Part shown: in pieces, positions 1-64,000 of the stretch
Position numbering within the stretch: the first letter of the stretch is position 1
How the letters are laid out: each line of letters begins with the position of its first letter
Assembly: GCF_013342145.1 (NCBI RefSeq)
Contig: NZ_JABUQZ010000001.1
Location: forward strand, 372,001 to 436,000
Reading direction: 5' to 3'
Length of the DNA: 64,000 nt
DNA from: Haloterrigena gelatinilytica
GTDB lineage: Archaea > Halobacteriota > Halobacteria > Halobacteriales > Natrialbaceae
Notes under the pieces: model-generated
What the model saw: the letters and a program-made list of their open reading frames with translations, nothing else
Databases searched by the model: none
What the model was told of the DNA's origin: nothing
Program-made: the position numbers and the translations under genes

Positions 1-6
1 CTAACG

Positions 7-1065
7 ATGACTGACGAATTCACCACCGACATCTACTACGACGACGACGCAGACGTATCGACGCTCGACGACGAGACCGTGGCCGTGCTGGGCTACGGCA
101 GCCAGGGCCACGCTCACGCGCTGAACCTCCACGACAGCGGGGTCGACGTGGTCGTCGGCCTGCGCGAGGGGTCGTCCTCGCGCTCGGCCGCCGAAGCCGA
201 CGGTCTCGAGGTCGCGACGCCGGGCGACGCCGTCGCCCAGGCCTCCTACGTCTCCGTGCTGGTGCCCGACACCGTCCAGCCGGACGTCTACGAGAACGCC
301 ATCGAACCCAACCTCGAGGCGGGTGACACGCTGCAGTTCGCCCACGGGCTGAACATCCACTACAACCAGATCCAGCCCCCCGAGGGCGTCGACGTGACGA
401 TGGTCGCGCCGAAGAGCCCGGGCCACCTCGTCCGGCGGAACTACGAGAACGACGAGGGGACCCCCGGCCTGCTGGCGATCTACCAGGACACCACGGGCGA
501 CGCCGAAGAGCGCGCGCTCGCCTACGCGAAGGGGATCGGCTGCACTCGCGCCGGCGTCATCGAGACGACGTTCCAGGAGGAGGTCGAGTCGGACCTCTTC
601 GGCGAGCAGGCCGTCCTCTGTGGCGGCGTCACCTCGCTGGTCAAACACGGCTACGAGACGCTGGTCGACGCGGGCTACTCGCCCGAGATCGCCTACTTCG
701 AGTGTCTCAACGAGCTCAAACTGATCGTCGACCTGATGTACGAGGGCGGCCACTCCGAGATGTGGGACTCGGTCTCCGACACCGCCGAGTACGGCGGCCT
801 CTCGCGCGGCGACAGGATCGTCGACGAGAACGTCCGCGAGAACATGGAGGAGACCCTCGAGGAGATCCAGAACGGCGAGTTCACGCGCGAGTGGATCGTC
901 GAGAACCAGGCCGGCCGACCCAGCTACACCCAGCTTCGACAGGCCGAGAAGAACCACGAGATCGAACAGGTCGGCGAACGGCTGCGCGACCTGTTCGCCT
1001 GGGCCGAGGAGGAAGAACAAGCGGAAGACGAAGACGAGTCCGTCCAGGTGCAGGCGGACGACTAA
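7..1065 (+). CDS. ilvC: ketol-acid reductoisomerase
   Basis: Converts acetolactate or acetohydroxybutyrate to the dihydroxy acid with NADPH and Mg2+, the second common step of valine, leucine and isoleucine synthesis, in the cytoplasm. The 352 residues fit a class I (short) enzyme. The Rossmann motif GYGSQG is at residues 29-34, the cofactor loop follows at GLREGSSS, and the metal-binding region contains the [10 protein letters not shown] stretch. The C-terminus has an acidic tail (about residues 333-352) typical of halophiles. The bases just before the start contain TAA at 2-4, probably the stop of an upstream gene outside the window; ilvN is the usual neighbour (inference). The ATG at 7 gives the normal family N-terminus. 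First gene of an ilv-leu run that continues to 3467. Confidence 0.96.
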
Positions 1066-1081
1066 CGAGGGGACACCACCA

Positions 1082-1363
1082 ATGAACGAGAACGAAACGA
1101 CATCCGAGACGATGGCCGACGTCAGCCACACCAACCCCTACACGGGGGAGACGGTCGGTCGGCTGTTCAGTCGCGGGCCGACGGTCGTCGCCGACGGCGG
1201 GACGGACGGCCGCGAGCGAGCCGCGACCGACTCGAGCGAACGCACGGACGAGCAACCGAACGACACGATGGCGGACGTGGATCACACGCCGCCACAGGAC
1301 GCCGAAGACGCGAACCGCGTCTTCGAGCGCGGACGGGACCACCCCGTAGAGGACGAGGAATGA
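1082..1363 (+). CDS. small acidic protein with an internal duplication, between ilvC and leuC
   Basis: 93 residues with no enzyme family I recognise. The protein holds two copies of a short unit: [22 protein letters not shown] (residues 11-32) and [22 protein letters not shown] (near residues 61-82). They share MADV-x-HT-x-P, a hydrophobic-F and a final RG, and are joined by a charged linker. It starts 16 bp after ilvC and its stop overlaps the leuC start in an ATGA, so it is almost certainly co-transcribed and translationally coupled. Position in the ilv-leu operon suggests a link to this pathway, for example as an accessory protein of LeuCD, but nothing in the sequence shows a function. Confidence 0.8.
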
Positions 1364-2781
1364 GCGAGGGAACACTGTACGACAAGGTCTGGGATCGACA
1401 CAAAGTCACCACGCTGCCGACGGGACAGGATCAGCTGTTCGTCGGACTCCACCTCATCCACGAGGTCACGAGTCCGCAGGCGTTCGGGATGCTCCGCGAG
1501 CGCGACCTCGAGGTCGCCTATCCGAAGCTGACTCACGCGACGGTCGACCACATCGTCCCGACGGCCGATCAGTCCCGACCCTACGAGGAGGACGCGGCCG
1601 AGGAGATGATGGCCGAACTCGAGCAGAACGTCCGCGAGGCGGGCATCGAGTTCTCCGACCCGACGACGGGCGATCAGGGGATCGTCCACGTCATCGGCCC
1701 GGAGCAGGGACTGACCCAGCCCGGCAAGACGATCGTCTGTGGCGACAGCCACACCTCCACCCACGGCGCCTTCGGCGCGCTCGCGTTCGGGATCGGCACC
1801 AGCCAGATCCGCGACGTGCTCGCGACGGGCACGGTCGCGATGGAGAAACAGAAGGTCCGCAAGATCCAGGTCGACGGCGAACTCGGCGACGGCGTCGAGG
1901 CCAAGGACATCATCCTCGAGATCATCCGTCGTCTGGGCACCGAGGGCGGCGTCGGCTACGTCTACGAGTACGCCGGCGAGGCCATCGAGAGCCTGGGGAT
2001 GGAAGGCCGAATGTCGATCTGTAACATGTCGATCGAAGGCGGCGCCCGCGCGGGCTACGTCAACCCCGACGAGACCACCTACGAGTGGCTCGAGGAGACG
2101 GACTACTTCCGGGAGAACCCGGAGAAGTTCGAGGAACTCAAACCGTACTGGGAGTCCATTCGCTCCGACGAGACGGCAGAGTACGACGACGTCGTCCACA
2201 TCGACGCGAACGAACTCGAGCCGGTCGTCACCTGGGGGACCACGCCCGGCCAGGGCGTCGGCGTCACCGAGCCGATTCCGGCCCCCGAGGACCTGCCCGA
2301 AGACAAACAGGATACGGCCCGACGCGCTCAGGAACACATGCGCGTCGAACCCGGCGACACGATGGAGGGCTACGACATCGACGTCGCCTTTCTGGGTTCC
2401 TGTACGAACGCGCGCCTGCCCGACCTGCGACGTGCCGCCGAGATCGTCGAGGGACGGCAGGTCGACGATGACGTCCGCGCACTGGTCGTCCCCGGCAGCC
2501 AGCGCGTCCAGGAAGCCGCTGCGGAGGAAGGGCTCAAAGACATCTTCGAGGAGGCCGGCTTCGAGTGGCGAAACGCCGGCTGTTCGATGTGTCTCGGTAT
2601 GAACGAAGACCAACTCGAGGGCGACGAGGCCAGCGCCTCGTCCTCGAACCGGAACTTCGTCGGCCGACAGGGCTCGAAAGACGGTCGCACCGTCCTGATG
2701 AACCCGCAGATGGTCGCCGCGGCGGCGATCACCGGGGAAGTCTCTGACGTGCGCGAACTGAAGGAGGTGACCTCGGTATGA
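1360..2781 (+). CDS. leuC: 3-isopropylmalate dehydratase large subunit
   Basis: With LeuD it isomerises 2-isopropylmalate to 3-isopropylmalate through a dehydration/hydration at a [4Fe-4S] cluster (leucine branch). The three cluster cysteines are visible at about residues 348 (GSCTNARL), 408 and 411 (CSMC). The aconitase-family substrate motif [12 protein letters not shown] lies near residue 128. 473 residues is the normal length for the bacterial-type large subunit. The start overlaps the preceding small gene in an ATGA, and its stop overlaps leuD the same way, so synthesis of the two subunits is coupled. Confidence 0.96.
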
Positions 2782-3467
2782 GTGACGAAGTCGAGATTCC
2801 CGAGGTCACCCGCGTCTCCGGATCGGGCGTCCCGATTCGGGGCAACGACATCGACACCGACCAGATCATCCCGGCGCGGTTCATGAAGGTCGTCACCTTC
2901 GACGGACTGGGCGAGTTCGCGTTCTTCGACGTCCGGTTCGACGACGACGACAACCCCAAGGACCACCCGATGAACGAGGACCGGTTCCAGGACTCCTCGG
3001 TGATGGTCGTCAACAGCAACTTCGGCTGTGGCTCCTCGCGCGAGCACGCGCCCCAGGCCCTGATGCGCTGGGGCATCGACGCGATCATCGGCGAGAGCTT
3101 CGCCGAGATCTTCGCGGGCAACTGTCTGGCGCTGGGGATCCCGACCGTCACGGCCGACAGCGAGACGATCCAGGACCTCCAGGACTGGGTCGACGAGAAC
3201 CCCGACGGCGAGATCGACATCGACGTCGAGTCCGAGGAGGTCACCTACGGCGTTCCCGAATCGGATGATTCGGGTGCTAATCAGAACTCGGAGAGTTCTG
3301 ATGCTGGGCGAACGATCGACGTCACCGTCGACGACGCCCAGCGCAAGGCCTTAGTCGAGGGCGTCTGGGACACGACGGCGCTGATGAAGTCCAACGCCGG
3401 CGAAGTTCGGAAGAAGGCCGCGGAGCTTCCCTACGTCGAGGACGCGGCGATTCCGGACGCCGAGTAA
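2778..3467 (+). CDS. leuD: 3-isopropylmalate dehydratase small subunit, with an in-frame hairpin insertion
   Basis: Swivel-domain subunit that partners LeuC. The motif [13 protein letters not shown] (about residues 77-89) is the family signature. At 229 residues it is longer than the usual roughly 200 because residues about 160-177 (PESDDSG... to ...SSDAG) form a polar, low-complexity insert. The DNA there is two perfect hairpins in tandem and uses AT-ending codons (GAT, GGT, GCT, AAT, AGT, TCT) unlike its neighbours. The reading frame is kept and the conserved sequence resumes at [15 protein letters not shown], so the protein is probably functional with a surface loop. The start overlaps leuC by 4 nt. 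leuB is not next but 1.2 kb on, behind a transporter gene. Confidence 0.94.
3255..3302. repeat. tandem double-hairpin insertion inside leuD
   Basis: Hairpin 1 has arms CCCGAATC (3255-3262) and GATTCGGG (3267-3274) with loop GGAT. Hairpin 2 has arms ATCAGAACTC (3280-3289) and GAGTTCTGAT (3293-3302) with loop GGA. Both stems are perfect (8 and 10 bp) and 5 bases apart. The block is more AT-rich than the flanking leuD sequence and encodes the extra polar loop of LeuD, so it looks like a small palindromic element that inserted without breaking the frame. There is no transposase and no clear flanking direct repeat. Confidence 0.8.
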
Positions 3468-3490
3468 CTCGCTCGAGACGCTCGTTCGCC

Positions 3491-3503
3491 GTTTTTCCGT
3501 TTC
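3491..3503 (+). terminator. T-rich stretch after leuD, possible terminator
   Basis: A run of five T followed by a second T-run (about 3492-3502) lies 24 bp after the leuD stop. Archaeal intrinsic termination uses U-rich tracts without a needed hairpin, so this could end the ilv-leu transcript before the transporter gene. Only composition and position support it. Confidence 0.3.
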
Positions 3504-3653
3504 CGAAACCCAGCCAGAGACATCTCGATTTCGCGCTCGTCCGGCCTGATCCCCGCTCGAGCGCTCGAGGTCGAGCGATTCGCTATCACACCGGAAGCGG
3601 CAGATCCGTGCCGGCATCGCTACCGCTTTCGGCGCCAGTCCGCAACGACGGGT

Positions 3654-4568
3654 ATGTCTCGGAACCGCGATATCGCGATGTTTCTGTCCTTGGCCGTGCT
3701 GTGGGGTTTCTCCTTTCCGGCGATTTCGGTCGGCCTCGAGTCGCTCCCGCCGTTGCTCTTCGCGGCCGCCCGGTACGATATCGCCGCCGTCCTGTTGCTG
3801 ACGGCGGCTATCGTCCGAGTCGAGAAGTGGCGGCCGACCGCCCGAAACGACCTCGCGGCGGTCGCGGGCGGCGGCGTCTTCCTCATCGCCGGGAACGGGC
3901 TGCTCTTCCTCGGCCAGCAGACGGTCCCCAGCGGCGTCGCCGCGATCCTGCAGGGACTGGTGCCGATCCTGACCGCGCTGTGGGCGATCCCGCTGCTGGG
4001 CGAGCGGCTCTCGGGGCTCGGGGCCGTCGGCGCCGCGATCGGCTTCTTCGGCGTCGGTCTGGTCGTCCAACCCGATCCGGGGAACCTGCTGGCGGGCGAC
4101 ACCGGCGCGCGGCTGCTCATCGTCGGGCAAGTCTGCAGCGTCGCGCTCGGCGGCGTCCTGATCCAGCGGGCCGGCCCGACCCTCGAGCAGCTGCCGCTGG
4201 TCGGCTGGTCGATGCTCGTCGGCGGCCTCGTCCTCCACGCCGTCAGCCTCGGCGCCGGCGAGGGTCCGGGCGCCGCCGCGATCGGTCCCGTCTCGCTGAC
4301 TGCCCTGCTCTACCTCGGGGTCTTCGCGACCGCCGTCGCCTTCATGATCTACTTCACGATCCTCGAGGAACACGGCGCGTTCGAGGCGGCGCTGATCGGC
4401 TACCTGGTGCCGATCGTCGCGACCGCCGCGGGCGTCGTCCTGCTCGGCGAGTCGATCGGCGCGCTGACGATCGCGGGCTTCGCGCTGGTCGCCGTCGGCT
4501 TCGCCCTACTCAAGCGCCGAACCATCGCCGACGCGGTGGGGCTCTCGACGGGCGTCGGCAGTCCGTGA
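3654..4568 (+). CDS. DMT-superfamily transporter (EamA type)
   Basis: 304-residue integral membrane protein with about ten hydrophobic helices in two EamA halves (roughly residues 8-140 and 150-290). Each half shows the drug/metabolite transporter pattern, for example LWGFSFPAI at the first helix and GYLVPIVATAAGVVLLGE near the end. EamA proteins are usually exporters of amino acids, their breakdown products or other small metabolites; the substrate cannot be read from the sequence. It sits between leuD and leuB, where many haloarchaea have no gene, so export of a branched-chain metabolite is a reasonable guess only. The ATG at 3654 starts right at the first helix. Upstream 3504-3653 contains no other gene. 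Confidence 0.88.
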   Translation: MSRNRDIAMFLSLAVLWGFSFPAISVGLESLPPLLFAAARYDIAAVLLLTAAIVRVEKWRPTARNDLAAVAGGGVFLIAGNGLLFLGQQTVPSGVAAILQGLVPILTALWAIPLLGERLSGLGAVGAAIGFFGVGLVVQPDPGNLLAGDTGARLLIVGQVCSVALGGVLIQRAGPTLEQLPLVGWSMLVGGLVLHAVSLGAGEGPGAAAIGPVSLTALLYLGVFATAVAFMIYFTILEEHGAFEAALIGYLVPIVATAAGVVLLGESIGALTIAGFALVAVGFALLKRRTIADAVGLSTGVGSP

Positions 4569-4643
4569 TTCGAGGCGGTCACCGATCGCCGACGCGATGC
4601 CCGTATCGATACCCTCTTTTCGCCGCCGCAGAGAGGGGTGAGT

Positions 4644-5624
4644 ATGACTCACGAGATCGCCGTCATCCCGGGCGACGGAATCGGACAGGAAGTCACCCCC
4701 GCCGCGGTCGACGTGCTCGAGTCCCTCGAGATCGACTTCGAGTTCACCGAAGCGGACGCGGGCGACGCGGTGAAAGAAGCGACCGGCGAGGCGCTGCCCC
4801 AGGAGACCTACGATCTGGCGGCGTCGGCCGACGCGACGCTGTTCGGCGCGGCCGGCGAGACCGCGGCCGACGTCATCCTGCCGCTCCGGACCGCCGTCGA
4901 CTCGTTCGTCAACATCCGACCCGCGAAGGCCTACCCCGGCATCGACGCCGTCCGACCCGAAACGGATCTGGTCTTCCTCCGGGAGAACACGGAGGGCGTC
5001 TACTCGGGGATCGAGGATCGGCTGACCCAGGACGTCTCGACGCTGACTCGCGTCGTCACCGAATCGGCCTCGGAGGACCTCGCCGAGTTCGCCTGCGACT
5101 ACGTCTCCGACGGCGACCACGACGGCTTCACAATCGCCCACAAGGCCAACGTCATGCGCGAGACGGACGGCCTCTTCCGCGACACCGTCAAATCCGTCGC
5201 CGACGAGAAGGGCGTCGAGACCGACGAGGTGCTGATGGACGCCTTCGCGACGCGGGTCTGTCTCGACCCCGAGCAGTTCGACGTCGTCGTCTGCCCGAAC
5301 CTCGCGGGCGACGTGCTCTCGGATCTCGCCGCGGGACTGGTCGGCGGACTCGGCCTCCTGCCCTCGGCCAACGTCGGCCCCGAGCGCGGCCTGTTCGAAC
5401 CCGTCCACGGCACCGCGCCCGACATCGCCGGCGAGGGCGTCGCGAACCCGGCCGCGACGATCGTCTCCGCCGCCATGCTGCTCGAGTACCTCGGCTACGA
5501 CGAGGAGAGCGACCGCGTCCACGAGGCCGTCGAGGACACCCTCGAGAACGGGCCGCGGACGCCCGATCTGGGCGGCGACGCGTCGACCGAGGACGTGACC
5601 GACGCGATCATCGAGCGACTGTAA
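4644..5624 (+). CDS. leuB: 3-isopropylmalate dehydrogenase
   Basis: Oxidises and decarboxylates 3-isopropylmalate with NAD+, giving the 2-oxo acid precursor of leucine. The N-terminal motif is [13 protein letters not shown]. The family also shows [12 protein letters not shown] (substrate Arg and phosphate-mimic region), the [11 protein letters not shown] lysine motif, [15 protein letters not shown] for metal binding, and [14 protein letters not shown] for the cofactor. I chose ATG 4644 (326 residues) over the in-frame GTG at 4638 because translation from 4644 gives the standard family start. It is separated from leuCD by the DMT transporter, so it probably has its own promoter. Homoisocitrate or isocitrate dehydrogenase is possible, but the leu context makes LeuB likely. 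Confidence 0.92.
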
Positions 5625-5772
5625 CGGCGCTCGAGTCGCGGGCGCTCGATCGCGCGTTCCTCTCGTTATTCGCAGGCTGACTTTCGTTTCTGTATTACGG
5701 TTCGTCGCCGTTTCGAACGCTCGAGATGCGTATTTGCGGTCGAAGTTCACCGGTCTGTTTCCGACCCGTATT

Positions 5773-5827
5773 GTATTCGTCCTCTACGATCAGAAACGAT
5801 CACGAATACCGGCATAAACAAATAAAA
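5773..5827 (+). promoter_or_regulatory. glpR promoter region with an 8-bp inverted repeat
   Basis: Arms GTATTCGT (5773-5780) and ACGAATAC (5802-5809) are a perfect inverted repeat separated by 21 nt. It is followed at about 5813-5826 by an AT-rich TATA-like stretch (ATAAACAAATAAAA), about 50 nt before the glpR ATG. The core hexamer TATTCG/CGAATA recurs as an inverted repeat before ptfC (7571-7608). A reasonable reading is that GlpR binds here and represses its own gene; that is inference. Confidence 0.55.
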
Positions 5828-5867
5828 CCGTGCAGGACGCAGGTAGATCGGAAGACCACCCAGGCAC

Positions 5868-6641
5868 ATGTTACCCGAACAGCGCAAACGGACGATCGTC
5901 GAACTCGTGTCGGAGCGGGACGGTTGCTCCGTCGAGGAGCTATCCGCCGAACTCGACGTCTCGAAGGCGACCATCCGGCGGGATCTGGACGCCCTCGAGG
6001 AGGAGCGCCTCGTCGAGCGATCCCACGGCGGCGCCGTCCCGGTGACGGCGGTCGGACGCGAGCAGACGTACGTCCAGAAGGAAGTCCAGAACCTCGAGGC
6101 GAAGACCGCGATCGGCGAGCGCGCCGCGACGGAGATCCACGACGGGCAGGTCGTCTTCTTCGACTCGGGGACGACGACGATGCAGGTCGCAAAGCGGGCG
6201 CCGACCGAGACGGCGTTCATTCCGGTGACGAACTCGCCCCTGCTGGCGCTCGAGCTCGGGAAGAACGCCGACGACGTCAAGCTCACCGGCGGGACGCTCC
6301 GCCACCGGACGCGGGCGCTCGTCGGTCCCAGCGCGGAGGCGTTCATGGATCGGACGAACTTCGACCTGCTCTTTCTGGGGACGAACGGTATCGCCGGCGA
6401 CGGGAGCCTGACGACGCCGAACGAGGACGAGGCCCGGATCAAGGAGCTGATGGTCGAGAGCGCCGAGCGGGTCGTCCTCGTCACGGACGAGACCAAATTC
6501 GGCGAGCGGAGCTTCGTCGAGTTCGCGTCGCTCGCCGACGTGGACGTGCTGGTGACCGACGCGGAACCGGCCGGCGAGATCGAGGAGGCCTGCGCGGCGG
6601 CCGACGTGACCGTCGGCGTGGAGGTGCCGGATGATCGCTAG
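5868..6641 (+). CDS. glpR: DeoR-family transcriptional regulator of fructose genes
   Basis: 257 residues. The N-terminal DeoR winged helix (about residues 1-57) starts LPEQRKRTIVELV and includes DVSKATIRRDLDALEEERL. The C-terminal sugar-phosphate-sensing domain (about 75-235) has the DSGTTTMQVAK and FLGTNGI segments of the DeoRC family. In Haloferax volcanii, GlpR is the known repressor of fructose and glycerol metabolic genes, and it is encoded next to pfkB and the PTS genes as here (established knowledge). Its stop lies inside pfkB (11-bp overlap), so it is co-transcribed with it. The ligand is probably fructose-1-phosphate or a related sugar phosphate. Confidence 0.9.
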   Translation: MLPEQRKRTIVELVSERDGCSVEELSAELDVSKATIRRDLDALEEERLVERSHGGAVPVTAVGREQTYVQKEVQNLEAKTAIGERAATEIHDGQVVFFDSGTTTMQVAKRAPTETAFIPVTNSPLLALELGKNADDVKLTGGTLRHRTRALVGPSAEAFMDRTNFDLLFLGTNGIAGDGSLTTPNEDEARIKELMVESAERVVLVTDETKFGERSFVEFASLADVDVLVTDAEPAGEIEEACAAADVTVGVEVPDDR

Positions 6642-7539
6642 CGTGACGCTCAACCCGGCGGTCGACTACACGGTCGAGCTCTCCGAACCGCTGACCGACG
6701 GGGCCGTCGCCCGCTCGGACGAGCACCGCTACGACGCGGGCGGCAAGGGGATCAACGTCTCGAAGTACCTGACCGAACTCGGCGTCGAGACCGTTGCGAC
6801 CGGCGTCGCCGGCGGCTTCCTCGGTCGCTCGCTCCTCGAGCGACTCTCCGCGGCGGCGATCGACGCCGACTTCGTCGAGATCGACGGCGAGACGCGGCTC
6901 AACACCACCCTCCTCGGCCCCGACGGGGAGTACAAGATCAACCAGAACGGCCCTCGGATCGCTCCGCCGGCGATCGAGGAGATCGTCGACACGCTTCGGG
7001 AATACGATCCCGAGACGGTCGTGATCGCCGGCAGTCTGCCGCCGGGAACCGGTCCCGAGACGATCGACCGCCTGGCCGCGGCCGGCCCCTGGGAGACGGT
7101 CGTCGACGTCGGCGGGGCGACCCTCGCCGACCTCGAGGCCGAGTACGCGCTCTGTAAACCCAACCACGAGGAGCTCGCGGCGGCGACGGGGCGGCGCGTG
7201 GACGACGTGCAGTCGGCGATCGCGGCCGCCGAGGAGCTACAGACTGACGGGTTCGAGCGCGTCGTCGCGTCCCTGGGCGCCGACGGCGCGATCATGGCGA
7301 CGCCCGACCGAACGCTGCGCGCGCCGGCGGCGGACGTCGACGTGGTCGACACCGTCGGAGCGGGCGACGCCCTGTTGTCGGGCGTGCTCGCCGCTCGGAC
7401 CCGCCAGGAATCGGACGCGGTCGCGCTCAGATCGGGCGTCGCCGTCGCTTCCCGGGTGGTCTCGGTGTCGGGGACGCGAGCGCCGTCGCTGACGGGGCTC
7501 CGGGACGAACGCGAGTCGATCAGCGTCTCCGCGTACTGA
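6631..7539 (+). CDS. pfkB: 1-phosphofructokinase (PfkB family)
   Basis: Phosphorylates fructose-1-phosphate made by the PTS to fructose-1,6-bisphosphate with ATP. The 302 residues begin with the LacC/FruK-type N-terminus SVTLNPAVDYTVEL, then GGKGINVSKYLTELG (substrate site). The PfkB signature DTVGAGDALLSGVL is near residue 240, with the catalytic Asp inside GAGD. The ATG at 6631 lies within the end of glpR and gives the usual family start, so translation is coupled. Tagatose-6-phosphate kinase is a related alternative, but the adjacent fructose PTS argues for 1-PFK. Confidence 0.92.
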   Translation: MIASVTLNPAVDYTVELSEPLTDGAVARSDEHRYDAGGKGINVSKYLTELGVETVATGVAGGFLGRSLLERLSAAAIDADFVEIDGETRLNTTLLGPDGEYKINQNGPRIAPPAIEEIVDTLREYDPETVVIAGSLPPGTGPETIDRLAAAGPWETVVDVGGATLADLEAEYALCKPNHEELAAATGRRVDDVQSAIAAAEELQTDGFERVVASLGADGAIMATPDRTLRAPAADVDVVDTVGAGDALLSGVLAARTRQESDAVALRSGVAVASRVVSVSGTRAPSLTGLRDERESISVSAY

Positions 7540-7559
7540 TCGCCGCTCCGAATATCCGA

Positions 7560-7611
7560 TCGAAACCATATTTCGAATAAATTCGATCTAAAACAAACAT
7601 ATTCGAAACCA
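7560..7611 (+). promoter_or_regulatory. ptfC promoter region with inverted and direct repeats
   Basis: A perfect 9-bp inverted repeat, TTTCGAATA (7571-7579) and TATTCGAAA (7600-7608), encloses an AT-rich 20-nt spacer. In addition TCGAAACCA is directly repeated at 7560-7568 and 7603-7611, 43 bp apart (about four helical turns). The block sits about 40 nt before the chosen ptfC ATG. It shares the CGAATA/TATTCG hexamer with the glpR upstream repeat. Probably the operator and promoter of the PTS genes. Confidence 0.6.
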
Positions 7612-7650
7612 CTTTTGCAGCCGCTGTCGAAGAACTGCGGCAGAGATAGC

Positions 7651-8829
7651 ATGGAAAACGATGTAGAATCACGACTCCGCGCCCACCTCCTCTCGGTCAA
7701 GGAGGATCTGATGACGGGCGTGTCGTTCATGATCCCGTTCGTGACGATCGGCGGGATCTTCCTCGCGCTCGCGTTCATGGTGGCGGAGCTGCCGTGGACG
7801 GCCGGCAACACCGAGACGGTGTTCGAGGAGACGGGCTCGATCGCGTGGTACATGGCCCAGATCGGCGATCTCGGGCTGACGATTATGATCCCCGTCTTGG
7901 GCGGGTACATCGCGTACGCGGTCGCGGACAAGCCCGGTCTCGCGCCCGGGTTCATCCTCTCGTGGGCGATCCAGCAGGAGGCGATCATCGAGGCCGCCGG
8001 CCTGGTCATCGGATTCGAAGCCGACGGAGCCGCCGCCGGCTTCCTCGGGGCGATCGTCGCCGGGCTGCTCGCCGGCTACGTCGCTCGCTGGATGAAGGGA
8101 TGGTCGGTGCCGTCGGTCGTCTCCCAGATGATGCCGATCCTCGTGATTCCCGTCTTCACGACGCTGCTGCTCGCCCCGATCGTCATCCTCGGACTCGGCG
8201 TCCCGATCGCCATGATCGACGACGCGCTGACGTCCGCGCTCGAGGGGATGCAGGGGTCGAACGCCATCCTGCTCGGGGCGATCCTCGGCGCGATGATGGC
8301 GGTCGACATGGGCGGCCCGATCAACAAGGTCGCGTACGTGTTCGGGACCGTCCTCGTCGCGGACCAGATCTTCGCGCCGATGGCCGCCGTGATGATCGGC
8401 GGGATGGTCCCGCCGCTGGGCCTCGCGCTCTCGAACTTCATCGCGCCCCAGAAGTACTCCGCGGAGATGTACGAGAACGCGAAGGCGGCCGTCCCGCTCG
8501 GCCTCGCCTTCATCACCGAGGGAGCGATCCCATACGCCGCCGCCGACCCGCTCCGGGTGATTCCGTCGGCAGTTCTCGGCAGCGCGACGGCCGGCGCGGC
8601 CGCGCTCTGGCTCGGCGTGACGATGCCGGCGCCCCACGGCGGCATCTTCGTCGTGATCCTCTCGAGCAGCGCGCTGCTGTTCCTCGCCTGCATCGCGCTC
8701 GGAACGGCGGTCACCGCGACGGTCGCCACGCTGATCAAGCCCGACTACCACGAGCGCGTCGCCGGCGCCGAACCAGCGAAATCCGTAACCGATTCCGGAC
8801 AGACGAACGCAGGACAGACGAACGACTGA
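7651..8829 (+). CDS. ptfC: fructose PTS permease, EIIC component
   Basis: Membrane channel that carries fructose across while EIIB phosphorylates it to fructose-1-phosphate. The 392 residues have about nine hydrophobic helices. The fructose-IIC hallmark FITEGAIPYAAADPLRV is near residues 288-304, followed by the PAPHGGIFV motif. Another conserved segment is AVDMGGPINKVAY. A TTG at 7615 would add 12 residues, but that stretch overlaps the promoter repeats, so I use ATG 7651, after which the family N-terminus (RLRAHLLSVKEDLMTGVSFM) follows. It is separated from pfkB by a 111-bp regulatory region. Confidence 0.93.
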   Translation: MENDVESRLRAHLLSVKEDLMTGVSFMIPFVTIGGIFLALAFMVAELPWTAGNTETVFEETGSIAWYMAQIGDLGLTIMIPVLGGYIAYAVADKPGLAPGFILSWAIQQEAIIEAAGLVIGFEADGAAAGFLGAIVAGLLAGYVARWMKGWSVPSVVSQMMPILVIPVFTTLLLAPIVILGLGVPIAMIDDALTSALEGMQGSNAILLGAILGAMMAVDMGGPINKVAYVFGTVLVADQIFAPMAAVMIGGMVPPLGLALSNFIAPQKYSAEMYENAKAAVPLGLAFITEGAIPYAAADPLRVIPSAVLGSATAGAAALWLGVTMPAPHGGIFVVILSSSALLFLACIALGTAVTATVATLIKPDYHERVAGAEPAKSVTDSGQTNAGQTND

Positions 8830-8874
8830 CTCCCCGACGCAACCCTCACCGTTCAACACCATAGCGATCATACG

Positions 8875-9345
8875 ATGACTGTGTCCGAACCCACGATCGA
8901 CGCCGTACTGACCCCCGAACTGATCACGCTCGAGGAACCGCCCGAAGAGAAGGCGGCCGCGATCGAGTTCCTGCTCGACCGCGCGGTCGACGCCGGCCGG
9001 GTCACCGACCGCGAGGCGGCCCTCGAGGCGCTGCTCGCCCGCGAGGAGGAGACGACGACCGGCGTCGGTATGGGAATCGGCATCCCGCACGCGAAGACCG
9101 ACGCGGTCGCAGAGCCGACCATCGTCTTCGCGCGCTCCTCGGCCGGCATCGACTTCGACGCGATGGACGGCGAGCCGGCGACGCTGCTGTTCATGCTGCT
9201 CGTCCCCGCCGAGGGCGGCGAGGACCACCTCGAGCTCCTGAGTTCGCTCTCGCGGGCCCTGATGCACGACGACGTCCGCGAGCGCCTCCACGAGGCCGAC
9301 TCGAAGGCGGCGATCGAGGAGACGATCACGGAGGCGGTCGCGTGA
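8875..9345 (+). CDS. ptfA: fructose PTS EIIA component
   Basis: Cytoplasmic phosphocarrier that takes the phosphate from HPr on a histidine and gives it to EIIB. The 156 residues match a single fructose/mannitol EIIA domain. The phosphorylated residue is His72 in GVGMGIGIPHAKTDAV. Starts 45 bp after ptfC and overlaps ptsH by 4 nt (ATG inside GTGATGG), so it belongs to the same operon. It is a stand-alone domain, whereas bacterial FruA or FruB proteins are often fusions. Confidence 0.94.
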   Translation: MTVSEPTIDAVLTPELITLEEPPEEKAAAIEFLLDRAVDAGRVTDREAALEALLAREEETTTGVGMGIGIPHAKTDAVAEPTIVFARSSAGIDFDAMDGEPATLLFMLLVPAEGGEDHLELLSSLSRALMHDDVRERLHEADSKAAIEETITEAVA

Positions 9346-9638
9346 TGGAGCGCACCGTCACCGTGGTCCCCGAGGACGGGCTCCACGCGCGGCCGGCCGC
9401 GAAGTTCGTCGAGACGGCGACCGAGTTCGACGCCGACGTGCGGGTCGCCCCGGCCGACGGGGACGACCCGGTCGACGCGGCGAGCATGCTCGCCGTGACC
9501 AGCCTCGGCGTCGCCAGCGGCGAGGACGTCCGGCTGATCGCCGAGGGCGACGACGCCGAGGCGGCCCTCGACGACCTCGAGGAACTGCTCGCGACGCCCG
9601 AGACCGAGTCCGCGGCCGAATCGAGTTCGGGGACCTGA
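9342..9638 (+). CDS. ptsH: phosphocarrier protein HPr
   Basis: Shuttles phosphate from enzyme I to EIIA. 98 residues. The active-site His14 lies in EDGLHARPAAKFVE, the PTS HPr signature. The second conserved region, DAASMLAVTSLGVASGEDV, contains the serine position that Gram-positive HPr kinase modifies; whether such a kinase exists here is not known. It overlaps ptfA by 4 nt and ends 4 nt before ptsI. The last 10 or so residues are an acidic extension. Confidence 0.95.
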   Translation: MMERTVTVVPEDGLHARPAAKFVETATEFDADVRVAPADGDDPVDAASMLAVTSLGVASGEDVRLIAEGDDAEAALDDLEELLATPETESAAESSSGT

Positions 9639-9642
9639 ACCG

Positions 9643-11364
9643 ATGGCCGCCAACGAGTCCGCACCGCGATCGCACGCGGGAACCGGCGTCACGCCGCTGT
9701 CCGGCGTCGGCAGCGCCGTCTGGTACGATCCGAACGCCGATCTCGAACTCGGCGAGCCGCCGGCGGCCGAAGCGGTCGACCCGGACGCCGAACGCGAGCG
9801 GTTCGAGGACGCCCGCGACCGCGCCCGAGCGGAACTCGAGCGCGAGCGCGAACGGACCGCCGAGCGCGTCGGCGAGGACGAGGCCGCGGTGTTCGACGCC
9901 CACAAGCAGTTCGTCGACGATCCGCAGATCATCGACGGCGTCGAGGCGGCCGTCGACGACGGCCTGCCCGCCGAGCACGCGGTCGACGCCGCCTTCGAGG
10001 ACCCCATCGCGCAGTTCGAGGGGATGGACGGCCGGATGGCCGAGCGCGCCGACGACCTCCGCGACGTGCGGGACCGACTGCTGCGGCTGCTGACCGACGC
10101 GGATCGCGTCGACCTCGCCTCGCTGTCGACCGGTTCGATCCTGCTGGCCGAGCGACTGACGCCGAGCGACACCGCCCAGCTCGATCCCGAGCGCGTCGCC
10201 GGCTTCGCGACGATCGAGGGCGGCCGGACCTCCCACGCCGCGATCTTCGCCCGCTCGCTGGGGATCCCCGCCGTCGTCGGCGTCGGCGACGACCTCGAGT
10301 CGATCGACGACGGCACCGACGTGCTGGTCGACGGCGAGGACGGGACGGTGATCGCCGATCCGACGCCCGACCAGCGCGAGCGCGCGGCCGGCGGTCGCGA
10401 CGTCGAGATTCGCGAGGAGCCGGTCGCGACGGCCGACGGGCGCGCCGTCGAGGTCGCGGCCAACGTCGGTACTCTCGCGGAACTCGAGGGCGCCGTCGCG
10501 CAGGGCGCGGACGGGATCGGCCTCTTCCGGACCGAGTTCCTCTTTCTCGACCGCGAGGCGCCGCCGGACGAGGACGAGCAGTTCGAGGTCTACCGCGAGG
10601 CGCTGGCGGCGTTTCCCGAGGGGCGGGTCGTCGTGCGGACGCTGGACGTCGGCGGCGACAAGCCGATCCCCTACCTCGAGACGCCCGACGCGGACAACCC
10701 GTTCCTCGGCCAGCGGGGGATCCGCCGCTCGCTCGGTCCCGACGCCGACCTCTTCGAGACCCAGCTCCGGGCGCTGTTGCGAGCGGCCGCCGCCGAATCG
10801 GGGACGCTCTCGGTGATGTTCCCGATGGTGGCGACCGTGCCGGAGCTCGAGGCGGCCCTCGAGACGGTCGCGGACGTCGCGGCCGACCTCGAGTCCGAGG
10901 GGATCGAACACGAGCGGCCGGAGCTGGGCGCGATGATCGAGACGCCCGGCGCCGCCTTCATCGCCGAGGAGCTGGCCGAGCGCGTCGATTTCCTCAGCAT
11001 CGGCACGAACGACCTCACCCAGTACGTGATGGCCGCCGCCCGGGAGAACGAGCGCGTCGCCGACCTCCGAGATCCCTGCGAGCCGGCCGTCCTCCGGGCG
11101 ATCGAACGCACCGTCGCGGCCGCCGACGCCGGCGACGCCTGGGTCGGGATGTGCGGCGAGATGGCCGGCGATTCCGACCTGGCGCCGCTGCTCGTCGGGC
11201 TCGGGCTCGACGAACTCAGCATGAGCGCCGTCACGATCCCCGAGGTGAAGGCCGCGATCGCCGACCTCGAGACCGACGCGGCCGAAGCGCTCGCGAACCG
11301 AGCGACCGATGCGGCTACCAGAACGACCGTGTACGAGCACGTCAATACCACCACAGACCAATGA
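9643..11364 (+). CDS. ptsI: PEP-protein phosphotransferase, PTS enzyme I
   Basis: Starts the PTS cascade by autophosphorylating from phosphoenolpyruvate and passing the phosphate to HPr. 573 residues, normal length. N-terminal HPr-binding domain, then the phospho-histidine site at about His198 in GGRTSHAAIFARSLG. The TIM-barrel PEP-binding domain carries GIGLFRTEFLF, VRTLDVGGDKP, FLSIGTNDLTQY and the acid/base cysteine in WVGMCGEMAGD. An N-terminal extension of about 20 residues precedes LSGVGSAVWY. The stop overlaps the ptfB start (ATGA). Confidence 0.96.
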   Translation: MAANESAPRSHAGTGVTPLSGVGSAVWYDPNADLELGEPPAAEAVDPDAERERFEDARDRARAELERERERTAERVGEDEAAVFDAHKQFVDDPQIIDGVEAAVDDGLPAEHAVDAAFEDPIAQFEGMDGRMAERADDLRDVRDRLLRLLTDADRVDLASLSTGSILLAERLTPSDTAQLDPERVAGFATIEGGRTSHAAIFARSLGIPAVVGVGDDLESIDDGTDVLVDGEDGTVIADPTPDQRERAAGGRDVEIREEPVATADGRAVEVAANVGTLAELEGAVAQGADGIGLFRTEFLFLDREAPPDEDEQFEVYREALAAFPEGRVVVRTLDVGGDKPIPYLETPDADNPFLGQRGIRRSLGPDADLFETQLRALLRAAAAESGTLSVMFPMVATVPELEAALETVADVAADLESEGIEHERPELGAMIETPGAAFIAEELAERVDFLSIGTNDLTQYVMAAARENERVADLRDPCEPAVLRAIERTVAAADAGDAWVGMCGEMAGDSDLAPLLVGLGLDELSMSAVTIPEVKAAIADLETDAAEALANRATDAATRTTVYEHVNTTTDQ

Positions 11365-11804
11365 AATTCGTCGCAGTAACGTCCTGTCCGACGGGTATCG
11401 CACACAGCCAGATGGCGGCCGAAAACCTAGAGCAGACCGCGACCGATCTCGGCCACGAGATCGACGTCGAGGTCCAGGGCGCCATGGGTCAGGAGAACGA
11501 ACTCTCGAGCGACGCGATCGCCGAGGCGGACGCGGTGATCATCGCCGCGGACACGTCGGTGAATCAGGATCGCTTCGAGGGGAAACCGGTCGTCACGGCG
11601 CCGGTGAAAGACGCCGTCAACGACGTCGAGGACCTCCTCGAGCGAGCAATCGCGGCGGCCGACGGCGAGGGGGCAAACGCCGAATCGACGCAGCCGGCGG
11701 ACGCGGCCGGTTCAGGCACCGAGACGGCCGATTCGGGCGCGCCGCGCCGGGGCGGCGACCCCTCGAAGGGACTGTTCGCCAGACTCAAGCGACTCCTCTC
11801 CTGA
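11361..11804 (+). CDS. ptfB: fructose PTS EIIB component with a C-terminal extension
   Basis: Accepts phosphate from EIIA on a cysteine and phosphorylates fructose bound to EIIC. The active site is Cys9 in VAVTSCPTGIAHSQMAAE, the fructose-specific EIIB signature. The EIIB fold ends near residue 100. About 45 more residues follow: an Ala/Gly/Ser/Glu linker and then a basic amphipathic end, GLFARLKRLLS, which could touch the membrane or EIIC (inference). ATG 11361 overlaps the ptsI stop; longer upstream forms of this frame run through ptsI and are not real. Last gene of the PTS set; no fba aldolase gene follows here. Confidence 0.93.
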   Translation: MKFVAVTSCPTGIAHSQMAAENLEQTATDLGHEIDVEVQGAMGQENELSSDAIAEADAVIIAADTSVNQDRFEGKPVVTAPVKDAVNDVEDLLERAIAAADGEGANAESTQPADAAGSGTETADSGAPRRGGDPSKGLFARLKRLLS

Positions 11805-11900
11805 GCGGGGCGACGCTGGCCGGCGTTCGCCTCGGCGGTTCGCCGCAGTGACACTTCTGCAACACCGACACCTATCACAGTCGCCGTGATACCCCCGGCC

Positions 11901-12986
11901 ATGCCTCGAGACGACACCCTCGCCGGCATCGAATCGCACGTCGCCGACACCGACCGCCTCGAGACCCACTACCTCGAGGCCGGCGCCCCGGACGGGGCCG
12001 CCGAGGCCGACGGAACCGTCGTTTTCATCCACGGGAACGTCTCATCGTCGCGCTTTTTCGAAGACGTGATGCGCGAACTGCCGGCCGGCTATCGCGCCAT
12101 CGCGCCGGATCTACGGGGGTACGGCGACTCCGAGACGAAGCCGATCGATGCAACTGACGGCCTCCGGGACTTCGAGGCGGACCTCCGCGCGCTGTTTTCC
12201 GAACTGGACCTCGAGGAGCCCGTGACGCTGGTCGGCTGGTCGAACGGCGGGGGCGTTGCGATGCGGTACGCGATCGACAATCCCGAGGCGGTCGATTCGC
12301 TCGTCCTGGTCAACCCGCTCTCGCCGTACGGCTTCGGCGGGACGAAAGACGAGGAGGGAACGCCGTGTTTCGACGACTACGCCGGGTCAGGCGGCGGTCT
12401 GGGCAACGAGGGGTTCGTCGCGGGACTCGCCGAACGGGACCGCGGCGAGGAGGGGCAATCCTCGCCGCGGAAGGTCCTGCGGACGTTCTACGTCGATCCG
12501 AGCTACGTGTTCGACGAGGAGCGCGAGGAGTCGTACCTGACGGGGATGCTCGACACCGCGACCGGCGACGAGCACTATCCCGGCGACGCGGTCGAGAGCG
12601 AGAACTGGCCGGGCGTCGCGCCCGGGGAACGCGGCGTGAACAACGCCATCTCGCCGAAGTACTGCGACCTCGCGGCGATTACCGATATCGACCCGGGCGA
12701 GAAACCGCCCGTCCTGTGGATCCGCGGCGACTCGGACCAGATCGTCTCCAACGAGTCCGTCTTCGACGTGGGCACGCTCGGCCGGATGGGACAGGTCCCC
12801 GACTGGCCCGGCGAGGACGTCTTCCCGCCCCAGCCGATGGTCGACCAGACCCGGGCCGTCCTCGAGGACTACGCCGACGCGGGCGGCGAGTTCGAGGAGG
12901 TCGTCTTCGGGAACACCGGCCACGCGCCCCACATCGAGGTTCCCGGCGACTTCCGCGACGAACTCGAGGGCGTGCTGGACGGCTAA
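11901..12986 (+). CDS. alpha/beta hydrolase
   Basis: 361 residues with an alpha/beta-hydrolase fold. The oxyanion-hole motif is VFIHGNVSSSRFF, the nucleophile elbow is GWSNGGGVAMRYA (Ser), and the catalytic His is probably in NTGHAPHIEVP near the C-terminus. The acid residue is likely in the RGDSDQIV stretch. The insert between the core parts (about residues 130-240) is large, as in epoxide hydrolase, haloalkane dehalogenase or lactonase-like members. The substrate is unknown. I use ATG 11901; a GTG at 11886 would add five residues. It has no obvious operon partner. Confidence 0.85.
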   Translation: MPRDDTLAGIESHVADTDRLETHYLEAGAPDGAAEADGTVVFIHGNVSSSRFFEDVMRELPAGYRAIAPDLRGYGDSETKPIDATDGLRDFEADLRALFSELDLEEPVTLVGWSNGGGVAMRYAIDNPEAVDSLVLVNPLSPYGFGGTKDEEGTPCFDDYAGSGGGLGNEGFVAGLAERDRGEEGQSSPRKVLRTFYVDPSYVFDEEREESYLTGMLDTATGDEHYPGDAVESENWPGVAPGERGVNNAISPKYCDLAAITDIDPGEKPPVLWIRGDSDQIVSNESVFDVGTLGRMGQVPDWPGEDVFPPQPMVDQTRAVLEDYADAGGEFEEVVFGNTGHAPHIEVPGDFRDELEGVLDG

Positions 12987-12992
12987 CGGCGG

Positions 12993-13859
12993 TCAATCGA
13001 GCGGGTTCGTTCGGGCTTTTGCTCCGTCGGCCTCCGCTCCGTCCGCCCCCGCCTCCGCCTCGTCCGCCTCCGCCTCGTCGCGTTCGCTGCGCATCGTCCG
13101 GAGCGTCGAGAGGCCCCGTTTTCGGGTGACGCCCTTCGAGAGGCGGACGCCGTCGAAGGTTCCCTCCCAGGACTCCTCGCTCACGCCGAGGTGGTCCATG
13201 TAGTACGCGAAGGCGCCGAGCCACGCCAGCACGGCCGTGAGGACGAGAAACGAGAGCACCGAGACGATCCTCGAGGTGCCGGCGGCACCGACCGCGATCC
13301 CGGCGGTGACGTAGACGAGCGAGGCGATCACCATGAGGACGGTGATCGTCGCGAACATGTCGTTGACGGCCGTCACCCGCGCGTTGTACTCGATCCAGCG
13401 GCCGTAGCTGCGCAGCAGGCGCTCCTCGAACTGCGCCGTCCCGGCTCGCGTCTCGGGGTCGGCTCGAGCCGACGCGAGCGCGACCTCGACGGCGTCGGTG
13501 TCGACGCCGCCCCGGAGGTTCGACGCGGTGTAGGTCACTCCGGCGAGTCCCGTCGAGACCAGCAGGAGTACCCCGCCGGCGATCGTAAAGAGGTTCGCGA
13601 AGGCCATGATGTGGATATCGGTCTGGAAAACGATCGAGCCGCCGGTGACGACCAGCCCGATCAGCAGGAGGTTCGCCTTCAGGATCTCGATGGCCTTGGC
13701 GTCGATCTCCTGGAGGCGCTCGACCTGGTAGTCGAACGTCCGCTGGAGTTCCTCGCGGGCGACGGCGACCGTCTCCGCGTCGAGGTCGTTCGTTCCGTCG
13801 GTCGCGGTGCCGATCGCCTCGTCACCGGCCGATTCGTCCGTTCGCTCCCGACCGCTCAT
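12993..13859 (-). CDS. four-helix membrane protein, PycTM-like in outline
   Basis: 288 residues, no family assigned with certainty. The N-terminal 45 residues are polar, then an amphipathic stretch (DYQVERLQEIDAKAIEILK) leads into the first membrane helix. Two helices (about residues 62-82 and 90-112) are followed by a soluble segment and two more (about 168-190 and 198-220). The C-terminus is a basic-then-acidic tail rich in EAEAD. The D-x-KA-x4-L-x2-N start of helix 1 resembles Pycsar-effector-type membrane domains (DUF5706/PycTM), but there is no cyclase gene nearby. It ends 6 bp from the hydrolase gene on the other strand (convergent). Confidence 0.75.
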   Translation of the reverse strand: MSGRERTDESAGDEAIGTATDGTNDLDAETVAVAREELQRTFDYQVERLQEIDAKAIEILKANLLLIGLVVTGGSIVFQTDIHIMAFANLFTIAGGVLLLVSTGLAGVTYTASNLRGGVDTDAVEVALASARADPETRAGTAQFEERLLRSYGRWIEYNARVTAVNDMFATITVLMVIASLVYVTAGIAVGAAGTSRIVSVLSFLVLTAVLAWLGAFAYYMDHLGVSEESWEGTFDGVRLSKGVTRKRGLSTLRTMRSERDEAEADEAEAGADGAEADGAKARTNPLD

Positions 13860-13981
13860 GGATCAGGACAGCCGCCGGGGCCCTAAATAGTCACGCGTTC
13901 GACGCGCTCGCGTCACTGGCAGACCGACGGATCCGCTCGCGTCGCGTCAGTGCGCCCGGACGACATCGCTCGCGATCCGAG

Positions 13982-14770
13982 TCAGTGCGTCTCGAGCGCG
14001 TCCCGATCGGCGTCGGCGAGTTCGACCAGCGCGTCGGCCTCGAGGGCGTGACACTCGCCGGGAACGACGAGCAGGTGCAGCGGATCGCCGAACTCCCGCT
14101 CGGCGAGTTCCGACACGGTTCCGGCCGCGACGAGCGGATCAGGGCTGCCGGCGCGAGCGACGACGACGCCGACGAGGTCGGGATACGCTTCGGCGAGCAG
14201 GTCGGCGCCGACGTCGGCGGTCATGTACTCGTCCTCGTCGGTGAGTTCGTGATCGACTTTTATATCGAGGTAGACGACCGTGTGGAGGCCGTCCTCCCGG
14301 TTCGCGTCGATCGTGTCCGTCACGCTCGCCGGCAGGCCGTCGGCGCCGTGGGCGTAGGGGAAGGGGAGGGTGGTCGCCTTCCCGAAGCGGTAGTTCTGGA
14401 GCCCGGTCAGGGAACTGGCGGCCGTCTGGGCCGTGACGCCGTGGATCACCCGCGTCTCGATCCCGCGGTCGTGGGCCCGCAGGCGGAGGTCGACGTGGGT
14501 CGTCGAGATCATCGTGTCGCCGGCGGTCAGAAAGGCCACGTCCTCGCTCTCGGCGGCCTCGAGGATGTCGTCGGGGTGCTGTTCGACGCCCGCGCGGTCG
14601 CGGACCTCGACGTCGACGTCGTGGGCGGACTCGAGGTCCGCGGCGGTCGCGCCGAGCAGCTTGCTGGTGTAGAACTCGGCGTAGGCGCGGTCGGCGTTCC
14701 GGAGGGCGTCCCGGCCCTCGACGGTGATCGACTGCTCGTCGTAGAGTCCGAGACCGATGAAGGTGAGCAT
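13982..14770 (-). CDS. dph5: diphthine synthase
   Basis: Methylates the modified histidine of elongation factor aEF2 with SAM, the second step of diphthamide synthesis. 262 residues of the tetrapyrrole-methylase fold: MLTFIGLGLYDEQSIT at the start, then DVAFLTAGDTMISTTHVDL, and VIHGVTAQTAASSLTGLQNY with the family-specific FGKATTLPFPY that follows. Typical length for the archaeal enzyme (dphB/DPH5). A polar C-terminus replaces nothing essential. Stands alone; the upstream neighbour is a small membrane protein on the same strand. Confidence 0.94.
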   Translation of the reverse strand: MLTFIGLGLYDEQSITVEGRDALRNADRAYAEFYTSKLLGATAADLESAHDVDVEVRDRAGVEQHPDDILEAAESEDVAFLTAGDTMISTTHVDLRLRAHDRGIETRVIHGVTAQTAASSLTGLQNYRFGKATTLPFPYAHGADGLPASVTDTIDANREDGLHTVVYLDIKVDHELTDEDEYMTADVGADLLAEAYPDLVGVVVARAGSPDPLVAAGTVSELAEREFGDPLHLLVVPGECHALEADALVELADADRDALETH

Positions 14771-14844
14771 GGACGCTCGTAGTATCAGCGTCCGGAATAC
14801 GCTTTCGAGATTTCGAGACGGCGGTCACCGATCGCGCCGCCGTC

Positions 14845-15048
14845 TCAGCGGAGCCGTCGGTACGCCCGCAGGAGCAGCGACGCGGCCGTTCCGATACCGG
14901 GGATCCGCGAGGAGAGCGCGGCCGCGACGAGGAGCACCAGACCGCTTCCGCGGTGTCCCTTCGAGAACTCCCGTATCGCGTCTATCAGGGTCGTCACGAC
15001 GCTGACCTTCCTCATCAGTCCCGATCGATCGTCCGTTGTCGACGACAT
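14845..15048 (-). CDS. small membrane protein, unknown
   Basis: 67 residues. A polar N-terminus with possible basic face (MRKVSVVTTLIDAIREFSKGHRG) is followed by one hydrophobic segment (about residues 36-60) and a basic end (RAYRRLR). I do not recognise a named family, though short proteins of this type are common in haloarchaea. It lies 74 bp upstream of dph5 on the same strand and could share its promoter. Support is codon use and a clean short frame; the overlapping minus-strand frame at 14825-15106 looks like a shadow. Confidence 0.55.
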   Translation of the reverse strand: MSSTTDDRSGLMRKVSVVTTLIDAIREFSKGHRGSGLVLLVAAALSSRIPGIGTAASLLLRAYRRLR

Positions 15049-15133
15049 CTGTATCGGACTGAGCGACGACCGCGACGGGGAAAAGACGGCGGGTTGCGCT
15101 TGCCACGCGGGGGCCGTCCGCGGCGAACGAGTC

Positions 15134-15598
15134 TCAGAACCCGATGTGGGACGTCGAGGCGGGCCCGTCGTCGCCGTCGCCCTCGTTATCGTCGATCCCG
15201 CCCTCGCCGACGAACGTCAGTTCGTCGTCGGTGAGCACGATTCGGCCGTCGTTTCGGACCGAGACGTCGACCGACGGGAGCGTCGTGTCGGCGGCCTCGC
15301 CGTTGTCGCAGTAGCCCGAACAGGAATCGAACATCGAGCCGTGTTTCGGACAGATGATCCGGCCCTCGCGCATCGGGACGCCCCGGCCCGTATCGAAGCG
15401 CTGGGCTTCGTGCGTACAGCGGTTGATCCACGCCTCGACGCCGCCGTCGGTCGACGCCGGACCGCCGGTCGAGCCGCTCTCGTCATCGTCATCGCAGGGA
15501 ACGAGAATCACTTCGTCCAGTTCGCCGTACCGGTCCCGCACCGTGAACAGCCACGATCCCTCCTCGCGGACCGTCTCCGCGGTCGTCAGCGCTCGCAT
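15134..15598 (-). CDS. Rieske [2Fe-2S] domain protein
   Basis: 154-residue soluble protein with one Rieske domain. The ligands are Cys61 and His63 (CTH) and Cys83 and His86 (CPKH), with the second motif read as RIICPKHGSMFD. The spacing fits nitrite-reductase-small-subunit or ferredoxin-type Rieske proteins that feed electrons to oxygenases. No oxygenase is adjacent, so the partner is unknown. The insert at residues 36-54 is acidic and low complexity, and the C-terminal 25 residues are acidic. ATG 15598 is preferred over an upstream in-frame start that adds 12 hydrophobic residues. Confidence 0.88.
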   Translation of the reverse strand: MRALTTAETVREEGSWLFTVRDRYGELDEVILVPCDDDDESGSTGGPASTDGGVEAWINRCTHEAQRFDTGRGVPMREGRIICPKHGSMFDSCSGYCDNGEAADTTLPSVDVSVRNDGRIVLTDDELTFVGEGGIDDNEGDGDDGPASTSHIGF

Positions 15599-15723
15599 AC
15601 TGACCAGTACCGGCGGCGGCCTGAAAACTGTCACTCCGGCGTCCGCGGCTCGAGTCTCGATCTCGGCGTCCGACGGCGCGGCGAAACGTCACCGTTACGG
15701 CGGTTCGACGGCTTCGTCCGGGT

Positions 15724-16755
15724 ATGGAAGTGCCGTGCGTCCGCGCGCCGCGCGAGGAGGGGGAAGCCACGCGTCAGCGACTCGCGGACGCGGACCTGAT
15801 CGACGACGAGTACGAACTGACCGTCGACGACGGCAGCCTCTACATCCCGGTCACCGACCCCGACGCGGTTCCCGCGGAGTTCGAGCTCGTCTCCCGGACG
15901 CTCGAGGAACGGGAAACCCAGACCACCCCGACCGATCTGCTGGGGTTCGAACCCACCTACGAGCGGCTCGGCGAGGCGGCGTTGCTCGACGAGGACGATC
16001 CCGAGCGCGCTCGCGCGATCGCCGATGCGATCTGCGAGTCGGATCTGCCCCTCGAGACGGTCCTCAACAAGGCCTCGAAAGTGAAGGGGGAGACCCGCGT
16101 CCGCGACTGGGAACTGCTCGCGGGCGCGAACACGGAGGTCGTCCACCGCGAGTACGGCTGCGAGTTCCTGCTGGATCTCGCCGAGGTGTACTTCTCGCCG
16201 CGGCTGGCGACCGAGCGCAATCGAGTGGCAGAGCAGGTAACCGAGGGCGAGCATGCGTTCGACATGTTCGCCGGCGTCGGGCCGTTCGTGATCCCGTTCG
16301 CGAAGCGCGGCGCCGACTGCGTCGGCGTCGACGTCAACCCCGACGCGATCGACTACCTGCGCGAGAACGCGCGCCGCAACGGCGTCGAAGACCGGGTGAC
16401 GGCGATCTGTGATGACGTCCGCAACCTCGTTGCGGGCTCGTCGCGCGAACGGTGTGAGTGCGACGGCGTTCGCGAAGTGGCGCCCGAGTACGAGGGCTGG
16501 GCCGACCGCGTCGTGATGAACCTCCCCCACAGCGCCGACGAGTTCCTCGAGGCCGCCGTCACCGTCGCGGGCGACGACTGCGTGCTCCACTACTACGACA
16601 TCCAGCACGAGGACGACCCGTTCGGTCCGGGCGAGCGGGCGATCCGCGAGGCCGCCGAACCGGAATACGACGTTTCGGTGGAGACGGAACGGGTCGTTCG
16701 CTCCTACGCGCCCCACGAACTGAACGTCTGTCTGGACGTCCGACTCGAGCGCTGA
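15724..16755 (+). CDS. trm5: tRNA (guanine(37)-N1)-methyltransferase, Trm5 type
   Basis: Methylates G37 next to the anticodon with SAM, which prevents frameshifting. 343 residues: an N-terminal D1-like region, a middle domain (about 100-165, VLNKASKVKGETRVRDWELL), and a class I Rossmann methyltransferase domain starting DMFAGVGPFVIPFAKRG. The family motif NLPHSADEFL near residue 262 corresponds to the NLP catalytic region. The related wyosine enzyme Taw2 has a similar core, so Trm5b versus Taw2 cannot be fully separated by eye, but the start and motif order favour Trm5. It lies just upstream of tRNA-Thr. Confidence 0.87.
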   Translation: MEVPCVRAPREEGEATRQRLADADLIDDEYELTVDDGSLYIPVTDPDAVPAEFELVSRTLEERETQTTPTDLLGFEPTYERLGEAALLDEDDPERARAIADAICESDLPLETVLNKASKVKGETRVRDWELLAGANTEVVHREYGCEFLLDLAEVYFSPRLATERNRVAEQVTEGEHAFDMFAGVGPFVIPFAKRGADCVGVDVNPDAIDYLRENARRNGVEDRVTAICDDVRNLVAGSSRERCECDGVREVAPEYEGWADRVVMNLPHSADEFLEAAVTVAGDDCVLHYYDIQHEDDPFGPGERAIREAAEPEYDVSVETERVVRSYAPHELNVCLDVRLER

Positions 16756-16848
16756 CTCGAGGTGCGGGATCCCATCGCACGGCCGCAACGATTCGCAATC
16801 CTTATGGCTGGTATCGGCCCTACGATTAAACGCGCACCGCGACGGTGT

Positions 16849-16922
16849 GCCGGTGTAGCTCAGACTGGCAGAGCGAATCCTTCGTAAGGATTAGGTCGAG
16901 GGTTCAAATCCCTCCACCGGCT
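16849..16922 (+). tRNA. tRNA-Thr(CGT)
   Basis: 74-nt cloverleaf. Acceptor arms GCCGGTG (16849-16855) and CACCGGC (16915-16921) pair fully, with discriminator T at 16922. The anticodon stem AATCC/GGATT encloses the loop TTCGTAA, so the anticodon is CGT, reading ACG (threonine). The T-arm holds GGTTCAAATC. No intron and no encoded CCA. A TATA-like ATTAAAC lies about 20 nt upstream (16825-16831). The 3' end is partly repeated at 17000-17023. Confidence 0.95.
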
Positions 16923-16955
16923 CTTTCTGTTCGAACGATAGTGGGAACGAAAGAG
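16921..16955 (+). terminator. hairpin directly after tRNA-Thr
   Basis: Arms CTCTTTC+GTTC (16921-16932 with one bulged T) and GAACGAAAGAG (16945-16955) form an 11-bp stem that starts at the last bases of the tRNA. It could serve 3' processing or termination, or be part of an integration scar. Function is inferred only from structure and position. Confidence 0.4.
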
Positions 16956-16999
16956 CGACTGGTGGGATTCGAATCAGGGAGGAGCTTCGCTCCGACCGT

Positions 17000-17023
17000 G
17001 GTTCACAATCCCCTCCACCGGCT
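17000..17023 (+). repeat. partial copy of the tRNA-Thr 3' end
   Basis: The stretch 17000-17023 repeats the tRNA segment 16901-16922 with two extra C bases; CCCTCCACCGGCT is identical in both. It lies 77 bp after the tRNA. A tRNA 3'-end copy is what a tyrosine-recombinase att site leaves after an element integrates. Just before it, 16961-16975 resembles a T-arm in the opposite direction (GGTGGGATTCGAATC), and 16981-16993 is a small hairpin (GGAGC-TTC-GCTCC). No integrase gene is in the window. Confidence 0.6.
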
Positions 17024-17165
17024 TTCTTCCGTCGGTTCGAAGCGAATTCCGGTAACCGCTGCATTTGAAGCCTTTTCGGTGAACCGCTTCGCGATACCAG
17101 TTGCACAGTGACAACTGAACACGGACTGGCGCTGAAGAGAGGACGGTGGTCAGGACGGGGAGTCC

Positions 17166-17930
17166 TCAGAAGATTCCGAGAATGAACGTCAGTCCCATGC
17201 CCACCAGCACCGTCGCCGTCAGCAACGGCAGGTACGGCGTGTACCGGTCGACCGTTTCGCGGTGGCGTTCGTAGCCCGCGATCAAGAGGAGCGTCGGAAT
17301 CAGGATCGCAACGATCACGACCAGCGAGTAAATCAGCATCAGTTCCAGGCAGTAGGCCGTCCCCGTACAGATCGCCAGAATCTGAATCGGCTCCTCGTGG
17401 GCGAACCCCAGCAGGAGGGCGGTCGTCCCGAGGGCCGTCAATCCTCGTTCAGCGTCTTCGTCGCTCAAATGACGATGCCCGCCGCCGAACAGTCGCTCCC
17501 GAATTCGGGTCAGTCTCCCGCGCTGGGAAGGGGTTTCCGAATGGTCGTGCTCGTGTGAGTGATCGTGTTCGTGAGTGTGTGTATGAGCGTGGTCGTGGTG
17601 TGGCTCATCGTGACCGTGACCGCGTCCCGACCCGTGTCCGCCGTTCCGATATTCGTGAATGCCCAGTAGAATGAGGATGACGCCTGCGAGATACCGCATC
17701 CACGGGCCTTCGGCGAATGCAGCGAAGCGACTGAACCAAAAGTACGCCACTACCAGTACGACGCTACTGATCAGATGTCCGACCCCGAGAACGAGTCCTG
17801 CTACCGTCCCGTAGAGCCACGTCCGCGAGCGATTCAACCCGTAGGTCGCAGCGATCGGCCACCCGTGATCCGGGAGCACGCCGTGGATAAATCCGATCGT
17901 AACGACACCTGCAACGAGACCGAAATCCAT
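17166..17930 (-). CDS. NicO-type nickel/cobalt transporter
   Basis: 254-residue membrane protein with about six helices. The first helix carries HGVLPDH (His16, Asp21, His22), the H-x4-D-H pattern of the nickel/cobalt NicO and NiCoT families. A cytoplasmic or loop segment at about residues 97-138 is very rich in histidine (HDEPHHDHAHTHTHEHDHSHEHDH), which is typical for RcnA-like metal exporters and NicO importers. Another conserved helix contains LLGFAHEEPIQILAICTG. I use ATG 17930; the longer frame adds 14 residues. A NikR-like gene lies divergently 126 bp away, which supports nickel or cobalt as the substrate. Direction of transport is not shown. Confidence 0.82.
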   Translation of the reverse strand: MDFGLVAGVVTIGFIHGVLPDHGWPIAATYGLNRSRTWLYGTVAGLVLGVGHLISSVVLVVAYFWFSRFAAFAEGPWMRYLAGVILILLGIHEYRNGGHGSGRGHGHDEPHHDHAHTHTHEHDHSHEHDHSETPSQRGRLTRIRERLFGGGHRHLSDEDAERGLTALGTTALLLGFAHEEPIQILAICTGTAYCLELMLIYSLVVIVAILIPTLLLIAGYERHRETVDRYTPYLPLLTATVLVGMGLTFILGIF

Positions 17931-18004
17931 GCGGAATTCTCGGGAGAGACGGCACAAAAACCCTGTTAGCACCGATTGGAGGGGATCGTAATACCCCGGT
18001 CAGC

Positions 18005-18033
18005 GTGAAAAACCACAGCACCCATTCGTTCAC
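18005..18033. promoter_or_regulatory. possible NikR-type operator
   Basis: GTGAA (18005-18009) and TTCAC (18029-18033) form an inverted repeat with a 19-nt spacer in the 126-bp region between the divergent NicO and NikR-like genes. The spacing resembles long-spaced NikR operators, but five-base arms are weak evidence. Confidence 0.3.
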
Positions 18034-18056
18034 CCCGCGAAGTTCGCTGTAACCAG

Positions 18057-18443
18057 ATGCGTACCAGTTTCAATATTCCGGACGACTTACTCGCGGAGTT
18101 CGATCAGACGTGGCAGACCGAGGAGTTCGACTCCCGCTCGCGAGCAGTTCGGGAAGCGATGCAGGAGTACATCGAGGCCCACACCGAACTCGAGACCGTC
18201 TCGGGCGAAGTGACCGCTGCGCTCGCGTTCGATTATCAACACGAGCGCGTGATCCGCGAACTCCACGGCGTGCAACACGATTTCCAGGACGTGATTACGA
18301 CGACGAGCCACACGCACGAAGGCGATTGGTGTCTGGAAACGATTTTCTGTCGCGGCGAGGCGGCCCGCGTTCGCAAACTCGTGTATCGACTCCGAGATTT
18401 CGACGCCGTGGGACAGGTGAAAGTCCTGTTACTTCGGTCGTGA
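18057..18443 (+). CDS. NikR-like nickel-responsive regulator
   Basis: 128 residues. N-terminal ribbon-helix-helix domain (residues 1-48: RTSFNIPDDLLAEFDQTW, then SRSRAVREAMQEYIE). C-terminal ACT-like metal-binding domain. Against E. coli NikR the ligands His76, His87, His89 and Cys95 correspond to His74, His85, His87 and Cys92. The first three keep the exact spacing, but the Cys is one residue closer (HTHEGDWC). It is divergent from the NicO transporter gene and probably represses it when nickel is bound. I leave the symbol blank because of the shifted cysteine and unknown metal. Confidence 0.85.
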   Translation: MRTSFNIPDDLLAEFDQTWQTEEFDSRSRAVREAMQEYIEAHTELETVSGEVTAALAFDYQHERVIRELHGVQHDFQDVITTTSHTHEGDWCLETIFCRGEAARVRKLVYRLRDFDAVGQVKVLLLRS

Positions 18444-18674
18444 ATATCCCCGTAGTTGTGTCGAGTGTCCGGGTACCGACGAGACGAGCGATGCGAGTTC
18501 TCGGTTACGCTGCCGGCGGCCGAGCGAACCGCAACGCCTCCAGATACCTCCGTCTCCGAATCCGGCAGCCGCCGCATCCCGCGACGGCGATCGCGTTCGG
18601 GCGGCGGACTCGACGAATCCGAATCCGTCTAGGCAGGCAGAGACGACAAGGGAGACAGGATTGTTGATCGTCAC

Positions 18675-19199
18675 ATGTGCGCGTCGGCAGAATACACCCC
18701 GCTCGACGAGACGGATCGGAAAATCCTCCAACTCCTACAGCGCGACGCGCGGAACAAGACCGCGGTCGAAATCGGGGAGCGGATCGGCGTTTCGGACGGC
18801 ACCGTTCGGAACCGCATCAGAAACCTCGAGCAACGGGGGATCATCGAAGGCTACGTTCCGATCATCAACTACGAGGAAGCCGGCTATCAACTCGAGATCC
18901 GCATCACGTGTACGTCCCGGATCATCAACCGACAGGAACTGGCGAACGAGGCGCTCCAGATAGAAGGCGTGGTCGAAGTAGAGGAGTTGATGACCGGTCG
19001 CGAGAACATCGAGGTGACGGCGGTGGCGCCGAAACACGACGACGTAACGCGCATCGCCCAGACGCTCGATACGCTCGGACTCCAGGTGGAGAGCGAGGAA
19101 CTCATCCGGCACCACTACTTTCGACCGTTCAATCACTTCGGGAGCGAATCCGTGGCCGACGACGAGAGCGAGTCGGACGCGAACCACGAACTGTCCTGA
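18675..19199 (+). CDS. Lrp/AsnC-family transcriptional regulator
   Basis: 174 residues. An N-terminal winged helix (about 8-60: LDETDRKILQLLQRDARNKTAVEI and SDGTVRNRIRNLEQRGII) and a C-terminal RAM/AsnC ligand-binding domain (about 70-150, with VVEVEELMTGRENIEVTAVA). The tail after residue 155 is acidic. No amino-acid gene is adjacent, so the ligand and target are unknown. The 231-bp gap before it has no gene. A strong inverted repeat (19243-19283) follows the stop. Confidence 0.9.
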   Translation: MCASAEYTPLDETDRKILQLLQRDARNKTAVEIGERIGVSDGTVRNRIRNLEQRGIIEGYVPIINYEEAGYQLEIRITCTSRIINRQELANEALQIEGVVEVEELMTGRENIEVTAVAPKHDDVTRIAQTLDTLGLQVESEELIRHHYFRPFNHFGSESVADDESESDANHELS

Positions 19200-19242
19200 G
19201 CGAGTCACCAGCGTCGGGTTTTGACGATCGTAACGCAATGAG

Positions 19243-19283
19243 ATTTAGATAATCGAATCCGATATAGCTTCGATAATCTAAAT
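19243..19283. promoter_or_regulatory. 15-bp-arm inverted repeat, candidate operator
   Basis: Arms ATTTAGATAATCGAA (19243-19257) and TTCGATAATCTAAAT (19269-19283) are complementary at 14 of 15 positions with an 11-nt spacer. The block is AT-rich inside a GC-rich region and lies between the Lrp gene and the next small gene, 72 bp before its ATG. A dimeric regulator, perhaps the Lrp protein encoded just upstream, is the natural candidate (inference). Confidence 0.6.
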
Positions 19284-19326
19284 ACCTGCGCCAGTTCGGT
19301 ACGAGAATAGAAGCTCTCAGGAAGAG

Positions 19327-19333
19327 TTTATAA
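19327..19333 (+). promoter_or_regulatory. TATA box for a leaderless transcript
   Basis: TTTATAA lies 23-29 nt before the ATG at 19356, the spacing expected for leaderless haloarchaeal transcripts. It supports that start codon. Confidence 0.55.
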
Positions 19334-19355
19334 CCGTCGAGTGGATTGAGGTGGT

Positions 19356-19619
19356 ATGGAACGTAGCCAGCACGCGATCACTCATCCCGTTGGAGAGCAG
19401 TTTTCGCTGGTCACCGACACCGATCTGTTGGAATTCCTTCTGCGTTATCGGACTATCGAACCGGGCGCTCTCGAGGCGGCTATCGACGGAACGAGTGCAG
19501 GAACGATGTCCCCCGAATGTTCGGGCGACGCCGGTACCGGCGCACCTGGCAGTACCGTTCGCGTGTCTGCGGAGATCACTGACCAGTTAGCTCGAGTAGA
19601 GCCGGCGAGAGGAAGCTGA
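19356..19619 (+). CDS. small hypothetical protein
   Basis: 87 residues, not recognised. The N-terminal half has a folded look (FSLVTDTDLLEFLLRYRTI), the C-terminal half is Gly/Thr/Ser rich with a single Cys (residue 54) and ends with VRVSAEITDQLARVEPARGS. No membrane segment or signal peptide. A TATA box at the right distance and a 15-bp inverted repeat upstream suggest an expressed, regulated gene. The next gene, a 43-residue zinc-ribbon protein, starts 11 bp after its stop, so the two probably form an operon. Confidence 0.55.
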   Translation: MERSQHAITHPVGEQFSLVTDTDLLEFLLRYRTIEPGALEAAIDGTSAGTMSPECSGDAGTGAPGSTVRVSAEITDQLARVEPARGS

Positions 19620-19630
19620 TTGACGGTCGT

Positions 19631-19762
19631 ATGGACACGTACATCGAGTGCGACGAGTGCGGCTTCGTGCTCCTCTCTGAGAGCGCTTCCGAACCGCTCC
19701 CGAAGCGGGTTGATTCGTGCCCCGGCTGTGGCGGAACGAGTTTTCGATTCACCATGGGCTAA
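19631..19762 (+). CDS. 43-residue zinc-ribbon microprotein
   Basis: Translates to a complete 43-residue protein beginning MDTYIECDECGFVLLSES and ending PGCGGTSFRFTMG. Two CxxC pairs are visible: Cys7/Cys10 (CDEC) and Cys30/Cys33 (CPGC), which would bind one zinc. It is one of the very short CPxCG-related zinc-finger proteins common in haloarchaea, several of which affect stress or biofilm traits (family knowledge). It is 11 bp downstream of the preceding small gene on the same strand. Function unknown. Confidence 0.75.
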   Translation: MDTYIECDECGFVLLSESASEPLPKRVDSCPGCGGTSFRFTMG

Positions 19763-20137
19763 CTGCGTATCCGGCGGCGCTCGCCCTCGGGAGGTCGGTA
19801 CGGCGCGATTCGGGTGAGTGCATCCGCGCCACATTCGTGCATCGTCCGACAGTAAACACCAAACTTGTTTGGGAGTACAATCTTGCCGATCGAACGCCTA
19901 GAAGCGATCGCAGGGAATCCGGATCGAGATCCGGGTTCGCCCGCCGCGGTTGGCCGCAGTCGGCGGCCACTCGTGGACATCATCCACTTCCGACCGATCC
20001 GTAACGCGATACCCGCGCCGAGAGCGGTCGCTCTTCTCGCGAACTCCAGCAGCTGCTGGGTCTATCGAAGTTGACACTTCTGCCGATTCTGCGATCGCTC
20101 GTCGAGGAGGGCCGCGTTCGGTCCACGGAGGTCGGCT
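19763..20137. other. 375-bp stretch with no supported gene
   Basis: Several short frames cross it on both strands but none has a recognisable protein or a good start. It contains one perfect 14-bp palindrome, CCAGCAGCTGCTGG at 20046-20059. The base composition near 19845-19900 is less GC-rich (TTGTTTGGGAGTACAATC), as in decayed or intergenic DNA. Confidence 0.6.
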
Positions 20138-21079
20138 ATGCCTGCCGGTGAGGTCGAATCACCGTTCGCGCCGGTCCTCGATATCGATTCGACCGCGAGT
20201 CTCCGGGTCGACTGTTACGTTCGGGGGAGCGTTCCGCCGGCCATCACGGCGACCATCGACGACGTCGTCGAGCGGCTCCGAGACCTCGACGAACGTGACG
20301 TGATCGACGACCACCGGGTGACCCACTGGCCGCCCGAGTACCGCTCGGCCGCCGGATCGACCGGCGAAAACGGGTCGACCCGCGACGAACTCGTCGCCGA
20401 GTTCGAACGCTGGGCCGCCCGGAAGGGCCACTCGCTCGAGCCGGCGTTTCGCCGACAGGCGGTTCCGCCGTCGCCGTTCGACGCCGACCTCGACGAGCCG
20501 CGCGAGCGAGTTCGGGTTCCGGTCGTCGCGCTGGCGATCCGAGGTCGAGTGGCGGACGCGACGGTCGTGGACGCCGTCGACGCGGACGCAGCGTCGATTC
20601 GAGGGGTCGTCCCCTATACGGAACGACCGTCGGCGGAGCGGTCGCGGACGTACACCGTCAACGACCTGCTCGCGACCGTCGAAGCGAACGGAAACGGCGT
20701 TCACCTGGGGACGCGCCAACGCGAGGGGCCGACGCCGCTGGGGGCCGCCACCTCGCTCGAGCCGGCGTTTCGCCGACAGGCGGTTCCGCCGTCGCCGTTC
20801 GACGCCGACCTCGACGAGCCGCGCGAGCGAGTTCGGGTTCCGGTCGTCGCGCTGGCGATCTCCGAGGTCGAGGCGGACGCGACGGTCGCGGACGCCGTCG
20901 ACGCGGACGCAGCGTCGATTCGAGGGGTCGTCCCCTATACGGAACGACCGTCGGCGGAGCGGTCGCGGACGTACACCGTCAACGACCTGCTCGCGACCGT
21001 CGAAGCGGAAACGGCGTTCACCTGGGGACGCGCCAACGCGAGGGCGCTCGAGAACTCGGGCGGTACGGCGCGACCGTGA
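20138..21079 (+). CDS. HTH-domain haloarchaeal protein with duplicated C-terminal half
   Basis: 313 residues. The start (MPAGEVESPFAPVLDIDSTA) and the segment DCYVRGSVPPAITATIDDVV with RLRDLDERDVIDD match my memory of a haloarchaeal HTH family of about 180-200 residues. The C-terminal half (LEPAFRRQAVPPSPFDADL through YTVNDLLATVEA) occurs twice, at residues about 98-187 and 207-291, because the DNA is tandemly duplicated. Indels between the copies change the end: copy 1 reads on as NGNGVHLGTRQREGP, copy 2 as ETAFTWGRANARALENS. The original gene probably ended near the first copy, so the present frame is a fused and possibly non-functional product. It ends inside the damaged fabG gene. Confidence 0.6.
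   Translation: MPAGEVESPFAPVLDIDSTASLRVDCYVRGSVPPAITATIDDVVERLRDLDERDVIDDHRVTHWPPEYRSAAGSTGENGSTRDELVAEFERWAARKGHSLEPAFRRQAVPPSPFDADLDEPRERVRVPVVALAIRGRVADATVVDAVDADAASIRGVVPYTERPSAERSRTYTVNDLLATVEANGNGVHLGTRQREGPTPLGAATSLEPAFRRQAVPPSPFDADLDEPRERVRVPVVALAISEVEADATVADAVDADAASIRGVVPYTERPSAERSRTYTVNDLLATVEAETAFTWGRANARALENSGGTARP
20431..21044 (+). repeat. tandem duplication of about 295 bp
   Basis: Copy 1 is 20431-20727 and copy 2 is 20752-21044, with 24 bp between. The copies are almost identical. The differences are a 2-nt gap and a 2-nt gain near 20540-20555 (which cancel out), one substitution, and a 4-nt difference near 20688. The unit spans the C-terminal part of the HTH gene and the first bases of the broken fabG. 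The near identity implies a recent event. Confidence 0.9.
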
Positions 21080-21732
21080 TCGTCAACTACCGGTCCTCGG
21101 AGGCCGACGCCCACGCGGTCGCCGACGCGATCACCGAGGCCGACACCGACGGCACGGCCCATCCGGTACGGGCCGACGTCACCGACCGCGGCGCGGTCGA
21201 CGCGATGCGCGACGCGGTCGCCGACGCGTTCGGCCCGATCGACGTCCTCGTCAACAACGCGGGCATCACGGCCGACCGCACGTTCGCGAACATGACCGCC
21301 GAGGACTGGCACCGCGTCGTCGACGTCTCGCTCAACGGCGCGTTCAACTGCACGAAGGCGTTCTACGACGACCTCGAGGCAGCTCCGAACGGCCGGATCA
21401 TCAGCGTCTCGAGCGTGATCGGCAAGCAGGGGAACGTCGGTCAGGCGAACTACGCCGCGGCCAAAAGCGGCCTCTTCGGCTTCACCAGGTCGCTCGCGCT
21501 CGAGTTGGCCGGAACGGGGACGACGGCCAACTGTATCGCGCCCGGGTTCACGCGGACGGAGATGATCGAGTCCATTCCCGAGACCGTTCGGGACGACCTG
21601 CGCGCGGACATCCCGCTCGAGCGGTTCGCGACCGTCGAGGAGATCGCCGGGCTCGTCCGCTATCTCGCGAGCGAGCAGTCGGGATACGTCACCGGCGAAG
21701 TTATCGACGTCAATGGCGGAATCGACCTCTAA
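21046..21732 (+). pseudogene. FabG/PhaB-type short-chain reductase lacking its cofactor-binding start
   Basis: The longest frame starts at GTG 21076 (218 residues) with IVNYRSSEADAHAVADAI, which is residue 35 or so of a normal 3-oxoacyl-ACP or acetoacetyl-CoA reductase. In the same frame, 21046-21075 still reads ARELGRYGAT, the expected preceding sequence. The N-terminal TGxxxGIG NADP(H) motif is absent, and further upstream DNA belongs to the duplicated HTH segment. The rest is intact: NNAG (LVNNAGITADRTF), catalytic Ser, and YAAAK (QANYAAAKSGLFGF), ending in VTGEVIDVNGGIDL. Without the glycine motif it is unlikely to bind cofactor. Probably truncated by the rearrangement that made the adjacent tandem repeat. 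Confidence 0.75.
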
Positions 21733-22074
21733 GCGGCGGCTCGGTGTCGGACCGATCGTGGCGATCGGCGAGAATCTCGACAGTGCTCGTTTTCGAACCG
21801 ATAGATCTGGTGGGTCGCCGTCCGGGACCGATGGCCGATCGACGACCGGACGGCGGGCGGTCCCCGCGGCCCGTGCCTCAATGACCGCGGGGCGCCACTG
21901 CAGTTCGCCGCTGCAATTCGGCGAGCTGCGTCCCACCCCCGCGACCGCGACGGCCGCACACCGGAGCTACCGGTGCGATCGATGCTAGTACGGTCCCCTT
22001 CAAAACGGTTGAGAGCGTGTGCACGACGCCTGCACGTTCGCTCGAGTCGCGCCCGTTCGACGGTTGCAGCGACG
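21733..22074. other. 342-bp stretch with no supported gene
   Basis: Between the damaged fabG and the convergent regulator gene. Short frames on both strands look like shadows. No hairpin, TATA box or repeat stood out. Confidence 0.5.
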
Positions 22075-22602
22075 TTACTCGTCTCCGTCGACGATGACCG
22101 GACCGCGACCGCCCTCGTCCGTTCCGCCGACGAGCCGCTCGATCTTGTCCTCGCTGAGGTCGTCGACGACGTCCACGGCGTCGGTCAGCCAGGTGTACAG
22201 TCCGAGTTTGAACTGCCGACGGACCGCCGCCGCCGATCGGTGCGAGTAGACGTTCACGCGACCCCCGTTCGAGAGCACGCGAGAGTGTTTCTCGACCATT
22301 CCCAACTCGACTAAGTGGTTGAGGTGTCGGGTGACGACGCTCCGGTCCCGATCGACCAGTCCGGTGAGTTCGTCGACCGTGAGTTCGTCCTCGGCCATCA
22401 GGTGCCGACAGACCTCGAGTTCCGTTTCGGAAATGTCGAACACCGCCCGCATGAGATGCGATTCGGTCGGCGATTCGACGGGGACCGTGTCGTCGATCTC
22501 GTCCATCGGTTCGTCGCAGCACGCCGGCGCCGCGGACGCCAACCGGCACTCGCCACACGATCGGCAGGTGTAGACGGCGAGTTCGGGCTCTGGAGATGCC
22601 AT
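22075..22602 (-). CDS. zinc-binding winged-helix regulator (MarR/TrmB-like)
   Basis: 175 residues. The N-terminal 40 residues carry a cysteine cluster, YTCRSCGECRL then PACCDEPM, likely a zinc ribbon. A short acidic linker leads to a winged helix (about residues 58-130): FDISETELEVCRHLM, ELTVDELTGLVDRDRS, VVTRHLNHLVELGMVEKH and a wing with GGRVNVYSHRS. This is a haloarchaeal regulator layout; ligand and targets are unknown. ATG 22602 is chosen since upstream residues in this frame run through the next gene's leader. It is divergent from the broken glucoamylase gene (231 bp apart). Confidence 0.82.
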   Translation of the reverse strand: MASPEPELAVYTCRSCGECRLASAAPACCDEPMDEIDDTVPVESPTESHLMRAVFDISETELEVCRHLMAEDELTVDELTGLVDRDRSVVTRHLNHLVELGMVEKHSRVLSNGGRVNVYSHRSAAAVRRQFKLGLYTWLTDAVDVVDDLSEDKIERLVGGTDEGGRGPVIVDGDE

Positions 22603-22833
22603 CGGTCTCGGTACGCCGCGACGGAAGGAAAGGCTTTCAGCCGCGTCACGGACGGGCTTCGGACGACGTTTCAGGTACCGTACGTAACCGGACCGTTCCG
22701 CTGAGAGACCGGCGGTCGCTTCATTCGTGGTCCGACTTTTTGCCACGGGTCCGTGAACGAAAGCGCATGTGCACCGACTCGCCACTCGAACACTCCGCGT
22801 TCGACACCTCGATCCGCGCTGCGGGTGCTGTCG

Positions 22834-24595
22834 ATGACTGAGTCCGACGCGTATCCCCCGATCGAAGCCTACGGCGTCGTCGGGAACCTCGAGACGTGCG
22901 CGCTCGTCGCGCCGGACGGTTCGATCGACTGGTTCCCGTTTCCCCACCTCGAGTCGCCGAGCATCCTCGCCGCGATCCTCGACGCCGAGCGCGGGGGGCG
23001 GTTTCGGATCGCCCCGACCGACTCCTTCGAGACGGAGCGGCGGCACGTCGGCGATACGAACGTCCTCGAGACGACGTTCCACACCGACGACGGGACGGCG
23101 ACCGTAACGGACTTCCTGCCGCCGGCCGGTCGGACCGACCATCCGAAGAAAGTCCTCTATCGCAAACTCGCCTGCGCAGACGGGAGCGTCGGGCTCGAGG
23201 TCGAACTCGAGCCGCGGTTCGACTACGGCCGCGCGGAGACGTCGATCGAACGGGTCGACGCTCGAGGCGGCCGACGAAGCGTGGTTCATGCTCCGGTGTA
23301 CGGGCGCCGAAGAGGCGGATACGGACCCGGACGCCGCGTTAGACGAGACGATCCAGTTCTGGACCGACCGGGCTCACGACTGCGAGCCCGAGGGCGACTG
23401 CGCGTTCGAGGGACCGTGGCACGACGCGGTCGTTCGCTCCGAACTCGTCCTCAAGCTCCTGACTCACGCCGAGTCGGGCGGGATCGCCGCCGCCCCGACC
23501 ACCTCGTTGCCCGAAGACATCGGCGGCGTCCGCAACTGGGACTACCGGTTCAACTGGCTCCGGGACGCCGGGTTCACCGTCCAGGCGCTGATGAACCTCG
23601 GTACCGCCGACGAGGCGAACGAGTACTTCGACTGGTTCATGGACCTCTGCCAGACCGACGATCCGGCGGCGATCCAGCCGCTGTACGGCCTCCACGGCGA
23701 ATCGACCCTCGAGGAGCGAGAACTGGATCACTTCGAGGGCTATCGCGGGTCCCGTCCCGTGCGAATCGGCAACGGGGCCGCCGAGCAGCGCCAACACGAC
23801 ACCTACGGGGAACTCCTGCTCGCCGTCGACGAGATGCGCCAGTACGGGCGCGAACTGGACGCCGACGAGTGGGTGCGGATCCGCGATATCGTCGAGTACG
23901 TCCGCGAGATCTGGACCGAGCCCGACGCGGGCATCTGGGAGGTCCGCGGCGGAGACGATCACTTCGTCTTCTCGAAGGCGATGTGCTGGAGCGCTCTCGA
24001 CCGGGGGCTCTCGATCGCGATCGACGGGGGCCACGACGCGCCGCTCGAGGAGTGGCGGGACGCTCGAGAGACGATCCGAAGCGACGTCCTCGAGAACGGC
24101 TACGACGACGAGACCGGCGCGTTCGTCCAGTCCTACGGATCGGACGCGCTCGACGCGACCGGGCTATTGCTCCCGGTCGTCGGCTTTCTGCCCTTCGGCG
24201 ACGACCGCATTCGAGGGACGATCGACGCGATCGACGAGCAGTTAGTCGAGGACGAGATCTTCGTACGGCGGTACGACGGCGACGACGGTCTGCCGGGCGA
24301 CGAGGGGGCGTTCGTCCTCTGCTCGTGCTGGCTGATCGACGCGCTCGCGCTCTCCGGGCGCGTGGCGGAAGCGCAGTCCCGATTCGAGGCGCTGCTCGAG
24401 TACCTGAACCCGCTCGGGCTGATCGCGGAGGAGATCGATCCCGAGAGCGGCGCCCACCTCGGGAACTACCCGCAGGCGTTCAGCCACATCGGGATCGTCA
24501 ACAGCGCCCTGTATCTGGGCTACGTTCGCGGGCTCGAGACGTCCGGGCCGGCACCGATGGGGATCCGACTTGGCGACCCGGTCGGTTCGTCGTGA
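22834..24595 (+). pseudogene. glycoside hydrolase family 15 (glucoamylase-like), frame-disrupted
   Basis: Two frames are needed for one protein. Frame 1 from ATG 22834 gives the N-terminal domain (YPPIEAYGVVGNLETCALV, SIDWFPFPHLESPSILAAIL) up to about residue 141 near 23258. Frame 2 continues from about 23258 (TLEAADEAWFMLRCTGAEEAD) to 24595 with the catalytic (alpha/alpha)6 barrel: GGVRNWDYRFNWLRDAGFT, GLHGESTLEE and the catalytic-acid-type LIAEEIDPESG. Some N-domain sequence seems missing at the join, so a small deletion shifted the frame. GH15 enzymes of this type hydrolyse alpha-glucans or trehalose. Unless this is a sequencing error, it is broken. Confidence 0.8.
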
Positions 24596-24656
24596 GTTAG
24601 GTGATACCTCCCCCCCAAACTGTTGGGCGCTCCGGGACGTACTATCCCACGACGGG

Positions 24657-25301
24657 ATGATCACGGCGTCGCTGCGGATACGTCTCCCCGAGGACGCGTG
24701 GGTCGCGGAGGTCTCTCGCTCGTTCCCGAGCGCCACCTTCCGTCTCCTGTCGGGGGTCCGAACCGGCGACAGGGCAGTGGAACTGGGCGAAGTGGTCGCC
24801 GAGAACCCGCGGAAGGTTTCGGGAGCGATCGCGACCCATCCGTCGATCGAAGCCCACGAGCGGCTGGCGGTGACGGACGACCGATCGCTCTCGAAGTACG
24901 AAACGATCGAGACGGCGCTGTACGAGTTCGTCGAATCGGCCTCGCTTCCGCCCGAGTTTCCGATCGTCGTCCGCGCCGGCTGGTACGAACTGGACTTCAC
25001 GGGGACGCGCGACGAGTTCGACGGGCTGCGGGCGATGCTCGAGGACGCGAACCTCCGGTACGAACTCCAGTCGCTCGTCGAGGCCGACGAGACCGCGACG
25101 CTGCTCACCGACAGGCAGCGGGCGACGCTCGAGGCGGCGCTCCGGGAGGGCTACTTCGAGGTTCCGCGGGAGTGTACGCTCGACACGGTCGCGGGAACGC
25201 TCGGCGTCGACGAATCGACGGTGAGCGGCGTCCTCCGTCGCGGCCAAGCCAAACTGGTCAAGTGGCACTTGACCGGAGCGGACGGCGATCGACTCGACTG
25301 A
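24657..25301 (+). CDS. HTH10-family (bacterio-opsin activator-like) regulator
   Basis: 214 residues. The C-terminal HTH10 domain (about 158-210) reads LLTDRQRATLEAALREGYFEV, then ECTLDTVAGTLGVDESTVSGVL and RRGQAKLV. The N-terminal 150 residues are the usual haloarchaeal sensory-like domain (ITASLRIRLPEDAWVAEVSR). ATG 24657 is used because the family starts here; the longer frame to 24570 overlaps the preceding gene. It is 80 bp before the carotenoid oxygenase gene and on the same strand, so it may regulate carotenoid or retinal metabolism, as Bat does for bacteriorhodopsin genes (inference). Confidence 0.86.
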   Translation: MITASLRIRLPEDAWVAEVSRSFPSATFRLLSGVRTGDRAVELGEVVAENPRKVSGAIATHPSIEAHERLAVTDDRSLSKYETIETALYEFVESASLPPEFPIVVRAGWYELDFTGTRDEFDGLRAMLEDANLRYELQSLVEADETATLLTDRQRATLEAALREGYFEVPRECTLDTVAGTLGVDESTVSGVLRRGQAKLVKWHLTGADGDRLD

Positions 25302-25381
25302 CCGTCCCGGTTCCGCGTCTCCCGCGCGATCCCAAGCTCTTGGGCCAGTTTACTCGAAGAGACGGGTGTTACGTTCGGTTG

Positions 25382-26989
25382 ATGCCTCCTGGACATCGGC
25401 CCGCCGATCGATGCTCGAACGACCGAACGACCGATGATGACGACGGCGACGCGAACCGATCGGTCGAGCGAGGCGATCGGGAGTCGACCGCGTCGGCCGC
25501 GCTCGAACGACGCGACGTGCTCGGGACCGGCACCGTCGCGGCGGGGGCGCTTCTCGGCGGCTGCATCGGTGGTTCCGAATCGTCCGATACCGCCTCGGTC
25601 GACGAGCGACACCCGGGGTTCCGATCGCTCGAGCGCGAAGTCGCCGACCGGTCCCTGCCGGTCGAGGGGACGTTCCCGTCGTGGCTGGAGGGAACGCTGC
25701 TGCGAACCGGACCGGCGAAATTCGAGGTCGGCGACCGGCACCTGCGTCACTGGTTCGACGGCTTCGCGATGCTCCACCGGTTCGCGATCGACGACGGCGC
25801 CGTGACGTACTCGAACCGATTCCTCGAGACGCGAGCGTACGAGCACGCGACGGACGAGGGCGAACTCGGCTACCGCGAGTTCGCCACGGATCCCTGTCGA
25901 CGGATCTGGGAGCGGTTCTTCACGCTGTTCTCCGACACGACGACCGACAACGCGAACGTCAGCGTCGCGACCCACGCGGACCGGTTCCGCGCGATGACCG
26001 AGACCCCCATGCCGGTCGAGTTCGATCCGGAGACGCTCGAGACGCTGGGCGTCGTCGCCGACGGGACCGACCTCGGTGATCTGACGACCGCGCACCCACA
26101 CCGGGACGACGGGGAGACGATCAACTACGTGACGGACCTCTCGCGGACGAGCGAGTACCGGGTGTTCCGGATGCCCGACGGCGAGCACGAGCGGGACGTC
26201 TTCGCCACCGTCTCCCGGGACCGGCCGGCGTACATGCACAGTTTCGGGTTGACCGACCGGTACGTGATCCTCGCGGAGTTTCCCTTCGTCGTCGACCCGC
26301 TCGAGTTCCTCGTGCGGGATCGGCCGTTCATCGAGAACTACGAGTGGATTCCCGATCGGGGGACGCGATTCCTCGTGATCGAGCGCGCAACCGGCGAGGT
26401 GGCCGATACCTACGAGACGGACGCGTTCTTCGCGTTCCACCACGTCAACGCCTTCGAGGACGGGGACGATATCGTCGTCGACGTCGTCGCCTACGACGAC
26501 GCCTCGATCGTCGAGGACCTCTATCTCGAGGCGATTCGATCGGAGGGGTACTCGCCCGACGGGGGACGACTCGATCGGTTTCGGCTCGGCGAGACGGTCG
26601 CTCGGGAGACGCTCTACGAGGGACCGATCGAGTTGCCCGGGATCAACTACGACCGGGTGAACGCCGAACCGTACCGGTACGCCTACGGCGTGGGGAACCG
26701 GGAGAACCCGCCACGGGACGTTCCGAACACACTGGTCAAGGTCGACGTGGAGACCGGCGCCGCGAGCGAGTGGGAGGAGCCGGGAACCTACGCCGGCGAA
26801 CCGGTCTTCGTCGAATCGCCCGACGCGACTGCCGAGGACGACGGCGTGATCCTGTCGGTCGTGCTCGACGCGGCCGCGGAACGGTCGTTTCTGCTCGTCC
26901 TCGATGCCGGGACGTTCGAGGAACTGGCGCGAGCCCCGGCGCCCCACCACATTCCACTCGGCTTCCACGGGGTTTTCTCCGACCTGTAA
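25382..26989 (+). CDS. exported carotenoid cleavage oxygenase
   Basis: 535 residues. It starts with a Tat-lipoprotein type signal, ERRDVLGTGTVAAGALLGGC (twin Arg, hydrophobic core, lipobox Cys at residue about 60). The mature part is the seven-bladed propeller of carotenoid oxygenases; the four iron-binding histidines are visible in TAHPHRDD, AYMHSFGLT, FAFHHVNAFE and LGFHGVF. Family members cut polyenes to apocarotenoids such as retinal. A haloarchaeal secreted lipoprotein form is unusual. Start at 25382 gives the whole signal sequence; codons further upstream overlap the HTH10 gene. Confidence 0.85.
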   Translation: MPPGHRPADRCSNDRTTDDDDGDANRSVERGDRESTASAALERRDVLGTGTVAAGALLGGCIGGSESSDTASVDERHPGFRSLEREVADRSLPVEGTFPSWLEGTLLRTGPAKFEVGDRHLRHWFDGFAMLHRFAIDDGAVTYSNRFLETRAYEHATDEGELGYREFATDPCRRIWERFFTLFSDTTTDNANVSVATHADRFRAMTETPMPVEFDPETLETLGVVADGTDLGDLTTAHPHRDDGETINYVTDLSRTSEYRVFRMPDGEHERDVFATVSRDRPAYMHSFGLTDRYVILAEFPFVVDPLEFLVRDRPFIENYEWIPDRGTRFLVIERATGEVADTYETDAFFAFHHVNAFEDGDDIVVDVVAYDDASIVEDLYLEAIRSEGYSPDGGRLDRFRLGETVARETLYEGPIELPGINYDRVNAEPYRYAYGVGNRENPPRDVPNTLVKVDVETGAASEWEEPGTYAGEPVFVESPDATAEDDGVILSVVLDAAAERSFLLVLDAGTFEELARAPAPHHIPLGFHGVFSDL

Positions 26990-27017
26990 CGGCCCGGGAA
27001 GCCGCTCTCGTCGGTCG

Positions 27018-28447
27018 TCAGTTCCCGACCTCGATCGACCCCCGCATGTTCTGCGGATGGACCTGACAGTAGTACTCGCTCATCTCCTCGGTGGCCGTGA
27101 ACGAGACCGTCTGCGTGGTCCCCTGTTCGCGGACGAGTTCGGACGCGAGGAGGTCCTCCCCGTTCGCGTCCTGGATCGCGAAGTTGTGCTGAAGCCCGTC
27201 GCCGTTCTCCCAGCCGAGCGCGTACTCGGTGCCGGCCTCGAGTTGCAGCGTCGGATTCTCCTCGCCCGCGATGGCCTCGGGCGCTGCACCCTGCCACGCC
27301 GACGCCTCGCCGATCAACTGGAAGTCGGCCTCTCCGCCCGTCGTTTCCTCGCCGTCCGTCTCTCCCTCCTCTTGACCGGGGAACTCCCAGTCGTCGAACG
27401 GCCCCTCGACGAGTTCCTCCTGTTCCCACATCGCGTGGATGAACGGCTGGGTCTCGCCGTTCGGCAGTTCCATCGCGGTCGGCACCGGATCGTAGACGGG
27501 CCCCTCGTCGGTCGGATCGGTAACACCACGCCGTGGGTGTGGTGGATCCGCCCCGCGATCGTCTCGTCCGACGCGAGCGGCAGCTCCTCGTCTACGGCCA
27601 TGCGGTACCGCTCGTCGCGGACCGTCTGGGTCGTCATGAAGTGGATGACGCGGAACCCGTCCTCCGTGGCTACCTCTCCGTTGACGTGGACGTTACCGAC
27701 CCTCCACGACGCGCCGTAGGTGTACGCCTGCGGAAATAGCGGCGATCCGGTTCCCGTGATCCCGTGCAGCCAGCCGCCCGACAGCACGCCACCGCCCGTC
27801 TCGTAGCCCGGAATCGGGGGTTGGACGACGTGGTCGTGCTCGAGTTCGTACTCGTTGCCCGCCGGATCGGTGAACTGCGCCTCGAGGTCGACCACGTCGG
27901 ACGTATCGCCCGGTTTTCCGGGGAGGTCGTACGGTTGCCGGTCCCCGTAGGTGATCTCGAACGCGCCGCTGGTCACCTCGGCCTCGTCGCTGTACAGCGT
28001 CGGTTCGGTGAATCGTTCCTGCGCGATCCCGGCCGACTCACCGTCCTCGATCGGTTCGCGGGCCGCCTCCGGTGCGGCCACCAGCGGCGGCAGGTCCTGC
28101 AGGAGCTGCGGGATGGCCTCGTCCAGCGGTTCGGGGAGCCCCTTCGCCTGTTCGATGCGGGACTCGAGCAGATCGCTTCCCCGCCGCGGGGCGTCCGACG
28201 TTCCGAACACCTGCGGACTCAGTCGCCGTTCGCCGGGAAGCACCCAGTAGACCGCGTTTCCCGACTCCTGTCGCACCGTGACGTCTCGGCTCGAGTCGGC
28301 GGATCCACCGCCCTCCTCTTGCCGGGTGACCGTCGATCCGTTCGCTGCTCCGACACCGCCGACGAGCGCCCCGAGCGTCGTCGCGCCGCCGGCCGCGAGC
28401 ATCGATCGCCGCACCACGCCGTCGTTCGAATCGTTCTTGTTTGCCAT
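27018..28447 (-). pseudogene. Tat-exported cupredoxin-domain protein, frameshifted
   Basis: The N-terminal frame (ATG 28447) begins with a Tat signal, VRRSMLAAGGATTLGALVGG, and covers a large unassigned region (ERRLSPQVFGTSDAPRRG, QPPIPGYETGGGVLSGGWLH) to about 27525. There it reads IHHTHGVV and then goes out of frame. The other frame continues as TDPTDEGPVYDP into a plastocyanin-like domain ending 27018, with the type-1 copper ligands His (LQHNFAIQ), Cys-His (YYCQVHP) and Met (QNM). A 1-nt insertion or 2-nt deletion near 27525 separates the halves. Together they would form an approximately 470-residue copper protein of unknown role. Confidence 0.78.
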
Positions 28448-28739
28448 CTATCACCACATGAGTTCCGTGGGGATCGGAGGAAAGAATGGGACGAATCGTT
28501 GTGGCACGGCAAACGCTCATTCCCGTAAGGCTTTAGCGTGATGTTTCGCTCGCGCGGGCGATCTAAGGCGCGATTGGACGGACTAATCCGCTCTTATCGA
28601 TCGGGCGCCGATCGGAACGGCGTCGTCGCGATCGATATCGACGACGGCGCGTCATGGTCCGATCGCGTCCATCGGAACCCGATCCGCGCTCGTCGCTCCG
28701 TCGAACTGCGGCCGAAAACAGCGCGTTCGGCGAGAGCCG
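28448..28739. other. 292-bp intergenic region
   Basis: Upstream region of the cupredoxin gene (minus) and downstream region of the DsrE gene (minus). The segment 28520-28575 is less GC-rich and could hold the cupredoxin gene promoter. No gene is supported. Confidence 0.45.
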
Positions 28740-29096
28740 TTAGAACGTGATGATCTCGTAGTCGTCGTCGACCATCGAACGGATGCTGGGGTGGCCCTCG
28801 TTCTCGTCGATGCGGACGAGCCCCTGGTCCTCGACGGCGTCGTCGACGCCGAACGCCCCGGCGCAGTAGTCGCAGACGGCCGCTTCGTCCTGTACGGACC
28901 GGTAGAGCTCGTGGTAGTCGTGGGACTCGTCTTCCAACTCCTCGACCCACTGGGTGCCGGCGCCGTCGAAGATGAGTTCGAGTTCGTCTTCGTCGTTCTC
29001 GGCGAACTCCTTGGCCGCCTCGAGTCCGTTGACGAGTCGGCCGGTGTCGGCGTGCGATTCGGTACCCGCGAGAATGACGATGGCTGCGTTTACCAT
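28740..29096 (-). CDS. DsrE/DsrF-like sulfur-relay family protein
   Basis: 118 residues with the DsrE-like alpha/beta fold: NAAIVILAGTESHADTGRLV, then the ELELIFDGAGTQWV strand-loop, and CDYCAGAFGVDDAVE with two cysteines. Bacterial DsrE/TusD proteins relay persulfide sulfur or act as regulators, but many haloarchaeal members have unknown roles. It is probably cytoplasmic. ATG 29096 gives a typical start. No partner gene of a sulfur pathway is adjacent. Confidence 0.85.
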   Translation of the reverse strand: MVNAAIVILAGTESHADTGRLVNGLEAAKEFAENDEDELELIFDGAGTQWVEELEDESHDYHELYRSVQDEAAVCDYCAGAFGVDDAVEDQGLVRIDENEGHPSIRSMVDDDYEIITF

Positions 29097-29201
29097 TGCA
29101 CGTGAACGCAGGCCGCTCGCGGATAAAACGGACCGGCGAGCGTGTGTGCCCGCTGCAACATCGCCGGAGGCCGAGCGATCCCGGTTGGCCCGATCCGCTA
29201 T

Positions 29202-30722
29202 TTAGTGGTCGTGCCGATGATCGTGGCCGTGTCCGTGGCCGTGGCCGTGATCGTGCCCGCCGCGGGTGAACTGCCCCGAGAAGGCCCGCTGGACGACCTC
29301 CGAGAGCGCGGGGTGGATGTGAACCGACTCGCGGATGTCTCGAACCGTTCCCGAGCCGGACGTCATCGCGACGACGACCTCCTCGATCAGATTGGAGGCC
29401 TCCGGGCCGACGATGTGACAGCCGAGGATCTCTCCCTCGAGGGAGATGAGCGGCTTGACCATTCCCTCGGCCTTCATCGCCGAGCCGCGAGCGGTGTCCT
29501 CGTACCGGTACGTGCGCTTGGCGTAGTCGCGGTCGGCGGCCTGCAGTTCCGCCTCCGTGGCGCCGACGCCGGCGACCTCCGGCGAGGAGAAGACGGCGAA
29601 GGGCATCGCCGAGTAGTCGACCGGCTCGAGGTCGTCGCCGAAGAGGTTGCGAACGACGGCGCGGGCCTCGTGGTTGGCGTTGTGCTTGAGCAGGTACTCG
29701 CCGACGATGTCACCCAGCGCCCAGACCCCGTCGGCGCTCGTCCGCAGGTACTCGTCCGTCTCGACGAACCCCAGCTCGTCGGTCTCGATCCCGGCCGCGC
29801 CGACGTTCAGCGTATCGGTGTTCGGAACGCGCCCGGTGGCGACGAGCAGTTCGTCGCCGGTGACGGAGATCGGTTCGGCCGCCCCCTCGCCGCTCTCGGG
29901 AGCCGGGTACGGCGTCGATTCCGGTTCCGATCCCGCTTCCGCCTCCGATTCGGAGCCGGCCGCCGGATACGGTCGCGCGTCGACGGTCACCTCGCCGTCG
30001 GACTCCGAGACCGCCGTCGCTTCGTAGCCCGTGTGCACGTCGTACCGATCGGCGAGTCGCTCCGTGAACTCGGTGGCGACCGCCGCGTCCGCGTCCGGCA
30101 GCAGGTGCGGGCGCCGCCCGATAACCGAGACGTCGCTGCCGAACGCTCCGAAGAAGTGGCCCAACTCCGCCGCGATGTAGCCGCCGCCGACGATGACGAG
30201 GTGTTCCGGCGGCTCCTCGAGTCGGAGCGCCTCCCGGCTCGTCAGGTAGTCGGCGTCCTCGATTCCGTCGATCGGCGGGACGCCGGGTCGGGTGCCGGCC
30301 GCGACGAGAACCGTTTCGGCGGTCAGGCGCTCGCCGTCGTGATCCCCGCCAGAGAGTTCGACGGTTCGCTCGTCGACGAACGTCCCTTCCGCCCGGTAGA
30401 GGTCGTGATCCGAGGAGGACTCGAGCCCCCGACGGATCGACTCCGAGCTTCCGGCGACGTCCTCGTTGACCTCGCGGACGATCTCGGCGAACGCGACGTC
30501 GTCGACCGTCGCCTCGATCCCGAACTCTTCGGCGCGTTCGACCGTCTCGAGGACCTCCGCGCGGTACAACAACTGCTTCGAGGGAATACAGCCGCGATTC
30601 AGACAGGTCCCGCCGAGCCGCCCCTTCTCGACGACGGCGACCGACTGACCGCGCCCTGCGGCCGCGTTCGCGACGTCGAGCCCCGATCCCGAACCGACGA
30701 CCAAGAAGTCGTACTCCTCCAT
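29202..30722 (-). CDS. FAD-dependent disulfide reductase with a His-rich tail
   Basis: 506 residues of class I pyridine-nucleotide disulfide oxidoreductases. FAD motif YDFLVVGSGSGLDVANAAAG, redox cysteines Cys40 and Cys45 in GGTCLNRGCIPSKQLL, NAD(P) motif HLVIVGGGYIAAELGHFFG, and the C-terminal dimer motif VHIHPALSEVVQRAF with the catalytic His. A Pro/Glu/Ser insert (about 256-285) and a C-terminal run of His, Gly and Asp (last 17 residues, HDHGHGHGHGHD) are unusual. Options are dihydrolipoamide dehydrogenase, mercuric-reductase-like, or the haloarchaeal bis-gamma-glutamylcystine reductase, which was annotated as merA in Halobacterium; the last is plausible. ATG 30722 preferred. Confidence 0.83.
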   Translation of the reverse strand: MEEYDFLVVGSGSGLDVANAAAGRGQSVAVVEKGRLGGTCLNRGCIPSKQLLYRAEVLETVERAEEFGIEATVDDVAFAEIVREVNEDVAGSSESIRRGLESSSDHDLYRAEGTFVDERTVELSGGDHDGERLTAETVLVAAGTRPGVPPIDGIEDADYLTSREALRLEEPPEHLVIVGGGYIAAELGHFFGAFGSDVSVIGRRPHLLPDADAAVATEFTERLADRYDVHTGYEATAVSESDGEVTVDARPYPAAGSESEAEAGSEPESTPYPAPESGEGAAEPISVTGDELLVATGRVPNTDTLNVGAAGIETDELGFVETDEYLRTSADGVWALGDIVGEYLLKHNANHEARAVVRNLFGDDLEPVDYSAMPFAVFSSPEVAGVGATEAELQAADRDYAKRTYRYEDTARGSAMKAEGMVKPLISLEGEILGCHIVGPEASNLIEEVVVAMTSGSGTVRDIRESVHIHPALSEVVQRAFSGQFTRGGHDHGHGHGHGHDHRHDH

Positions 30723-30863
30723 GCGCCGAACTCCGGCGGCGGTCGTAATGAAGGCCGGGCCGGAATGCACGGGACGTGCACGTCCACTGCGGCCTGCGGA
30801 GTCTCGTCCCCGCTCCCGAGCGGCGCCCGTCTCGAGGATCGCACCGCCTCGGACCCGGCTCCC

Positions 30864-31568
30864 TTACAGTAACGCCGACAGCGCGAGCACGACGGCGGCG
30901 GCGAGAACGGGATAGTCGAGTCGCGAGAGCGACAGCGCGGGCAGGGTGGGATTCCAGGCGAAACACCGCGCCTGCATGGCGAGCGCGAGGTGATCGGCCC
31001 GGTCGAACGCCCGCGAGAGGCCCAGCAGTCCCAGCGTGCTCGCGCGGTCGACGGCGCTTCGCTGGTCGCCCAACCGCGCCGCCATCGCGTCGCTGATCGT
31101 CCGCAGGTCGGCCTGCAGGACCGGCAGGAACCGGAAGACGAGCGCGACGCCGATCCCGAGGAGCTGGCCGGCTCTCCCCGGAATCGTCCGCTGGATCGCG
31201 GCTCGAGAGTCCCGGACCGTCGTCGACCGGACGTACGCCGCGCTGACGAGCAGGACGAGCAGGACGCGGTAGCTCGCCCGCGCGGAGGCGAGGCCGTCCG
31301 CGAGGTCGATCCAGGGCGGACCGAACGTGAGCGCCGCGAGCACCGGCGCGAGCGCGAGGAAGAGCAGGGCGAAGCGATAGGCGGACAGCGTCTCGCGGAG
31401 CGGGACGCGAGCGGCGAGCAGGATCGCCGCGGCGACGGCGGTGAGCGCGACCAGCGCCCGCGGGCTCGTGTGGGCCAGCGCGGTCGCGGCGAACCCGAGC
31501 TGGACGGCCAGCTTCGAGCGGGGGTCGAGCCGGTGGGCGAGCGTGTCGTCGGGGTCGTAGGTGAGCAT
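30864..31568 (-). CDS. ecfT: ECF transporter transmembrane subunit (EcfT/BioN)
   Basis: 234 residues with four to five hydrophobic helices. It contains the two short coupling segments AMAARLG and AMQARCF, the likely forms of the EcfT Ala-Arg-Gly coupling-helix motifs that bind the ATPases. Together with EcfA and the biotin-binding S component BioY it forms the biotin importer. The gene order bioY, ecfA, ecfT on one strand supports a BioYMN unit. ecfA ends 45 bp before this ATG. Confidence 0.88.
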   Translation of the reverse strand: MLTYDPDDTLAHRLDPRSKLAVQLGFAATALAHTSPRALVALTAVAAAILLAARVPLRETLSAYRFALLFLALAPVLAALTFGPPWIDLADGLASARASYRVLLVLLVSAAYVRSTTVRDSRAAIQRTIPGRAGQLLGIGVALVFRFLPVLQADLRTISDAMAARLGDQRSAVDRASTLGLLGLSRAFDRADHLALAMQARCFAWNPTLPALSLSRLDYPVLAAAVVLALSALL

Positions 31569-31613
31569 CGTCGGTATCGGTGGCGGGGGCGGCGATCGTC
31601 GCGTCGCGTGCGG

Positions 31614-32318
31614 TCAGCTATCGGGCACTCGGACCTCGAACGCCGACAGCGCCTCGAGCGCTCGGTCGGGCGCGTCGTCGACGGCGACCGCGCCGTCCCG
31701 CATGGCGACGATACGGTCGGCCAGGTCGAGCACGTCTCTGAGGTCGTGGGTCGCGAGCAGGATCCCGGTTCCGTCGTCGGACAGCGCCTCGAGCCGCGAG
31801 AGGACGGATCGGCGTGCCGGATCGTCCAGCCCGGTGAACGGTTCGTCCAGGACGAGGTGCGTGGGTTCCATCGCGAGCGCGCCGGCAATGGCCACGCGGG
31901 ACTGCTCGCCCCCCGAGAGCGCGTCGATCCGCTCGTCCTCGCGGCCGGCCATGTTGACGGCCGCGAGGGCGTCGGCCACGCGGCGGTCGATCTCGGCGCG
32001 CTCGAGGCCAAGGTTCTCGGGACCGAAGGCGACGTCGGCGCCGATCGTCGCGGCGACGAACTGGTCGCGCGGGTGCTGGAAGACCATGCCGACGCTCGAG
32101 CGGGCGGCGACGAGGTCCTCGGCGACGGGAGTCCCGTCGACCAGTACTTCCCCCGCGTCGGGCGTCACTAGCCCGTTGCAGTGGCGCAACAGGGTCGTCT
32201 TGCCGCTCCCGTTGGCGCCCGCGAGGACGACGAACTCGCCGTCGTCGATCGACAGCGAGACGTCCTCGAGGACGGGCACGTCGTCGAAGGCGTAGGTGAC
32301 GGACCGGAACTCGATCAT
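31614..32318 (-). CDS. ecfA: ECF transporter ATPase (EcfA/BioM)
   Basis: ABC ATPase of 234 residues that powers the importer. Walker A is in LAGANGSGKTTLLRH, the Q-loop is in GMVFQHPRDQFVAATIG, the signature is LSGGEQSRVAIAGAL and Walker B is THLVLDEPFTGLD. H-loop His follows in ATHDLRD. The longer frame adds 28 residues of low quality, so ATG 32318 is chosen; it starts MIEFRSVTYAF, the family norm. Only one ATPase subunit is present, as in BioMNY-type systems. Confidence 0.9.
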   Translation of the reverse strand: MIEFRSVTYAFDDVPVLEDVSLSIDDGEFVVLAGANGSGKTTLLRHCNGLVTPDAGEVLVDGTPVAEDLVAARSSVGMVFQHPRDQFVAATIGADVAFGPENLGLERAEIDRRVADALAAVNMAGREDERIDALSGGEQSRVAIAGALAMEPTHLVLDEPFTGLDDPARRSVLSRLEALSDDGTGILLATHDLRDVLDLADRIVAMRDGAVAVDDAPDRALEALSAFEVRVPDS

Positions 32319-32358
32319 CGCGCCCTCGCCGGCGGGATCGAAGAAGTTACGCGAGCGA

Positions 32359-32946
32359 TCACGATCCGACCGGTTCGAGTCGTCCGCTCTTGACGATCGC
32401 AATCGCGGCGACCATCTTGACCAGTTCGGCGGGGACGAAGGGGAGCGCGTAGCCGGCGATCGCCTCCCAGGGCTCGAGCGCCTGGAGCCAGGCCGCGTAC
32501 GCCGTCCCCACGGCGTAGATGAGGACCGTCGCGGCGACGAGCGCGGCGACGACGATCGGAAGTGGGACGTCGGCGGGGTTTCGGAGGTCGGTGCCCCGGT
32601 GGACGACGGCGCCGATCAGCGCCGCCGCGAGCGGGTACGACCAGAGGTAGCCCGCGGTGTTTCCGACGAGGGGACCGAATCCGGCCTCCATCCCCGAAAA
32701 GACCGGGAGGCCGGCCGCGCCGGCGGTCAGGTAGAGGAGCATCGAGACGGCTCCCCAGACCGGTCCCAAGACGAGGCCGGCGAGAAAGACGAACAGGACC
32801 TGCAGCGTGATCGGTGCCGGCGAAAACGGATACGGGATCGTCACGAATATCGACGCCCCCACCAGCGCCGCCAGCACCGCCGCGCGAGCGAACTGCCGGA
32901 CGACGTCCCCGTCGACGAGATCGACCGTCTCTCGGTTCGTTGCCAT
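32359..32946 (-). CDS. bioY: biotin transporter S component
   Basis: 195 residues with six helices. The BioY signature is seen in SIFVTIPYPFSPAPITLQVL and GPVWGAVSMLLYLTAGAAG, and GMEAGFGPLVGNTAGYLW. BioY binds biotin in the membrane and works with EcfA and EcfT encoded just downstream. ATG 32946 is chosen over an upstream ATG-like start, as MATNRETVDLVDG is the common haloarchaeal start. A BirA-type operator lies 13 bp upstream, so the operon is probably repressed when biotin is plentiful. Confidence 0.92.
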   Translation of the reverse strand: MATNRETVDLVDGDVVRQFARAAVLAALVGASIFVTIPYPFSPAPITLQVLFVFLAGLVLGPVWGAVSMLLYLTAGAAGLPVFSGMEAGFGPLVGNTAGYLWSYPLAAALIGAVVHRGTDLRNPADVPLPIVVAALVAATVLIYAVGTAYAAWLQALEPWEAIAGYALPFVPAELVKMVAAIAIVKSGRLEPVGS

Positions 32947-32958
32947 ACCACTCCCACT

Positions 32959-32992
32959 CTCGTAAACCAAGTTCAACACTTCGGTTTCCGAG
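32959..32992 (-). promoter_or_regulatory. BirA-type biotin operator before bioY
   Basis: CTCGTAAACC (32959-32968) and GGTTTCCGAG (32983-32992) form an inverted repeat with 14-nt spacer and 9 of 10 pairs. The core GTAAACC-N14-GGTTT closely matches the BirA operator consensus (TTGTAAACC-N14/15-GGTTTACAA), which is reported for bacteria and archaea. It lies 13-46 nt before the bioY ATG and overlaps the likely TATA region (minus strand GGTTTACGA). The birA gene is not in the window. Confidence 0.75.
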
Positions 32993-33461
32993 GGTACGGA
33001 CAGTCATCGGGATGACATCTCCGCACGACGGGACGGATCCCGATCCACCGGGAGGGACCGAAATAGCCCGCTTCCTCTCCGGAAACGGACACTTCGAGCG
33101 GAATCCGGTGCGATCGAGGCCCGAACGCGTCCGAAATAGCCGCTCCCTCGAGAGCGCCGCTCCGGCGGAAGACGCCGCGTTCGAGGGGAGTAATCGTGGA
33201 TTGTATCCGATTACTAACCGAAACGACCCGCTGGCCTTATGCGCTCTTTCGCTCCCGTGATAGAAAGCTGATGTCATCCGTACGTAGCCGGTTCGGACCG
33301 AGGAGCGATCGGGAACCGAGACGTAGCCAGCGGCCGACTCGCGGACGGTGGGAACGCGACGGCCCCAGGGGCCCCAGGTGCCGTTCGAACCGCGACCGCT
33401 GCGCTGAACGCGGGAACCGAGCGAACCGTTCGAGCGGTCGGGCCGGCAGGAGCGTCGAGCC
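32993..33461. other. 469-bp intergenic region between bioY and the repeat protein
   Basis: Divergent upstream region. Contains the inverted repeat GTAATCG (33190-33196) and CGATTAC (33208-33214), 11-nt spacer, about 250 bp before the next ATG. Short frames in it look like shadows. The leader of the downstream gene may be long or the promoter not recognisable by eye. Confidence 0.5.
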
Positions 33462-36400
33462 ATGAGTCGGCGTCGAGGCGCGGCCGTAGCGGTGCTCGCC
33501 GTCGCCGCGCTGCTGGTCACGAGCGCGGTGGCGCTGCCGCTGCTCGGCGGCGGCATCGTCCCGTTCGAGGGCGGCGAGAGCGCTCCCGGCGAGGGAGACG
33601 ACGGAACGACCGATATCGCCGCTACGGACAGTGTGGCCGCCAGCCAAGACGATGGCAGTGGGAGTGCGGACTCCACCGCGGCTGATGCGGCGGACCGAGA
33701 ACCCGTGCGTGCGAGCCAGTCGGTCGGAGACGGCGAGTTAGTGTCGTTCGACTCCGCGGCCGAATCGGCCGCGACCGACGCAGAAGCGAACGCCGACGCG
33801 GACGCGACCGCCTCGCTCGCACAGGAACAGACGGACGCCGTCGAGGCCGGCGTCGACGAGGGGATCGAACTGGCCCAGCAGCAGGGCGTCGAGGTGACCC
33901 AGGAACAGCGCGCGGCGGCCGTCGAGGCCGCCAGTCAGTCGGCGGCCCAGCACCAGGCGGCCGACGTCGAGCAGATTCAGGCGGCGACGGCCGGCGCGGT
34001 CCACGGCTCGCTGATCCAGTCTCAGGACGCCGAGATCGAACAGATCCAGTCCGCGGTCGGCGGCGCGACCGACGGCGCGCTCGCCCAGTCTCAGACGGTT
34101 GCAGCGAGCCAGATGCAGAGCGCGACCTGGGGGGCGACCCACGGCGCCCTCGCACAGAAACAGCGCGCCGACGTCGACCAGATCCAGGTCGCCACGCGCG
34201 GGGCCGCAGCGGGGGCGTGCCGGGAAGCGGGCGATAGCGACGTTCGGGACCACCCGAAGACCCAGGAGGCCGCGCAGGGGGCGGCCTACGGCGTCCTCGA
34301 GCAGTACCAGAAGGTCACCGTCGAACAGCGCCAGCGGATCACGCTCGAGCACGTCCAGCACGCGGCGGCCGGCGCGTCCGCGGGGGCGCTCGAGGGGAGC
34401 GTTCCGGCGGCCCTCGAGGGCGAACAGAGCCAGGAGATCAGCGTCGAACAGCGCCAGCGCGTGAACATCAAGCAGGTCCAGAAGGCCGCCACGGGCGCCG
34501 CGAAGGGCGCGCTCGTCCAGCGACAGGAGGTCTCCGTCGAGCAGACCCAGGCCGCGGCCCGCGGGGCCGGCCGGGGGTCGCTGACGCAGATCCAGACCGT
34601 CAGCGTCGAACAGGTCCAGCGGATCTCGATCACCCAGATTCAGGAGGCCTCGTTCGGCGCGGCCAAGGGAGCGATCTATCAGAGCCAGTCGGCCACCGTC
34701 GAACAGATCCAGGCGGCCGCCGACGGGGCCGCGGGCGGCGTGCTGGTCCAGCACCAGGAGATCTCGATCACCCAGATCCAGTCCGCCGCGGTCGGCGCGT
34801 CCGAGGGAGCGATCGAGTCGGCAGTTCAGTACCAGATCGCCGAGATCGAACAGATTCAGGCCGCCGCGTTCGGCGCCGGCGAGGGGGCGGTGCTCCAGCA
34901 GCAGGTCGTCGATATCACGCAGGTCCAGCGGCTGGCCTCCGGCGGCGCGAGCGGCGCGCTGAGCCAGTCTCAGTCGGCGACCGCCGAGCAGATCCAGATC
35001 GCCGCCAGCAGCGCCTGTCGGGAGACGGCCCGCGTTGTCCAGTACCAGCGGATCAGCGTCACACAACTTCAGGCCCTGACCCAGGAAACCGCGTCCGACG
35101 CTACCGCGTACGCGATTCAGCAGGGAATCGACGACGTCTCCGAACTCGGGCAGTACGTCGAGGAGGTGGCCGAAGAGCGCGCCGACGAGATCGACGAACT
35201 CGAGGGAACGGCGTCGATTGCGTTCGCCGACCGAGAGAGCAACGGTGAGGCGGTCACCGTCGACGAACTCGACCTCTCGGAGGGCGGCTTCGTCGCGGTC
35301 TACGCGGCCGACGCCGTCGCCGATCCGGGCGCCGTGCTCGGGACCTCGAGCGCCCTCGAGGCCGGGAGCCACTCCGACGTCGAGATCGACCTCGAGGAGC
35401 CGATCGAGGAGGACCAGCCCCTCACCGCGGTGGTCCACCACGATACGAACGACGACGGAACGTTCGAGTACGGCGACACTGACGGGGCGGAGGACGTCCC
35501 GTACGTCACCGACGCCGGCGTGCCGGTGCTCGACACGGCGTTCGTCTCGGTCGGCGACGAACCGCAGGTGCCTCAAGAGCCGCAAGAACCGCAGGAACCG
35601 GCCGAGCCGAACGCGACGCTCTCCGTCGCCGATCAGGCCGGCGACGGCGAGACGCTCGTCGTCGACGAAGCGAACGCGAGCGTCGACTACACCGTGACGG
35701 CGACGGCCGACGGGACGACGGCCGAGAGCCAGCCGTTCGAGGCCAACGGGACGGCGACCGACCTCGAGCTCGCGTTCGACTCGCCGCTCGAGGAGTCGAC
35801 GACCGTCGACGTCGCCGTCGCCGACGAGAACGGCACGGAACTGGCGACCGAATCGATCGAGTACGCGCTCGAGGACAACGAGTCGGACGGCGAGCCGAAC
35901 GAATCGGATGCGACGCTCAACGTGTCCGACCAGACGGGCGACGGCGAGACGCTCGTCGTCGACGAGGCGAACGCGAGCGTCGACTACCGGCTCACCGCGA
36001 CCGACGAGAACGGCACGCAGCGCGCGGAGAGCGAGACCTTCGAGGCCAACGAGACCGCCGAGTTCGAGGCACTGGAGCTCGAGCCGCCGCTCGAAGAGAA
36101 CGCGACGCTCGAGGTCGCCGTGGCCGACGACGCGGGCGCGGAACTCGCGACCGAGTCCGTCGAGTACACGGTCGACGGCGATCCGGCGACGTTCGAGGCG
36201 ACGTTCCCTCGCTGTTCGCAGGCCGAGGTGACCGGGTCCTTCGAAGACGGCGACAGGATCATCGTCGGCACCGCGTTCTACGAAAGCGGCGGCTTCGGCA
36301 ACTCGATGGGCGAGTACGCCGTCACGGTCGGCGAGGACGTCGAGGCGCCGTTCGAGGGGACGATCACCTACGAGACCGGCGACGACTTCACCGTCGCCGA

Positions 36401-37460
36401 GACGGCCGACGGCGCGACCGTCACGGTCCCCGAGGGCGATACGGGCGCCGTGATCACCGGCTTCGCCTCCCCCGATGCGACGCCGGGGTCGATCGACTAT
36501 CCGAACCCGAACGCTAGCGAGTGTCTCGAGGAGATCCGTCCCGAACGGCCGACCATCAGCGTGGCGGAGACGACGGCGACCGAGGACGGCATCGCGGTCA
36601 CCTTCGAGTACGAGAATCCGAACGAGGAATCGCTGGCGGTCGGCAGCGAGTTCGTCGAGGGAACCGCGGACGACGAGCCGCCGTCGGAACTCGAGCCCGG
36701 CAACGACTCGTTCACCGTCGACTGGACGCCCGAAACCGACTCCGAACGGCTCGTCTGGGAGGTCGATATGAGCAACTACGACTACGAGGAGCCGCTGATC
36801 GCCCAGACGGAGCCGGCCGGCGAGATCGATTCGACCGAACCGGCCGATCCCGCGGCGTTCACCGTCTCGATCGTCGGGACGAACGCGCCCGTCGAAGCGG
36901 GCGAGCCCCTCGCGGTCGACGCCGACCTCGAGAACACCGGCGGAGAGAACGGTACGCAGGACGTCGAACTCGCGATCGACGGCGCGGTCGTCAACGAGAC
37001 GCCCGTCTCGCTCGCGCCCAACGAATCCGAACTCGTGACGCTGGCCGCCGACACGACCACGCTCGAGCCCGGCGAGTACCCGGTTACCGTCTCGAGCGAG
37101 AACGAGACCGCCGAGACGACCGTGACGATCGAGGAAGCCGAGGCCGCGGAGACGCCGACCGGCACGGAGTCGACGGCGGACGGTCAAGCGGACGCGGAAC
37201 CGACCGCGGACGCTGACGAACAGCCGTCGAACGCGACCGCCGAGCAGCCGACGGAGGAACAGACCCCGTCCGAAGACGCCGTCTCGTCGGAGTCGGCGGA
37301 TTCGGAGCCGACGACGGACGGCTCATCGACGGAATCCGAACCGGAAGCGCCGACGGGAACGGAGACGACCGAATCGCCCGCCGGAACGGACGAACCGCCC
37401 GTTTCCGACGGAGCCGGTTCGGAGGCCGACGCGAACGGCTCCGCGGTCGCGACGGAGTAA
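33462..37460 (+). CDS. secreted glutamine-repeat surface protein, 1332 residues
   Basis: The start SRRRGAAVAVLAVAALLVTS is a Sec signal. After an acidic stretch, about residues 140-555 hold some 15 repeats of 23 residues (some with an 8-residue extra strand): x-V-x-V-x-Q-x-Q-x-AA-x-GA-x-x-GAL-x-Q-x-Q. This could form a beta-solenoid or stacked fibre. About 580-690 is a DUF7282-type domain (SIAFADRESNGEAVTVDEL). Two approximately 88-residue modules follow (TLSVADQAGDGETLVVDEAN and TLNVSDQTGDGETLVVDEAN), then more beta domains and a CARDB-like one (SIVGTNAPVEAGEPLAVDA). The last 100 residues are Thr/Ser/Glu/Pro rich. I see no PGF-CTERM anchor. Function is unknown; a structural or adhesive surface role is likely. 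Confidence 0.8.
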   Translation: MSRRRGAAVAVLAVAALLVTSAVALPLLGGGIVPFEGGESAPGEGDDGTTDIAATDSVAASQDDGSGSADSTAADAADREPVRASQSVGDGELVSFDSAAESAATDAEANADADATASLAQEQTDAVEAGVDEGIELAQQQGVEVTQEQRAAAVEAASQSAAQHQAADVEQIQAATAGAVHGSLIQSQDAEIEQIQSAVGGATDGALAQSQTVAASQMQSATWGATHGALAQKQRADVDQIQVATRGAAAGACREAGDSDVRDHPKTQEAAQGAAYGVLEQYQKVTVEQRQRITLEHVQHAAAGASAGALEGSVPAALEGEQSQEISVEQRQRVNIKQVQKAATGAAKGALVQRQEVSVEQTQAAARGAGRGSLTQIQTVSVEQVQRISITQIQEASFGAAKGAIYQSQSATVEQIQAAADGAAGGVLVQHQEISITQIQSAAVGASEGAIESAVQYQIAEIEQIQAAAFGAGEGAVLQQQVVDITQVQRLASGGASGALSQSQSATAEQIQIAASSACRETARVVQYQRISVTQLQALTQETASDATAYAIQQGIDDVSELGQYVEEVAEERADEIDELEGTASIAFADRESNGEAVTVDELDLSEGGFVAVYAADAVADPGAVLGTSSALEAGSHSDVEIDLEEPIEEDQPLTAVVHHDTNDDGTFEYGDTDGAEDVPYVTDAGVPVLDTAFVSVGDEPQVPQEPQEPQEPAEPNATLSVADQAGDGETLVVDEANASVDYTVTATADGTTAESQPFEANGTATDLELAFDSPLEESTTVDVAVADENGTELATESIEYALEDNESDGEPNESDATLNVSDQTGDGETLVVDEANASVDYRLTATDENGTQRAESETFEANETAEFEALELEPPLEENATLEVAVADDAGAELATESVEYTVDGDPATFEATFPRCSQAEVTGSFEDGDRIIVGTAFYESGGFGNSMGEYAVTVGEDVEAPFEGTITYETGDDFTVAETADGATVTVPEGDTGAVITGFASPDATPGSIDYPNPNASECLEEIRPERPTISVAETTATEDGIAVTFEYENPNEESLAVGSEFVEGTADDEPPSELEPGNDSFTVDWTPETDSERLVWEVDMSNYDYEEPLIAQTEPAGEIDSTEPADPAAFTVSIVGTNAPVEAGEPLAVDADLENTGGENGTQDVELAIDGAVVNETPVSLAPNESELVTLAADTTTLEPGEYPVTVSSENETAETTVTIEEAEAAETPTGTESTADGQADAEPTADADEQPSNATAEQPTEEQTPSEDAVSSESADSEPTTDGSSTESEPEAPTGTETTESPAGTDEPPVSDGAGSEADANGSAVATE
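33880..35125 (+). repeat. about 15 tandem 69-bp coding repeats
   Basis: DNA unit of about 69 bp encoding the Gln-rich motif described for the enclosing gene, with common codons GAACAGATCCAG or GTCGAGCAG and GGCGCGCTC. Units are divergent at the DNA level, so this is an old repeat array. Three or so units carry an additional 24-bp insert coding for an extra strand. Confidence 0.75.
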
Positions 37461-37563
37461 CGACGGCGCGATAGAAGCGGAGCGCTACCGGCGGTTCAGC
37501 CGTCTTCGAAAAACGCCTCGAGCCCGTTTCGATCGATCGGTGACTCGAGCGGGTCGGTCGCGG

Positions 37564-37854
37564 TTAGTGCTGGTGGCCGGTCGCTTCGCCGTAGGTCACG
37601 CCGAAGCGTTCCTCGAACAGGTCCATGATGCGGGCCTCCTGGGCCTCGAGTTCCTCGTCCGACTCCTGGCCGTGGTGGACGATGTGGTGGGCGCGGCTGG
37701 CGAAGGACAGCAGGGTGACGTCGCCGACCGTCTCGGCGTCGGTCTGATCGCCTTCCGCCACGAGGTCGAGGAGTCCGGTGGGGACCGTGACTTCGTCGGT
37801 GGTACCGTCGTCGGCGCTGATCTCGAAGGTCGTCGTGTCGACTTCCTCGGTCAT
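37564..37854 (-). CDS. small haloarchaeal conserved protein
   Basis: 96 residues, acidic, cytoplasmic. Sequence parts: TTFEISADDGTTDEVTVPTGLLDLV, then VTLLSFASRAHHIVHHG. I believe this is the haloarchaeal DUF7545-type family (from memory), with no known function. The ATG at 37854 is preferred over a long N-terminal extension. It ends with a short His/Gln-rich tail (EATGHQH). Divergent to a 47-residue gene at 37968. Confidence 0.7.
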   Translation of the reverse strand: MTEEVDTTTFEISADDGTTDEVTVPTGLLDLVAEGDQTDAETVGDVTLLSFASRAHHIVHHGQESDEELEAQEARIMDLFEERFGVTYGEATGHQH

Positions 37855-37967
37855 ACCCCTACCGTAGTGAACTGTCCCTAAAGGTGCTGTGGCTTGCATC
37901 GCAGCGGGGCGGCGACCCGGTTTCGTCCCCCGTGTCGTTTTTGCTGATCGCCGTCGAAGCGTCTCGT

Positions 37968-38111
37968 ATGCCATCCGTCGAACTCGAGGAGGAGACGATC
38001 GAACGGCTGGAGGCGCTGCGCGTCGACGACGAGTCCTACGACGAACTCGTCAACGAACTCATCAACATCTACGAGACCAGCGAGTACACGCTCTTTCACG
38101 CCGGCGACTGA
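37968..38111 (+). CDS. 47-residue ribbon-like small protein (DUF7557 type)
   Basis: A complete 47-residue protein from ATG 37968: MPSVELEEETIERLEALR, then ELVNELINIYETSEYTLFHAGD. The beginning resembles an RHH strand-helix (VELEEETIERLEALR) like an antitoxin or regulator. A similar haloarchaeal family is called DUF7557 (from memory). The larger frame starting at 37884 adds 28 residues with no family likeness. No toxin gene is adjacent. Confidence 0.65.
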   Translation: MPSVELEEETIERLEALRVDDESYDELVNELINIYETSEYTLFHAGD

Positions 38112-38158
38112 GCGCGCCGCGGTCTCGTTCGATCGGGCAGATTAGTCCGCCGGCGGCG

Positions 38159-38629
38159 CTAGTCGTCCGCGGCCGCGGCCTTCCGAACCGACTGCCAGCG
38201 TCCCTTCGACTCGAGGTGGGACTGGAGCTCGTCCGCGTACTCCTGGGTGAGCTTCTCGGCCGCGCGTAGCTTTTCGGCGTGGTCGTCGCTGCCGTCGCCG
38301 CCCAGCCCGAGGGCGCCCATGATCGAGTCGAAGACGCCGCCCGACGAACCGTTCCGGTCGCCGCCGCCCGCACCCGGGCCGCCCATCGCGCCCATGCCGC
38401 CGCTGGGGACGTTCTCGAGTTCGGGGATGATCTGCTCGACCTGCTCGGTGTCGGCGACGAGCCGCGCACGGTCGGGATCGTCGGCGTCTTCGATCTCGAA
38501 CTCCGTCGCGGTCATGATCAGACTCCACTGCTGGTTGGAAAACTGCGAGTCGGCGATCCGCGAGGAGAACTCCTGATCGACGGTCATGCGGGCGCCGACG
38601 ATCCGGTCCGTCCACGGTGAGTCGCTCAT
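38159..38629 (-). CDS. DUF5799 family protein
   Basis: 156 residues of a haloarchaeal family with unknown function. Typical pieces: SPWTDRIVGARMTVDQEFSS, NQQWSLIMTATEFEIED, and the end KLRAAEKLTQEYADELQSHL. The middle contains a Gly/Met-rich linker (GGMGAMGGPGAGGG). The C-terminus is helical and charged. ATG 38629 chosen since the upstream extension is not family-like. Convergent with the small gene at 37968-38111. Confidence 0.82.
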   Translation of the reverse strand: MSDSPWTDRIVGARMTVDQEFSSRIADSQFSNQQWSLIMTATEFEIEDADDPDRARLVADTEQVEQIIPELENVPSGGMGAMGGPGAGGGDRNGSSGGVFDSIMGALGLGGDGSDDHAEKLRAAEKLTQEYADELQSHLESKGRWQSVRKAAAADD

Positions 38630-38823
38630 AGCTATCGCTTCGGACGGCGGCTGTATCAGCGTTTTCATCGGGTTCGCGCTCGAGTCCCCGAGGCCCTCCG
38701 ACGACACCGTCAGTCGCCTGCGTCGTCCGTGTTCTCGCCCGCGGCGAGTATCCAGTAGACGAGCGTTCGGACGTAGATAGAACTATGGCGTGCGGAAAGC
38801 CACGTCAATCAAGAGCACACGGC

Positions 38824-38997
38824 ATGGATCAGCTCACAGCCCATCGTCTGAAGTTGGCAGTCGGGATCGCGATTCTGGTCGGCGGATTGTGCTGGATCGC
38901 CGCCGACGGCCGAACGACGAGGAACACCTTCGTGGTCATCTGCGGTGTGGGAACGGTCCTCGAGGAGCAGTACCGATGGAACAAAACTAGCTCGTAG
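38824..38997 (+). CDS. small one- or two-helix membrane protein, uncertain
   Basis: 57 residues, hydrophobic core RLKLAVGIAILVGGLCWIAAD, then a second hydrophobic part (FVVICGVGTVLEEQY). No known family. The frame is short and the start at 38824 was chosen only because it precedes the helix. It may be a real small membrane protein, but evidence is weak. Confidence 0.4.
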   Translation: MDQLTAHRLKLAVGIAILVGGLCWIAADGRTTRNTFVVICGVGTVLEEQYRWNKTSS

Positions 38998-39035
38998 CTG
39001 ACTCGTGGGACGGACGGTCCTCGAGGCCGACCGTC

Positions 39036-39536
39036 TCAGTCGAGCCGTTCGGACGCTTCGGCGTACCGCCGCGAGAGTTCGACGTACCGGTCGGCCGTCG
39101 CCTCGAGGTGGGGATCGTCGATCTCGGTTTTCGGCTCGGCGGGCGCGCCGGCGACGAGCGTCGCCGGCGGCACCTCGGTTCCCTCGGTGACGACGCTGCC
39201 GGCCGCGACGACGGCGCCCTCGCCGACGCGAGCGCCGTCGAGGACGGTCGCGTTCATCCCGACCAGCGCGCGCTCGCCGACGGTCGCGTCGTGGACGATC
39301 GCGCCGTGGCCGACCGTCGCGTAGGGCTCGAGTGCGGCGTCCTCGTGGAGCACGGCGTTGTCCTGAACGTTGGCCCCCTCGCCGACGACGATTCGGCCGT
39401 GGTCGCCCCGCAGCGTCGTGTTCGGCCAGACGCTCGCCTCCGCCTCGACGACGACGTCGCCGATGACGACCGCGGCCTCGTCGACGTACGCCGAGTCGGC
39501 GACCTGCGGCTCCGTTCCGTCGAACGATCGTAGCAT
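39036..39536 (-). CDS. gamma carbonic anhydrase family protein
   Basis: 166 residues of left-handed beta-helix hexapeptide repeats: AAVVIGDVVVEAEASVWPNT, LRGDHGRIVVGEGANVQDN, and VGHGAIVHDATVGERALVGM. Zinc ligands of the family are likely the His in VLHEDA and the two in TVGHGAIVH. It may act as a carbonic anhydrase or as another trimeric hexapeptide protein (CaiE/PaaY type). ATG 39536 gives the family start (LRSFDGTEPQVADSAYVDEA); two longer in-frame starts exist upstream (39575, 39665). Confidence 0.87.
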   Translation of the reverse strand: MLRSFDGTEPQVADSAYVDEAAVVIGDVVVEAEASVWPNTTLRGDHGRIVVGEGANVQDNAVLHEDAALEPYATVGHGAIVHDATVGERALVGMNATVLDGARVGEGAVVAAGSVVTEGTEVPPATLVAGAPAEPKTEIDDPHLEATADRYVELSRRYAEASERLD

Positions 39537-39880
39537 GGCTGCGTCTGCTCCGAGGAACGTCTTGAACCTGGCCATCGGCGGACGGAGACGGCCGGCTCGC
39601 GGCCCATCAGGAGGACGGCCGGGGCGACGACTGCCGACGCAGTCGGCATCGCGACCCACGATCATCGCGTTCGGACCGTCCGGTCCCAACGTATTTTGGC
39701 GTCACTGCTATTTACAAACTCGATGAAGACGCAACTGCAGCGGCATCCGTCTCTCCCGATCGAAGGCACTCCGCTGCTGTGTCATCCCACACATCCCGAA
39801 CCACCAGTGGGGGTTTTCACCCCCGACACCTGCCTTCGTTCCATCTCTCCGCCGTGACTCCCCGCGAGCCGCGCGTTCGG
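39537..39880. other. 344-bp intergenic region
   Basis: Upstream of the gamma carbonic anhydrase gene. The only notable feature is an AT-rich segment at about 39689-39720 (minus strand TTTGTAAATAG and AAAATAC), which may be a promoter with a leader of about 150 nt or belong to an upstream start. No gene is supported. Confidence 0.45.
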
Positions 39881-40195
39881 CTACTCGTCGGAGAGTCGCT
39901 CGGAGAGGCGATCGAACCGGTCCTGGGCCTCCTCCCGTCGATCCCGTTCGAGCGACGGGCGATAGCTCATCGTCTCGAGGTCGTCATCTTCCGCTTCGAG
40001 ACCATCGTCGTCCGACTCGACGCCGTCGTCCGCGAGTTCGAGGTCGAAGACGGCGCCCTCGTGACGACCGTCCTCGGGCAGCCGATCCACATCGAGGACG
40101 CGCTCGTCGACCACCGTCCCGTCGTCCTCGAGCAGGAGCACGGCCGTCTCGCCGTCGACGATCCGGTCGAGGACCGCGGTGTAGCGCTCGGTCAT
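39881..40195 (-). CDS. DUF3006 family protein
   Basis: 104 residues. The DUF3006 pattern is seen at the start: YTAVLDRIVDGETAVLLLED with DRLPEDGRHEGAVFDLEL. A highly acidic middle (VESDDDGLEAEDDDLE) and a helical end (REEAQDRFDRLSERLSD). Its start overlaps the stop of the MBL-fold gene by 4 nt. DUF3006 proteins are often encoded next to ComEC-like MBL proteins, and the same arrangement appears here, so the two are likely partners. Role unknown. Confidence 0.85.
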   Translation of the reverse strand: MTERYTAVLDRIVDGETAVLLLEDDGTVVDERVLDVDRLPEDGRHEGAVFDLELADDGVESDDDGLEAEDDDLETMSYRPSLERDRREEAQDRFDRLSERLSDE

Positions 40196-41298
40196 CGGGC
40201 TGGGATACGCGGCGCGGCACCATCAACTACCGGTGCGGGCGGCCCCTCGAGCGTCGCCTGCGGCTGGATCGACGGCCCCGCGGGCGACGGTGACCGTTCG
40301 GACGGCGGTCGGTCGGGCGACGGCGCCGACAGCGATTCCGACGTCGACTGGGCCGCATCCTTTCGCTCGAGCAGCGCGGCCGGATCGGTCGGACCCTCGG
40401 TCTCGGGCGTCACCGTGACCTCCTCGCCGTCGGTCTCGAGGACGACGTCGCCGTGGACGCCGGTCCAGTAGGTCTCGACGCCGCGATCGGCGAAGGCCTC
40501 GAGCACCTCGTCGTGGGGGTGGCCGTACTGGGAGTCGAGCGCGCTCGAGATCACCGCGATCTCGGGGTCGACGGCGTCGAGGAACGGCGCCGTCGACGAG
40601 GTCGAAGAACCGTGGTGACCGGCCTGATAGGCGTCGGCCGCGAGGGCGTCGCCGCGTTCGTCGACCAGTCGTCGCTCGGCCCGCTCTTCGACGTCGCCCG
40701 TCGTCAGATACGAGAACTCCTCGTACTGGACGCTGAGAACGGTGCTGTAGGCGTCGATACTCCCGCCGTCGTCGTCGGGCGGGTTCAGCACGGTCGCGTC
40801 GACCGACTCGTCCTCGAGGGGGATCCGATCGCCCGCGGCGACCTCGAGGAGCCTGACCTCGTGGTCCTCGATCGCGTCGAGGTAGTTCTCGTAGGTGGCG
40901 CTGGTGGACGCGACGCCGGGATCGTAGACCGCGCCGACGCCCTCGCCCTGCTCCTCGAAGTGCTCGATGACGGCCGCGTGACCGCCGATGTGGTCGGCGT
41001 GGCCGTGGGTCGTGACGAGGTGGTCGATCCGCTCGATGCCCTCGCCCTCGAGGTAGTCGATGACTCCCCGCCCGTCGGCCTGCCAGGTGCCCGTATCGAT
41101 CAACACCGTCTCGCCGTCGGGCGTGACCAGCAGCGTCGAGTCGCCCTGTCCCACGTCGATGTGGTGGATCTCGAGGTCGCCGTCGACGTCCCCGTCGGCG
41201 TCCTCGGCGTCGTCGCTCGGGACGAAGCCGACCAGACAGCCCGACAGGACTACCAGTCCGACGACTGAGACGACCGCGAGACCGCGGTGGCGTCGCAT
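40192..41298 (-). CDS. ComEC-C-like MBL-fold lipoprotein
   Basis: 368 residues. Lipoprotein signal with lipobox Cys (VVGLVVLSGCLVGF). Then a metallo-beta-lactamase domain of the ComEC/Rec2 C-terminal type: HHIDVGQGDSTLLVTPDGE, metal motif [26 protein letters not shown] and AGHHGSSTSSTAPFL. Such secreted domains may be nucleases or phosphodiesterases acting outside the cell. The C-terminal 60 residues are Ser/Pro rich, which could be a linker. Encoded with a DUF3006 protein (4-nt overlap). Confidence 0.86.
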   Translation of the reverse strand: MRRHRGLAVVSVVGLVVLSGCLVGFVPSDDAEDADGDVDGDLEIHHIDVGQGDSTLLVTPDGETVLIDTGTWQADGRGVIDYLEGEGIERIDHLVTTHGHADHIGGHAAVIEHFEEQGEGVGAVYDPGVASTSATYENYLDAIEDHEVRLLEVAAGDRIPLEDESVDATVLNPPDDDGGSIDAYSTVLSVQYEEFSYLTTGDVEERAERRLVDERGDALAADAYQAGHHGSSTSSTAPFLDAVDPEIAVISSALDSQYGHPHDEVLEAFADRGVETYWTGVHGDVVLETDGEEVTVTPETEGPTDPAALLERKDAAQSTSESLSAPSPDRPPSERSPSPAGPSIQPQATLEGPPAPVVDGAAPRIPAR

Positions 41299-41517
41299 AC
41301 CCGTTTCGACGACGCCGCGGCGTATGGTGGTTCGGATCAGTCAGTTGGTGCTACTGTCTGGTTCGAAAATATTTACTGTATAGAACGTGACACTCGTTCT
41401 CTTCTCGAGCGGCCGGGGTGACCATCCGAGCGATCGAACGAGTCACCCGCGGAACTGAGACCGCGACGGTCGGCTATTTGACGCGAGTCGTACGCCGATC
41501 GTCCGTCGAGAACCGCG

Positions 41518-41913
41518 TTAGACCGCGTTCCCCTCGAAACTCGTCTCCGCGTGGAGGCTGTCCTTCAGCGCGTCGTGGACCTTGCAGAGTTCGAAGGCGC
41601 GCTCGATGACCTCCTCGCCGGTGTCCTCGTCGACGTCGCCCTCGACCCGGATGTCGAAGGAGACCGACTCGAGTTTGTCGTCGTCGTTCAGATCGCCGGT
41701 GATGTCGATCTCGATCTTGCCGAGGTCGCCGGCGTCGCGCTGCTGTGCGCCGACCCGCAACGCGGGGACGTAACAGGAGCCGTACGCGGCCAGCAGCGCC
41801 TCGAGCGTGTCCGGCGCGTCCTCCCCGTTGGCGTCGATGGTCGTTTCGAACTCTCGGATCTCGTTCGTGGCACTGTAACCCTCCTCGGAGACGGTAGTGA
41901 CCTGCTTCGCCAT
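41518..41913 (-). CDS. OsmC/Ohr-family protein
   Basis: 131 residues. OsmC pattern: SATNEIREFETTID, then DTLEALLAAYGSCYVPALRV with one catalytic-type Cys, and the helical ALxDSLHAET end with a second Cys in FELCKVHDALKD. OsmC/Ohr proteins reduce organic peroxides with a pair of cysteines, so this probably protects against oxidative stress. ATG 41913 chosen (MAKQVTTVSEEG). A degenerate copy of its first part is found at 44166-44217. Located next to a histidine kinase gene. Confidence 0.88.
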   Translation of the reverse strand: MAKQVTTVSEEGYSATNEIREFETTIDANGEDAPDTLEALLAAYGSCYVPALRVGAQQRDAGDLGKIEIDITGDLNDDDKLESVSFDIRVEGDVDEDTGEEVIERAFELCKVHDALKDSLHAETSFEGNAV

Positions 41914-41991
41914 AGCACTCGGGTCGTCCACGGGCGGCGGTGTAAACGTTACTGGTGCGGTGGACGGCCCGACGTCGCGGCGCGACGGACG

Positions 41992-43947
41992 CTACTCCGC
42001 AGGCGCCGCTTTCCGGAGCGTAAAAGAGAACGTCGACCCCTCGCCCGGTTCGGCGTCGACCCAGATCTCGCCGCCGTGGCGCTCGACGATGCGTTCGCAG
42101 AGCGCGAGGCCGATCCCGGTGCCGTCGTACTCCTCGCGGCCGTGCAGTCGGTCGAAGATATCGAAGATCCGCTCTCGCTCGTCGTCTTCGATCCCGATGC
42201 CGTCGTCGCGCACCGAGAGTTTCCACGTGTTTCCGTTGCGCTCGGCCGTCACCTCGATTCGGGGCGGCGTCTCTCCCGAGTACTTGATCGCGTTGCTCAG
42301 GAGGTTCTGGAGCAGTTGTCGCAGTTGGTTACCGTCGCCCTGCACGCGCGGCAGGGGCTCTACCGAGAGTTCGGCGTCGGTCTCGTCGAGGCGGACCTGC
42401 AGATTCTCGCGGACGTCCTCGACGACCTCGTCGAGTTCGACCGGTTCGAGCGGCTCGCCGCGCGTCTCGACCCGCGAATACGCGAGCAGCCCCTCGATCA
42501 TCCGGCGCATCCGTTCGGCGCCGTCGACGGCGAACGAGAGGAACTCGCGGATCTCCTCGGAGAGGTCGTCGCCGGTCCGACGCTCGATCAACTGGAGGTA
42601 GCTCGAGACCATCCGCAGCGGTTCCTGGAGGTCGTGGCTGGCCGCGTACGCGAACTGCTCCAGGCGTTCGTTGGACTCCTCGAGGCGGTCGACGGTCCGC
42701 TCGAGTTCGCGCTCGCGGTGGTGTTGCTCGAGTTCGTACTTCACCCACTGGCCCATCGACTGGAGGAAGGCGTGTTCGTCGTCGGAAAACGGTTCGTCTC
42801 GCGCGTCAGGCCCGACGAACGCGAACGTCCGATCGGAACCGCCGTCGATCTCGAGGTAGGTGCCGAGATACGCCCGCACGCCGAACTCCCGACAGGACTC
42901 GAGATCGGCGTAGCCGTCGACGGCGGGATCGGCGACGCTCGCCGTCGACCCGGTCTCGGCGGGGAGCGCACAGAAGGTCTCGGACAGCGGGAGTTCGACG
43001 CCGGGTTCGAAGCGGTCGTGGTCGCCGCTGACGTATTCGAGTTCGAACCGATCGTCGTCGGGATCGACGCGGGCCATGCCGCCGAGTTCGAGGTCGAACC
43101 GCTCGCTGCCGAGGTCGAACAGGTCCTGCAGCTTCTCCTCGAAGGAGCTGTCGGGGTCCGAGATGATCTCGTTCTGGCGCTGCTGGTACCGCTCTCGCTC
43201 CTGCAGTTCGGTCTTCGCTTCGGTCCGATCGAGCAGCGTCCCGAGCATCCGATCGAGTTCGTGGCGCGGCTGGTTCGGGCCGCAGAACTCCTCGGGCGGG
43301 GTGTAGTAGAAGTTGTGGCAAACGGTGTTATCGTAGATGAGATGCGGGTGTACCCGGACCACGTCGCGCAGGACCGTCGGCGGGAATCGGTTGCGGTCGT
43401 ACTGACAGACCGCGATCGCGTCCTCGTCGTCGAAGAGCGCGTTCACCTTGCTCTCGTAGGCCATCGACTCCTCGACGGAGACGTCGGCCTCGAGGATCCA
43501 CGACATCTCGGCAGCCAGCCGAAACGCCTCGTAGTCGGCGGTCGCCTCCTCGATGATCTCCGCGTAGCGGTCCATCATCTCGTCGGCGTCGAACGAACCG
43601 GTCTTCAGGTAGGTGTTCTCGATGGTTTCGATGACCAGCGCACCCGACTCGACGGCGGCGTCGACGTCGATGCCGCTCTCCCGGAGCGCCGACCGGACCT
43701 CGGTCGCTTCGTCCTCGCCGACGACGTACATGCAGCGCTCGCCGCGCTCGAGTCCCTGCCGGATGAAGGGGGCGATCGCCGCGAACTGGTCGTCCCGAGA
43801 CTCGTAGATCAGCGCGAAGTGGTCGTTACAGAAGTCGCCGTCCATCGGTTCGACGGGACCGCGAAACTGCGGGCTCGTCTGGAGGGCCTCGAGGGGGCTT
43901 TCGAGACCGAGGACGTCGTTTGCGGTGGAGGATGGGGTCTTGCTCAC
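41992..43947 (-). CDS. MEDS-GAF sensor histidine kinase
   Basis: 651 residues, no membrane helix. Residues about 35-215 form a MEDS (DcmR-sensory) domain: CNDHFALIYESRDDQFAA and FRLAAEMSWILEADVSVE. A GAF-like domain lies at about 255-400 (ETFCALPAETGSTASVADP). Then HisKA with the phosphorylated His438 in ASHDLQEPLRMVSSYLQLI and the HATPase (NLLSNAIKYSGE, RDDGIGIEDDERERIFDIF, GTGIGLALCERIVERHGG). MEDS-kinases are common in haloarchaea and thought to sense small ligands. No receiver gene is near. A hairpin TGGGTA-AAAA-TACCCA lies at 44018-44033 in the upstream region. Confidence 0.9.
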   Translation of the reverse strand: MSKTPSSTANDVLGLESPLEALQTSPQFRGPVEPMDGDFCNDHFALIYESRDDQFAAIAPFIRQGLERGERCMYVVGEDEATEVRSALRESGIDVDAAVESGALVIETIENTYLKTGSFDADEMMDRYAEIIEEATADYEAFRLAAEMSWILEADVSVEESMAYESKVNALFDDEDAIAVCQYDRNRFPPTVLRDVVRVHPHLIYDNTVCHNFYYTPPEEFCGPNQPRHELDRMLGTLLDRTEAKTELQERERYQQRQNEIISDPDSSFEEKLQDLFDLGSERFDLELGGMARVDPDDDRFELEYVSGDHDRFEPGVELPLSETFCALPAETGSTASVADPAVDGYADLESCREFGVRAYLGTYLEIDGGSDRTFAFVGPDARDEPFSDDEHAFLQSMGQWVKYELEQHHRERELERTVDRLEESNERLEQFAYAASHDLQEPLRMVSSYLQLIERRTGDDLSEEIREFLSFAVDGAERMRRMIEGLLAYSRVETRGEPLEPVELDEVVEDVRENLQVRLDETDAELSVEPLPRVQGDGNQLRQLLQNLLSNAIKYSGETPPRIEVTAERNGNTWKLSVRDDGIGIEDDERERIFDIFDRLHGREEYDGTGIGLALCERIVERHGGEIWVDAEPGEGSTFSFTLRKAAPAE

Positions 43948-44165
43948 GAGGATCAGCTACTCGCAAGGAGCGGATGTGGAGATAAAAGGTCGATGGTCGG
44001 TCCTCGACGATCGTTCGTGGGTAAAAATACCCATGAGAACCAGAAGTTCCAGAACAGGTGCCAGTATTCGTTTCGTTCGTGTTCTCGGAACGGATCCCTC
44101 GTCGACGGCGACGCTCGAGACGGTGATCCGGCTCTCGGTCGAGCGAACGAAACGGCGACGCCGTC

Positions 44166-44217
44166 GTCGTCTCGAACTCGCGAATCTCGTTCGTCGCACC
44201 GCATCCCGCCTCGGAGA
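44166..44217 (-). pseudogene. remnant of a second OsmC gene
   Basis: The 52 bases are identical to the start of the OsmC gene (41840-41891) at 44 positions and encode SEAGCGATNEIREFETT against SEEGYSATNEIREFETT. No open OsmC frame follows in either direction. It sits in the 363-bp gap (43948-44310) between the histidine kinase and cydB, which otherwise holds only the kinase promoter region and a TGGGTA/TACCCA hairpin. It appears to be a decayed duplicate or a local copy of the regulatory/N-terminal segment. Confidence 0.7.
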
Positions 44218-44310
44218 GCTGGTTCGGCCGTTCGGTCGTGCCAGTCGAGACGTCCACATCCGATGCCGTAACCGGTGTCCGAGAGGAGGTCGGTTCGGTC
44301 GGGCGACCGG

Positions 44311-45336
44311 TTACCCGTGCTGGTACTGGCCGCTGTCGCTCGCCGGATCGTCGAACAGCGAGTACAGAACGACGAAGTACGAGCCGATGAGCGGGAGGAA
44401 GACGACCGCGAATCCGGTCGTGAGGTTGAGAGAGAGCGGCGCGGCGACCGCGTCGGCGACCGTCGTTCCGGTCGCGGGATCGATCGCGGGATACAGCAGG
44501 ACGCCGATGAATGCGGCGAACGCGACCGCAAGCCCGGCCGTCGCGACCGCGAAGCTCCGGTAGCGGTTTCCGGTTGCAGCCGCGACGGCGACGCCGGCGC
44601 ACGCGATCGTACCGATACAGAGCCCGCCCATCGGGACCGACTGGATTTCCGACCGGAGCGCGGGATACCGAATAACTGACGCGACGAGCGTCACCGTCCC
44701 CAGCGCGGCGTACGCCGCCGTCGCCGCACGTCCGCGGCGAACGAGCCGCTCGCGGATCGGGGACTCGAGTTTCGCGCAGAGAAACGCCGCGCCGAGGGCC
44801 GTCACGAGTGCGACGGTAGCGGCGCCGGCGAGCAGCGGGACGACGGCGACCACGGACGGTTCGCCGAGCGCCCAGCTCGCGGCGAACGCGCCGAGGAGAA
44901 ACGGCGCGGCGGCGCTCCCGACGACGAAGCAGCGGTCCCAGAACCGAACCCACCGCTCGTCGTCGCGCTCCCCTCGGAATTTCGAACCCAGTCCGCGAAG
45001 GCCGAGCGCCAGCAGGAGCGCGAAGACCGCGAGATAGTACCGGCCCAGGATCGCGGCGTACGCCGCCGGGAAGCCGGCGAAGAGCACGGTCCCGAACAGG
45101 ACGAGCCAGACTTCGTTGGCCTTCCACAGCGGCCCGAACGCGGCGAGGAATCGCCGCCGTTCGGTCTCGTCGGCTTCGGCGAACAGGACGCCGACGCCGA
45201 AGTCGAAGCCGTCGAGCAGGAGGTACACGCCGAACGTCGCGACGACGAGTCCGAACCACAGCTCCGGTAACGGCTCGACGAGGTACGCCGACGTCGACGC
45301 GAGCGCCGGTTCGGTCGCCGAAAGCGACTCAGTCAT
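44311..45336 (-). CDS. cydB: cytochrome bd-type quinol oxidase subunit II
   Basis: 341 residues, about eight to nine helices. Family pieces are GLVVATFGVYLLLDGFDFGV (typical start), RRFLAAFGPLWKANEVWLVL and WVRFWDRCFVVGSAAAPF. With CydA it oxidises quinol and reduces oxygen to water with high affinity, without proton pumping. ATG 45336 overlaps the cydA end by 8 nt. No small CydX-like or ABC CydDC genes follow. A short polar C-terminus ends SGQYQHG. Confidence 0.9.
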   Translation of the reverse strand: MTESLSATEPALASTSAYLVEPLPELWFGLVVATFGVYLLLDGFDFGVGVLFAEADETERRRFLAAFGPLWKANEVWLVLFGTVLFAGFPAAYAAILGRYYLAVFALLLALGLRGLGSKFRGERDDERWVRFWDRCFVVGSAAAPFLLGAFAASWALGEPSVVAVVPLLAGAATVALVTALGAAFLCAKLESPIRERLVRRGRAATAAYAALGTVTLVASVIRYPALRSEIQSVPMGGLCIGTIACAGVAVAAATGNRYRSFAVATAGLAVAFAAFIGVLLYPAIDPATGTTVADAVAAPLSLNLTTGFAVVFLPLIGSYFVVLYSLFDDPASDSGQYQHG

Positions 45337-46804
45337 CGGCGATCACCTCGCGCGGTCGCTCGTCGGTCGTACCGTCGGCGTCGTCGCGGTCTCCGACACC
45401 GCAGCGATCGCGTTCCTCGTCGACGAATCGCTTGCAGACGAGCAGGAACGCGGCGAGCAAGCCGAGGTACCCGACGACGAACCCGAGCAGCGTCAGCGTC
45501 GCTTCGGTCGACGTCAGCGACGGCGAGACGCCCTCGGCCGTCCTCAGCACGCCCTGAACGAGCCAGGGCTGTCGCCCGATCTCGGTGACGTACCAGCCGG
45601 TGAGCAGCGCCACGAACCCGAGCGGCGCCGACGCCATCAGTAGCTGCAGGTAGCGATCGGCCTCGGCGAGGTCGCCCCGCCGGCACCGGTAGGTTCCCCA
45701 CGCGCCGAGGGCGATGAACCAGAACCCGAGACCGACCATCAGACGGAACGACCAGAACACGACCGCGACCGGCGGCGACTCGAACTCGAAGTCGTCGAGT
45801 CCGGTCACCTCGGCGGTCGGATCACCACCGCTGGCGAGGAACGAGGCCGCCTGCGGGATGCTGATGGTATAGAGGTTCTCCGCCCGCGGGTCCGTGATCG
45901 CCTCGGGGTCGGTCGGGATCGCGACGAGGTGGAGATCGGCCTGCCCGGTCTCGTAGTGGGCTTCCATCGCGGCGAACTTGTGAGGCTGTGTGTCGGCCAC
46001 GTGGCGGCCGTACGCGTCCCCGTGGACGGCCTGAAACGCCGACGTCACGAGCAGGACGACGACGGCCAGTCGGAGGGCCGTTCGCCAGGCGTCGCTCTCG
46101 CGGTTCGTCCGGACGAAGTACGCGGCGACGCCCGCGACGAGCAGCGTGACGGCGATGATCGAGGCGTTTTGCATGTGGACGTACATCCACGGAAATCGCG
46201 GGTTGAGAAACGCCGCTACGGGATCGGTGAGTCGCGCGACCGACGTGCCGCCCTCGGTTACGATTTCGTACCCTCGCGGCGTCTGCATCCAGGAATTGAC
46301 GACGAGCACCCAAAATGCCGACAGCCACGCACCGACCGCGACCAGCACCGACGACAGGGCGTAGAACCGGTCGGAGACGCGCTCGCGACCGAACAGCAGG
46401 ACGCCGAGGGACACCGCCTCGAGGAAGAACGCCATCTTCACCTCGAACGAGAGGGGCCCACCGAGTAGCTCGCCGACGGTCGTCGAGAACGAGCCGAAGT
46501 TCGTCCCGAACATGAACCCCATCGGGATGCCGGTAACGGTGCCCATGACGAAGCCGACGCCGAAGACCTTCGTCCAAAACTCCCGGAGGCGCGCGTACCG
46601 TCGGTCGCCCGTTCGAACCTCCTGGACGGTAACGTAGACGAGAAACGGTGCGAGTCCGACCGAGAGCGACGCGAAGAGGATGTGGACCGTGATCGTCCAA
46701 CCGAACTGGATTCGACTGGCCAACTCCGGACTCAAAAACGCTATCGTCGCGACGAGATCGGCGGCTGAGTCCCCGATCGCTGATACCGGTATCCGGGCAG
46801 ACAT
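45329..46804 (-). CDS. cydA: cytochrome bd-type quinol oxidase subunit I
   Basis: 491 residues. The haem-ligand His41 is in RIQFGWTITVHILFASLSV (position equals the conserved CydA His19). FGVGFVMGTVTGIPMGFMFG and MQTPRGYEIV follow, and the signature GWYVTEIGRQPWLVQGVLRT contains the conserved GRQPW. The quinol loop is short. ATG 46804 is chosen: a TATA box 20-27 nt upstream fits a leaderless transcript; the longer frame adds 29 residues without helix. cydA and cydB overlap by 8 nt. Confidence 0.92.
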   Translation of the reverse strand: MSARIPVSAIGDSAADLVATIAFLSPELASRIQFGWTITVHILFASLSVGLAPFLVYVTVQEVRTGDRRYARLREFWTKVFGVGFVMGTVTGIPMGFMFGTNFGSFSTTVGELLGGPLSFEVKMAFFLEAVSLGVLLFGRERVSDRFYALSSVLVAVGAWLSAFWVLVVNSWMQTPRGYEIVTEGGTSVARLTDPVAAFLNPRFPWMYVHMQNASIIAVTLLVAGVAAYFVRTNRESDAWRTALRLAVVVLLVTSAFQAVHGDAYGRHVADTQPHKFAAMEAHYETGQADLHLVAIPTDPEAITDPRAENLYTISIPQAASFLASGGDPTAEVTGLDDFEFESPPVAVVFWSFRLMVGLGFWFIALGAWGTYRCRRGDLAEADRYLQLLMASAPLGFVALLTGWYVTEIGRQPWLVQGVLRTAEGVSPSLTSTEATLTLLGFVVGYLGLLAAFLLVCKRFVDEERDRCGVGDRDDADGTTDERPREVIADD

Positions 46805-46823
46805 CACGATCGTACGTCGGGTC

Positions 46824-46831
46824 TTTATAAT
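46824..46831 (-). promoter_or_regulatory. TATA box of cydAB
   Basis: Minus strand ATTATAAA lies 20-27 nt before the cydA ATG at 46804, as expected for leaderless archaeal transcription. The rest of the 288-bp gap 46805-47092 shows no gene. Confidence 0.5.
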
Positions 46832-47092
46832 GACGTGCCTTCCGCCGAGACCTGCTTTCGAAGACTGAACCTCGTGACTTATCCCGATCACGCCCCTATC
46901 TCGACGAATAGACGACGGGCGAACCGTCGAGTACGGCGCGAGTCAGAACGACGGTCACGGTCCTCGAGACCGCGGTAGACGACGGCTGCACTCGACGACG
47001 CGACCCGGAAAATCGTAGCGACCGAAACGGAGCCCCGATAGCAGCGGTTACGCGGCGGGAACCGATTCGACTTCCTCGCCCGCCTCGATCGG

Positions 47093-47821
47093 CTATCCGT
47101 CGAGTTCGTAGGACTCGTCGCCCTCGAGGACGACGACCTCGGCGTCGCTGCCGGTGCCCGCGACCTCGCTCTCGAAGTCGGCGGGGTCCTGCTCGATCGG
47201 CGGGAAGGTGTCGTAGTGTTGCGGGAAGGCGACGTCGACGTCGAGCCAGTCGACGGCGATGGCGGCCTGCTGGGGCCCCATCGTGAAGTGATCGCCCATC
47301 GGAACCGCGGCGGCGTCGGGCTCGAGATACGGACCGATGACGTCTTTCATCTCGCTCATCAGACTGGTGTCGCCGGCGTGGTAGAACGTGGTCGACTCTT
47401 CGTCTGCGACCTGTGTCGGCTTCGTGTCCGAGACGACGAAGCCGGCGGGCATCCCGCCGCTGGCGTCGTTTTCAGTCATGATCCCGTTGGTGTGGTCGGC
47501 ACGGACCATGCTGACGTACGCGTCGCCGCACTCGACGGTGCCGCCTAAGTTCATCCCCATTCCGCCGACGGCGTCCTCGAAGCCGAACTCGTCCTCGCAG
47601 TAGGAGACGAGTTCCGGCGTCGCGACCAGCGTCGCCTCGGAGAACTCGCCGGCGTGGGCGATGTGGTCGGCGTGGCCGTGCGTCAGCAACACGTAATCGG
47701 GCGCGTCGACGTCGGCCGGCTCGAGGTCCGTCTTCGGATTGTCGAAGAACGGATCGATCAGCAGCTCCGTCTCCCCTACGGTGACGTGCCACGTCGAGTG
47801 GCCGTGCCAGGTGACTTGCAT
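47093..47821 (-). CDS. UPF0173-type metal-dependent hydrolase
   Basis: 242 residues, MBL fold of the UPF0173/YtkL family. The start is [20 protein letters not shown], metal motif [14 protein letters not shown], and later [33 protein letters not shown] and [15 protein letters not shown]. The substrate of the family is unknown. ATG 47821 is chosen; a TATA-like TTTAAG lies about 28 nt upstream on the minus strand. Divergent to the small gene at 47980. Confidence 0.92.
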
Positions 47822-47979
47822 TGCGTGCGACCGATTGGGTCGAATGCAACTTAAAGGTGGTCGAGCCGGTCGGTTTCGGACCGCTACTCGGCGCCTCGAG
47901 CCGCTCGCACGAGACGCCGCGACGGCCCGGCCGTCTGCCAATGCCGTGCGGTTTTTTAGCCGGGGCCCGTACGGCGCGT

Positions 47980-48243
47980 ATGCTCTCACTGACGCTCGAG
48001 GACTTCATGGTAGAGCTGAACGACGGATCGATCAAGAACGTCGGCCCGGCGAACAAGTCGGCGACGGTCAAGATGTTCGACGTCGAGTCCGCCGAGGCGC
48101 GAGAGTTCGGCGACAAGCGCGTCAAACTCGTCTTCGAAGACGACGACGGCAGCGAGGTTCAGGTCTCGCTGTTCCCCGAGGACGTCCGGAAGCTCGCCGA
48201 CGACATCGAAACGCTCGAGGAGGACTCGCCGGTCTTCGAGTAA
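47980..48243 (+). CDS. small conserved haloarchaeal protein
   Basis: 87 residues, acidic: [20 protein letters not shown], then [21 protein letters not shown] and the end [18 protein letters not shown]. No known domain; I have seen similar haloarchaeal proteins annotated as unknown. A TTTTTTAG promoter element lies 20-27 nt before the ATG. The longer frame begins in the divergent gene and is not chosen. Possibly a small binding or regulatory protein. Confidence 0.72.
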
Positions 48244-48331
48244 CGCGGTCGGCGAATCGCCGGCGACGACTCATTCTGATCGGCCCGTGGTATAGGGACG
48301 TTTATATTTCCGCTCGTAACACGCCAGGGAC

Positions 48332-49309
48332 ATGCGAGCTATTCGCGTTCCGGCGTACGGAGAGCCGGCGGTGCTAGAACCCGCCGACGTCGCGGAGCCG
48401 ATGCCGGATGCGACGGCAGTCCGAATCGACGTCGCGGCCGCCGGGATCAACTTCGCCGATCTCGCGAAACGACGAGGTACCTATCCCGACGGACCGACGC
48501 CGCCGTACGTGCCCGGCATCGAGGTCGCCGGACGGATCGCCGAGGCGGGCGACCGAACCGACTTCGAACCGGGGGACGCGGTCGCGGCCTACGTCCCGCG
48601 GGGCGGTTACGCCGAGTCGGTCGTCGTCGCGGCCGACAGGGCGTTTCCCGTCCCCGACGGGCTCTCGCTGCGAGAGGCCGCCGCCGTTCCGATCCAATGG
48701 GTGACGGCGCACAACGCGCTCTTCGAGTGGGGCGGCCTCGAGACCGCCGGCGCCGACGACGGACCCGAACGGGTACTCGTCCACGCGGGCGGCGGCGGCG
48801 TCGGATCGGCGGCCGTCCAACTCGCCGCGGCGGCCGGCGCCGAGGTGTTCGCGACCGCGAGCACGGCGGCGAAACGCGAGTTTGCGGCCGATCTCGGCGC
48901 CGATCACGCGATCGCCTACGACGCGGTCCCCGACGCGATCGAGGAGCGCGCCGAGGGAGTCGATCTGGTGCTCGACGGCGTCGGCGGTGACGCCTTCGAC
49001 CGGAGCGTGGAGGCGCTCGCGCTCGGCGGCCGGATCGTCGCGTACGGACTGGCCAGCGGCGAGGTGCCGACGGTGTCGACCCCCGAACTGCTCTTCGGCA
49101 ATCACAGCGTGATCGGCTATCACCTGGGAGAAGCCGTCGAACGCCAGCCCGAACGGGTGTACGCGGCGCTCGAGTCGCTGGACTCGCTGCTGTCGTCGGG
49201 GGACGTCGAGGTCGTCGTCGATCGGACCTTCTCCCTCGAGGAGGCGGCGGCGGCACACGGATACGTTCGGAACCGTCGGAGCCGCGGGAAAGTGCTCCTG
49301 ATACCGTGA
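48332..49309 (+). CDS. quinone oxidoreductase-type MDR protein
   Basis: 325 residues, zinc-free medium-chain dehydrogenase/reductase (QOR/VAT-1 type). N-terminal GroES-like part: MRAIRVPAYGEPAVLEP, AGINFADLAKRRGTYPDGP, and PYVPGIEVAGRIAEAGDR. Nucleotide motif VLVHAGGGGVGSAAVQLAA. It probably reduces a quinone or an enone with NADPH. A TTTATAT box is at 48301-48307, 25 nt upstream of the ATG. Its stop overlaps the next gene's GTG start (thiolase-like), suggesting a joint role in breaking down an acyl-CoA or enone compound. Confidence 0.88.
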   Translation: MRAIRVPAYGEPAVLEPADVAEPMPDATAVRIDVAAAGINFADLAKRRGTYPDGPTPPYVPGIEVAGRIAEAGDRTDFEPGDAVAAYVPRGGYAESVVVAADRAFPVPDGLSLREAAAVPIQWVTAHNALFEWGGLETAGADDGPERVLVHAGGGGVGSAAVQLAAAAGAEVFATASTAAKREFAADLGADHAIAYDAVPDAIEERAEGVDLVLDGVGGDAFDRSVEALALGGRIVAYGLASGEVPTVSTPELLFGNHSVIGYHLGEAVERQPERVYAALESLDSLLSSGDVEVVVDRTFSLEEAAAAHGYVRNRRSRGKVLLIP

Positions 49310-50493
49310 CGCGAATCGATTCGGCGTCCGCCACACCGGCCGGCGCTCCCGGACGGAACGTCGCGATCGCGGGCGCCGCGATGACGCCGTTCGGACGGCG
49401 CGACGCCTCGCTGCTGGAACTGTTAGCCGAGGCCGGAGGAAACTGTCTCGCGGACGGACCCGTCGGTGCGGACGCGGTCGACCACCTCTTCGTCGCCCGC
49501 TCGGGCGGCGCCTACGAGGGCCAGAGCGGGCTCGCCGGCGCGCTCGCGAGCGAACTCGGCGCCCGGCCGGCCCACGCCGTGGCGATCGAGCAGACGTCGG
49601 CCTCCGGCGCGGCGGCCGTCTACGAGGCGTGGAAGGCGATCGCGTCGGGAGCCTGCGAGGTCGCGCTCGCGGTCGGCGGCGAACGCATGACCCACCTCTC
49701 GACGGCGACGGCGACTGACATCGTCTCCGGGATCACCCACCCCGCGGAGTACAAACACGGGATCACGATCCCCTCGTTCGCGGGGCTGACCGCGCGCCGG
49801 TATCTCGAGCGGTACGACGCACCCCGAACGGCGCTCGCGGAGGTCGCGGTCAAGAACCACGCGCACGGCGTCGCCAACCCGAAGGCGCACTTCCGCCGCG
49901 AGATCGACGTGGCGACGGTCCTGGAGTCGCCCGTGGTCGCCGATCCGCTCCGCCTGTACGACTTCTGCCCGATCTCGGACGGCTCTGCGGCGCTGTTGCT
50001 CGCCGCTGAGAGCGCGCTCGAGGGCGACGACCACGTCCGCGTCGACGGGATCGGCGGCGCGACGGGAACCCACGTCGTCCACGAGCGAGACGACCTGACC
50101 GCTATGAGTTCGGTCGTCGACGCCGGTCAGCGGGCCTACGACCGCGCCGGTCGGAGCCCCGCGGACGTCGACCTCCTCGAGGTCCACGACATGTTCACGA
50201 TCCTCGAGCTCCTCCAGCTCGAGGGGCTGGGCGTCGCGGACCGCGGAGAGTCCTGGCGGCTGGTCGAACGTGGCGCGACCGAACGCGGCGGCGACCTGCC
50301 GGTCAACACGTCCGGCGGATTGAAATCCAAGGGCCATCCGATCGCCGCATCGGGCGTCGCACAGCTCGTCGAGCTCTACGATCAGCTGACCGGACGAGCC
50401 GGCGACCGACAGATCGACGCCGACGTCGGAATGGCCTGTAACGTCGGCGGTTTCGGCAATTGCGCGATCGCGACGCTCCTGTCCGCGCCGTGA
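49306..50493 (+). CDS. thiolase-like protein without the usual catalytic cysteine
   Basis: 395 residues, SCP-x/archaeal thiolase fold. NVAIAGAAMTPFGRRDASLLEL at the start, AYEGQSGLAGALASELG, then HDMFTILELLQLEGLGVAD, SGGLKSKGHPIAASGV and NVGGFGNCAIATLL near the end. The nucleophile position reads QTSASGAAAVYEAW, so Ser replaces the expected Cys (CASG). The His of GHPIAASG and the C-terminal Cys remain. It starts with GTG at 49306 in a GTGA overlap with the QOR gene. No DUF35 partner gene follows. It may be a modified thiolase or an acyl-binding or condensing enzyme. Confidence 0.83.
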   Translation: MTRIDSASATPAGAPGRNVAIAGAAMTPFGRRDASLLELLAEAGGNCLADGPVGADAVDHLFVARSGGAYEGQSGLAGALASELGARPAHAVAIEQTSASGAAAVYEAWKAIASGACEVALAVGGERMTHLSTATATDIVSGITHPAEYKHGITIPSFAGLTARRYLERYDAPRTALAEVAVKNHAHGVANPKAHFRREIDVATVLESPVVADPLRLYDFCPISDGSAALLLAAESALEGDDHVRVDGIGGATGTHVVHERDDLTAMSSVVDAGQRAYDRAGRSPADVDLLEVHDMFTILELLQLEGLGVADRGESWRLVERGATERGGDLPVNTSGGLKSKGHPIAASGVAQLVELYDQLTGRAGDRQIDADVGMACNVGGFGNCAIATLLSAP

Positions 50494-50562
50494 GCAACGG
50501 GGCAGTCGGCCGCGGCCGCATTTCGACAACCGTTTTAGGACGAAACCGCTTGGTTCGAATAG

Positions 50563-52740
50563 ATGGGTAACTGTATCATCTGTGGCACAGCTGTCGACGG
50601 TGAAATCTGCGAGAGTCACGAGGAGGACGCGGTGTTCGAATTTCGCGGCACGTCCGCCTCGGAGCTCACCCCCGGTCGCTACTACCGGGGCGTCGTCGAC
50701 GGCTACGCCGACTTCGGTGTCTTCGTCGACATCGGAGACCACGTAACCGGTCTGTTGCACAGGAGCGAACTCGACCGACGACTGGAGAGCCTCGACTGGG
50801 AGTCCGGCGACGAGGTCTTCGTCCAGGTCCTCGACGTTCGGGACAACGGCAACGTCGACCTCGGCTGGTCGATCCGCCAGCGCGAACGCGAGTTCCGCGG
50901 CCACCTGATCGACACGGGCGACGGCGAGGTTCGCCCCGAAGATCTCGAGGACGACGCCGAAGCCGAGTCCAGTTCCGCTTCCGGCGCCGACGCGGAGTCC
51001 GAGACCGAGACCGAATCGGAACCCGGCGCCGACGAGGATCCGGCCGCCGGCGACCTGCAGGCGGCCGCCGACGACACGGGGCCGTCCGACGAGACCGGCG
51101 CGCCGAACGCGAGCGAAACCGTCGCCGCCAGCAGCGGCGGCGTCGCCACCGAAACGGCCGCGACCGGCTCGACGGCGGCGACCGACGACGCGGCCGACGC
51201 CGAGCCCGAGTCCGAACCGGCGCTCAAGCGCACGACGATCGAGGCCATCGAGGACCAGGTCGGCAGCGTCGTTCGCCTCGAGGGCGAGATCACCGGCGTC
51301 CGCCAGACCAGCGGTCCGACCGTCTTCGAACTCCGCGACGAGACGGCCACCGTCGAGTGCGCCGCCTTCGAGGAGGCCGGCGTCCGCGCCTACCCCGACG
51401 TCGACATCGACGACGTCGTCGCGCTGGAGGGCGAGGTCGAACGCCACCACGGCGACCTCCAGATCGAGACGGAGACCCTCGAGATCCTCGAGGGCGAGGA
51501 CCGCGAGGCCGTCCGCGATCGCCTCGAGGAATCGATCGAACGCGAGGCCCGACCGGCCGAGATCGACCTGCTGGCCGACCACGACGCCGTCGCCGCCGTC
51601 GAAGAGGGACTCTCCGACGCCGCGACCGCGATCCGACGCGCCGTCGTCGAGGCCCGACCGATCGTCGTCCGCCACGGCGCGACCGCCGACGGCTACGTCG
51701 CCGGCGCCGCCATCGAGCGGGCCGTCCTCCCGCTGATCCGCGAGAAGCACACCCGCGAGGACGCGGAGTACCACTACTTCGAACGGCGTCCGCTCGACGG
51801 CCGCGTCTACGACATGGACGCCGCCACCAGCGACGTCACCTCGATGCTCGAGGCCCGCGACCGCCACGGCGAGCAACTGCCGCTGGTCGTCGTCGTCGAC
51901 GCCGGCTCGACCGAGGAGTCGATCGACGGCTACGACCTGCTCTCGCTGTACGACGCCGAGACGGTCGTCATCGACGACAGCCGCGCCGACGAGGAGATCG
52001 TCGACGCCGTCTCGGTGGCCGTCGCACCCTCGCTCGCCGGCGTCGACGTCTCCGGTCTGACGTCGACCGCGCTGGCCGCCAACGTCGCCGCCCACGTCAA
52101 CGGCGACGTCCGCGACGACCTCGTCCACCTCCCCGCGGTCAGCTACTGGGAGGACACCCCCGAGGCGTACGTCGACCTCGCGACCGAGGCCGGCTACGAC
52201 GAGACCGCGGTCTCGGACCGGCGGGAGGCCGTCGCCCTCGAGGCCTTCTACCAGTCGTACAAGGACAAGCGCGAACTCGTCATCGACCTGCTGTTCGGCG
52301 ACGAGGAGACGGGTCGAAACGGCGATCTGGCCGCCCACGTCTCCGAGCAGTTCCGGGCGAAACTCGACACCGAACTCGAGACGGCCCGGGAGAACTTAGA
52401 GACCGAGCGGGTCGACGGCGTCACCGTCGCCGTGCTCGACACCGACGCGTTCACCCACCGGTACAACTTCCCGACGACGAAACTGCTGCTCGACGCGCTC
52501 CACCGTCGACAGCGCGACGAGGGGCCGTTCGTGACCCTCGGCGTCGGCGACGACGAACTGCACGTCCGCGCGACCGAGTCGCTGAACGTCCGCGAACTCG
52601 GTGACGCGATCGCCGACGCGGTGCCCAACGGGGGCGTCAGCGTCGTCGGCGGGCAGGACGGCCACGTGGAGTTCCTGCCCGGCGAACGCGACGCCGTCCG
52701 CGAGGCCGCGCTCGAGGCGCTCGGCGAGACGCTCGCGTAA
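50563..52740 (+). CDS. RecJ-like DHH-family protein with S1 and OB domains
   Basis: 725 residues. An N-terminal Zn-like motif (CIICGTAVDGEICESH), an S1 RNA-binding domain (about 35-112: GVVDGYADFGVFVDIGDHVT), a low-complexity acidic linker (about 125-220), an OB domain (about 226-305: VVRLEGEITGVRQTSGP) and a DHH phosphoesterase region. The catalytic motifs look degenerate: HGATADGYVAG where HxDADG is expected and VVIDDSRADEE where DHH is expected. Such RecJ relatives exist in haloarchaea, some thought to be inactive or to join GINS/replication complexes like Cdc45. The likely role is in DNA or RNA repair or replication, not proven. Confidence 0.85.
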   Translation: MGNCIICGTAVDGEICESHEEDAVFEFRGTSASELTPGRYYRGVVDGYADFGVFVDIGDHVTGLLHRSELDRRLESLDWESGDEVFVQVLDVRDNGNVDLGWSIRQREREFRGHLIDTGDGEVRPEDLEDDAEAESSSASGADAESETETESEPGADEDPAAGDLQAAADDTGPSDETGAPNASETVAASSGGVATETAATGSTAATDDAADAEPESEPALKRTTIEAIEDQVGSVVRLEGEITGVRQTSGPTVFELRDETATVECAAFEEAGVRAYPDVDIDDVVALEGEVERHHGDLQIETETLEILEGEDREAVRDRLEESIEREARPAEIDLLADHDAVAAVEEGLSDAATAIRRAVVEARPIVVRHGATADGYVAGAAIERAVLPLIREKHTREDAEYHYFERRPLDGRVYDMDAATSDVTSMLEARDRHGEQLPLVVVVDAGSTEESIDGYDLLSLYDAETVVIDDSRADEEIVDAVSVAVAPSLAGVDVSGLTSTALAANVAAHVNGDVRDDLVHLPAVSYWEDTPEAYVDLATEAGYDETAVSDRREAVALEAFYQSYKDKRELVIDLLFGDEETGRNGDLAAHVSEQFRAKLDTELETARENLETERVDGVTVAVLDTDAFTHRYNFPTTKLLLDALHRRQRDEGPFVTLGVGDDELHVRATESLNVRELGDAIADAVPNGGVSVVGGQDGHVEFLPGERDAVREAALEALGETLA

Positions 52741-53118
52741 CACGCGCACTTCTCCGCTGTCTCCCACGGCCGATAGTGACGACGCCGTCTCGATCGCACA
52801 GCAGCCGAAGAGAGAAGCGACCGAAAACAGCGTCTGCTGCCGTGGAAACGGGTATTGCCACTCCCATAGCCGATTTCTGCTCACGGGCGCTATGCGCCCG
52901 TTTGCATGGTATGCGGGACCTTCGGTCCCGCACTACTCGCGAAGACCTCGCACGGTTTTCCGTCGCGTCCTCGCAGCACTCGGACGCGTCGGCGGCGCGC
53001 GCCACTGCCGCCGGCTTCTCGGTACGAGCGCGATAGACCGCGGCTGTGCACACCGCTGGTCCGTTCGACGATATCTCGGACCGTTAACGTATTTCCGGTG
53101 CCGGTCGAATAGAGACGT
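52741..53118. other. 378-bp intergenic region
   Basis: Between the DHH gene and the SHOCT membrane protein. It contains the tandem hairpin element at 52883-52932. Flanking short frames on both strands are unlike known proteins. TATA-like sequence for the downstream gene is not obvious. Confidence 0.5.
52883..52932. repeat. two adjacent perfect hairpins in non-coding DNA
   Basis: Hairpin 1: ACGGGCGC (52883-52890), loop TAT, GCGCCCGT (52894-52901). Hairpin 2: TGCGGGACC (52912-52920), loop TTC, GGTCCCGCA (52924-52932). The 8- and 9-bp stems are 10 nt apart. The layout (two short-loop perfect hairpins) is the same as in the leuD insert although the sequence differs. Could be a small repeat element or structured RNA; there is no T-run typical of terminators. 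Confidence 0.7.
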
Positions 53119-53622
53119 ATGAACGGGAGCGAGGGGACCGCTCGAGGACGGAGGACCGAAGACGATCTGGAGACTCGCCTCCGCGAGAACGCGACCGGGA
53201 TCGCGTCGATGCTCGTGACCGGCCTGTGGCTCGGCGCGATGTTCACGGGACAGGACTGGTGGCTCGCCGCCCTGTTAGTCGGCTACATCGTCGTCGTCCC
53301 GCTGGTCGCCCTCGTGTTCGGCGACGAGGACGACCGGAAGGAGTGGGTGGACGACTGGACGACCGACTCGAGTGTGGACGGCGAATCCGCGGCCGACGGC
53401 GACCGAACGAAAACTCCAGCGGATCCCCGCGACGCTCTCGAGACGCTCCGCGATCGCTACGCCGCCGGCGAGTTGACCGACGACCAGTTCGAGCGCAAAC
53501 TCGAGCGATTGTTAGAGACGGAGACGCTCGAGGACGCGGACGAGTGGGTCCGCGGTCAGGATCGGAAGCGGGAATCGGCCGGGGACGAAGACGAGGGACG
53601 AGACCTCGAGTACGACCGTTGA
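53119..53622 (+). CDS. SHOCT-domain membrane protein
   Basis: 167 residues. Two hydrophobic helices (about 30-45 and 52-70: GIASMLVTGLWLGAMFTG, WWLAALLVGYIVVVPLVAL). A cytoplasmic acidic linker, then the SHOCT motif (about 95-125: ALETLRDRYAAGELTDDQFE). Ends with an acidic tail. SHOCT segments occur on many membrane or nuclease proteins and may mediate oligomerisation. Convergent with mrpG (7 bp between stops), no known function. Confidence 0.85.
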   Translation: MNGSEGTARGRRTEDDLETRLRENATGIASMLVTGLWLGAMFTGQDWWLAALLVGYIVVVPLVALVFGDEDDRKEWVDDWTTDSSVDGESAADGDRTKTPADPRDALETLRDRYAAGELTDDQFERKLERLLETETLEDADEWVRGQDRKRESAGDEDEGRDLEYDR

Positions 53623-53629
53623 TACGGCC

Positions 53630-54004
53630 CTAATCGTCGGACTTCTCCGTGCGTTCGGCCCGCTCGGCTCGGTCGGATCGGTCGACGGCCGAGGCGTCGG
53701 GCCAGGTGACGCTGCCCTCGAAAGGGATGCCGATCTGCTCGGCGGCGCGGGCGATCATGTGGGCGCCGGTCGGAACGGTCAGGAAGAGGAAGACGATCCC
53801 GATGAGCGCGGTCAGCCCCTCCGCGCCGGGACCGAAGTGGACGAAGCCGGCGAGGAAGATCGCCGCCGTCCCGAGCGTCGTGGGCTTGCTCGTCGCGTGC
53901 ATTCGGTTGTAGACGTTCGGCAGGCGGAGCATGCCGATGGTGCCGACGGTCAGGAAGAAGACGCCCACGACGATCAGCGCGATCGCCAGTCCGGCTCGGA
54001 TCAC
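53630..54004 (-). CDS. mrpG: Mrp Na+/H+ antiporter subunit G
   Basis: 124 residues with three helices, MnhG/PhaG family: LIVVGVFFLTVGTIGMLRLP then NRMHATSKPTTLGTAAIFL. The C-terminus is polar and charged (WPDASAVDRSDRAERAER). Last gene of the seven-gene mrp operon; its ATG overlaps the mrpF stop by 4 nt. Needed for the complete antiporter complex in the membrane. Confidence 0.93.
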   Translation of the reverse strand: MIRAGLAIALIVVGVFFLTVGTIGMLRLPNVYNRMHATSKPTTLGTAAIFLAGFVHFGPGAEGLTALIGIVFLFLTVPTGAHMIARAAEQIGIPFEGSVTWPDASAVDRSDRAERAERTEKSDD

Positions 54005-54309
54005 GGTTCGTCGATCACCTCCCCGTCGGTGATGAACTTGGCGGCGGCGACCGTCGCGATGAAACCGATGATCGCGAGCACCAGGCTCACCGTGATGAAG
54101 AGGCCGCGGTCGGTCTGAATGGCGAAGAGGACGGCGATGGCGACGACGTTCGTCGCGATGGCGTCCAGCGCGACGACCCGGTCGGGGTTCGTCGGCCCGG
54201 AGATGACGCGGTAGCTACAGAGCACGCAGAGGCCGCTGACGAGGATCAAGGCCCCGCCAACGACGGCGTCGAGCAGCGCCGGATCGGCGGCTTCACTCAT
54301 CGTTCTCAC
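54001..54309 (-). CDS. mrpF: Mrp Na+/H+ antiporter subunit F
   Basis: 102 residues, three helices, MnhF/PhaF family. Conserved GALILVSGLCVLCSYRVISGP and PDRVVALDAIATNVVAIAVL. It overlaps mrpE by 17 nt and mrpG by 4 nt. Part of the antiporter complex that exports Na+ against protons and helps pH and salt homeostasis. Confidence 0.93.
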   Translation of the reverse strand: MRTMSEAADPALLDAVVGGALILVSGLCVLCSYRVISGPTNPDRVVALDAIATNVVAIAVLFAIQTDRGLFITVSLVLAIIGFIATVAAAKFITDGEVIDEP

Positions 54310-54898
54310 CTCCGCGTTCGCGGGCGGGGCCCCTGTCTCTTTCCCCGCCGGAGACGACGATCCGCGGCGCAGGGTCGTCGGGGGAGGCCTCCTCGTCGAA
54401 CATCTCGAGGGCGTAGCCCTCCCACGTCCGAATGGGCGCGACGATCGCTTCGGGGTCGCGGCCGTCGACCGCGTGGACGTAGAGGGCGTTGGCCTCCTCG
54501 TCGTAGTCCAGCGCGACCGTGCCGGGCGTGAGCGTGATGCTGTTGGAGATGGTCGTGACCGCCAGGTCCGTCTCGACCCGCAGCGGCACGAGGATCACCT
54601 CGGGTTCGATCGGCATTCTTGGCGAGAGCACCCGGTAAGCGACGTCCAGGTTCGCGCGGACGACCTCCCAGAGGAAGGCCGCCAAGTACCGCCCGGCGGC
54701 GGGGAGCGCGCGCGTCCCCCGGGCGACGTCGACCCGCTCGATGTACAGCCGTCGGAAGACGAACGCCGTCGGAAGGCCGACGACTAATCCGAAGAGAAGC
54801 TGGCCGAGAAGCGCCGACGGCGCCAGCGACGGGCCGCGGACGAAGATCCACAGCACGGCGAAGACGGCGCCGGCCAGCGGCCAGGTCTTGATCCGCAT
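54293..54898 (-). CDS. mrpE: Mrp Na+/H+ antiporter subunit E
   Basis: 201 residues. An N-terminal membrane part with two to three helices (WPLAGAVFAVLWIFVRGPS) followed by a soluble MnhE region (VEVVRANLDVAYRVLSPRM-like, ITLTPGTVALDYDEE with conserved SITLTPGT). The C-terminal 40 residues are acidic and charged. It overlaps the mrpD stop by one base (TGATG). Subunit E links to assembly of the complex. Confidence 0.92.
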   Translation of the reverse strand: MRIKTWPLAGAVFAVLWIFVRGPSLAPSALLGQLLFGLVVGLPTAFVFRRLYIERVDVARGTRALPAAGRYLAAFLWEVVRANLDVAYRVLSPRMPIEPEVILVPLRVETDLAVTTISNSITLTPGTVALDYDEEANALYVHAVDGRDPEAIVAPIRTWEGYALEMFDEEASPDDPAPRIVVSGGERDRGPARERGGENDE

Positions 54899-56631
54899 CA
54901 GTGCTCACCTCCCCCGGTCTCGAGCTCGTCGGGTTCGACCGGATCGACGGCGTCGACGTACGCCTCGCTGTCCAGCGCGGCCGTCGCCGCCGCGTCGGCG
55001 AACTCGTAGACCGGTTCGAAGCCGACGCCGACCGCGACGATGGCCGTCGCGAGGACGAGGACGACGCCAACCTGCACGACGTCGACGGACGCGTCCTCGA
55101 CGGCGTCGGTTCGGGCCCCCCAGAAGCTCCGGTTCCACGTCCGCGTCGCGTAGGCGATGGTCAGCAGGGAGCCGACCAGCAAGAGGACGAGCAGCGGCGC
55201 CGACTCGGCTCGAGCCGCCGCGTCGAAGACGAGGAACTTGCCGAAGAAGCCCGACAGCGGCGGGATGCCGACGAGGGCGAGCGAGCCGACGAAGAAGCCG
55301 ATCGCCAGCGGCGGCGACCGACCGGCCAGTCCGCCGAGGTCGGAGAGTCGGCTCGTCCCGGTCGCCGACCGGATCGCGCCGACCGCCAGGAACAACAGCC
55401 CCTTCGCCAGCGTGTGATTGAGCGCGTACACCAGCGCGGCGACGACGGCGAGATGGCGCAACTCGGCGCTCGCGGTCGTCGCCGCGAGGGCGACCGGGAG
55501 GGCGATGAAGCCGACCTGCCCGATGCTCGAGTAGGCGAGGACGCCCTCGATGGAGTCCCGGCCGACGGCGCCGATCCCGCCGACGAGGATGCTCGCGGCG
55601 GCCATGACGAACAGCGCCGCGCCGACGAACGCGAGCGGGGAGTCACCCGCGATGACGGTTCCGACGCCAGGAACGGCGAGTTCGACCGGGACGTCCGCGT
55701 CCGCGAGGACGGTAAACGAGAGGCGGATGATCGCGTAGATGCCGACCTTCTTGGTCGCGCCGGCCAGCAGGGCCGAGATCTGGGGCGGTGCGGCCCGGTA
55801 GGCCGTCGGGATCCAGAACTGGAAGGGGACGAGGCCGGCCTTGATCGCGAACACCGACAACAGCAGGGCGAAGAGGCCGACGACCGGCGCGGGCTCGAGT
55901 CCGTAGGCGCCGGGGTCGGCGAGACGCTGCGCGAGATCGGCCATGTTGAGCGTCCCCGTCGTCGCGTAGATGCCGCCGACGCCCAGCAGGAAGACCGCGC
56001 TCGCGAGCAGGTTCAGCGAGACGTACCAGAAGGCCGCGCGGGTGTGCTGAGGGCCGCCGTAGTAGGCGACGAAGATGTAGCTGGCCATCAGCATGACCTC
56101 GAACCAGACGAAGAGGTTGAACAGGTCGCCGGTGAGGAAGGCGCCGGTGACGCCCAGCGCCAGGAAGTGAAACAGCGGGAAGTAGTAACTGCGGCGGTCG
56201 ATTTCGGGCAGGACGCGCGTCGAGAAGACCAGCGACGCGATCCCGAGAACGGCGACCATCGTCAGCATGAACGCCGAGAGGCCGTCGACGACGAGCGTGA
56301 TGCCGAACGGCGCCGGCCAGTCGCCGACCTGGTAGGTCGCGACCCCCGGCGCGTCCGGCGCGAGCACGACGTACCAGTCGATCGCCGCGACGACGACCGC
56401 GTAGGCCGCGCCGCCCGCGAGACTCACGCCGATCCGAGCGCGGGGCCACCGGCCGAGCAGGAGGCTCGCGACGGCCGCGACGAGCACGACGAGCATCGGC
56501 GCGATTACCAGTCCCGATTCGAAGCCGCCAGACACCGCGGCGAGCGGCGCCGTCGGCCCGATTCCCGCACCCGTCGTCAGCGTCGACTCGAGTCGCGTCA
56601 TCGTCGTCAGTAGCTGCGTCGTCATCATCAT
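54898..56631 (-). CDS. mrpD: Mrp Na+/H+ antiporter subunit D
   Basis: 577 residues, NuoL/M/N-like proton-conducting subunit with about 14 helices. Conserved antiporter pieces: PFGITLVVDGLSAFMLTMV, LFHFLALGVTGAFLTGDLF, AGLVPFQFWIPTAYRAAPPQ and the lysine helix NHTLAKGLLFLAVGAI. MrpD and MrpA are the two antiporter-like proton channels. The first ATG used starts a hydrophilic Thr/Met-rich piece (MMMTTQLLTTMTRLES); a slightly shorter start is possible. Start overlaps mrpC by 4 nt. Confidence 0.93.
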   Translation of the reverse strand: MMMTTQLLTTMTRLESTLTTGAGIGPTAPLAAVSGGFESGLVIAPMLVVLVAAVASLLLGRWPRARIGVSLAGGAAYAVVVAAIDWYVVLAPDAPGVATYQVGDWPAPFGITLVVDGLSAFMLTMVAVLGIASLVFSTRVLPEIDRRSYYFPLFHFLALGVTGAFLTGDLFNLFVWFEVMLMASYIFVAYYGGPQHTRAAFWYVSLNLLASAVFLLGVGGIYATTGTLNMADLAQRLADPGAYGLEPAPVVGLFALLLSVFAIKAGLVPFQFWIPTAYRAAPPQISALLAGATKKVGIYAIIRLSFTVLADADVPVELAVPGVGTVIAGDSPLAFVGAALFVMAAASILVGGIGAVGRDSIEGVLAYSSIGQVGFIALPVALAATTASAELRHLAVVAALVYALNHTLAKGLLFLAVGAIRSATGTSRLSDLGGLAGRSPPLAIGFFVGSLALVGIPPLSGFFGKFLVFDAAARAESAPLLVLLLVGSLLTIAYATRTWNRSFWGARTDAVEDASVDVVQVGVVLVLATAIVAVGVGFEPVYEFADAAATAALDSEAYVDAVDPVEPDELETGGGEH

Positions 56632-56981
56632 TCGCGATCACCCAGGTCGGAGACGTCCAGCGTGTCGTGTTCCTCGTAGACCCGATACGACAGCACGAGC
56701 GCGAAGGCGGTCATCCCGAAGCCGATGACGATCGCGGTCAACACGAGCGCCTGCACCAGCGGATCGGCCGTCTGGGGAACGTGATCGCCGTGGCCCGCGA
56801 GGATCGGGACCGAGTCGGCGGTCCCCTCCGCGAGGCCGCCCATCGCCAGCAGGTAGACGTTGGCCGCCTGGCTGATGATCGCCAGCCCCCAGACGACCCG
56901 GATCAGATCCCGGCGGAGCAGCAGGAACGTGCCGAGGGCGAACAGCGCGCCGACCACGGCGGCGAGGATCACGGCCGTCAT
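56628..56981 (-). CDS. mrpC: Mrp Na+/H+ antiporter subunit C
   Basis: 117 residues, NuoK-like, three helices: AAVVGALFALGTFLLLRRDL, RVVWGLAIISQAANVYLLAM and VQALVLTAIVIGFGMTAFAL. ATG 56981 chosen because the NuoK-like family starts here. The stop overlaps mrpD and the start overlaps mrpB (each by 4 nt). The longer frame through mrpB is a shadow. Confidence 0.92.
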   Translation of the reverse strand: MTAVILAAVVGALFALGTFLLLRRDLIRVVWGLAIISQAANVYLLAMGGLAEGTADSVPILAGHGDHVPQTADPLVQALVLTAIVIGFGMTAFALVLSYRVYEEHDTLDVSDLGDRE

Positions 56982-57442
56982 TCGGCTCCCACCACCGAGA
57001 GGATCGTCAGGAGACCGCCGACGACCACGCAGTAGACCCCGAAGTCGAAGGCCAGCGCGCTGGCGAGTTCGATCTCGCCGTAGAGCGGGACGTGCTCGAA
57101 GATGACGAACGTCTGGGTCAGGAACGGCTGCCCGAACACCAGCGGAGCCAGCCCGCTCAGGACGGCGATCGCCAGCCCGTACTCGAAGAGCCGTCGGTAG
57201 GCCACGACGACGCGGTCCCTCGAGGGCTCCTTGCCGGGGTCGACGTCGCGACCGAGCACCCCGCGCTCCAGAAAGTCCAGCCCGAACGCGAGGTAGATGA
57301 CCGCGAACGCCGTCGTCGTGAGGACGCCGCCGATGAAGCCGCCGCCGGGGAGGTTGTGGCCCTCGACGAACAGCGAGATCGAGACGACGAGGATGATCGG
57401 GACGACCACGCGAGCGGTCGTGCGCATGACGACGGTCGTCAC
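56978..57442 (-). CDS. mrpB: Mrp Na+/H+ antiporter subunit B
   Basis: 154 residues, MnhB family, four helices: ARVVVPIILVVSISLFVEGH, NLPGGGFIGGVLTTTAFAVI and ASALAFDFGVYCVVVGGLL. The GHNLPGGGFIGG motif is the family signature. ATG 57442 overlaps the mrpA stop by 4 nt and the stop overlaps mrpC. Works in the membrane antiporter complex. Confidence 0.93.
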   Translation of the reverse strand: MTTVVMRTTARVVVPIILVVSISLFVEGHNLPGGGFIGGVLTTTAFAVIYLAFGLDFLERGVLGRDVDPGKEPSRDRVVVAYRRLFEYGLAIAVLSGLAPLVFGQPFLTQTFVIFEHVPLYGEIELASALAFDFGVYCVVVGGLLTILSVVGAE

Positions 57443-59799
57443 TCGTCGTCACCTCCCGATCGCATCACGATCAGCGTCAGGATCGAGATCGCGGCCATCG
57501 CGACCACGACGAGTTCGCCCATCGTGTCGAAGCCGCGGAAGTCCACGAGGGTGACGTTGACGATGTTCGTCCCGCCGCCCTCCGGGACGGCCTGTTCGGC
57601 GTAGACGCGGGCGATATCCGTCGAGCCCTCGGGGCGGGCGTCGGTCGTGACGAGGACCGTGATGAAGGCGGTCGCGCCGACGGCCAGCGAGACGACGGCG
57701 TCGCGGGCGTACTTGCCGAGGCTGACCTCGTAGTACTCGGGGATCTCCTCGATCACCAGCAGGAAGATCACGAGCACGAGCGTCTCGACGACCAGCTGGG
57801 TCAGTGCGAGGTCGGGCGCGCTCGCGAGGATGTAGAAGATGGCGACCATAAAGCCCAGGATCGACAGCGTGAGGATGCCGGCGATGTGGGAGTCGGAGAG
57901 CGCGACCGCGAGCCCCGCAACGACGGCGACGAGCAGGACGAGCGCGACCGCGGGCGCGGCGTCGAAGCCGATGAGCTCCGACGAGGCGACGGTGCCGGCC
58001 GCGACGAACCCCGCGAGCGCCAGCCCGCAGGTGCCGAGGAGCGTCCACGTCGCGTACGTGCGGAGCAGCCCGTTGTGGATGTAGTCACCGACCCGGGCGC
58101 CGCCACTGGTGAGGCCGCCGACGATCGCGTCGTACCACCAGTTCGCGGCGATCGGCGGGGCCGCGGCCAGCGCCGCATTGAGTCCGTCGTGAATCCGGTC
58201 GTAGAACGGGTAGGCGGCCAGTCCGACCGCGATCGTGACCGCGCTCATCCCCACCGGCGGGGAGTAGGACGTCGGGAGACTGACGTGCATCTCGTGGTGC
58301 TCGAGAGCGGTCGCGTCGACGCCCGACTGGACGATCACGTCGACGGCGAGTTGCGGCCGGATACTGACGGCAGCGGCCAGGAGCGCCAGCACGCCCGGCG
58401 CGACGACCAGCGTGGTCGACGGGCGGTGGACGTGGCCGAGCGCGTCGGGACGGTCGCCGAAGAACAGCGAGAGGAAGCGCAGCGAGTAGAGGACGGTGAA
58501 GACGCTCCCGAAGACGGCGACGGCGGGGTAGAGCCAGCCCAGGACGCCGATGTCGTGGTAGTGACTCGCCTCGACGGCCGCCTCGAACAGCAGCTCCTTC
58601 GAGTAGAAGCCGTTGAACGGCGGAATGCCGGCCATACTCAGCGCGACGACCACCGTGATGATCGCCGTGACCGGGAGGTCGTGACGGAGGCCGCCGAGGT
58701 TATCGATGTTGCGGGTGCCGGCCTCGTGAGCGACGATCCCGGCCACGAGGAACAGCGTCGCCTTGAACAGGGCGTGGTTGAGCAGGTGGAAGACGCCGGT
58801 CTCGGCGCCGTAGATCGACGTGAAGCCGAAGCCGGCGACCATCAGCCCGAGGTGGCTCGCCGTCGAGTAGGCCAGCAGTTCCTTGATGTCCGTCGCCGCG
58901 ACGGCCATGACCGCGCAGACGGTCATCGTCGTCAGACCGAGCGTCGCGAACAGGAACAGCCACTCCTCGCCGACGAGGATGGGGCGCATTCGCCCGATGA
59001 AGTAGACGCCGACCTTCACCATCGTCGCGGAGTGGAGGAAGGCCGAGACGGGCGTCGGCGCCGCCATCGCGTTGGGCAGCCAGAAGTGCAGCGGAACCTG
59101 GGCCGACTTGGTCCCCGCACCGATCGCGAGCAGGGCGAGCACCGGCAGGAACAGCCCTCGCTCGCGGAGGCCCTCGGCCATCGCCTCGGGAGTCTCGAGC
59201 ATCGCGGCCAGATTGAAGGCGGCGTCGGGACCGACGACGTCGCCGGCGACGACCGACAGCAGAAGTAGTCCCACGAGCAGGAAGAGGCCGCCGCCGACGG
59301 TGATGAACATCGCCATTCGAGAGGCGTACTGCGAGGAGTCGTCGGCCGTGTAGTGGCCGATCAGCACGAACGAACAGAGGCTGGTGAGCTCCCAGAAGAG
59401 GAAGATCGCGATCAGGTCGGCCGCCAGCGCGACGCCGACGATCGAGCCCATGAACGCCAGCAACGCGGTGTAGAAGCGAGCGAGGTGGGGTTCGCCGTGC
59501 ATGTACGCCGGCGAGTAGAGGAAGATGAGCGTCCCGATACCGCAGGCTAACATCGCGAACAGCAGCCCCCAGCCGTCGAGGTAGAAGCGCAGGGCGACGT
59601 CGAGCGACGGGATCCACTCGAGGCCGACGGTGCCCTCGGTGCCGCGCTGGCTCGCCAGCAGGAGGAAACTCGCCAGCGCGACCGCTACGCCGGCGTAGCC
59701 GGTCCGCTCGCCGAGCAGGCGGTACAGGACGGGCGTGCTCACAGCGGCGACGAAGGGGAGGGCGACGGCAGCCAGCACTACCGACAACTCTGGCGGCAT
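57439..59799 (-). CDS. mrpA: Mrp Na+/H+ antiporter subunit A
   Basis: 786 residues, large proton-channel subunit, NuoL-like N-terminal part and a C-terminal DUF4040/MbhE-like part. Key pieces: FYLDGWGLLFAMLACGIGTL, FWELTSLCSFVLIGHYTADD, VPLHFWLPNAMAAPTPVSAF, LNHALFKATLFLVAGIVAHE, and near the end APDLALTQLVVETLVLVIFL with NIVNVTLVDFRGFDTMGE. About 20 helices. First gene of the operon mrpABCDEFG, which exchanges Na+ for H+ and is important for haloarchaea in salt and alkali stress. Confidence 0.94.
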   Translation of the reverse strand: MPPELSVVLAAVALPFVAAVSTPVLYRLLGERTGYAGVAVALASFLLLASQRGTEGTVGLEWIPSLDVALRFYLDGWGLLFAMLACGIGTLIFLYSPAYMHGEPHLARFYTALLAFMGSIVGVALAADLIAIFLFWELTSLCSFVLIGHYTADDSSQYASRMAMFITVGGGLFLLVGLLLLSVVAGDVVGPDAAFNLAAMLETPEAMAEGLRERGLFLPVLALLAIGAGTKSAQVPLHFWLPNAMAAPTPVSAFLHSATMVKVGVYFIGRMRPILVGEEWLFLFATLGLTTMTVCAVMAVAATDIKELLAYSTASHLGLMVAGFGFTSIYGAETGVFHLLNHALFKATLFLVAGIVAHEAGTRNIDNLGGLRHDLPVTAIITVVVALSMAGIPPFNGFYSKELLFEAAVEASHYHDIGVLGWLYPAVAVFGSVFTVLYSLRFLSLFFGDRPDALGHVHRPSTTLVVAPGVLALLAAAVSIRPQLAVDVIVQSGVDATALEHHEMHVSLPTSYSPPVGMSAVTIAVGLAAYPFYDRIHDGLNAALAAAPPIAANWWYDAIVGGLTSGGARVGDYIHNGLLRTYATWTLLGTCGLALAGFVAAGTVASSELIGFDAAPAVALVLLVAVVAGLAVALSDSHIAGILTLSILGFMVAIFYILASAPDLALTQLVVETLVLVIFLLVIEEIPEYYEVSLGKYARDAVVSLAVGATAFITVLVTTDARPEGSTDIARVYAEQAVPEGGGTNIVNVTLVDFRGFDTMGELVVVAMAAISILTLIVMRSGGDDE

Positions 59800-60007
59800 C
59801 TAGTTTTGCTAATCTACCGAGACGGCGTACTTAAATCGTCGGCTTTCGGTTCCTATCCCGGTCGTCAACGGTAGATTCGAGGGGCGACGCGGCTGGAATC
59901 GGCGGTCGGTCACTGTTACCGCACCGAGCGCCAGCGAGCGCTCGAGGCGGGCGACGGGCTCGTCGAGCCGAGCGACGATCGCGATCGGTCCGACGCGGCG
60001 AGATCGT

Positions 60008-60340
60008 TTACCATCGTTCGATACGGTACGGCCCGTCGACCGTCTCGAACCGGTCGATTCCGAGCACTCGGTCCGCCTCGCGGAGGGCCTGCCGTCCGGT
60101 CGCTTCGGCCGCGGTCGCGTCGTCGCCGTGGAGCGTCAGTCGACAGTCGATCGTCACCGCCAGCCCGTCGTCGCCCGCGTCGACCGCGCCGAGTTCCCTG
60201 ACGTCGGCGTACCGGACGATCGCGACCGACTCGAGGACCTCCTGTGCGGCGACGGCCAGTTCGCCGCCGCGTTCGAGGGGGACGTCGACCCGAAGGGTCG
60301 CCGCCGCGATGCGTTCGGTGACGGTATCGCGCTCGCTCAT
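60008..60340 (-). CDS. small conserved hypothetical
   Basis: 110 residues, no motif I know. Start SERDTVTERIAAATLRVDVP. Mixed alpha/beta look: ELAVAAQEVLESVAIVRYAD, then GLAVTIDCRLTLHGDDATA and a helix (ATGRQALREADRVLGI). It may be cytoplasmic. ATG 60340 preferred since the upstream seven residues precede no conserved sequence. Gap of 65 bp to the tenA end, same strand, so it may be co-transcribed with tenA. Confidence 0.62.
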   Translation of the reverse strand: MSERDTVTERIAAATLRVDVPLERGGELAVAAQEVLESVAIVRYADVRELGAVDAGDDGLAVTIDCRLTLHGDDATAAEATGRQALREADRVLGIDRFETVDGPYRIERW

Positions 60341-60404
60341 AGGCGACGGTTGGGACACCGACAGTATGACCTCACCGGTCCGCCCGTCTCTGTCGCGGCC
60401 GCGG

Positions 60405-61064
60405 TCAGAGCCCCCAGCCTTCGCGGGTGTAGGCCATCTCCCAGAAGCGGTACTCGAGTTTGGCGCTCGTCAGGAACGCCTCGCGCATCGCGTCGCGCTC
60501 GCCCGGATACCGCTCGCCGCAGTCGTCGACGAACGCCCGACACCACGCGGTGGCCTCGCGGAACTCCTCACCCGTGTACAGCTCGATGAAGGGCGTGTAC
60601 CGGTGGTCCTCCTCGGCGAGGTCGGCCATGTGCTCCGCGACGTCGAGATACCCCTGCATGCAGGGGTAGAGCGCCGCGGCGATCTCGGCGATCGTCCCCT
60701 CGTAGGCGGTTCGCACGAGGAAGTTCGTGTAGGCGTGGCAGGTCGGTGCCTTCTCGACGGCCTCGAGTTCAGCGGGCGAGATGCCGTAGTCGGCAGCGAA
60801 CTCCCGGTGGAGATCCATCTCGTGGTCCAAGACCTCGTGGGCGACCCCCAGCAGGTGGGTCATCGTCGCCTCGTCGCGAGCCTTCGTGCCCGCGATCGAG
60901 AACACCCGCGCGTAGTCGAGCAGGTACCGGTAGTCCTGTTTCACCCAGTGCTGAAAGGCGTCTTCGTCCAACGTCCCCGCCGCGAGTTCGCGCACGAACG
61001 GGTGGTCTTTCTGTGCCGCCCAGACGTCCGCTCCCGCCTCGAGCAATCGATCGCTGAAAGCCAT
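60405..61064 (-). CDS. tenA: thiaminase II (aminopyrimidine aminohydrolase)
   Basis: 219 residues. The catalytic Cys135 (ALYPCMQGYL) and Asp44 (VKQDYRYLLDY) match the known TenA positions. Also conserved: APTCHAYTNFLVRTAYEG and EYRFWEMAY at the end with the acidic Glu. TenA recovers the pyrimidine part of thiamine from degraded thiamine, feeding ThiD. A TATA box (minus TTATAATACC, 61091-61100) is 27-36 nt upstream, so a very short leader; there is no room for a TPP riboswitch. Neighbour genes are not thiamine genes. Confidence 0.93.
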   Translation of the reverse strand: MAFSDRLLEAGADVWAAQKDHPFVRELAAGTLDEDAFQHWVKQDYRYLLDYARVFSIAGTKARDEATMTHLLGVAHEVLDHEMDLHREFAADYGISPAELEAVEKAPTCHAYTNFLVRTAYEGTIAEIAAALYPCMQGYLDVAEHMADLAEEDHRYTPFIELYTGEEFREATAWCRAFVDDCGERYPGERDAMREAFLTSAKLEYRFWEMAYTREGWGL

Positions 61065-61480
61065 CTCGAGTCGACGCTAACGGGCAGCAAGGTATTATAA
61101 GTCATCGATACAACCCGTTGATATTCGAAACGTGGCTCGGTATCGCGTCTGGCTCGGAGAACTGACCGGAGACTCGACTCGAGGGGCGTCAAAGCACAGT
61201 GAGAGGATACACGCCGGGAGTGGATCGCTCGGTGGGGGACGAGCGGTTCGGGGAGCAGCCCCGGCGTGCTGGGTGAGAGGCAACTCGGTGTGCCGCTGTC
61301 GGTCTGGGGAGTGTTGACAACGGTGCCGACGATCGTCGGCGTCCAATACTCCGTTCCGATTACTCATAAATTTTCTGTATACTGTGGGTTATTTTATGTT
61401 GCTGCGAGGATCGGTCCTCGAGGGACGGTTACCACGCGATCGGCGGGGAGAAAAACGTAATCGAACCGCTCGCCGGCCGC
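61065..61480. other. 416-bp region: tenA promoter, then a possible elp3 terminator
   Basis: The tenA TATA box is at 61091-61100. An AT-rich stretch lies at about 61358-61402. On the minus strand after the elp3 stop, TACGTTTTTCT (about 61448-61458) is a U-rich tract 23 nt downstream, a plausible elp3 terminator. Two short frames in between look like noise. No structured RNA is apparent. Confidence 0.5.
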
Positions 61481-63142
61481 TTAGAGTCGTTTACTGACGT
61501 ACGGTCCGTCCTGGTGGTAGCCGAGTTTCTCCCGGTAGTACTCCCGGGCGCCGATCCCGGAGATGACGCTGACCTTGTCGTAGCCGGCGTCGGCGGCGAG
61601 TTCCTCGGCGCGGGCCATGAGTCGGCGGCCGTAGCCGCGGTGTTGGTGCTGGTCGGTCTCGCCCTCGTCGCCCACGGTGACCTCGCTGCCGTAGACGTGC
61701 AGTTCGCGCACGAGCGCGGCGTTCTCGAGTTCCGGCCGTACCGGGTCGTTGGGGAACCGCAGACGGCAGAAGCCGACGAGGAGGTCCCGCTCGAAGTCCT
61801 CGAAGGAGATGAAGTGTTCCGTCCCGCCGCAGGCGTCGTAGGTCATCACGTCGAGTTCGACGTTCTCGGGCGTCTCGTCGTTCATCCCGGCCTCGCGACA
61901 GCGGATGCAGTCGCAGGTCCAGCCGTGCTCGTCCATCCGCTTGCGGGCGAGTTGCCGGAGGTTAGACTTCCAGACACCGGCGTCGATGTAGTCCGCCGGG
62001 ATGTCCCGCTGGACGCGCTGCAGCCGCGTGTAGCGGGGGATCATATCCTTGATCTCGGCGACCAGTTCGGCGGCCTCGTCGTTGTCGAGCGGGTCGAACT
62101 CGCCCTCGTGCCACCAGTCGTAGGTCGCCGTCCCGCGGACGATCAGCGTCGGGTAGATCTTCAGGTAGTCGGGCTTCCAGGCCTCCTCCTCGAAGATCCG
62201 GCGGAAGTCCTCGAGGCACATCTCCTCGCTCATCCCGGGCTGGCCGGGCATCATGTGGAAGCCGACCTTGAACGCCGAATCCCGCAGCCGCTGGTTGGCC
62301 TCCATCGACTCCTGGACGCCGTGGCCGCGGTGCATTTCCCGATTTATGCGCTCGTAGGTGGTCTGGACGCCGACCTCGACTTTCGTCCCGCCGAGATCGA
62401 GCATGCGGTCGATCTGCTCGGGGTCGCACCAGTCGGGCTTGGTCTCGAACGTGGTGCCGATGTTGCGGACGTCCGCGGTCTCGTTTTCGGCGATGACGTC
62501 CTCGACGTACTTCCAGTCGTACTCCTCGGGGTCCTGCGCGAAGCTCTCGCCCTCGGCCGGTTCGGGCTCCTTCTCGACGTCGTAGTCGTTCATCGCCTCG
62601 AGGGCCCGCTTGACGAACCACTCCTGGTAGTCGTGGCTCCGAGCGGTCATCGTCCCGCCCATCAGGATCAGTTCGACCTTGTCGACGGGATGGCCGATCT
62701 CCCGCAGTTGCTCCAAGCGCAGCGTCACCTGCCCGTAGGGGTCGTAATCGTTCTGGACCCCGCGGGCGGCCGCGGGCTCCTCGCCGGTGTAGCTCTGGGA
62801 TGAGGAGAACTCCGAGTCGGGGCCGCCGGGGCAGTAGAGACACTTCCCGTGGGGACACCGCTCGGGCGAGGTCATGATCGCGACCGGCGAGACGCCCGAG
62901 GCGGTGCGGACGGGCTTGCGCTGGAGGACCGCCTCGAGATCCTCGCGGTACTCCTGGGGCGCGTAGTCGAGCAGTTCGGAGTTCTTCGGCACCTTCGGCG
63001 CCGAGTGTTCCGAACAGGCCTCGAGTTTGGCTTTCTCGACCTCGTCGCGCTCGACCTCGCCGTTGACGATCCGCTCGACGAGCGTCTCGCAGACCCGCTC
63101 GAACGCTTCGGTTTCGGTCGGTTCGGGCGTCTCGGTACTCAC
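61481..63142 (-). CDS. elp3: tRNA uridine(34) acetyltransferase
   Basis: 553 residues: a radical-SAM domain with Cys96, Cys101 and Cys104 (SPERCPHGKCLYCPGG) and a C-terminal GNAT acetyltransferase domain (about 455-553, HQHRGYGRRLMARAEELAAD). Further motifs are LILMGGTMTARSHDYQEWF and VQTTYERINREMHRGHGVQE, MMPGQPGMSEEMCLEDFRRI. Archaeal Elp3 works alone to attach a carboxymethyl group (via acetyl-CoA and SAM) at U34 of tRNAs. ATG 63142 gives a normal start with an acidic N-terminus. Alone on this strand, with tenA downstream. Confidence 0.95.
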   Translation of the reverse strand: MSTETPEPTETEAFERVCETLVERIVNGEVERDEVEKAKLEACSEHSAPKVPKNSELLDYAPQEYREDLEAVLQRKPVRTASGVSPVAIMTSPERCPHGKCLYCPGGPDSEFSSSQSYTGEEPAAARGVQNDYDPYGQVTLRLEQLREIGHPVDKVELILMGGTMTARSHDYQEWFVKRALEAMNDYDVEKEPEPAEGESFAQDPEEYDWKYVEDVIAENETADVRNIGTTFETKPDWCDPEQIDRMLDLGGTKVEVGVQTTYERINREMHRGHGVQESMEANQRLRDSAFKVGFHMMPGQPGMSEEMCLEDFRRIFEEEAWKPDYLKIYPTLIVRGTATYDWWHEGEFDPLDNDEAAELVAEIKDMIPRYTRLQRVQRDIPADYIDAGVWKSNLRQLARKRMDEHGWTCDCIRCREAGMNDETPENVELDVMTYDACGGTEHFISFEDFERDLLVGFCRLRFPNDPVRPELENAALVRELHVYGSEVTVGDEGETDQHQHRGYGRRLMARAEELAADAGYDKVSVISGIGAREYYREKLGYHQDGPYVSKRL

Positions 63143-63298
63143 TACACGTCTTTCGTCGCCGTTCGTGAATAAGCGTGTCGGACTCGCGAGTTCCCGCTCG
63201 AGCGATTCGGGACGGTGCGGACCGTCTCGACTCGAGACGATCCGAGACAGTCGGCGACGCGATCGATCTCGACCGGTCGAAAAGCGGCGGGGAGTCGG

Positions 63299-64000
63299 TT
63301 ACCGGCCGAACAGTCGCTTGAAGACGCTTCGCTTGCTCGGCCGTTCGGCGAGCATGACCGAGCAGTCGACCTCGTTGACGACGTCCAGGTGCAGCGAACT
63401 GGTCACGAGCCGCGAGAGGAGGCCCCGTTCGGTGGCGCCGATCAGGACCATCGTGTGGTCGCCGGCCTCGCGACAGATCGCGCCCTCGACGTCGCCGGAG
63501 TCGTCGACGATGATCTCGGCGTCGTGGAGGTCGTGGTCGATGGCCCACTCCTCTAAGAACTCCTCGCCGGCCCGTCGATCGTCGGGACTCTCGACGATGT
63601 GCAGCAGCGAGACGTCGGCGCCCCCGATCGTGCTGAGCGTCTTCGCGACCTCGGCGCTCAGATCCGAGTCCGGACCGCCGGCCGTCGGCAGGAGGATCCG
63701 CGAGGTGTCCAGCCCGCGATCCTTGACCACAAGGAAGTCACAGGGGAGCTGGCTGGTGAGTTCGCTGATGGGCCGTTCGGCGCGCGCGGCGTTCCACAGG
63801 TTGTTGTCGCCCCAGCCCATCACCACGAGGTCGGCGTGCTCGCGGACGGCGGTGTCGAAGATCTCCTCGAACGAGCGGTGCGTGACGACCGTCGACGTCT
63901 CGCTGTCGACGTTGCCGTAGTCGATCGACCCGGTGACGTCCGCGAGCAGGCTCTCGGATTCGTTGACGATCCGGGCGCGCTGTCGGTCGTTGCCGACCGC
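63299..64000 (-). CDS. C-terminal part of a USP-domain protein (probably an amino-acid transporter)
   Basis: The frame is open to the window edge, so the gene starts outside. 233 residues are seen, forming two universal stress protein modules: the end of the first (SFEEIFDTAVREHADLVVMG) and a second with SRILLPTAGGPDSDLSAEVA and DHTMVLIGATERGLLSRLVT. The end KRSVFKRLFGR is like the C-terminus of haloarchaeal APC-family cationic amino-acid transporters that carry two USP domains (from memory). The first ATG in frame (63826) lies inside a domain, so it cannot be the true start. Confidence 0.8.
   Translation of the reverse strand, partial: AVGNDRQRARIVNESESLLADVTGSIDYGNVDSETSTVVTHRSFEEIFDTAVREHADLVVMGWGDNNLWNAARAERPISELTSQLPCDFLVVKDRGLDTSRILLPTAGGPDSDLSAEVAKTLSTIGGADVSLLHIVESPDDRRAGEEFLEEWAIDHDLHDAEIIVDDSGDVEGAICREAGDHTMVLIGATERGLLSRLVTSSLHLDVVNEVDCSVMLAERPSKRSVFKRLFGR

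Follow-up and report, generated by a model that had tools for sequence, protein, structure and literature searches.

A decaying, genus-restricted Haloterrigena cassette with a putative Lrp-type operator, and a recurrent pairing of Lrp and HalOD1 genes

Overview

An AT-rich inverted repeat lies between a gene for an Lrp/AsnC-type regulator and two small genes in the window (the whole 64-kb stretch of Haloterrigena gelatinilytica DNA that was analysed). With a probability of about 0.5, the repeat is an Lrp-type operator belonging to a genus-restricted cassette, made up of the Lrp gene and a unit for a HalOD1-like protein and a zinc-ribbon microprotein, which is decaying. The repeat, the order of the genes, their homologies, the lesions in related genomes and the recurrence of Lrp-HalOD1 pairs are directly observed. 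Taken alone, the repeat is a minor element that does not last long, and the part worth following is the recurrent pair of Lrp and HalOD1 genes that this locus brought to light, rather than the trio of genes found in the window.

Structure of the repeat and its promoter

The inverted repeat occupies positions 19243-19283 and consists of a left arm, ATTTAGATAATCGAA, and a right arm, TTCGATAATCTAAAT, of 15 nt each, with one mismatch between them and a spacer of 11 nt. It starts 43 nt past the stop of the Lrp gene (19199) and ends 43 nt ahead of the sequence TTTATAA. A repeat finder run at default settings reported no inverted repeat at this place, presumably since the mismatch interrupts every stretch that could serve as an exact 9-nt seed, and the repeat was recovered by a separate scan of the window. 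When repeats were defined by arms of 15 nt, at most one mismatch and a spacer of at most 20, the window was found to hold two of such quality, and the other one is not AT-rich. In 20 mononucleotide-shuffled versions of the window there were 6 matches, nested matches being counted separately, and dinucleotide shuffles (n=100) gave 41 such repeats, none of them with at least 60% AT. Shuffling of the 156-nt intergenic stretch produced such a repeat in 2 of 5000 cases. The repeat is real and unlikely by chance, and the re-scan bears out its arms, mismatch and spacer as given in the preliminary description. The Lrp gene (18675-19199), the 87-codon open reading frame (19356-19619) and the 43-codon open reading frame with its CxxC and CPGC motifs (19631-19762) are likewise all present.

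Downstream of the repeat, a BRE-like GAAGAG and a TATA box, TTTATAA (19327-19333), form a putative leaderless promoter on the plus strand (19321-19333). The TATA box is correctly spaced for a start at 19356, and the earlier placement of the repeat upstream of a candidate leaderless promoter is upheld. Six genomes of the genus were compared, designated G000 (the window's own) to G005, one of which is Haloterrigena salina, taken as G001 (JCM 13891). G001, G002 and G003 each show 2 differences in the 19-nt block around the BRE and TATA elements. On the other side of the repeat, TTTT at 19219-19222 (plus strand) follows the Lrp stop, is kept in G001-G003 and may be a short-T terminator.

Each arm of the repeat is itself a 13-bp near-palindrome of the pattern TTNGATNATCNAA, namely TTAGATAATCGAA at 19245-19257 in the left arm and TTCGATAATCTAA at 19269-19281 in the right arm, the two centres lying 24 bp apart. 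A possible third and degenerate site, GAGAATA at 19303-19309, is placed 31 bp from the second dyad and about 12 bp before the BRE, and its aligned counterpart in G001-G003 is GATAATA; like the repeat and its dyads it is given without a strand. Archaeal Lrp dimers bind clustered 13-bp AT-centred palindromes, activator sites are located immediately upstream of the BRE, and the site spacings reported correspond to two or three helical turns (PMC2995911). In Halobacterium, the motifs of FFRPs combine a high AT content with a conserved CG (PMC4236453), and binding of LrpA1 is abolished when its inverted repeat is mutated (PMC2894021). The nearest known systems are these archaeal Lrp/FFRP operators, including the FL11 13-bp site, the Ptr2 paired upstream sites and the autoregulatory repeat of Halobacterium LrpA1. 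The window shares with them its clustered 13-bp AT-centred near-palindromes (two TTNGATNATCNAA sites), the BRE/TATA downstream and an Lrp gene nearby (PMC2995911, PMC2894021). It differs from them in the spacing of its centres, which at 24 bp, or 31 bp to the weak third site, is neither two nor three helical turns, and in that an intact Lrp gene and the repeat do not co-occur in its relatives; binding at the window's repeat is putative. Spacing aside, the arm dyads appear to be a good match to sites of the Lrp (feast/famine) family.

The window's genome holds three perfect TTNGATNATCNAA sites, of which two are the repeat arms, a number too small for the paired site to define a regulon across the genome, and that reading was rejected. 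Single TTNGATNATCNAA sites are present in 33 of the 61 genomes searched, and one site alone is therefore uninformative. CTA and TAG words are rare in haloarchaea, so that the reversed-pattern control for the TTNGATNATCNAA search is probably biased. When as many as 3 mismatches were allowed, the paired motif was found in 3 of the 61 genomes, all of this genus. A pattern covering the variants of G000-G003 occurred at one place, in H. salina, in a public scan of 84,980 species genomes from which the window's own and very near genomes were possibly excluded.

Genes of the locus

The gene at 18675-19199 (plus strand) encodes a 174-residue Lrp/AsnC-type regulator with an AsnC-type winged helix-turn-helix (PF13404, 51.6 bits against a cut-off of 27). 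The C-terminal RAM domain (AsnC_trans_reg) is not among the best 25 of 29 matches listed. Residues 10-131 align with the NCBIfam LysM profile at 52 bits, the cut-off of that profile being far higher (180). The neighbouring gene at 18057-18443 encodes a NikR-type regulator and is divergent from a membrane-protein gene (17166-17972, minus strand), the product of which has a His-rich loop and a weak similarity to nickel/cobalt efflux transporters that is below the family cut-off.

The 87-residue protein (19356-19619, plus strand) has no match in Pfam or NCBIfam, and the curated cut-off of HalOD1 (PF18545) is not reached. One of the four members of its family matches HalOD1 with an E-value of 0.023, and when hhalign was used to compare the family of four with a HalOD1 profile derived from 29 sequences, the E-value was 7.9e-6, the probability 65% and the score 31.0, whereas column-shuffled controls (n=60) scored at most 15.8. 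Columns 4-72 were aligned to columns 1-75, and the profile-profile similarity runs along the HalOD1 domain. The AlphaFold model of the protein was unusable (mean pLDDT 42). To call this protein unknown, as had been done before, was too strong, since the hhalign result and the one family member point to HalOD1; it is most likely a degenerate HalOD1 domain, and on the profile match and its position is named HalOD1-like rather than a member of HalOD1, as it does not reach the curated cut-off. It is similar to stand-alone HalOD1 proteins in its length, its domain-wide profile similarity and its place behind an Lrp gene, which paralogous pairs share, but unlike them the window copy is under the curated cut-off and weakly constrained. 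Stand-alone HalOD1 copies are found in nearly all halobacterial genomes, with 49 in Haloterrigena turkmenica (PMC5847659).

The 43-residue zinc-ribbon microprotein (CDEC...CPGC; 19631-19762, plus strand) is encoded 11 nt past the 87-codon open reading frame and matches no Pfam or NCBIfam family above its cut-off. Like haloarchaeal C(P)XCG zinc-finger microproteins (PMC11241148) and the Brz protein of the bop cluster (PMC2253796), it is shorter than 70 residues and has two CxxC-type motifs; Brz adjoins the gene under its control (PMC2253796). The window's zinc ribbon differs from these in having no family match over the cut-off, and zinc binding and regulation by it are putative. Further downstream, about 300 nt of an HTH_63-type open reading frame (20427-20727) are tandemly repeated at 20747-21044 with 96.7% identity. 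G001-G004 are apparently single-copy for this stretch, and the tandem arrangement (20427-21044) is either a recent duplication or an assembly artefact.

State of the locus in related genomes

Among the six genomes of the genus, the window's is the sole one in which the repeat, the Lrp gene and both small genes are intact. G001 and G002 retain the repeat and both small genes, the 87-codon gene at 64 and 68% identity and the zinc ribbon at 95%, and their Lrp gene is a pseudogene with a common 1-nt deletion near its end plus further lesions; in G001 the left dyad of the repeat is also imperfect. In G003 the Lrp gene (91%) and the zinc ribbon are intact, the 87-codon gene is down to 46 codons, and the long symmetry of the repeat is broken, each arm still being similar to the 13-bp site. 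In G004 only 45 nt separate the NikR gene from the gene for a relative of the 87-residue protein (39-44% identical), so that the Lrp gene and the repeat are absent there, and the zinc ribbon is without an ATG and without the second Cys pair. In G005 nothing matches the stretch of the locus.

The preliminary description had proposed that regulator, operator and two microproteins may be a small undescribed regulatory module. What stands of this is the order of a regulator, an operator-like element and a two-gene unit, together with the recurrence of the repeat and the small genes in two congeners. A conserved set of regulator, repeat and microproteins is contradicted by the dead Lrp gene of G001 and G002, by the damage to both the symmetry and the 87-codon gene in G003, and by the state of G004 and G005. 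Moreover, conservation of the repeat, which had been set beforehand as a test, goes no further than three of the six Haloterrigena genomes. The three genes thus do not form a conserved, undescribed module.

Constraint, proposed mechanism and alternatives

In comparison with G001 and G002, 4 and 2 of the 30 arm positions have changed, as have 6 of the 11 spacer positions and 14 of 118 in the remaining intergenic DNA. Change is slower in the arms than in the spacer (p 0.013 and 0.002 for G001 and G002, respectively), but their difference from the remaining intergenic DNA is not significant (Fisher p 0.71 and 0.33). In comparison with G003, the arms (4/30) are significantly more conserved than the rest (38/118; p 0.03), but not significantly so than the spacer (4/11; p 0.12). 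The 87-codon gene shows dN/dS values of 0.73 (G001) and 0.63 (G002), with a range of 0.63-0.83 over three comparisons, whereas the NikR gene next door shows 0.06-0.10 in five comparisons and zero non-synonymous changes in the sixth. The loosening is not locus-wide: the intact Lrp copies of the window and G003 are constrained (dN/dS 0.09), as is the zinc ribbon (0.15-0.21 in three comparisons with G003). The zinc-ribbon gene (19631-19762) also has dS values of 0 and 0.035 against G001 and G002, compared with 0.27 and 0.23 for NikR, and this near-zero synonymous change may reflect either recombination or constraint at the DNA level.

In the proposed explanation, the locus would be one genus-restricted instance of a pair that recurs in haloarchaea, in which a stand-alone HalOD1 gene comes after an Lrp/AsnC regulator, and to which a zinc-ribbon microprotein was added here. 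The repeat would be an operator in which two 13-bp dyads of Lrp type are joined, perhaps, by a weak third near the BRE. We infer that an Lrp-family protein, originally the product of the neighbouring gene, binds there as linked dimers upstream of BRE/TATA, and that the bound Lrp controls transcription of the leaderless HalOD1-like/zinc-ribbon unit. Given the upstream position of the repeat, activation via TBP recruitment would fit better than repression. Several observations speak against the reading as an Lrp operator: the repeat is kept in G001 and G002 beside a dead Lrp gene, G003 has an intact Lrp gene without the long symmetry, the arms are no slower than their flanks in the comparisons with G001 and G002, the left dyad of G001 is imperfect, the spacing is 24 bp, and GATNATC was found in none of 15 other Lrp-HalOD1 stretches, several of which are orthologous to each other.

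The survival of the repeat in G001 and G002, despite the deletion and further lesions which these genomes have in the adjacent Lrp gene, would be expected if the repeat were the operator of another regulator, whether a paralogue of Lrp or an HTH protein of a different family, and the genome does hold 15 more Lrp/AsnC genes above the cut-off. However, there is a single further perfect TTNGATNATCNAA site in the genome, which fits a local regulator, and G001 and G002 differ from each other at 2 of 30 arm positions and 6 of 118 other intergenic positions and so give no sign of constraint after the death of the Lrp gene. Control by another regulator is on balance improbable. It is unlikely, too, that the repeat is a relic or a chance symmetry without present function in a decaying locus. 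This would agree with the finding that none of the four parts (Lrp gene, 87-codon gene, zinc ribbon and repeat) is present and whole in all six genomes, each being damaged, truncated or absent somewhere, with the high dN/dS of the 87-codon gene relative to NikR, and with arms that are no slower than their flanks against G001 and G002; but a long AT-rich symmetry is rare by chance, and the arms have changed less than the spacer in both of these comparisons.

A function as RNA, in which the repeat would fold into a hairpin that terminates the Lrp mRNA or determines the form of its 3' end, is very improbable. The RNA strand of the window folds at -11.6 kcal/mol (z -2.5), and the repeat is close behind the Lrp stop (43 nt), but the T run that would follow it is absent, TTTT sitting ahead of the repeat instead, and of the two stretches folded, that of the window and its equivalent in G003, the latter is without such a fold (z -0.2) despite its intact Lrp gene, for which reason this reading was disfavoured.

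A recurrent pairing of Lrp and HalOD1 genes

The window's genome contains 33 HalOD1 matches, 30 loci of which were scanned for neighbours, and 16 AsnC-type HTH genes above the Pfam cut-off. A bona fide HalOD1 gene directly follows the Lrp/AsnC gene in 5 of these 16 cases, on the same strand and 85-180 nt downstream (match to match), compared with a chance expectation within 300 nt of about 0.02 (16 x 33 x 300 / (2 x 4,552,005)). The window's Lrp gene is among the 16 but not the 5, its downstream same-strand open reading frame being only HalOD1-like. Among 30 retrieved Lrp loci, which include the window's own and its G002 and G003 orthologues, a HalOD1 neighbour is present within 220 nt in 9, several of these nine being orthologous to each other; in one further locus (L007) less than 100 nt of DNA lies past the Lrp gene and the neighbour is not observable. 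When 42 Lrp proteins were placed in a tree, that of the window fell within a clade of 13 rows (96/93). This tree omits the broken Lrp of G002 (L003), the G001 locus (L018) and L205, L206, L219 and L220, which are the weakest Lrp-profile matches among the genome's 16 AsnC-type genes. When the window and G003 are set aside, 7 of the 11 remaining rows of the clade have a HalOD1 neighbour, and this spread across the clade suggests that the Lrp-HalOD1 pair is probably older than the window's locus.

The zinc ribbon and the repeat fare differently. Outside the genus, a HalOD1 gene adjoins the zinc-ribbon gene in 2 of 8 loci (L066 and L071; both strands scanned), and in the window's genome all 5 Lrp-HalOD1 pairs stand without a neighbouring zinc-ribbon match; the zinc ribbon is therefore no regular part of the pair. 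In L071 (G036, 346-1629), a regulator that we take to be HTH_10-like, a HalOD1 gene and a zinc-ribbon gene stand in a row, which places a small HalOD1/zinc-ribbon pair like the window's behind another type of regulator. The repeat as a common feature of Lrp-HalOD1 pairs was rejected, GATNATC being absent from the 15 other stretches. One of these stretches, L008, has a perfect 8-nt arm pair that starts within the Lrp coding sequence, and in L004 (G031), the locus of a 55% identical Lrp, an AT-rich palindrome, GAATATATATTC, is situated in the gap between the Lrp and HalOD1 genes.

No description of the Lrp-HalOD1 pairing was found in the papers searched, which covered few subscription journals. 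Among the papers that mention HalOD1, AsnC turns up in a single one, where it concerns a different domain, and Lrp is absent from the others whose text was searched. CsmR, an Lrp/AsnC-like regulator of Haloferax, was described in 2026 in an article that leaves HalOD1 unmentioned (PMC13286277), and DdfA, a HalOD1 protein, has been linked to cell shape (PMC10869688). It can be suggested, tentatively, that stand-alone HalOD1 proteins are dedicated partners of Lrp regulators, controlling them or controlled by them, and that in some cases a zinc-ribbon microprotein joins the two.

In the sister species compared here, the order of decay varies among a regulator, the operator presumed to belong to it and the presumed target genes. 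HalOD1 is a very numerous small domain of haloarchaea which is linked to signalling by its name, and for which no mechanism was seen. Its recurrent pairing with Lrp regulators would offer a testable handle on this domain.

Follow-up and report, generated by a model that had tools for sequence, protein, structure and literature searches.

The window analysed here, a stretch of 64,000 nucleotides from the genome of Haloterrigena gelatinilytica, contains on its forward strand a gene for a protein of 1332 residues, the features of which are listed in Table 1. That the frame codes for protein is supported by 28 full-length homologues and by omega values of 0.24–0.28 for the repeat region in the close ones; the closest named match is from Haloterrigena salina, in which the repeat region is 93% identical. 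Both the gene and its approximately 23-residue Gln/Ala/Gly repeat are confirmed as real. That the irregular unit near residue 250 results from a frameshift was ruled out, as the stretch CREAGDSDV is kept in congeners and the spacing is kept in relatives. The gene is present in a single copy in this genome, as in most of the family Natrialbaceae.

Table 1. Features of the repeat-protein gene (positions are those of the window).
Feature	Residues	Positions	Strand	Basis
Complete coding sequence	1–1332	33462..37460	+	ATG start; open frame; homologues along full length
Predicted Sec-type signal peptide (or signal anchor)	1–24	33462..33533	+	Hydrophobicity; xVALPLLGGG motif conserved in homologues
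Acidic low-complexity linker	25–117	33534..33812	+	Net charge −0.22 per residue; length not conserved
Predicted α-solenoid, ~18–19 helices of roughly 15–22 residues	118–578	33813..35195	+	AlphaFold2, 64 sequences
Thirteen canonical 23-residue units, [VI]EQIQxAAxGAAxGALxQxQxV[ST]	169–530	33966..35051	+	Unit scoring
Conserved row H181, W/F/Y223, H227, Y/F276 on alternate helices	181–276	34002..34289	+	Cross-family conservation
DUF7282 (PF23951)	584–695	35211..35546	+	E 4.9e-35, 120.5 bits versus cut-off 27
Degenerate DUF7282-like module 1	718–796	35613..35849	+	E 1.9e-4, under gathering cut-off
Degenerate DUF7282-like module 2	817–897	35910..36152	+	E 9.7e-4, under gathering cut-off
Cys-containing haloarchaeal domain	905–1026	36174..36539	+	Also present in two further exported proteins encoded by the genome
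CARDB domain (PF07705)		36861..37121	+	Scanned alone: E 1.6e-5, 25.5 bits versus cut-off 22.7
Acidic T/E/P/S-rich tail without hydrophobic anchor		37182..37457	+	Hydropathy and charge

The N terminus is hydrophobic and has a VxA-like site, as judged by inspection of the sequence and from the motif in homologues, and the predicted signal may be cleaved after VxA, before LPLLGGG. This export-type N terminus, computed from the sequence, indicates that the protein is probably exported by the haloarchaeon. There is no Cys near the N terminus that could belong to a lipobox. At the other end, neither an NCBIfam match to a PGF-CTERM/archaeosortase sorting signal nor a hydrophobic segment was found (the maximum KD17 over the last 45 residues is −0.01). 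Anchoring through PGF-CTERM or as a lipoprotein was therefore ruled out. A preliminary description of this DNA had read the protein as secreted, with neither kind of anchor, and had assigned to its C-terminal part a DUF7282-like domain, two paired modules and a CARDB-like domain. Most of this stands: the DUF7282 domain is unambiguous and the CARDB domain lies above the cut-off when scanned alone, while the paired modules are present but prove to be degenerate DUF7282-like repeats that fall under the Pfam cut-off. The protein therefore has one clear and two degenerate copies of DUF7282, of which relatives in other families have up to three. No paper on DUF7282 was found and the family is uncharacterized; the 461-residue solenoid described below is not part of it.

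The repeat region extends overall over residues 146–550. Thirteen units, starting at residues 169, 192, 215, 238, 295, 336, 359, 390, 413, 436, 462, 485 and 508, score higher than any of 200 shuffled versions of the protein, and the spacing between strong units is mostly exactly 23 residues. Because the scoring matrix was derived from the same protein, this count shows the register and is not an independent P value; independent support comes from conservation in relatives. Approximately three divergent units, near residues 146, 265 and 531, flank or interrupt the strong ones. Gln accounts for 17% of residues 118–560 compared with 2% elsewhere in the protein. The solenoid is also near-neutral, with a net charge of −0.06 per residue, in contrast to the other parts of the protein (−0.22 to −0.28 per residue) and to most neighbouring soluble proteins.

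Searches of Pfam, PHROGs and PDB sequences with the repeat region returned no family match (the PDB profile search was taken up to E 10), and among the named helical-repeat families (TPR, HEAT, ARM, Sel1, TAL and others) none gave a Pfam or PDB profile match to it, a result that concerns these named subfamilies rather than the fold class. The whole protein has no match in NCBIfam. Literature on secreted and surface repeat proteins of haloarchaea, in an incomplete paper library, yielded nothing on the repeat among the papers listed. The repeat family thus seems to be undescribed. A phage origin was ruled out: a relative gave a single PHROG match, which was not significant, and BFVD gave no significant match.

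The fold of residues 118–578 was predicted with AlphaFold2. From 64 sequences the model is all-helical, with no strand, at a pLDDT of 88.4 and a pTM of 0.90; an earlier run with 29 sequences was also helical throughout the repeats, with its centre at low confidence. There is one predicted helix per unit, beginning at the unit start and ending near position 18. Two features of the alignment agree with this assignment. The residue preceding each unit is Ser, Thr, Asp or Asn in 86% of cases (17% background) and the residue before that is Val, Ala or Ile in 98%, the pattern that helix N-caps with a hydrophobic staple would show. Further, alignment deletions are approximately 12 times rarer per site at unit positions 1–18 than in the linkers. 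The tandem helical units of the model pack into a continuous array, as is characteristic of an α-solenoid, and the repeat region is likely to be a new α-solenoid of single-helix repeats; how the superhelix is shaped and where its faces lie are inferred. Some doubt about the helical fold remains, because the QxQ stretches, which inserted octads such as VEQVQRIS make longer, alternate strictly, in a β-like manner, over ~15 residues, and because an entropy-periodicity test did not discriminate between α and β: it singled out no helix (p ≃ 0.3) and its spectrum peak, at 160–170°, is not significant.

These results bear on the remaining claims of the preliminary description. Its estimate of about 15 units of 23 residues with regularly spaced Gln is borne out by the 13 strong and roughly three divergent units, and its view that the repeat belongs to no described family agrees with the searches of Pfam, NCBIfam, PHROGs and PDB, where the match to a characterized repeat family that it had named as counter-evidence did not appear. 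It had also called for a structure prediction, which returned helices rather than disordered coil. Its suggestion of a β-solenoid, on the other hand, is not supported by the two all-α predictions, with which the helix caps and the placement of insertions and deletions agree. Its other suggestion, a fibre, suits the fixed, position-specific array and the conserved His/aromatic residues described below less well than a specific scaffold does.

When the model was compared with known structures using Foldseek, the strong matches were to generic helical repeats only. The best, the designed flat repeat FD15 (PDB entry 8ugc; E = 2.5e-5), is alike in its stacked helices but differs in that its unit is a helix pair, where the present unit is one 23-residue helix; there is no sequence match to it. 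TM-scores are low (≤0.20, normalized by the query), so the predicted superhelix is without a close solved match. A local 3Di and sequence resemblance to TAL-effector repeats (dHax3 structures; E ≃ 2e-4, 17–19% identity) comes with TM-scores of ≤0.13 and no PDB-sequence profile match. The TAL-effector unit comprises 33–35 residues, two helices and a DNA-reading diresidue, in contrast to the 23 residues and single helix of the present unit, and the present protein is secreted and archaeal. Homology to TAL effectors was ruled out, the structural resemblance being weak and sequence support absent, and the likeness is read as convergence on a helix-repeat pattern.

The repeat was found in 123 of 392 genomes in an order-wide sample, including 80 of the 96 from Natrialbaceae; a phylum-wide sample gave no match outside the order. 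Within Natrialbaceae the array is colinear, mostly single-copy and at the same locus, with omega of ~0.25. Units at equal positions are 0.71 identical between species, compared with 0.34 between units of one protein. This position-wise orthology of the units marks the array of Natrialbaceae as old and fixed, and a recent expansion was ruled out. The genes bioY, bioM and bioN adjoin the gene at 27 of the 28 orthologue loci examined (the exception is locus L057), and together with DUF7545 and DUF5799 they flank nearly all Natrialbaceae orthologues examined. They are absent beside relatives in other families, and the neighbourhood reads as vertical inheritance and synteny; no functional link to the biotin transporter BioYMN, DUF7545 or DUF5799 was drawn from it.

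At least four further haloarchaeal families have relatives that differ in the number of repeats, in length and in their C-terminal modules; a β-helix, TSP3 plus CAP, CARDB and DUF7282 are all found joined to the solenoid, and some proteins have a C-terminal membrane segment. In one of them (locus L155, 8143–15018) the solenoid is combined with calcium-type TSP3 repeats, a CAP domain and such a membrane segment. Two distant relatives (L066, 9562–11229, and L158, 8215–10818) have a truncated N-terminal block and twin-arginine-type signals, so that in some members the solenoid may cross the membrane in folded form. At L144, in a reading frame from 9147, residues ~227–274 form six tandem octads QNVTVEQx, a shorter repeat lying within the 23-residue one. 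In one other family (L147, L148, L151 and L159) the solenoid gene has a shared neighbourhood that includes a multi-pass membrane protein resembling a presenilin-type protease.

Comparison across families also reveals a row of conserved His and aromatic residues. H181 is kept in 26 of 29 sequences from Natrialbaceae and in 17 of 21 from elsewhere, and H227 in 27 of 29 and in 18 of 18; Y276 is kept in 28 of 29, with 12 Tyr and three Phe among the 15 sequences from elsewhere, and residue 223 is mostly aromatic (Trp, Phe or Tyr). H181, H227 and Y/F276 all occupy unit position 13, on alternate helices, and the intervening helices vary at this position in other families. This alternation, which owes nothing to AlphaFold2, is consistent with helices stacked in two layers. 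The row is confined to the N-terminal half of the solenoid and suggests a conserved surface site, putatively a binding surface.

The function of the solenoid is inferred from these observations. The likeliest role, given the fixed array and the conserved His/aromatic row, is that of a docking or binding scaffold, and the retention of the solenoid while the C-terminal modules are swapped, some with a membrane segment, is as expected for a scaffold at the cell surface. We therefore favour, with a probability of about 0.5, a surface-associated extracellular docking scaffold that is a new α-solenoid and not a fibre subunit. The constant part of the protein would be an extracellular α-solenoid of single-helix 23-residue units, each helix starting at an [ST/D/N]-[VI]-E-Q cap, running through AAxGAAxGAL and ending at QxQ before a short loop, with Gly10 and Gly14 letting neighbouring helices pack closely. 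Stacked in this way, the helices would form a rigid, nearly neutral rod with every second helix exposed on one face, and a partner or ligand may bind to the His/aromatic row of its N-terminal half. The DUF7282 and CARDB β-sandwich modules, with the acidic tail, could form a stalk or spacer within the salt-filled S-layer space.

Other roles can be envisaged. As the solenoid is nearly neutral, assembly is kept as a live alternative: Gln/Ala-rich solenoids might pack laterally or join end to end at high salt, as a self-assembling α-helical fibre or sheet that forms a matrix or sheath. A charge so far below that of the rest of the protein is unusual for an exposed halophilic protein, the protein has no C-terminal anchor and the weak Foldseek matches include designed helical-repeat fibres. 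However, a simple polymer would need neither unit-specific conservation, nor a fixed number of units, nor a gene that is single-copy in most members of the family, nor a His/aromatic row in the N-terminal half, and we regard a fibre as doubtful. We consider it unlikely that the solenoid is a novel type of extracellular helical polymer module, the almost uncharged single-helix Gln/Gly units of which assemble in saturating salt as an α-helical surface matrix peculiar to haloarchaea, with the His/aromatic row as an assembly or metal/ligand site.

The protein could instead be a passive spacer, held by an uncleaved N-terminal signal anchor and lifting the C-terminal β-domains through the S-layer. 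The hydrophobic N-terminal segment followed by the conserved LPLLGGG would suit such a stalk, as would C-terminal domains that vary among families on a constant helical part. Against it, the Natrialbaceae arrays do not vary in repeat number, as spacers usually do, and His/aromatic surface positions are conserved across families; this reading, too, is unlikely. Curli (CsgA) amyloid repeats have units of ~22–23 residues with regularly spaced Gln, as here, and the strict QxQ alternation, the octads (six in succession at L144) and the nonsignificant spectrum peak could be taken to indicate a β-solenoid or curli-like amyloid with Gln ladders, AlphaFold2 having been misled by the Ala-rich sequence, but two helical predictions, the cap signature, the indel placement and the lack of a Pfam curlin match or any Pfam or PDB match to a β-solenoid family make this the least probable reading.

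The protein thus represents an apparently undescribed repeat family, conserved in most of the sampled Natrialbaceae genomes and in at least four other families, with a confidently predicted fold that lacks a close solved counterpart. To our knowledge, extracellular α-solenoids in archaea are little documented. A near-neutral solenoid in saturated brine also raises the question of how exposed proteins remain in solution, or assemble, when their surface is not acidic.

Three other features of the window were noted. A reading frame at 22753–24595, presumably of the glycoside-hydrolase-15-like (glucoamylase/trehalase) type, seems to be split between two frames around 23170–23290, which may reflect a frameshift or a sequencing error. 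On the reverse strand, 27314–28447 encodes an exported-type protein with a Tat-like N terminus, the sequence of which becomes dissimilar and Arg-rich close to the C terminus; this change may also result from a frameshift. Finally, 7615–11364 encodes a PTS-type EIIC-like membrane protein and an enzyme-I-like protein, as named from reading of the sequence, which suggests a sugar phosphotransferase system.
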